Origin: Candidatus Pelagibacter sp.
GTDB taxonomy: Bacteria; Pseudomonadota; Alphaproteobacteria; Pelagibacterales; Pelagibacteraceae
DNA length: 20,707 nucleotides
Direction: 5' to 3'
NCBI GenBank assembly: GCA_017880265.1
Contig: JAFJTK010000088.1
Span: 1 to 20,707 of the forward strand
The first letter of the stretch is position 1. Every line of letters starts with the position of its first letter. This document shows, piece after piece, positions 1 to 20,707 of this stretch. The translations under genes and the position numbers were made by a program. A model generated the notes under the pieces. It saw only the letters and a program-made list of their open reading frames with translations. It had not been told where the DNA came from and searched no databases.

Positions 1-669
1 CATGAAACTTTAATTTGGGCTTCAAAAAGTGAAAAATCAAAATACACATTCAATTATCAATCATTAAAATGTTTAAATGATGATCTTCAAATGAGATCCA
101 ATTGGAATTTACCAATTTGTAATGGATCTGAGAGACTTAAGAAAAATGGTAAAAAAGTACACTCTACACAAAAACCAGAGTCTCTTCTTCACAGAGTATT
201 ATTAGCATCTTCTAATAAAGATGACATGATCTTAGATCCATTCTTAGGATCTGGAACTACAGCAACAGTTGCAAAGAAATTGGGTAGAAATTATTTTGGT
301 ATTGAAAAAGAAAAAAATTATTTTAAGGCAGCGGAAAAAAGATTAAAAAATACGAAACCTATTGAAGATGACTTGTTAGATACACTCAAAAATAATAGAT
401 CAAAACCAAGAATACCTTTTGGCTCACTAGTTGAACTAGGAATAATCAAGCCTGGCACTAACATTTTTGATAATAAAAAGAAAATAACTGCAAGGATTAT
501 GGCTGATGGTAGTATTAAACATAATCAAGCTGAAGGCTCTATACATAAAGTTGCAGCTACTATATTGGGTGCTGAAAGTTGTAATGGTTGGACTTATTGG
601 CATTGTGATATCAACGGACGAACACATCCAATTGATTATCTAAGACAAAGATTAATTGCAAAAAATTAA
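1..669 (+). CDS. ccrM: Cell-cycle adenine DNA methyltransferase CcrM (GANTC-type), 3' part
   Basis: The frame is open from the first base of the window, so this is the C-terminal 222 residues of a gene that starts upstream; the ATG at 91 is internal. The fragment begins with HETLIWASKSEKSKYTFNY, continues through a TQKPE segment and reaches the SAM-binding motif DPFLGSGTT at fragment residues 79-87. Having that motif near the C-terminus is the beta-class N6-adenine methylase order. After it comes a separate C-terminal domain (about residues 125-222) with PFGSLVELG and CNGWTYWH, the extension typical of alphaproteobacterial CcrM. Family knowledge: CcrM methylates the adenine of GANTC after replication and helps time the cell cycle. 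The catalytic DPPY motif would lie upstream and is not visible. The stop overlaps the stop of the convergent gene. Identity is very likely; specificity is inferred from the family. Confidence 0.93.
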   Translation, partial: HETLIWASKSEKSKYTFNYQSLKCLNDDLQMRSNWNLPICNGSERLKKNGKKVHSTQKPESLLHRVLLASSNKDDMILDPFLGSGTTATVAKKLGRNYFGIEKEKNYFKAAEKRLKNTKPIEDDLLDTLKNNRSKPRIPFGSLVELGIIKPGTNIFDNKKKITARIMADGSIKHNQAEGSIHKVAATILGAESCNGWTYWHCDINGRTHPIDYLRQRLIAKN

Positions 670-1817
670 TTCTTATAAATCTTACCCAAATAATTTTCTA
701 AAAATTTCTTATTTTTTGTTAATAACTTTAAGCTAATATTTCTAAAAAAAACTATAAGTGGATTGGAGACGTGAAATGCAAATTGATTTAATTTTGATCT
801 ATTATTAATCATTTTTACTTTTGCAACTCTGTTGTCATAAAAATTTTTTTTATCATTTATAATATTATCAAATAACTCTGATGCTCCCTCAATCGATTGT
901 GAGGCTCCTTGAGCAAATGATGGAGGAAAAGCAAAAAATGCATCTCCAAGTAAAAAGATATTTTTACCTGGTTTAAGATAGCCTTTGCTTACAAAAACTG
1001 GGAAGCACTTAATATTATCAATATTTTCTAAAATAGTTGTTGAAAACTCATTTAGTAGTTTATGTTTAATCCCTTTAATGAAAGTTTCTTCTTTAAAAAG
1101 GCTGTAATTGCTGAGCTCTTTTTCTGTTAATTGATATTTTAATACTCCAATAAAATTATAACTTTCATGCGCTTTTTTTATTGGATAAATCACATAATGA
1201 AAATTATGCCCCATAAATAATGAAATATTATTTTCATTTAAATTCTTAAGTTTATTTCTTGAAATATTGCCTCTAATAGCAATGGAATTATTATATGAGG
1301 GCTTTATCTCCTCATTAGAAATTAATGATTTTCCTTTTGAAAAAACACCGTCAGAAATAATTAAATAGTCACAAATTGCTTTATTGTTTTCATTAAAAGT
1401 TAAACATATTTGATCATTTTTTTTTTCAATTTTTTCAATACCGTGATTATACTTAATTACATTATCATTTAATTTATTTTTTAAAAATTCAACTAACTTA
1501 GATCTTTTAAGGGTTGTGTACTTGCAGTCTTTAGAATTAAAATCTGAAATATTTAGATCGCATATTTTTTTTTCTGGTTTAATTGTATAAAAATCAATTT
1601 TCTTAGGGTTAAACTTATCTCTATCTTCTAAAGTATTAAATCCAATTTTATTAAGAAGTTTGATGCTATTAGTTGATAGCTGAATTCCATATCCTTCAAC
1701 TAAATCAATTGAGGTATTTTTTTCATAAATGGTTACCTGATAATCTTGATTTTCTTTAAATAAATTTGCAATAAATAAGCCAGAAATACCCGCTCCAATT
1801 ATTGCGATTTTTTTCAT
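666..1817 (-). CDS. FAD-dependent aromatic-ring-type monooxygenase (UbiH / salicylate hydroxylase-like), substrate unknown
   Basis: This 383-residue protein has the three FAD-binding signatures of class A flavoprotein monooxygenases (PHBH fold). The N-terminal GxGxxG is IIGAGISGLF (residues 6-15), followed by an acidic strand end at YEK. The DG motif is at residues 156-157 (IISDGVFS). The GD motif is at 291-292 (FLLGDAFFAFPPSFAQGAS). Length matches the family. The EGYGIQLSTNSIKLL segment resembles salicylate hydroxylase-like enzymes more than the classical ubiquinone hydroxylases, so the substrate cannot be read from sequence. It starts at an ATG overlapping the mutY stop as ATGA (1817-1814), so it is probably translated with mutY. 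No membrane segment is apparent, so it is presumably cytosolic or peripheral. Its stop codon is interleaved with that of ccrM. Confidence 0.8.
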   Translation of the reverse strand: MKKIAIIGAGISGLFIANLFKENQDYQVTIYEKNTSIDLVEGYGIQLSTNSIKLLNKIGFNTLEDRDKFNPKKIDFYTIKPEKKICDLNISDFNSKDCKYTTLKRSKLVEFLKNKLNDNVIKYNHGIEKIEKKNDQICLTFNENNKAICDYLIISDGVFSKGKSLISNEEIKPSYNNSIAIRGNISRNKLKNLNENNISLFMGHNFHYVIYPIKKAHESYNFIGVLKYQLTEKELSNYSLFKEETFIKGIKHKLLNEFSTTILENIDNIKCFPVFVSKGYLKPGKNIFLLGDAFFAFPPSFAQGASQSIEGASELFDNIINDKKNFYDNRVAKVKMINNRSKLNQFAFHVSNPLIVFFRNISLKLLTKNKKFLENYLGKIYKN

Positions 1818-2797
1818 GAGTGATTTTCTAAATATGAAACAATTTTTTTAGTAAAAGTTGGCAGTGTGTATTTATCTAATTTTTTAGGATCAATCCAATA
1901 AGAAAAAGGCAAAGATTTTTTAATCTTATTAGTTTTAATTTTAATATTCATATTCATATTAGACATTTTAAAATTTAAATTATAGTTAAAGTTTTTAGGT
2001 TTGACTATTTCTTGCATTGGGAAAATATCTAAATTTTTTAAAAAATTAAAATTCTTATTTTTAATTAATAAATATTTTTTCTCTTTTTTATAAACATTAA
2101 GTAAATAATATTTCTCTTTGTTATTTTTTTTTAATTTACTCAAAACAAAATCTTTTTTTTTATAAGATTTACATTTTTCTGAAATAGGACATTGTTCACA
2201 ATAAGGATTAATTGGTTTACATATTAGTGCTCCTAATTCCATTAATGCTTGAGCATAATCACTAGCTCTTAAAGAGGTGCCAAATATTTTTTTTTGTTTG
2301 ACCAAATTATCTTTTTGGATTTGATTTTCATTCTTTAAGTAAAGATATCTTTTTAAAACTCTTTCGATATTACCATCTAAAGGAATAATAGGTTGGTTAA
2401 ATGCAATAGCCATAATAGCGCTTGCAGTATAATCACCAATTCCAGGAAGTGACTTAAGGTCTAAAAAGTTATTAGGTAAATTTTTATTAAAATCTTTGAT
2501 AACAATTTGTGCAGTTTTTTTTAAATTTTTAACTCTTGAATAATAACCAAGTCCCTCCCACAACTTAATTAATTTTTGATCGTTAAATTTTGCAAGAACT
2601 TCTAAGTTTGGAATATATTTTATAAATCTATTAAAATATGGAATTACAGTTGCAACTTGCGTTTGTTGCAACATAAACTCACTAACCAAGGTATAATATT
2701 GCTTTTTTTTAGAGGAAGTTTTTTTTCTCCAGGGCAATGTTCTTTTATGAATATCGTACCAATTGAGAATTTTATTTGTTATTATTAATTCTTTCAT
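1814..2797 (-). CDS. mutY: A/G-specific adenine DNA glycosylase MutY
   Basis: This 327-residue base-excision repair enzyme removes adenine mispaired with 8-oxoguanine. Visible features are the catalytic Glu40 in SEFMLQQTQVATVIPYF, the helix-hairpin-helix LPGIGDYTASAI (residues 118-129), the catalytic Asp141 in PLDGN, and a complete [4Fe-4S] ligand set C193-x6-C200-x2-C203-x5-C209, at nearly the same numbers as the E. coli enzyme. The remaining C-terminus is lysine-rich and would hold the NUDIX-like 8-oxoG-reading domain, which is poorly conserved here. The start is the ATG at 2797-2795, because it places NWYDIHKRTLPWR the same distance from the N-terminus as in E. coli MutY. A longer frame opening at a TTG at 2842 is possible but adds residues with no family counterpart. 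The start codon directly abuts the divergent dciA start (CATATG). Confidence 0.95.
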   Translation of the reverse strand: MKELIITNKILNWYDIHKRTLPWRKKTSSKKKQYYTLVSEFMLQQTQVATVIPYFNRFIKYIPNLEVLAKFNDQKLIKLWEGLGYYSRVKNLKKTAQIVIKDFNKNLPNNFLDLKSLPGIGDYTASAIMAIAFNQPIIPLDGNIERVLKRYLYLKNENQIQKDNLVKQKKIFGTSLRASDYAQALMELGALICKPINPYCEQCPISEKCKSYKKKDFVLSKLKKNNKEKYYLLNVYKKEKKYLLIKNKNFNFLKNLDIFPMQEIVKPKNFNYNLNFKMSNMNMNIKIKTNKIKKSLPFSYWIDPKKLDKYTLPTFTKKIVSYLENHS

Positions 2798-3286
2798 ATG
2801 CAATTTAAAGATAATACTAAGCAGAGAAATAAAACCATTCAAGGTTTAAGATCGTTTAAAGACACTTTGCCGAAGAATGTAAAAAAAATTATAAATAAAA
2901 AAGGACATATTTATTCTGAAACTTTAAATAATTGGAAATATATAGTTGGTGATAACTTATTTAAAGTTTGTTATCCCAAAACATTTAAAAACTCTAATAA
3001 GTTTGGAGTAAGCACATTATTGATAATGGTTAAAAGAGGCCATGAGGTTGACATGGAGTATTCAAAAAAAGACATAATGGATAAAATGAATAGCTTTTTT
3101 GGTTATACAGTGGTTGAAAAACTTAAATTTATAAGTTTTGATGATGAGCAAAAAATTTTTAATAAATCTGACACCAAACAAGAAAATGTCGCAATTAATA
3201 AATACCAAGATAAAATTAATAATGTTAAGAATGATAAAATAAAAAAATCACTTATCGAATTAACCAGGGTCTTTAAAAAAAAATGA
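2798..3286 (+). CDS. dciA: DUF721 protein, probable DnaB helicase loader DciA
   Basis: This 162-residue protein has a DUF721 domain at about residues 20-112, recognised by the pattern around LNNWKYIVGDNLFKVCYP (residues 43-60): the conserved Trp, then IVG, then a Pro entering the KH-like fold. A strand-rich middle and a polar, charged, probably disordered tail (about 117-162) follow. Family knowledge: DciA proteins load or activate the replicative helicase DnaB in bacteria lacking DnaC or DnaI. Position supports the call: DUF721 - DsbA-like - smc next to mutY is a recurrent alphaproteobacterial order. The ATG at 2798 is the only reasonable start; the next in-frame ATG would remove most of the domain. 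There is no room for a leader or ribosome-binding site between it and mutY. The stop overlaps the next start as ATGA, preceded by a run of nine A's. Confidence 0.75.
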   Translation: MQFKDNTKQRNKTIQGLRSFKDTLPKNVKKIINKKGHIYSETLNNWKYIVGDNLFKVCYPKTFKNSNKFGVSTLLIMVKRGHEVDMEYSKKDIMDKMNSFFGYTVVEKLKFISFDDEQKIFNKSDTKQENVAINKYQDKINNVKNDKIKKSLIELTRVFKKK

Positions 3287-3861
3287 AAAAACTTATAGCT
3301 TTTACACTTATATTCTTTAGCAGCATCTCTAGTATTAATGCTGAGGAAATAAAAAGAATATACGTTGGTAACAAAGATGCAAAAATAACTATAATCGCAT
3401 TTGAGTCTTTAACCTGTAGTCACTGTGCAAACTTTCACAAAGATGTATATCCTCAATTAAAAGAAGAATATCTTGATACAGGTTTAGCTAAAATTGAATT
3501 CAGACATTTTCCGTTAGATGTTGCGGCCTTCAATGCTTCAAAAGTTTCACAATGTAAAAACGATGGTGATTCGGCAATTTTAAATAGTTTATACGCCAAC
3601 CAGCAAAAATGGGTTAAAGGCAGTTCCGTAAAAGAAGCAAATGAAAATCTTCAAAAATTCCTTGTCAGTGAAGGTTTTGATCTAGATTTTGAAAAATGTA
3701 TAAATAACAAAGAAATAGAAGACTTTGTTTTAAATGACCGAATAGATGGTGTCAAAAAATTTAAAGTAAATGCTACTCCCACTATAGTCATAAATGACAA
3801 AAAGTTTGAAAAAACTCTAACTTATAAAAATTTAAAAAAAGCTCTAGAAAAACTGATATAA
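3283..3861 (+). CDS. DsbA-family thiol:disulfide oxidoreductase (exported thioredoxin-fold protein)
   Basis: This 192-residue protein has a signal peptide at residues 1-20: KK start, a hydrophobic core, then the likely cleavage site INA-EE. Mature protein should be periplasmic. The active site is C45-S-H-C48 in ESLTCSHCANFH, and the cis-proline loop is NATPTIVIN (Thr165-Pro166). Between them is a helical insert with two further cysteines, C91 and C139, a pair common in the thioredoxin_4/DsbA-like family. The expected role is introducing or shuffling disulfides in envelope proteins; oxidase versus isomerase cannot be decided from sequence. It starts with ATG overlapping the dciA stop by 4 bp and ends 8 bp before smc, so it sits in the same transcript. 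The sub-family, and hence the symbol dsbA, is not certain. Confidence 0.85.
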   Translation: MKKLIAFTLIFFSSISSINAEEIKRIYVGNKDAKITIIAFESLTCSHCANFHKDVYPQLKEEYLDTGLAKIEFRHFPLDVAAFNASKVSQCKNDGDSAILNSLYANQQKWVKGSSVKEANENLQKFLVSEGFDLDFEKCINNKEIEDFVLNDRIDGVKKFKVNATPTIVINDKKFEKTLTYKNLKKALEKLI

Positions 3862-3869
3862 GTTAATGC

Positions 3870-6443
3870 ATGGAGTTTAAAAAAATCCAATTAAATGGAT
3901 TTAAATCTTTTGCAGATAAAACCAATTTTCTAATTGAAGAAGGTCTAACAGGAATAGTGGGTCCTAACGGATGTGGGAAATCCAATATTGTTGAGTCTTT
4001 AAGATGGGTGATGGGAGAAACATCTGCAAAAAGTATGCGTGGCTCTGGAATGGAAGATGTAATCTTTAATGGTACCTCCAATAAAGCTTCCAAAAATATT
4101 GCAGAAGTTTCTATTGATGTAGAAAATAAAAACAATGAAGGACCTGTTCAATATCGAGATCTAGATCAAATAAGTGTTAGAAGAAAAATTGAAAAAGATA
4201 AAGGTTCTAAATTTTATATTAATGATAAAGAAGTAAGAGCTAGAGATGCTCAAATGTTTTTTGCAGATCTATCGACTGGAGCTCACTCACCTTCCATGAT
4301 TAGTCAAGGACGTATTGGAGCTTTAGTAACAGCAAAACCAACTGATCGAAGAGCAATTTTAGAAGAAGCCGCAGGAATTTCTGGTTTACATGTGAGAAGA
4401 CATGAAGCTGAACTAAGATTAGGAGCCGCAGAAAATAATCTTAAAAGAGCCGATGAATTACGAAGACAACAAGAAAAACAATTGGCTAATCTTCAAAAAC
4501 AAGCAGAAGAAGCTACAAAATACAAATTAATTTCTGAAGAAATTAAAAAAATTGAAGCAGGGTTATATTATTTAAAATTATTAGAGATTGATAAAGAGAT
4601 TAAAATTGAAAATGAGATTAACAATGAAGCAGAGGGAGAAGTAGAAGGATTCAACAATAAAATTACTGAGCTCGAAAATTTAATTAAAATAGCAACAGAT
4701 AAAGTATCTCCACTTAGAGAAAAAAATATTGAAAACTTGTCCAGAATTCAAAGGCTAAATCTTGAGCTGCAGAGTTTGGATGAGGAAAATACTAGAATAC
4801 AAGATGAGATAGAGTCTATTAATAAATCAATTAGCACTCTAGATGAAGATATAAATAGAGAAAGAGGAATTATAATAGATGCTAATTCTAATGAAAAAAG
4901 ACTTAAAGAGGAAAAAGCAGATCTAATTGAAATAGACTCTAAATATTTTGAAACTGAAAAACTATCTAATGAAGATTTAGAAAATGCTAAAAAGGAACTA
5001 AAAAAAGAACAAGAAGCAGTAGATGAAGTTGTAAACAACATTGCAGAAGGAAGCATAAATATAAGTTTAGGACCAATTAAAAATGTCAAAAACTCTATAA
5101 ATAGAGCAAAAGAATTAATTGATAGCAATGAAATCCAACAAGCTGTTACCCTATTAGACAGATGTAATATGGAACTTGATAATTTCTTAAATGATTTAAA
5201 AAATGAAAAAAGTAGACAAGAACTTTTAAACGTAAACGAGAAGTCACAAAATATAAAACAACTTCAAGAAAAATATGCTGACGCATATAGTAAAAATCAG
5301 TCAATCAAGAATGAATCAATTAAACGTAACGAAAGAATAAAAACAATTGAAACTGAAATTGAAAGTTGGAAAAATTTATTATCAAATTCAGAAAAAATGG
5401 TTGCAGAATTAATTGAAAGAAAAAATAAACTTTCAGATCAATTAAAAAAATTAGAAAATCAACCTAGAGTTCAAGCAGAGAGAAAAGGACAGATTTCTGA
5501 AAATTTAAGAATTTCTGATAAAGAAAAAGTTGATAACGATATAGTGATTGAAGAGACTGATAAAAGAATAGAAACATTGAGAACTGAGTTAAATGAAATT
5601 CAAGAACAATCTATTCAAATTAGAGAGAGAAAAGCAAGTTCGGGAGCAACTATAGAAGGTCTCCAAAAAAGAAAAAGTGATTTATTAGATAGAATAAATT
5701 CTGAATTAAATTTATCTGAAGATAATATTTTAGAAAATTCTAACTTAAATGGTGTTGAAGAATTGCCAAATGCTATTGATCAGGAAGATGCTTTAGATAA
5801 AAAAAAACAAGAAAGAGAAAGTTTAGGATCTGTTAATTTAAAAGCTGATGAAGAAACTAGCAAATATGAAGATGAAATTAAAAAAATGGAACAAGATCGT
5901 TCAGACTTAGTGACAGCAATAGTAAAATTAAAAGATAGCATTAATGAATTAAATCAAAAAGGAAGAGAAAGATTAATTGAGGCTTTTGAGAAAGTTAATA
6001 GAAAATTTAATGAAGTGTATACAAAACTGTTTAATGGTGGAAATGCTAAATTAGAATTAGTCGATTCAGATGATCCGTTAGAAGCAGGGTTGGAAATGCT
6101 AGTTAGCCCTCCTGGCAAAAGGCTTCAATCAATAACGTTGCTTTCAGGTGGTGAACAAGCGCTAACTGCTTTATCTTTAATTTTTGCAGTTTTTTTAACC
6201 AACCCATCTCCTATCTGTGTATTAGATGAGGTTGATGCTCCTCTTGATGATGCTAACGTAACAAGGTTTTGTAATTTACTTGAAGAACTAATTAAAATTA
6301 CCAATACAAAATTTATTATTGTAACTCATCACGCCCTGACGATGTCTAAAATGAATAGACTTTATGGGGTAACTATGCCAGAAAAAGGTATAAGTCAGCT
6401 AGTAGCTGTTGATTTACAAAAAGCAGAGAGTATGGTTGCCTAA
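3870..6443 (+). CDS. smc: Chromosome condensation ATPase SMC, short form without a recognisable hinge
   Basis: This 857-residue protein has both ATPase half-heads in full. The N-terminal part carries Walker A GPNGCGKS (31-38), WVMGE (46-50) and the Q-loop region SMISQGRIGAL (142-152), followed by RRAILEEAAGISGLH. The C-terminal part carries LGSVNLKADEE (652-662), signature LSGGEQALTALS (758-769), Walker B ICVLDEVDAPLDD (782-794) and an H-loop FIIVTHH (815-821). Between about 175 and 645 the sequence is charged, heptad-like coiled coil. Bacterial SMCs are usually about 1150-1200 residues, with a globular hinge of about 150 residues in mid-chain. Here nothing hinge-like is seen, and residues 341-590 contain only three glycines (394, 401, 540). 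The chain probably turns near 393-420 (GSINISLGPIKN). The frame is unbroken and the heads are conserved, so this looks like a functional short SMC rather than a pseudogene. It lies 8 bp after the DsbA-like gene and 9 bp before atpI. Confidence 0.93.
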   Translation: MEFKKIQLNGFKSFADKTNFLIEEGLTGIVGPNGCGKSNIVESLRWVMGETSAKSMRGSGMEDVIFNGTSNKASKNIAEVSIDVENKNNEGPVQYRDLDQISVRRKIEKDKGSKFYINDKEVRARDAQMFFADLSTGAHSPSMISQGRIGALVTAKPTDRRAILEEAAGISGLHVRRHEAELRLGAAENNLKRADELRRQQEKQLANLQKQAEEATKYKLISEEIKKIEAGLYYLKLLEIDKEIKIENEINNEAEGEVEGFNNKITELENLIKIATDKVSPLREKNIENLSRIQRLNLELQSLDEENTRIQDEIESINKSISTLDEDINRERGIIIDANSNEKRLKEEKADLIEIDSKYFETEKLSNEDLENAKKELKKEQEAVDEVVNNIAEGSINISLGPIKNVKNSINRAKELIDSNEIQQAVTLLDRCNMELDNFLNDLKNEKSRQELLNVNEKSQNIKQLQEKYADAYSKNQSIKNESIKRNERIKTIETEIESWKNLLSNSEKMVAELIERKNKLSDQLKKLENQPRVQAERKGQISENLRISDKEKVDNDIVIEETDKRIETLRTELNEIQEQSIQIRERKASSGATIEGLQKRKSDLLDRINSELNLSEDNILENSNLNGVEELPNAIDQEDALDKKKQERESLGSVNLKADEETSKYEDEIKKMEQDRSDLVTAIVKLKDSINELNQKGRERLIEAFEKVNRKFNEVYTKLFNGGNAKLELVDSDDPLEAGLEMLVSPPGKRLQSITLLSGGEQALTALSLIFAVFLTNPSPICVLDEVDAPLDDANVTRFCNLLEELIKITNTKFIIVTHHALTMSKMNRLYGVTMPEKGISQLVAVDLQKAESMVA

Positions 6444-6452
6444 ACTATATAA

Positions 6453-6728
6453 ATGCCAAAAGATCCGTTCAAAACTCGCTTAGAGATTGCAAAAAGTAAA
6501 ATTTCAAAGAAAAATCTCTATAATAAAAAGGATAATCCATCATCTATTGGAACTGCCTTCAAATTGAGCACAGAATTAGTATCAGCTGTGGCTGTAGGGA
6601 CAATTATTGGGTTTATTTTTGACAAGACCTTTGGTACTAAACCCTGGTTTATATTAATATTTTTTTTTGTGGGTGTGGTTGCTGGAATTACCAACGTAAT
6701 TAGGTCCGCAAAAAATATGCAAAAATAG
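6453..6728 (+). CDS. atpI: ATP synthase accessory protein I (AtpI)
   Basis: This 91-residue protein has a basic N-terminal tail of about 35 residues and two membrane segments, about 39-57 (ending GFIFDKTFG) and 63-84 (FILIFFFVGVVAGITNV). The loop between them carries the GxxxDKxxG-type motif seen in AtpI / ATPase_gene1 proteins. Family knowledge: AtpI is not a structural subunit but assists c-ring assembly or Mg2+ handling, and it is usually the first gene of the Fo or atp operon. That is its position here, 9 bp before atpB. It follows smc by 9 bp, so no separate promoter region is visible for the Fo genes. Confidence 0.85.
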   Translation: MPKDPFKTRLEIAKSKISKKNLYNKKDNPSSIGTAFKLSTELVSAVAVGTIIGFIFDKTFGTKPWFILIFFFVGVVAGITNVIRSAKNMQK

Positions 6729-6737
6729 ATACAATTT

Positions 6738-7472
6738 ATGGCATCAAATCCAATGACTCAATTCAATGTGCACAGAATTGGGCCAGAAATAAAAATAGGC
6801 ACGTTTGATATTTCATTTACAAATGCAAGTTTGTTTATGATTATTAGTTCAGTTGCAATTCTATTAATTTTTAATCTTGGATCAAAAAAAAATTCATTAA
6901 TACCAAATAAAATCCAACTACTAGCAGAACTTAGTTACACATTTGTTTCAAAAATGATTAGTGATACAGCCGGCCTTAAAGCAAAACCATATTTTGCTTT
7001 TATATTTTCACTTTTTATGTTTGTACTTTTTTGCAACATGTTTGGAATGATACCCTATACTTTCACTGTTACTAGTCATATCATTGTAACATTTGTTTTA
7101 GCTGCATTTATTTTTATAGGTGTAACAATTATTGGATTTATGAAACATGGTTTTGGATATTTAAAACTATTTGTGCCAAGTGGGGTTCCTGCAGTGCTAC
7201 TTCCACTGATTGTAGTTATAGAAATAATTTCTTACTTAAGTAGACCAATAAGTTTATCAGTTAGATTGTTTGCTAACATGATGGCAGGTCATACAATGAT
7301 GAAAGTTTTCGGAGGCTTTGTAATAAGTCTTGGAATAGTTGGTGGATGGCTTCCACTGAGTTTTTCGGTTGCATTAACAGGTTTGGAGATCTTAGTTGCT
7401 TTTCTTCAAGCGTATGTTTTTGCAATTTTAACCTGCATCTATTTAAATGATGCATTAAATTTACACCATTAA
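6738..7472 (+). CDS. atpB: ATP synthase Fo subunit a
   Basis: This 244-residue integral membrane protein forms the proton half-channels against the c-ring. The essential arginine is R176 in SLSVRLFANMMAGHTMMKVF (173-190), the strongest family signature. The C-terminal helix carries LEILVAFLQAYVFAILTCIYL, containing the conserved Glu/Gln positions of the channel. The N-terminus (FNVHRIGPEI) is typical of alphaproteobacterial subunit a, and total length is normal. Five or six hydrophobic segments are visible. It is followed after 18 bp by atpE, whose strong Shine-Dalgarno lies in that gap. Confidence 0.96.
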   Translation: MASNPMTQFNVHRIGPEIKIGTFDISFTNASLFMIISSVAILLIFNLGSKKNSLIPNKIQLLAELSYTFVSKMISDTAGLKAKPYFAFIFSLFMFVLFCNMFGMIPYTFTVTSHIIVTFVLAAFIFIGVTIIGFMKHGFGYLKLFVPSGVPAVLLPLIVVIEIISYLSRPISLSVRLFANMMAGHTMMKVFGGFVISLGIVGGWLPLSFSVALTGLEILVAFLQAYVFAILTCIYLNDALNLHH

Positions 7473-7479
7473 TTAACAT

Positions 7480-7485
7480 AGGAGG
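7480..7485 (+). promoter_or_regulatory. Strong Shine-Dalgarno sequence for atpE
   Basis: AGGAGG lies five bases before the atpE ATG at 7491. It is a near-perfect anti-16S match at good spacing. Among the gene starts I inspected it stands out: most others are overlaps or short AT-only gaps without a purine-rich box. This fits the need for many c subunits per ATP synthase relative to a and b from one mRNA (known stoichiometry; the regulatory role is inferred). Confidence 0.85.
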
Positions 7486-7490
7486 ATATA

Positions 7491-7718
7491 ATGGAATTAG
7501 AAGCAGCAAAAATGATCGGAGCAGGTCTAGCAGCAATAGCTTTAGCTGGTGCCGGTGTTGGTATCGGAATAATTTTTGGAAATTATTTATCAGGTGCAAT
7601 GAGAAATCCATCTGCAGCACAAAAACAATTTCCTAATTTGCTTTTAGGTTTTGCACTTGCAGAAGCAACAGGATTATTTGGATTAGTAGTTGCATTAATC
7701 ATTCTATTTGCGTTTTAA
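7491..7718 (+). CDS. atpE: ATP synthase Fo subunit c (proteolipid)
   Basis: This 75-residue hairpin protein has two membrane helices. The first carries the glycine-rich ring-packing stretch AGAGVGIGIIFG (19-30). The polar loop is RNPSAAQKQF (38-47). The second helix, GFALAEATGLFGLVVALIILF, carries the ion-binding carboxylate Glu58. Length and pattern are typical for alphaproteobacterial c subunits. The ring of c subunits turns as protons pass via subunit a. Proton rather than sodium use is assumed; I did not find a decisive sodium signature. It is the only Fo gene here with a strong ribosome-binding site. Confidence 0.96.
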   Translation: MELEAAKMIGAGLAAIALAGAGVGIGIIFGNYLSGAMRNPSAAQKQFPNLLLGFALAEATGLFGLVVALIILFAF

Positions 7719-7723
7719 ATTTA

Positions 7724-8314
7724 ATGATTAAAAAAATATATTTTCAGTCAATATTTTTTAGCTTCCTTTTTTCATTGGAAGCTTTTGCAGCTGAAAGCGG
7801 AGGTATGCCTCAATTAAATCCAGAATTTTGGATTTCACAAATCTTTTGGTTAACTCTAACGTTTGGAATTTTGTATATAGTTTTATCAAAATTAATACTT
7901 CCAAAAATTAGTGACAACCTAGAGTCTAGAAAATCACAAATTTTAGAAAATATTGAGGCTGCAGAGAAACAAAGACAAAATAGTGAAGAAAAGCTTAAAG
8001 AATATGAAGAAATTGTTTCAAAAAGTAAGATGGAAGCAAAAAATATTTTTAATCAAGCAAGAGAAAAGGCATTAAAAGACATTAGTGCTAAAAAAGACGT
8101 TCTGGATAAGCAAATTGATGATGAAATTGGCAAGGCAGAACAAGAAATAAAAGAACTACAAAAAGGTGCAGCCGATAAAATTAATAAGATAGCAATTGAG
8201 ACTTCATCAGAATTAATTCAAAAACTTATTGGTGCTGAGGTAAACAACAGTAGTATTTCAGCAATTGTAGATGATTTATCAAGAAGAAGTGGAGATAAAT
8301 ATTATGGCAATTGA
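7724..8314 (+). CDS. atpF': ATP synthase Fo subunit b' (peripheral stalk)
   Basis: This 196-residue protein, annotated atpG or atpX in some genomes, has a signal-like N-terminus (residues 1-22, ending EAFAAESGG). Then comes GMPQLNPEFWISQIFWLTLTF, which is the usual beginning of alphaproteobacterial b' proteins, and a membrane anchor at about 37-57. A long charged helix from about 62 to 170 forms the stator stalk. Having b' and b encoded in tandem is characteristic of photosynthetic bacteria and alphaproteobacteria. Its last 11 bp overlap the start of atpF, which implies translational coupling of the two stalk subunits. Whether the N-terminal leader is cleaved cannot be decided from sequence. 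Confidence 0.92.
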   Translation: MIKKIYFQSIFFSFLFSLEAFAAESGGMPQLNPEFWISQIFWLTLTFGILYIVLSKLILPKISDNLESRKSQILENIEAAEKQRQNSEEKLKEYEEIVSKSKMEAKNIFNQAREKALKDISAKKDVLDKQIDDEIGKAEQEIKELQKGAADKINKIAIETSSELIQKLIGAEVNNSSISAIVDDLSRRSGDKYYGN

Positions 8315-8801
8315 TGCAACTTTTTGGGTAGCAGTTTCATTTGTAATTTTTTTTGGAGCTTTAATTTATCTTAAAATTCCTCAGAAAGTTACTGAGATGT
8401 TGGATAAAATGATATCTGATATCAAAAATGAAATTGATGAAAGTGAAAAGTTAAGAACTGAGGCAAAAACACTGCTAGATAATGCACAGAATAAATTAGA
8501 TACAGCACAAACTGTAAGTAATGAAATTTTAGATGAAGCAAAAAAAGATTCGGACAAATTAATAATTGAGCTAAATGATAAATTTCACAAATCATCTGAA
8601 ATTAAAAAGAATTTAGCTGAAAATAAAATAAGCCAAATGAAAGAAGCTGCTATCAAAGAAATTAAAGATGCGTCAATTAAAATTGCAGTAGACTCAGTTA
8701 AAAAAATTATCACAACTTCCGTTGATAAATCTAAACTTGATGCAGTTTTTCAAAAAAACTTAGATGAAACTAAGGAAGAGTTAAAAAAGATTAACTCATA
8801 A
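8304..8801 (+). CDS. atpF: ATP synthase Fo subunit b (peripheral stalk)
   Basis: This 165-residue protein has an N-terminal membrane anchor (about residues 6-23, WVAVSFVIFFGALIYLKIP) followed by a long amphipathic, highly charged helix, the stator stalk that holds F1 against rotation. The ATG at 8304 was chosen over an in-frame ATG at 8271, because MAIDATFWVAVSF matches the normal N-terminus of b subunits, a GGAG lies at 8291-8294, and the longer form would add eleven unrelated residues. It overlaps atpF' by 11 bp. The F1 genes do not follow; as in other alphaproteobacteria they must be elsewhere. The next gene, crtI, begins after 39 bp. Confidence 0.93.
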   Translation: MAIDATFWVAVSFVIFFGALIYLKIPQKVTEMLDKMISDIKNEIDESEKLRTEAKTLLDNAQNKLDTAQTVSNEILDEAKKDSDKLIIELNDKFHKSSEIKKNLAENKISQMKEAAIKEIKDASIKIAVDSVKKIITTSVDKSKLDAVFQKNLDETKEELKKINS

Positions 8802-8803
8802 TA

Positions 8804-8832
8804 TTCTTACAATTATTTTAAAAAACTATAAA
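8804..8832 (+). promoter_or_regulatory. Possible promoter for the retinal biosynthesis genes
   Basis: The 39 bp between atpF and crtI is the largest gene-free stretch in the window. It holds a -10-like TATAAA at 8827-8832 and, 17 bp upstream, a weak -35-like TTCTTA at 8804-8809; CTTACA at 8806-8811 is an alternative with a shorter spacer. Transcription would start at about 8839, leaving crtI almost without a leader, and no Shine-Dalgarno is visible there. In such AT-rich DNA this match could be chance. No other sequence in this gap looks functional. Confidence 0.28.
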
Positions 8833-8840
8833 TTGTTAAA

Positions 8841-10298
8841 ATGAATTCTATAGTTATTGGTTCAGGGTTTGGTGGAATTGCAGCTGCACTTAGGCTTAGA
8901 GCTAAAGGTCATCAGGTAACAATAATAGAAAAACATCCTGACTTAGGTGGAAGAGCAAGAGTGTTTAAAAAAAATGGTTTTACGTTTGACGGTGGACCAA
9001 CTGTAATAACAGCCCCCTATTTAATTAACGAATTATTTGATTTATTTAAAAAAGATCCCAAAGATTATATTAAGCTTACTCCTCTTAAAATTTGGTACCA
9101 ATTCATTTTTGAGGACAAAACAAAATTTGATTACTCAGGAAATGAGTCGGAAATGAAAAATCAAATTCAAAATATAAATAAAGAAGATGTAAAAGGCTAT
9201 GAAAGGTTGGTAAATTTTACAAAAAAAATTTTTGATAAAGGTTTTACGGAGCTTGCAGATGTACCTTTTGATAAACCGTTTGTAATGATGCAACAATTAC
9301 CTGCACTTCTAAAACTTAAAAGTTATAAATCTGTGTATTCACTAGTTTCTTCGTATATTAAAAGCGAAAAATTAAGGAGAATGCTAAGCATGCACCCTCT
9401 TCTAGTTGGTGGAAACCCTTTTTCTACGACCTCTATTTATGGACTAATTCTATACCTAGAAAAAAAATGGGGGATACATTATTCGATGGGTGGGACCGGA
9501 AATATTATAAAAGGTTATGAAAAATTAATGAATGAGGTTGGAATAAAGATATTGAAAGAAAGTGAAGTTACCAAGATAATTTCAAAAAATAACAAAATTT
9601 CTGGTGTTCAAATAAACAATGAAAATATTATAGAAGCTGATAACGTAATATGCAATGCAGATCCTCCGGCTGTTTACGAAAAATTATTAAATCAAAATAA
9701 TAATTCACTTTTATTTAATTGGAAAAAAAATCGTATGGAATACTCCATGGGATTATTTGTGTATTATTTTGGAACAAAAAAAGTTTATGAGAACGTTGAG
9801 CATCATACAATCAAGTTTGGTAATAAATATAAAGAACATCTAGAGGATATATTTAACAAAAAAAAATTAAATGAAGATATTAGTTATTATCTTCATAGGC
9901 CATCAGCAACTGATAAATCAATGGCTCCTGAAGGTAATGATTGTTTTTATGTTTTGGTTCCAGTCCCCAACAATCAATCAAAAATTGATTGGAATATTGA
10001 AGGCGAAAAGATGAAAAAATTAGTGATAGAAAAAATGCAAAAGGATTTAATGCCTGATCTTAAAGAAAATATTATAGAAGATTTTTATCTTACACCCGAT
10101 TACTTTGAAAAAGATTTAAATACTAAATATGGTTCTGGTTTTTCTATACAGCCAAAATTTACTCAATCAGCCTACTTTAGATTTCACAATAAATCAGAGA
10201 TATATGATGGTCTTTACTTTGTTGGAGCAGGAACCCATCCTGGAGCAGGAGTTCCAGGCGTGTTGTCTTCTGCGAAGGTATTAGATAAAATCATATAA
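8841..10298 (+). CDS. crtI: Phytoene desaturase CrtI
   Basis: This 485-residue FAD enzyme converts phytoene to lycopene. The N-terminal dinucleotide-binding motif is VIGSGFGGIAAALRLRAKGH (residues 5-24), followed by IIEK and the LGGRARVFKKNGFTFDGGP block characteristic of CrtI-type desaturases. The C-terminal FAD motif is YFVGAGTHPGAGVPGVLSSAK (about 459-479), also diagnostic. Length is typical. The number of desaturation steps cannot be read directly; lycopene as product is inferred from the lycopene cyclase and Blh genes that follow. Its stop overlaps the crtB start (TAATG), so the crt genes are translationally coupled. Confidence 0.95.
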   Translation: MNSIVIGSGFGGIAAALRLRAKGHQVTIIEKHPDLGGRARVFKKNGFTFDGGPTVITAPYLINELFDLFKKDPKDYIKLTPLKIWYQFIFEDKTKFDYSGNESEMKNQIQNINKEDVKGYERLVNFTKKIFDKGFTELADVPFDKPFVMMQQLPALLKLKSYKSVYSLVSSYIKSEKLRRMLSMHPLLVGGNPFSTTSIYGLILYLEKKWGIHYSMGGTGNIIKGYEKLMNEVGIKILKESEVTKIISKNNKISGVQINNENIIEADNVICNADPPAVYEKLLNQNNNSLLFNWKKNRMEYSMGLFVYYFGTKKVYENVEHHTIKFGNKYKEHLEDIFNKKKLNEDISYYLHRPSATDKSMAPEGNDCFYVLVPVPNNQSKIDWNIEGEKMKKLVIEKMQKDLMPDLKENIIEDFYLTPDYFEKDLNTKYGSGFSIQPKFTQSAYFRFHNKSEIYDGLYFVGAGTHPGAGVPGVLSSAKVLDKII

Positions 10299-11149
10299 TG
10301 GCAGATCAAAGTTATTTATCAATATACGCAAAATCATTTAATTGGGCAGGTTTTTTCTTGCCAAAAAAAACTTATTTAAAATGTTCAGCATTGTATGATT
10401 TTTGTAGGGTCGCTGACAATATTGCAGATAGCAATGAAGCAATTGAAATAAAAAAAATAAAATTTTTAGATTTTCAAAATGATTTTAATAATAAAAAATT
10501 TGATAATCCTATTATTAAAAATATGTGGCAACTCATAAATGAGTTTGATATTCCACTAAAAGTCGTTCATGATTTATTAGATGGAATAAATTCTGATATT
10601 CAACAAAGTATAAAATTACTTAAAAAAAAGGATTTATTACTCTACTCTTATAGGGTAGCAGGAACAGTTGGCTTAATGATGGCTAAGATTTTAAGAGTGA
10701 ATAAAAAAAATTCGTTAAAATCTGCAATTGATCTTGGTATTGCAATGCAACTAACAAATATCTCGAGAGATGTTATTGAAGATCTTAATTTTGGAAGATC
10801 TTACATTGATCTAAATTTTGAAGAAATAAGATCTACTATAAAGCTTTCTGAAAGTTATTATGAAAATTCATTCTACTCAATCAAAGAAATTCCATTTGCT
10901 TTTCGTTTTGCTATTTTGGTTGCAAGGAGAGTTTATAGAAAAATTGGTTATAAAATTCTTAAACAACAAAATTTAGAAAATTACAAAAAATCAGGTAAAA
11001 TTTATGTAACTAATATTGAAAAAATAATTGAAACTTTTTGCTCAGTGTATGATCTAATTAAATTATTTTTGATTAACAAAAGTGATAATGATATTGAGCA
11101 TAATCATTCTTTAATTAGGGAAGAAATAAATTTAGATGAAAGAATTTGA
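10298..11149 (+). CDS. crtB: Phytoene synthase CrtB
   Basis: This 283-residue head-to-head prenyl synthase condenses two GGPP into phytoene. The first Asp-rich motif is FCRVADNIAD (residues 35-44) and the second is NISRDVIEDLNFGR (154-167). The YRVAGTVG block lies at 118-125. In the first motif the second Asp of the common DDxxD is Asn (DNIAD), but the two outer Mg2+-binding aspartates remain, so activity is expected. The GGPP synthase that would feed it (crtE or ispA-like) is not in the window. The gene ends 14 bp inside crtY. Confidence 0.94.
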   Translation: MADQSYLSIYAKSFNWAGFFLPKKTYLKCSALYDFCRVADNIADSNEAIEIKKIKFLDFQNDFNNKKFDNPIIKNMWQLINEFDIPLKVVHDLLDGINSDIQQSIKLLKKKDLLLYSYRVAGTVGLMMAKILRVNKKNSLKSAIDLGIAMQLTNISRDVIEDLNFGRSYIDLNFEEIRSTIKLSESYYENSFYSIKEIPFAFRFAILVARRVYRKIGYKILKQQNLENYKKSGKIYVTNIEKIIETFCSVYDLIKLFLINKSDNDIEHNHSLIREEINLDERI

Positions 11150-12200
11150 CTATATAATTATTGGAGGTGGCTGTGCAGGTCTATCTCTTGCCTATGAATT
11201 AAATCTTCACCAAAAATTAAATGATAAAACTTTGGCAATCATTGAGCCTAGGGATAATTATACTAAAGATAAGACTTGGTCTTTCTGGAAAATTTTTTCT
11301 CATAACTTTGAGGATTGTGTCAAAAAAAGTTGGAATAATTTTACTATTAATATACCAAATCATACAAAGCATTTGGAATGCAAAAATACTCCTTACCAAA
11401 CAATTGATAGTGGGTTATTTTACGACAAAACAATTAAATCTTTAAAACAGAATAAAAATATTTTTTTCCTAAAAAATTTAAATGAAATAAATATTAACAA
11501 TTCATTTATTTTTAATAGTGTTGAGAGTACTGCAAACAGTAAAGGAAAGCTGTGGCAACATTTTTCTGGTTTCGAAATAGAGACAAAGAAAGATTTTTTT
11601 GATGAAGAAATATTCAACCTAATGGATTTTGATTGTGAACAAAAAGATAGTGTTCATTTTTTCTATACACTTCCCTATTCAAAAAAAAGAGCGCTTGTAG
11701 AAACTACCTGGATTTCAGATCTCAAAAACTCATCTCTTCAGGATTATGATGAGCAACTTAATAACTATATTAAAAACCATTTAAAAATAAAAGATTTTAC
11801 AATTAACCATAAAGAGGTCGGTGCAATACCTTTATTTAATATAGATTATATAAAAAAGCCTAATCAAATTAATATTGGAACAGTGGGCGGTATGACTAGA
11901 TTAAGTACTGGATATACATTTCTTAATATTCAAGAGCATTCTAAGTATATAAGAAAAAATTTAGATAATATTCAAAATACTAGTTTATTTACACTAGGTA
12001 AAAAATACCAATTTTTAGATAATATATTTCTAAAAGTTTTAAAAAATAATCCAAAAGATATGGGTCAAATTTTTTTTAAAATGTTTGGCTGCCCTTCTGA
12101 AACTGTAATAAATTTTTTATCAAATAAAAGTAATTTATTAGAAGATCTGTCAATTATTTCTAAAATGCCAAAATTAAAATTTTTGAGACAACTTTTTTAA
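11136..12200 (+). CDS. crtY: Lycopene beta-cyclase CrtY
   Basis: This 354-residue flavin-dependent enzyme cyclises lycopene to beta-carotene. Signatures are DYIIIGGGCAGLSLAYEL (5-22) for the nucleotide-binding fold, the CrtY block DKTWSFW (45-51), LWQHFSGFEIE (139-149) and, near the C-terminus, GCPSETVINFLSN. It is slightly shorter than typical CrtY proteins but contains all the recognisable blocks. It starts inside the last codons of crtB (14 bp overlap) and is followed one base later by blh. Beta-carotene as product is supported by the presence of the carotene-cleaving enzyme next to it. Confidence 0.92.
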   Translation: MKEFDYIIIGGGCAGLSLAYELNLHQKLNDKTLAIIEPRDNYTKDKTWSFWKIFSHNFEDCVKKSWNNFTINIPNHTKHLECKNTPYQTIDSGLFYDKTIKSLKQNKNIFFLKNLNEININNSFIFNSVESTANSKGKLWQHFSGFEIETKKDFFDEEIFNLMDFDCEQKDSVHFFYTLPYSKKRALVETTWISDLKNSSLQDYDEQLNNYIKNHLKIKDFTINHKEVGAIPLFNIDYIKKPNQINIGTVGGMTRLSTGYTFLNIQEHSKYIRKNLDNIQNTSLFTLGKKYQFLDNIFLKVLKNNPKDMGQIFFKMFGCPSETVINFLSNKSNLLEDLSIISKMPKLKFLRQLF

Positions 12201-12201
12201 T

Positions 12202-13146
12202 ATGATAAATAATATAAAAAGAATAAACTTAAATCATTCTTTTATTTTTTTTTTATTTTGTAATATTATTTCTTTAATCACTTTTAAAGCTAAAAATTTC
12301 TCAATCTCTCCTCTAATTTGTTTATTATTTATTTTAGTTATCGGGGTATCACATGGATCTCTTGATCATATAAAAGGTAAAAGACTTTTAAAAATTTTTG
12401 ATATTAAAAATGTTTTGTTCTTTTATGTGTCATACATATTACTCGCTATTTTTATAATCCTTATTTGGGTTTTGTTACCAGCAATATCTTTGCTTCTTTT
12501 TTTAGTAGTTGCGTCATATCATTTTGGTAAAGAAGATACTCAATTTTTAACAACAAATAATAATTTAATAAATCAACTATTATTCTTTTTCAAAGGATCA
12601 CTGATTATTCTAGCACCTATGTTTTTTCATTTTAATGAAACAGTTGCAATATATAAATTTTTATTAATTGAAGATGAAGCTTTCTATACAATCTTAGATT
12701 ATATAGAAACTAATAAGATCCTCTTGATTGGAATTGTTTTAAGTACTTTATCAAGTGTTCTATTATTCATAAAAGAATTTGAAATTAAAAAATTTGTAAT
12801 TTTTCTAGATTATTTTTCAATTATTATTTTAAATTATTATCTTTCACCCTTAGTAGCGTTTACTTTATATTTTTGTTTTTTACATTCTTTAAGACACACT
12901 ATTACTTTGATATTTGAAATAGATAATTTTGATTTTAATAGTGGTTTAATTAAATTTTTAAAAAAAGCACTACCACTTACAATTTTAACAGCTATTTTCT
13001 GCTTAATAAGTTTGTTTTTTTTAAACAATATTTATGATTTAAACAGTTCTATTTTAAAAGTGATATTTATAGGTTTGGCGTCTTTAACCTTTCCTCATAT
13101 ATTGCTCGAATATTTATTAGAGAAATATGAAAAACAAAGCAATTAA
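12202..13146 (+). CDS. blh: Beta-carotene 15,15'-dioxygenase, Brp/Blh family (retinal-forming)
   Basis: This 314-residue, very hydrophobic protein has about eight membrane segments. Family knowledge: Blh cleaves beta-carotene symmetrically into two retinals, the chromophore of microbial rhodopsins. The conserved metal-binding histidines are visible: H51 and H56 in GVSHGSLDH, H107 in SYHFGKED, H228 and H232 in FLHSLRHT, and H299 in LTFPHILLE. It is the last retinal gene of the crtI-crtB-crtY-blh block. Its final 20 bp overlap the ispH start, which couples retinal formation to isoprenoid precursor synthesis at the level of translation. No opsin gene is in the window, so the rhodopsin partner is inferred. 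Confidence 0.93.
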   Translation: MINNIKRINLNHSFIFFLFCNIISLITFKAKNFSISPLICLLFILVIGVSHGSLDHIKGKRLLKIFDIKNVLFFYVSYILLAIFIILIWVLLPAISLLLFLVVASYHFGKEDTQFLTTNNNLINQLLFFFKGSLIILAPMFFHFNETVAIYKFLLIEDEAFYTILDYIETNKILLIGIVLSTLSSVLLFIKEFEIKKFVIFLDYFSIIILNYYLSPLVAFTLYFCFLHSLRHTITLIFEIDNFDFNSGLIKFLKKALPLTILTAIFCLISLFFLNNIYDLNSSILKVIFIGLASLTFPHILLEYLLEKYEKQSN

Positions 13147-14071
13147 CGTTTTACTTTCTGCTCCACGAGGTTTTTGTGCTGGTGTTGAAAGAGCTATTGA
13201 AATTGTAGAAAAATCAATTCAAAAATACGGTGCACCAGTTTACGTGCGGCATGAAATAGTTCACAATAAATTTGTTGTTGATGATTTAAAAAAAAAGGGA
13301 GCAATTTTTGTTGAAGAGCTTGAGGAAATAAATGATAAATCAAGACCAGTTATTTTTTCAGCTCATGGTGTTCCAAAAAAAATACCAGAAGATGCTAAAA
13401 ATTATAATATGACTTATGTAGATGCAACATGTCCTCTTGTTTCTAAAGTGCACAGAGAAGCTGAAAATTTAAATAAAGCTGGCTACCATATAATTTTAAT
13501 TGGCCATAAAAACCACCCTGAGGTTATAGGCACTATGGGTCAATTACCTGATGGATCAATTGATCTTGTACAAAATGAAGAAGAGGCAAAAAATTATGAG
13601 AATAAAGATAATAAAAAAATTGCATTTGTTACTCAGACAACTTTATCTGTAGACGATACAAAAGATATTATTCAAATTTTAAAAAAAAGATTTGAAAACA
13701 TAAGAGAACCTCAAAAAGAAGATATTTGTTACGCAACAACAAATAGGCAAATGGCTGTTAAAAATATAGCTAAAAATTGCGATATGTTTTTTATAATTGG
13801 TAGTAGAAATTCTTCAAACTCAGTTAGACTTGTGGAAGTTGCTAAAAAATCTGGCTGTGAAAATTCAATGTTAATCCATTCAGAAAGTGAAATACCCTAT
13901 GATAAAATTCAAAATTCAAATACTATTGGTATTTCATCTGGAGCTTCGGCGCCTGAAATATTAGTAGATAATTTTATTAGTGAATTAAAAAATAGATTTA
14001 CTATTAAGATAGATGAAGTAGAAATAATTAAAGAAGACGTAGTATTTAAAATCCCAAATAAATTAAATTAA
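13127..14071 (+). CDS. ispH: 4-hydroxy-3-methylbut-2-enyl diphosphate reductase IspH (LytB)
   Basis: This 314-residue iron-sulfur enzyme performs the last step of the MEP pathway, giving IPP and DMAPP. The three cluster cysteines are C17 (PRGFCAGVERA), C102 (DATCPLVSKVH) and C201 (DICYATTNRQ). Conserved histidines are in VRHEIVHNKF, SAHGVP and IGHKNHPEV, and the acid/base TTNRQ segment is intact. Full length is normal. It precedes thrB without a single spacer base. ispH-thrB-rnhA is a common alphaproteobacterial order; placement directly behind retinal genes supplies precursors to the same pathway (inference). The ATG at 13127 lies inside blh and is preferred because it puts RGFCAGV at the usual distance from the N-terminus. 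Confidence 0.97.
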   Translation: MKNKAINVLLSAPRGFCAGVERAIEIVEKSIQKYGAPVYVRHEIVHNKFVVDDLKKKGAIFVEELEEINDKSRPVIFSAHGVPKKIPEDAKNYNMTYVDATCPLVSKVHREAENLNKAGYHIILIGHKNHPEVIGTMGQLPDGSIDLVQNEEEAKNYENKDNKKIAFVTQTTLSVDDTKDIIQILKKRFENIREPQKEDICYATTNRQMAVKNIAKNCDMFFIIGSRNSSNSVRLVEVAKKSGCENSMLIHSESEIPYDKIQNSNTIGISSGASAPEILVDNFISELKNRFTIKIDEVEIIKEDVVFKIPNKLN

Positions 14072-15037
14072 ATGGCTGTTTACACAAAGATTAATAAGAA
14101 AGACATTGATTCAATTAACAATCAGTTTGAAATGGAAAAAATTATGCATTTCAAGGGCATAAAGAAAGGAATTGAAAATACAAATTACTTATTAAAAACA
14201 AAAAAAAATAAGTTCATTTTAACAATTTTTGAAAAAAGAGTTTCGAACAGAGAGATACCTTTTTTTATGAAACTAATGGAGATCTTAAATAACTCTAATA
14301 TTAGCTGTCCAAAACCTCTGAAAAGTAAAAAAGGATTACACTTAATAAATTTAAAAAATAAAAAAGCATGCATTGTTTCTTTCTTACACGGAAAAGATAA
14401 AACTAAATTAAATTTAAATAATTGTTTTGAAGTTGGTAAAGTAATTGCAAATATCCATGAAATTACTAAAAAAATAGGCATATCCAGAAAAAATTCAATG
14501 GGTATCAAAGAGTTGGGACCATTATTAAAAAGTATAAAATTTAAATCAAAAAAATTTAATAATTTACAAAATTTTTTAGCAAATAACTTAAAAGATATAA
14601 AAAAAAATTGGCCCTCAAAACTTCCTCAAGGAGTAATTCATGGTGATTTATTTATAGATAATATTTTTTTTAATAAAAATAAATTGTCAGGAGTAATTGA
14701 CTTTTATTTTGCTGCAAATGATATCTTTATGTATGAAATTGCAATCTGCATCAATGCTCTTTGTTTTGATTATAAAAATCAAAAATTTGTGATGAATAAG
14801 CAAAAAATTAAAAAATTAATAAAAGGCTACGAAAGTGTTAAAGAAATTTCATTAAAAGAAAAAAAATCATTAAATATCTTATGCAGGGGTGCTGCAATGA
14901 GGTATCTTTTAACTAGATTATATGATTATTCAAATACTCCTAAAACAGCATTGATTAAAATTAAAGATCCTAATGAGTATTATCAAAAACTTATTACGCA
15001 TAATAACTTAAAGTCTTACAAAGATTATTTAAATTAA
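14072..15037 (+). CDS. thrB: Homoserine kinase ThrB, aminoglycoside-phosphotransferase-fold type
   Basis: This 321-residue protein is of the APH/choline-kinase fold, the form of homoserine kinase used by alphaproteobacteria and pseudomonads rather than the GHMP-type enzyme of E. coli. The catalytic loop is GVIHGDLFIDNIFF (187-200), with H190, D192 and N197. The metal-binding DF is in GVIDFYFAAND (207-217). The early KGIENTNYLLKT segment is the ThrB nucleotide-binding loop. It makes O-phosphohomoserine, the substrate of the threonine synthase encoded at 15939-17309 on the other strand. It begins directly after the ispH stop and its own stop overlaps the rnhA start (TAATG). Confidence 0.9.
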   Translation: MAVYTKINKKDIDSINNQFEMEKIMHFKGIKKGIENTNYLLKTKKNKFILTIFEKRVSNREIPFFMKLMEILNNSNISCPKPLKSKKGLHLINLKNKKACIVSFLHGKDKTKLNLNNCFEVGKVIANIHEITKKIGISRKNSMGIKELGPLLKSIKFKSKKFNNLQNFLANNLKDIKKNWPSKLPQGVIHGDLFIDNIFFNKNKLSGVIDFYFAANDIFMYEIAICINALCFDYKNQKFVMNKQKIKKLIKGYESVKEISLKEKKSLNILCRGAAMRYLLTRLYDYSNTPKTALIKIKDPNEYYQKLITHNNLKSYKDYLN

Positions 15038-15462
15038 TGATTGAAATCTATACTGATGGTTCTTGTTTAACAAACCCTGGGCATGGTGGTTGGGCAGCAA
15101 TAATCAATGAAAATGGAAAAATAAAAAAAATAAGTGGTAATGAAAAAAATACTACCAATAATAGAATGGAATTATTGGCGCCTATTAATGCGTTGAAAAA
15201 AATAAATGCCAGTTCACAAATAACAATTTATACAGACTCACAATATGTGAAACTTGGAATTACAGAATGGATAAATAAGTGGATCATAAATAATTGGCAA
15301 ACATCAAAAAAAGAAGATGTAAAAAATAAAGACTTATGGATTGAATTATATGATTTAAATAAATCTTTAAATGTAAAGTGGAATTGGGTGAAAGCTCACG
15401 CGGGAAATCCTATGAATGAAGAAGTAGATTTAATGGCAAAAAAAGCTGCAAATTTAGACTAA
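15037..15462 (+). CDS. rnhA: Ribonuclease HI
   Basis: This 141-residue enzyme degrades RNA in RNA-DNA hybrids. The full active-site set is visible: D7 (YTDGSC), E45 (NNRMELL), D67 (YTDSQYV), H121 (KAHAGNP) and D131 (EEVDLMA), each offset by three from the E. coli enzyme (D10, E48, D70, H124, D134). The basic-handle region (ITEWINKWIINNW) is present. It is the last gene of the fifteen-gene + strand run and overlaps the peroxiredoxin gene tail to tail by 9 bp, so no conventional terminator fits between the two genes. Confidence 0.96.
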   Translation: MIEIYTDGSCLTNPGHGGWAAIINENGKIKKISGNEKNTTNNRMELLAPINALKKINASSQITIYTDSQYVKLGITEWINKWIINNWQTSKKEDVKNKDLWIELYDLNKSLNVKWNWVKAHAGNPMNEEVDLMAKKAANLD

Positions 15463-15939
15463 CTTAATAAAGTTTTCAGCAGCAGAAATTTCACAAGATC
15501 CGGTATCTTCCTCTTCTTGTAATTTAACAATCTTTAAATTATCGACTAACATTGTATACCTATTAGATCTAACACCAAGTCCCCTTGCACTTTTATCTAC
15601 ATCAGCTCCAATTCCTTTAGTAAAATTTAAAAATGGATCTCCAACCATTAATATCTTGTCTCCAACATTATGTTCTTTGCCCCAGGCATTCATGACAAAT
15701 GGATCATTCACTGAAATACAAATTATGTGGTCAATTCCTTTTTCTTTATATTGCTCAAACATGTTCACATATCCTGGGAGATGTTTTGCAGAGCATACAG
15801 AAGTGTAAGCTCCTGGAAGGCCAAAAATAACTACTTTTTTATCCTTTAAAAATATTTGAGTATTTTTTTTAACAGGTTCTCCATCCTCCATAACAAAAAC
15901 ATCTACATTAGGGATTTGATCATTTTCTTTTATATGCAT
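15454..15939 (-). CDS. Peroxiredoxin, Prx5 type (thiol-dependent peroxidase)
   Basis: This 161-residue protein has the peroxidatic motif PGAYTSVCS (residues 42-50) with P42, T46 and C49, and the conserved arginine R127 in RSNRYTMLVD. A C-terminal cysteine, C149 (DTGSCEIS), lies where the resolving cysteine of atypical 2-Cys Prx5 proteins is found; C74 is a third cysteine. It has no signal peptide, so it is cytosolic, reducing H2O2 and organic peroxides with thiols. The gene follows thrC with a TAATG overlap and closes the cytochrome oxidase run. This suggests co-expression of peroxide defence with respiration, though linkage of this gene to the ispH-thrB-rnhA region is also common in relatives. 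Its 3' end overlaps rnhA. Confidence 0.9.
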   Translation of the reverse strand: MHIKENDQIPNVDVFVMEDGEPVKKNTQIFLKDKKVVIFGLPGAYTSVCSAKHLPGYVNMFEQYKEKGIDHIICISVNDPFVMNAWGKEHNVGDKILMVGDPFLNFTKGIGADVDKSARGLGVRSNRYTMLVDNLKIVKLQEEEDTGSCEISAAENFIKLV

Positions 15940-17309
15940 TAAATTCTTTCTTTTATGTGTTGTTTGATTTTTTCAACTTCATTATCAATAATATCATAAT
16001 TTTCTTTTTCCTCCATAACAAACATTAATTCTTTAGGTAGGTCTTCTTTTAAATTTATTGCTTTTTTAATTGCATCTGGAAATTTACATGGATGAGCTGT
16101 TGCTAAAACTATATTATTTCCATCTAAATTGATTTTATCAAAAGCACCATAACCAATTGCACTATGAGGATCTAATACAATTTTAAATTTTTCATAAACC
16201 TTACTAATTGTTTTTAAAACCTCTTCTTCATTCATTCGAGCAGATAAAAAATCTACATTTATTTTATCTAATTTTTCTTGATTGATAATATGTTTTCCTT
16301 TTTCTTTAATATTTTTCATTGCATCTATTGTTTGCAAATCATCCCCTTCATTTAAATCATAAAGTAGTCTTTCAAAATTACTTGCTACTTGTATATCCAT
16401 ACTAGGAGATAATGTTTCAGATACATTTTCCACTTCATAACTTCCTTTTGAAATAGCTCTATGGAGGATGTCATTCTGATTAGTGGCGACAATCAATTTA
16501 TTAATTGGAAGGCCCATTTTTTTAGCTAGATATCCAGCAAATACATCACCAAAATTTCCTGTTGGTACCGAAAAATTGATTGGACGTTTGTCATCCTCTA
16601 TTAAAAAATAGCTATAAAAATAATATACACTTTGAGCAATAATACGTGCCCAGTTTATTGAATTTACACCTGACATTTTGATATCATTTGAAAAAGTTTT
16701 ATCCGCAAACATTGTTTTGACTAAATTTTGACAATCATCAAAATTTCCATTCACAGCGATATTAAAAACATTTTTGTCTTTTCCAGTAGTCATCAACTTT
16801 CTTTGAACTGTTGATACTCTATTATGAGGATGAAGCACAAAAATATTAATATTTTTTTTTCCTTTAATAGCATCAATAGCTGCTGCCCCAGTATCTCCTG
16901 AAGTAGCTACGACAATATTTATTTTTTCATTTTGATTATTTAAGTAATATTCATAAAAATTACCCAAAAGTTGCATTGCAACATCTTTAAAGGCTAGTGT
17001 AGGACCATGAAATAATTCAAGTACAGATCGATCTCCAACTTTAATAAGATCAACAACATTTTTTTTTCTAAAAACAGAATAAGATTTATCAATAATTTTA
17101 TTTAAGTCAGCTTCGGTCATGAAGTCGCCAATAAATGGATAAATAATTTTCTTTGCTAAATCATTGTACTCAAGCCCTCTAAGATTGTTGATATCAACTT
17201 TGTGAAGAGATTGAGGTATGAATAGACCTCCATCATCTGCGAGACCTTTTATAAAAACATCCTTAAATTCAAAGGTTTTTTTATTATTTCTAGTACTTAT
17301 GTATTCCAT
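15939..17309 (-). CDS. thrC: Threonine synthase
   Basis: This 456-residue PLP enzyme converts O-phosphohomoserine to threonine. The PLP lysine is K108 in HGPTLAFKDVAMQ, the phosphate-binding loop is ATSGDTGAAA, and a further family block is SINWARIIAQSVYYFY. The N-terminus MEYISTRN and the GLADDGGLFIP segment are typical of the long threonine synthases of proteobacteria and yeast. Its start abuts the SURF1 stop (zero spacer) and its stop shares a base with the peroxiredoxin start. It is thus part of the oxidase transcript, while the preceding pathway gene thrB lies on the opposite strand about 0.9 kb away. Confidence 0.96.
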   Translation of the reverse strand: MEYISTRNNKKTFEFKDVFIKGLADDGGLFIPQSLHKVDINNLRGLEYNDLAKKIIYPFIGDFMTEADLNKIIDKSYSVFRKKNVVDLIKVGDRSVLELFHGPTLAFKDVAMQLLGNFYEYYLNNQNEKINIVVATSGDTGAAAIDAIKGKKNINIFVLHPHNRVSTVQRKLMTTGKDKNVFNIAVNGNFDDCQNLVKTMFADKTFSNDIKMSGVNSINWARIIAQSVYYFYSYFLIEDDKRPINFSVPTGNFGDVFAGYLAKKMGLPINKLIVATNQNDILHRAISKGSYEVENVSETLSPSMDIQVASNFERLLYDLNEGDDLQTIDAMKNIKEKGKHIINQEKLDKINVDFLSARMNEEEVLKTISKVYEKFKIVLDPHSAIGYGAFDKINLDGNNIVLATAHPCKFPDAIKKAINLKEDLPKELMFVMEEKENYDIIDNEVEKIKQHIKERI

Positions 17310-17963
17310 CTAATAATTTTTTTTTCTAAAATATAGATATATTAAAAGGATTGAAATCGCCATTGAAAACCAAGTAATAGCATATTTTTTATGATTGTTA
17401 GAAATTTTAGCAGTTACTACTTTAGGTTTTGGTAAACTATAATTACCATTTAAATAAATTATATATTTTGAAAACTTTTTACCTGTATATTTAAAAATAT
17501 CTTCTCGATTTAATGTAAACCAGTAATTTTTTTCAATATCATTTTTTGGCTTAAAAGAGTTTGCCTTAGATTGAGTTTTTAGAGTGCCAATTATATTATT
17601 TTGATTAATTAGATTAATTTCAGGTTTATTTTTTTTATTAAACGGTATCCACCCTCTATTGATTAAATAATTTTTATCATTGATTAAAATAGGATTGATG
17701 ACCTCGAATCCAGGTTTGCCACTTTCATTTAGATTGTAGAGATAAATTTGTTTTTGAAAATCTATTTTTCCTGAAGTTTTGACCCTTAAAAAGTTTTTCT
17801 CTTCAATACTTGATAGTTCAACTGGTTCATTTTTTAATGAGTTTTCAATCTGATTGATTAAATCTAATTTCCAACTTAGTCTATATAGTTGCCATGAACC
17901 TAAGGATATTAAAACTAAAATAATAAAATAGACAAAAACTGAAAATAGAAACTTGTTCTTCAA
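17310..17963 (-). CDS. SURF1-family cytochrome c oxidase assembly protein, TTG start
   Basis: This 217-residue inner-membrane protein has one membrane helix at each end: about 6-24, and the C-terminal AITWFSMAISILLIYLYF. Family signatures are LGSWQLYRLSWK (21-32) right after the first helix and LINRGWIPF in the periplasmic domain. SURF1 proteins help insert haem a into subunit I. The start codon appears to be TTG (17963-17961). Two codons upstream is an in-frame TAA, and there is no ATG nearby that would keep the first helix. No good Shine-Dalgarno is visible; instead a short inverted repeat lies immediately upstream. It follows ctaE after 10 bp, the standard alphaproteobacterial order. Confidence 0.91.
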   Translation of the reverse strand: MKNKFLFSVFVYFIILVLISLGSWQLYRLSWKLDLINQIENSLKNEPVELSSIEEKNFLRVKTSGKIDFQKQIYLYNLNESGKPGFEVINPILINDKNYLINRGWIPFNKKNKPEINLINQNNIIGTLKTQSKANSFKPKNDIEKNYWFTLNREDIFKYTGKKFSKYIIYLNGNYSLPKPKVVTAKISNNHKKYAITWFSMAISILLIYLYFRKKNY

Positions 17964-17964
17964 G

Positions 17965-17979
17965 AGTTAATTATTAACT
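17965..17979. repeat. Inverted repeat in the ctaE-surf1 junction
   Basis: AGTTAAT and ATTAACT flank a single T, a perfect 7 bp inverted repeat that covers the ctaE stop and ends one base before the TTG start of the SURF1 gene. As RNA it could fold into a 5 bp stem with a 5-base loop. In AT-rich DNA such a repeat may arise by chance. Confidence 0.4.
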
Positions 17980-18762
17980 TCCCCAAACGTATATTGCTGC
18001 AAATAAGAACAACCAAACTACATCTACAAAATGCCAGTACCATGCAGCTGCTTCAAATCCAAAATGATGATCTTTGGTAAAATGTCCTTTTCTAGCTCTA
18101 GCAAGACAAACTGCTAAAAATATTGTTCCAATTATAACATGAAATCCATGAAAACCTGTTGCCATATAGAATACAGCTCCATAAATATGACCAGAGTAAT
18201 CAAAAGTAGCATGATGATATTCATAGGCCTGAAGCAAAGTAAAAAAGAAACCTAAAATAACTGTTAATGTTAAACCTTGTATAAACCCTTTTCTATCACC
18301 CTCTATTAATGAGTGATGAGCCCATGTAACAGTCGTTCCAGAAAGAAGTAAAACCAATGTATTAATTAATGGAATATCCCATGGATCGAATGTTTCAATA
18401 TCTTTTGGTGGCCAAACGTTTCCAACAAATTCATTTGGAAATAAACTAATATCAAAGTATGCCCAAAACCATGCAACAAAGAACATAACCTCTGATGCTA
18501 TAAATAAAGTCATACCATATCGGTGATGAATTTGAACAACAGGTGTATGATGACCTTGGTGTTCTGCTTCTATTACAACATCTCTAAACCACATGTAAGC
18601 ACCATATAAAACTAAAGCTAGCCCTAAATACATTCCCCAAGAAACATCGTTATGCATATAAAATATTGTTCCAATTGCTAGCACTAAGCAAGAGAATGAA
18701 ACATAGATAGGCCAAGGGCTTGGATCTACTAGGTGGTAATCATGTTTTTTTTCAGCTGACAT
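17974..18762 (-). CDS. ctaE: Cytochrome c oxidase subunit III
   Basis: This 262-residue membrane protein has seven hydrophobic segments. Conserved blocks are HDYHLVDPSPWPIY near the start, DVVIEAEHQGHHT (61-73), the proton-path-associated Glu91 in ASEVMFFVAWFWAYF, TGFHGFHVIIGT, and the C-terminal AAAWYWHFVDVVWLFLF. This is the aa3-type oxidase subunit III as in mitochondria, with full length. Subunit III stabilises the enzyme and its oxygen entry path. It sits 9 bp after ctaG and 10 bp before the SURF1 gene. Confidence 0.97.
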   Translation of the reverse strand: MSAEKKHDYHLVDPSPWPIYVSFSCLVLAIGTIFYMHNDVSWGMYLGLALVLYGAYMWFRDVVIEAEHQGHHTPVVQIHHRYGMTLFIASEVMFFVAWFWAYFDISLFPNEFVGNVWPPKDIETFDPWDIPLINTLVLLLSGTTVTWAHHSLIEGDRKGFIQGLTLTVILGFFFTLLQAYEYHHATFDYSGHIYGAVFYMATGFHGFHVIIGTIFLAVCLARARKGHFTKDHHFGFEAAAWYWHFVDVVWLFLFAAIYVWGS

Positions 18763-18771
18763 TTTTCGTGA

Positions 18772-19305
18772 TTATGATTGTTTATAGTAATCTGTCGAGA
18801 AAAAAGTGTACGACAAAGTTACATCTTGAAGATTTTTTGTAGTTGTATCATTGACGAGCTCAGGGTCTAAATAAAAAGTCATAACATAAGTTGCTTTTTC
18901 TCCAGCTTTAAGTTCTTGTTTTTCAAAGCAAAAACAACCCAATTTGCTATAATATTTTCCAAAGCTTGATGGTGAAACATTAAAACTAGCTACTCCATAA
19001 GTGGTTTCATCACCGTAATTTTGAACCTCAAACTCAATTTTGTTTACTTGGCCAACTTTTACATCAATTACATTTGATTTAGCTTTAAAATCCCAAGTAA
19101 GATTATTCACATTAGTATCAAATCTAACACTTACTACTTTATCTAAAACTATGTTTGGTGCTTCTTTGGAGACCTGAGTAGTTCCACCAAACCCTGTTAT
19201 ACGACAGAACATGTCATAAAGTGGGACTGCTGCAAAAGAAAGTCCAAGCATAAGAAAAAATACGCCTCCAAGTAATACTGGTGTTAAAGTTTTTTTCTTA
19301 ATCAT
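18772..19305 (-). CDS. ctaG: Cytochrome c oxidase copper chaperone CtaG (Cox11)
   Basis: This 177-residue protein has one N-terminal membrane anchor (about 8-28) followed by VPLYDMFCRITGFGGTTQ (27-44), the Cox11 hallmark. The copper-binding pair C124-F-C126 sits in LGCFCFEKQ of the periplasmic beta-domain, and FYLDP (144-148) is also conserved. Family knowledge: it delivers copper to the CuB site of subunit I. Its ATG overlaps the stop of the 41-residue ORF upstream by four bases (ATGA at 19305-19302). Confidence 0.96.
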   Translation of the reverse strand: MIKKKTLTPVLLGGVFFLMLGLSFAAVPLYDMFCRITGFGGTTQVSKEAPNIVLDKVVSVRFDTNVNNLTWDFKAKSNVIDVKVGQVNKIEFEVQNYGDETTYGVASFNVSPSSFGKYYSKLGCFCFEKQELKAGEKATYVMTFYLDPELVNDTTTKNLQDVTLSYTFFSTDYYKQS

Positions 19306-19427
19306 AACTGTCTATCAAAAACTCCAACGTTATATAAAGTAAATACAAATAGAAATACCATAAATGCCAAAATTGCTACAGCAGTTAAAATATTTTTTTT
19401 CTTAGTTTTTTTGTCAGGTGTCATCAT
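19302..19427 (-). CDS. Small single-pass membrane protein between ctaB and ctaG (CoxF-like)
   Basis: This 41-codon gene reads MMTPDKKTKKKN, a hydrophobic helix of about 20 residues (ILTAVAILAFMVFLFVFTLY) and a short tail NVGVFDRQL. It starts ATGATGA, overlapping the ctaB stop, and ends ATGA, overlapping the ctaG start. It fills the ctaB-ctaG interval exactly and is in frame throughout. Basic N-terminus, single helix and short tail predict an N-in inner-membrane protein. In other alphaproteobacteria a small protein called CoxF occupies this place between ctaB and ctaG; that assignment rests on position and general form, not on an alignment. A role in oxidase assembly is inferred. Either of the two tandem ATGs could be used. 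Confidence 0.8.
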   Translation of the reverse strand: MMTPDKKTKKKNILTAVAILAFMVFLFVFTLYNVGVFDRQL

Positions 19428-20335
19428 AAAATTTTATCTATTAAAAAAAGAACAAATATCAGAAATAAGTATAAAATAGAATATCCAAATATAGATTTTG
19501 CTTTTTTTGCATCAAATTTATTTTTCTTAAAATTATAAAGCTCAAAACACAAAAAATTATAATAAAAAGTTAAAATTAAAGATGGGATTAAAAAAACTAA
19601 TCCAACAAAATCGATAGCATATGGCATTACAATTACAGGGATCATTATTAAAGAATAGACAAAGATATTTAACTTAGTGCTTTCAATACCATTTGTTAAT
19701 GGAAGCATCGGGATTTTAGCTTTTTTATAGTCATCTGATTTATAAAGGCTCAGCGCCCAAAAATGAGATGGTGTCCAAAAGAAAATGATTAAAAAGAATG
19801 TAATAGGCTCTAATGATAAAGAATTGGTTGCTATCGCCCAACCTATAACTGGTGGTAATGCGCCTGCTGCTCCACCAATTACAATGTTTTGTGGAGTTTT
19901 TCTCTTTAACCAAACTGTATAAATCAACACATAAAACAGAATAGTAAATAATAATAAGCTAGCCGATATTCTATTAGCAAAAAAATCTAGTGCAATTACT
20001 GAAAATATTGAAAGTGCCACGCCAAAAACTAAAGCTTGATTTTTATTAACTTTACCAGTTGGTATTGGTCTTAAACAAGTTCGTGTCATCAGTGCATCTA
20101 AATCTGACTCGTACCACATGTTCAATGCACCTGCTGCTCCTGCACCAATAGATACAAGAATAATTCCTATAATTGCATCTTTTGTTGAAATAACATTTGG
20201 TGCCATCAACAATCCTACAGCACAAGTAAAGATAACCAATGACATTACTCTTGGCTTCATCAATTTAAAGAGTTCAGAAAAATTGAAAACGTCTTCCTGA
20301 CTTAGATTTCTATTCTTTAATTTAGTCTTAATCAT
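19424..20335 (-). CDS. ctaB: Protohaem IX farnesyltransferase (haem O synthase)
   Basis: This 303-residue UbiA-superfamily prenyltransferase has about nine membrane segments. It transfers the farnesyl group of FPP to haem B, giving haem O, the precursor of haem A in aa3 oxidases. The catalytic Asp-rich block is ALNMWYESDLDALMTRT (70-86), followed by LRPIPTGKV. The second loop has SLYKSDDYKKAKIPMLP, the usual second Asp motif. The N-terminal LMKPRVMSLVIFT is typical. It lies between ctaD (30 bp upstream) and the small CoxF-like gene, in the expected order. With crtB and ispH it is a third isoprenoid-using or isoprenoid-making enzyme in the window. Confidence 0.96.
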   Translation of the reverse strand: MIKTKLKNRNLSQEDVFNFSELFKLMKPRVMSLVIFTCAVGLLMAPNVISTKDAIIGIILVSIGAGAAGALNMWYESDLDALMTRTCLRPIPTGKVNKNQALVFGVALSIFSVIALDFFANRISASLLLFTILFYVLIYTVWLKRKTPQNIVIGGAAGALPPVIGWAIATNSLSLEPITFFLIIFFWTPSHFWALSLYKSDDYKKAKIPMLPLTNGIESTKLNIFVYSLIMIPVIVMPYAIDFVGLVFLIPSLILTFYYNFLCFELYNFKKNKFDAKKAKSIFGYSILYLFLIFVLFLIDKIL

Positions 20336-20365
20336 CGGTTCTAAGTTAAAAAATCTAAATAAATA

Positions 20366-20707
20366 TTAGCTAGTAGATTTTTCTACGCCCTCTTCATCTT
20401 CAAACTTTGGTAACTCTTCAAAAGTATGAAAATTAGGTGGCGATGGAACTGTCCATTCTAAAGTTGTAGCACCTTCTCCCCATGGGTTTTGAGCTGCTGC
20501 TTTTTTCTTTGAAAAAGCCCAAATAAGATTTGCAAAAAATACAGCCAAACCAATCACAGAAATGTATGATCCAATTGATGAAATGTAGTTCCAACCTGCA
20601 AAAGCATCTGGATAATCAGCATATCTTCTTGGCATTCCAGCTAATCCTAAAAAGTGTTGTGGAAAGAATACTAAATTAACTCCAATAAAAGTTAACCAAA
20701 AATGTAA
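20366..20707 (-). CDS. ctaD: Cytochrome c oxidase subunit I, C-terminal part
   Basis: The frame is open to the right edge of the window, giving the last 113 residues of the protein; the ATG at 20635 is internal. The fragment contains [24 protein letters not shown] with no break, the highly conserved segment before the last membrane helix. Then come [21 protein letters not shown] (final helix) and a hydrophilic tail with [21 protein letters not shown], all typical of alphaproteobacterial and mitochondrial subunit I. The haem and CuB ligands lie upstream and are not visible. It is the first visible gene of the oxidase run, 30 bp before ctaB; its promoter is outside the window. Confidence 0.97.

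Follow-up and report, generated by a model that had tools for sequence, protein, structure and literature searches.

An SMC protein without a recognisable hinge at the ancestral smc locus of Pelagibacterales

The window, a 20,707-nucleotide stretch from Candidatus Pelagibacter sp., carries an smc gene (protein P0001) between a DsbA/thioredoxin-like gene and an atpI-like gene (Table 1). Translation of the open frame confirmed the short length that had originally been predicted for the protein. Reading the sequence directly, we found both ATPase head halves complete, with Walker A, the Q-loop (Q146), the ABC signature and Walker B exactly where the original prediction had placed them; these are the head elements expected of SMC_prok_B. 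Against the corresponding model for chromosome segregation protein SMC (TIGR02168), P0001 scored 670.7 bits, above the cut-off of 567.35, and both head halves aligned with the solved Smc head 3zgx (E 1.9e-92), which we take to be that of B. subtilis. No MukB model was present among the 25 of its 36 NCBIfam matches that were listed. The named relatives of P0001 were Candidatus Pelagibacter, and the best 80 of 462 related genome loci all came from Pelagibacteraceae, Pelagibacterales or Candidatus Pelagibacter. Below, "the order" is that of genome G001 (the genome of stretch L059, Candidatus Pelagibacter ubique HTCC9565), taken as Pelagibacterales. The SAR11 lineage is streamlined, and its cells are among the most numerous in the sea.

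Table 1. Genes around smc in the window and regions of the encoded SMC protein (region boundaries of the heads are our own)
Feature	Position	Residues	Strand	Basis and remarks
mutY-like (HhH-GPD)	1814..2797		-	PF00730; synteny; part of conserved smc neighbourhood
dciA-like	2798..3286		+	PF05258; among compared stretches, BLAST match in L210 only
DsbA/thioredoxin-like	3283..3861		+	PF13462; synteny; directly upstream of smc
hinge-less smc gene	3870..6443		+	ATG start, open frame, 857 aa (P0001)
N-terminal ATPase head half	3870..4364	1-165	+	alignment with solved Smc heads and canonical alphaproteobacteria
Walker A GPNGCGKS	3960..3983	31-38	+	read in translation; invariant in 26 sequences
head-proximal N arm	4365..4904	166-345	+	collinear with canonical SMCs
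outer arms and tip	4905..5321	346-484	+	occupies place of canonical outer arms and hinge
probable apical helical hairpin (SINRAKELIDSNEIQQAVTLLDRCNMEL)	5094..5177	409-436	+	predicted from sequence; register-derived apex near 418
head-proximal C arm	5322..5939	485-690	+	
C-terminal ATPase head half	5940..6440	691-857	+	same head alignments
ABC signature LSGGE	6141..6155	758-762	+	read in translation; invariant in 26 sequences
Walker B ICVLDE	6213..6230	782-787	+	read in translation; I782, C783, L785, D786, E787 invariant in 26 sequences
atpI-like	6453..6728		+	PF09527; synteny; directly downstream of smc
ATP synthase subunit a (atpB), named by eye	6738..7472		+	53-59% identity to counterparts in six other stretches

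Concerning the origin of the gene, the order mutY, DsbA-like, smc, atpI, atpB was found beside canonical smc genes (L206, L207) as well as beside short ones (L208, L210). Stretch L209 displayed the same neighbourhood minus atpI, for which no match was seen, and L205, where an opposite-strand frame had been picked, was left out of the comparison. In a tree of the heads, the SMCs of the order, which lack a recognisable hinge as described below, formed one clade (100/100 support). Tree and locus are the grounds on which orthology to SMC_prok_B is judged, and on both P0001 belongs there. At the level of sequence, the short SAR11 SMC was thus shown to be the orthologue of the canonical SMC, situated at the ancestral locus.

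The hinge is regarded as a core part of SMC proteins, involved in dimerisation, ring closure and DNA entry. The original prediction stated that P0001 has no recognisable hinge and named the Pfam SMC_hinge profile (PF06470) as a check; when run, this profile gave no match in P0001 even at E<=10. The silence of PF06470 is insufficient alone, because real alphaproteobacterial hinges are also missed. Of the 289 class genomes it picked out only 93; it was silent on Caulobacter, one of the control genomes, and failed on the hinge of L131, which an alphaproteobacterial hinge profile detects. PF06470 was therefore rejected as the deciding test. A class-specific profile of 131 positions (hinge profile 1) was built from 18 canonical long alphaproteobacterial SMCs, taken from 18 of 20 stretches; L187 and L195 were left out, as the longest frame picked there was not smc. 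In leave-one-out searches all 18 hinges were recovered (158-204 bits), and two short SMCs from outside the order that were unused in building the profile, L131 and L132, scored 92 and 77.5 bits, respectively. When 32 SMCs of the order were searched, 24 of them, including P0001, gave no row at E<=1000, and the other eight scored -0.2 bits or less.

The search was also carried out genome-wide with a profile (A3) consisting of 17 of the 18 long hinges and those of L131 and L132 (19 rows). Profile A3 matched none of 248 genomes of the order. As a positive control it matched 185 of the 289 genomes of the class, among which sit the source genomes of its 19 rows, matching by construction. A comparison of the match lists by eye gave 198 of the 289 with an SMC match, 13 of them without a hinge match. 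Four of the 13 belong to the order (G001, G102, G205, G291), one (G032) to a second order, and the remaining eight yielded partial SMC frames only, of 157-506 residues (G025, G052, G140, G186, G221, G224, G286, G288). In the other 91 class genomes, where only three candidates each were scored, nothing reached the SMC threshold of E<=1e-20. A split or relocated hinge gene was rejected on the basis that no hinge-profile match occurred in the 248 genomes of the order, and a zinc hook of the Rad50/SbcC type was rejected because none of the 32 SMCs of the order compared, P0001 included, contains CXXC. By profiles with positive controls, P0001 thus lacks the mid-chain hinge expected of SMC_prok_B. 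At the sensitivity of these profiles the SAR11 SMC is without a recognisable hinge, and, as judged by the same searches, the hinge was confirmed to be gone from all full-length SMC copies examined in Pelagibacterales. The claim of the original prediction was therefore upheld, the class-specific profile and the 248-genome search being decisive; the significant hinge match that it had named as counter-evidence was absent with both the Pfam and the alphaproteobacterial profiles.

We then consider how widely this form occurs. P0001 matched 227 of the 248 genomes of the order at E<=1e-20. Among the matches listed, the full-length frames were 799-891 residues long and none was of normal length, which agrees with the suggestion that close relatives share the short form and leaves, among these matches, no normal-length relative that would point to an assembly deletion. 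Three listed matches were shorter, two at contig ends (G524, G492) and one of 533 residues (G383). No SMC match was obtained from the remaining 21 genomes, nor from G314 and G351 among them when a second search scored every candidate. A single full-length SMC per genome was found in 11 of 11 genomes searched with SMC_N (nine of the order, G039 and G162), with no second full-length SMC among the matches listed. The partner genes scpA and scpB, raised in the original prediction as a point to be checked, were each identified in 10 of 10 related genomes of the order, and are adjacent in G001. The dN/dS values were 0.033 for the N head, 0.045 for the N arm, 0.101 for the outer arms and tip, 0.075 for the C arm and 0.014 for the C head (window gene plus 59 relatives, retained from 63 loci tried; at most 300 pairs sampled); the ratios are rough because dS is about 1.1. 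As values of 0.014-0.101 were obtained in every region, the smc of the order is under purifying selection and is not decaying, in line with what had been predicted. In a separate observation, 10 of 13 genomes (G322, G039 and eight of the first ten Pelagibacterales) contained parS-like sites with at most one mismatch, while the control, a reversed pattern, matched in 2 of 13; the result is no more than suggestive.

The part of the protein that was lost was then located by alignment with long alphaproteobacterial SMCs. By BLAST, residues 1-352 were collinear with the N-terminal part of a canonical SMC (L146) and residues 461-856 with the C-terminal part of another (L137). From these limits, a stretch of about 108 residues stands in place of some 405 canonical ones, among them the hinge (509-639 in L185). 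Profile alignment extended the collinearity further, to about residue 400 and from about 446, and the net loss was about 300 residues by either method. The head-proximal arms are therefore retained, and the hinge and outer arms are gone; the loss of sequence had been predicted to be even, and is instead confined to these parts. Region sizes were compared in 32 SMCs of the order. The equivalent of residues 1-345 ranged from 343 to 347 residues, with 205-215 for the proximal C arm and 167-169 for the C head. The outer arms and tip, on the other hand, comprised 80, 93-94, 134-135, 139-140 or 165-166 residues, so that nearly all differences in length within the order fall at the tip. With boundaries set by ourselves, the arm is about 263 residues in P0001, 234 in the 798-800-aa forms, 239-242 in the 809-814-aa forms, 264-266 in the 859-864-aa forms and 274-275 in the longest forms, and the canonical arms of L185 are 342 and 346. 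Heptad periodicity in P0001 was seen in 245-384, 469-552 and 637-720 and was weak in 161-244 and 553-664. The 3.5-residue periodicity was low at the tip (1.7 in window 385-440 and 1.0 in 413-468), which is weak evidence because C-arm windows in 553-664 were equally low (2.2 to 0.4). Residues 341-590 had been predicted to contain three glycines and to be coiled coil apart from a turn and hairpin; the glycines are exactly three (G394, G401 and G540), and the low periodicity speaks weakly against plain coil at the tip.

In a tree from which the tip columns were excluded, the tip size class (820 aa or less versus more than 820) switched at least five times, and a single lineage of the 798-800-aa forms was rejected (AU p = 5e-11). 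This repeated resizing may reflect repeated deletion or recombinational exchange of tips. Between P0001 and L066 or L064, blocks of 29 and 30 residues differ, on opposite strands, and L158 and L168 likewise differ by one 29- and one 30-residue block on opposite strands. The size differences within the pairs L160-L170, L163-L177, L161-L175 and L162-L176 did not align as two equal blocks. In the order of G032, L238 is shorter than L235 by exactly seven residues at position 291 of the N arm and by another seven at 498 of the C arm; compared with L236, the C-arm gap is placed at 500. Using the strand offset of 20 given by the L238 pair, the apex of P0001 was computed to be residue 418, on the motif KELIDSNE. 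The computed apex of the 798-aa forms falls on the same motif, a coincidence that is bound to result if the 29/30 blocks hold; in some other forms, and in the G032 order, the computed apex has no KELIDSNE-like motif.

The outer arms and tip are the least conserved region in the order (0.512, 32 rows), and among 857-type rows conservation over the apex (396-440) was 0.575 compared with 0.70-0.97 in other regions. The apical 28 residues (409-436) averaged 0.57 in 17 sequences, in the lower 15% of 28-residue arm windows. Despite this low average, I410, K414, E415, L416, I417, A425 and L429 were kept at 0.82-1.00 and are common to both size classes. The core of the putative hairpin thus seems to be kept, with no sign of a specific hinge-like interface.

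Short SMCs are also present elsewhere in the class. L131 and L132, from other alphaproteobacteria, are similar to the SAR11 SMC in size (864-882 aa) and locus, but retain the hinge, and the head tree placed them among the long alphaproteobacterial SMCs. Because of this position and the hinge, their arm shortening looks separate from that in SAR11. The head tree gives no support to L131/L132 as an evolutionary intermediate. One relative of L131 is a protein that bears the name MarineAlpha5_Bin5. The second order (G032, G541-G543) harbours SMCs of 803-817 aa, with arms of 236-243 residues, in 4 of 4 genomes, and the hinge profile gave no row for any of the four. The tree sets this order apart from Pelagibacterales, and a single origin was not rejected (AU p = 0.34 and 0.36); a separate hinge loss in the G032 order is possible. 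At its locus (L234), DsbA-like, atpI-like and atpB-like neighbours were recognised by eye only.

Compared with the canonical Smc of Smc-ScpAB (TIGR02168; about 1150-1180 aa in alphaproteobacteria), the SAR11 protein has the same heads, proximal arms, locus and scpA/scpB, and differs in having no recognisable hinge and arms of about 263 rather than about 344 residues, by our own boundaries. In 2025, marine Actinomycetes were reported to carry a clade of "hinge-less" SMCs (PMC12153180). In the portions of that article used here, its members have heads and a coiled coil, have no CXXC, are abundant in the ocean and were not found beside a regular SMC; the words SAR11, Pelagibacter and alphaproteobacteria are absent from its main text. 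The SAR11 SMC is like this clade in having neither hinge nor CXXC, a likeness of description, and is unlike it in its Pelagibacter relatives and its alphaproteobacterial tree position and locus, as the clade is assigned to Actinomycetes in the same portions. Beyond PMC12153180, titles and the openings of abstracts in a mostly open literature, with preprints outside the scope, mentioned no naturally hinge-less bacterial SMC. As a kind, the hinge-less SMC is already known from marine actinobacteria (PMC12153180), and the SAR11 order adds a new case.

Engineered proteins provide a further comparison. In the portions of PMC5344682 used here, natural Smc arm lengths have modes at 238, 341 and 515 residues, and possibly at 163 and 423; engineered B. 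subtilis Smc proteins with arms of 253-267 residues, among other ranges, are viable; the Rad50 zinc hook functionally replaces the Smc hinge; and B. subtilis Smc is non-functional once hinge dimerisation is abolished. The mini-Smc and Smc(zinc hook) proteins are akin to the SAR11 SMC in that short arms are viable and the hinge fold is replaceable, whereas they retain a strong dimerisation domain and the SAR11 SMC has none that can be recognised. The agreement of SAR11 arm lengths with the natural modes and viable engineered arms is suggestive only, because the boundaries are our own and the lengths of 234 and 274-275 lie outside 253-267. RecN is an SMC-like protein with a short coiled coil that dimerises via apical helices; the sections of PMC4255302 drawn on here describe a repair protein, without known accessory proteins, whose coil is about one quarter of SMC length and which has three apical helices. 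With an arm of about 263 residues, the SAR11 SMC does not fit this description in coil length.

Taking these results into account, we propose that the SAR11 protein is an orthologous condensin SMC in which the hinge and outer arms were replaced in the ancestor of the order, and which works with ScpAB and pairs by tip and arm (probability roughly 0.6). In that ancestor, a short segment would have taken the place of the hinge and of both outer arms. Each subunit would double back on itself, forming an antiparallel coiled coil about 263 residues long that ends, near residue 418, in a bare hairpin of helices. The heads would be held by ATP engagement and a ScpA bridge, and DNA loading and translocation would, like those of Smc-ScpAB, be powered by the ATPase cycle. 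Pairing of the arms, the job of the hinge, would pass to the apical hairpin and contacts between neighbouring arms, in principle as in RecN, and these contacts would probably be weaker and less sequence-specific than those of a hinge. That SAR11 possesses a functional SMC-ScpAB free of a hinge is, in our judgement, very likely. Pairing of the two subunits by tip and arm contact is evenly balanced: conservation is lowest at the apex, whereas the canonical alphaproteobacterial hinge (0.675) exceeds its flanking outer arms (0.44-0.45), and this counts against tip pairing because a tip interface under constraint should show the reverse pattern. Counting against the proposal as a whole are the arms of 234 and 274-275 residues, which lie outside the engineered window, the loss of Smc function on abolished hinge dimerisation (PMC5344682), the size pairs without two equal blocks, and the 21 of 248 genomes of the order without an SMC match.

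The main rival to arm-tip pairing is a complex joined by its heads alone, in which monomers would meet via ATP-engaged heads and a bridge of ScpA and ScpB, with the tips open or loosely apposed. It would account for an apex that is the most variable part in both sequence and length, for 798-aa forms that retain just 80 residues between conserved arm landmarks, and for scpA and scpB in related genomes. The requirement for hinge dimerisation in B. subtilis, as given in the portions of PMC5344682 cited above, and the seven tip positions kept between two size classes argue against it, and we consider it unlikely, though well worth keeping in view. Far less probable is a hinge that is present yet too divergent for the profiles. 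Alphaproteobacterial hinges do diverge, as the 93/289 result of PF06470 and its failure on L131 illustrate, but the class profile recognised the short SMCs outside the order at 77.5 and 92 bits and gave either no row (24/32) or -0.2 bits or less (eight) within it. Moreover, the outer arms and tip of several forms, at 80-94 residues, are smaller than the 131-residue hinge.

Two further readings have hardly any probability. A truncated, decaying or misassembled gene might be suspected in a streamlined lineage known in part from imperfect single-cell assemblies; the same architecture, in frames of 799-891 residues among the matches listed, recurs through the best 80 of 462 loci, and smc is under purifying selection. 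A protein of the Rad50/SbcC or RecN type rather than an SMC orthologue would belong to families that likewise have no SMC hinge. It is contradicted by the 670.7 bits against TIGR02168 compared with 64 bits or less for Rad50 models, the lack of CXXC in 32 sequences of the order, the grouping with alphaproteobacterial SMCs in locus and tree, and the lack of a hinge-bearing second SMC (hinge profile 0/248; no second full-length SMC among the matches listed).

Returning to the proposed orthologous SMC-ScpAB, SAR11 provides a natural test of the need for a hinge, because its SMC is without one in all full-length copies examined from the order. It is even conceivable, if doubtful, that the SAR11 condensin runs without any hinge dimerisation, the heads and ScpAB joining the subunits and arm contacts being weak at most. 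If true, a closed, hinge-bearing SMC-kleisin ring would be unnecessary for chromosome organisation, and arm length, not the hinge, would be the conserved working part. The possible loss in a second order, together with the actinobacterial clade as reported in the portions of PMC12153180 used here, would make hinge loss recurrent. In the size variants of the order, with tips resized repeatedly, nature supplies a parallel to the B. subtilis proteins engineered with different arm lengths. A dominant ocean order keeps smc, under selection, and the ScpAB genes without a recognisable hinge, which makes the question of what the hinge is for a testable one.

Of 289 alphaproteobacterial genomes, 93 were hinge-positive with the Pfam model PF06470 (SMC_hinge), versus 185 with a class-specific profile; the source genomes of the 19 rows in this profile belong to the 289 and match it by construction. 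The short-armed SMCs L131 and L132 (genomes G162 and G039; 864-882 residues) retain a divergent alphaproteobacterial hinge as judged with a separate profile, built from 18 long alphaproteobacterial SMCs, and that of L131 was undetected by the Pfam model.

No hinge profile match was found in the SMCs L235-L238 of a second alphaproteobacterial order (genomes G032, G541, G542 and G543), which are 803-817 residues long. Hinge loss in this order is possibly an independent event. Compared with L235, L238 lacks 7 residues from each of two opposite coiled-coil arm strands, a natural arm shortening by one heptad. Concerning Pelagibacterales, the SMC search gave zero matches in G314 and G351 with all candidates scored; this absence may reflect missing contigs.

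In the window, a carotenoid-to-retinal cluster lies between the flanking gene in the table and a LytB/ispH gene. In the short-smc locus L208, locus comparison placed the LytB gene after the counterpart of the flanking gene, without the four cluster genes. The cluster therefore looks like an insertion between these two neighbours.

Carotenoid-to-retinal cluster and flanking gene in the window
Feature	Position	Basis
Flanking gene, ATP synthase b-type	8271-8801	position
Cluster, four genes	8841-13146	Pfam
Amine-oxidase family, crtI-like	within 8841-13146	family, Pfam; name crtI, by eye
Phytoene synthase	within 8841-13146	Pfam
Lycopene cyclase	within 8841-13146	Pfam
Beta-carotene dioxygenase	within 8841-13146	Pfam
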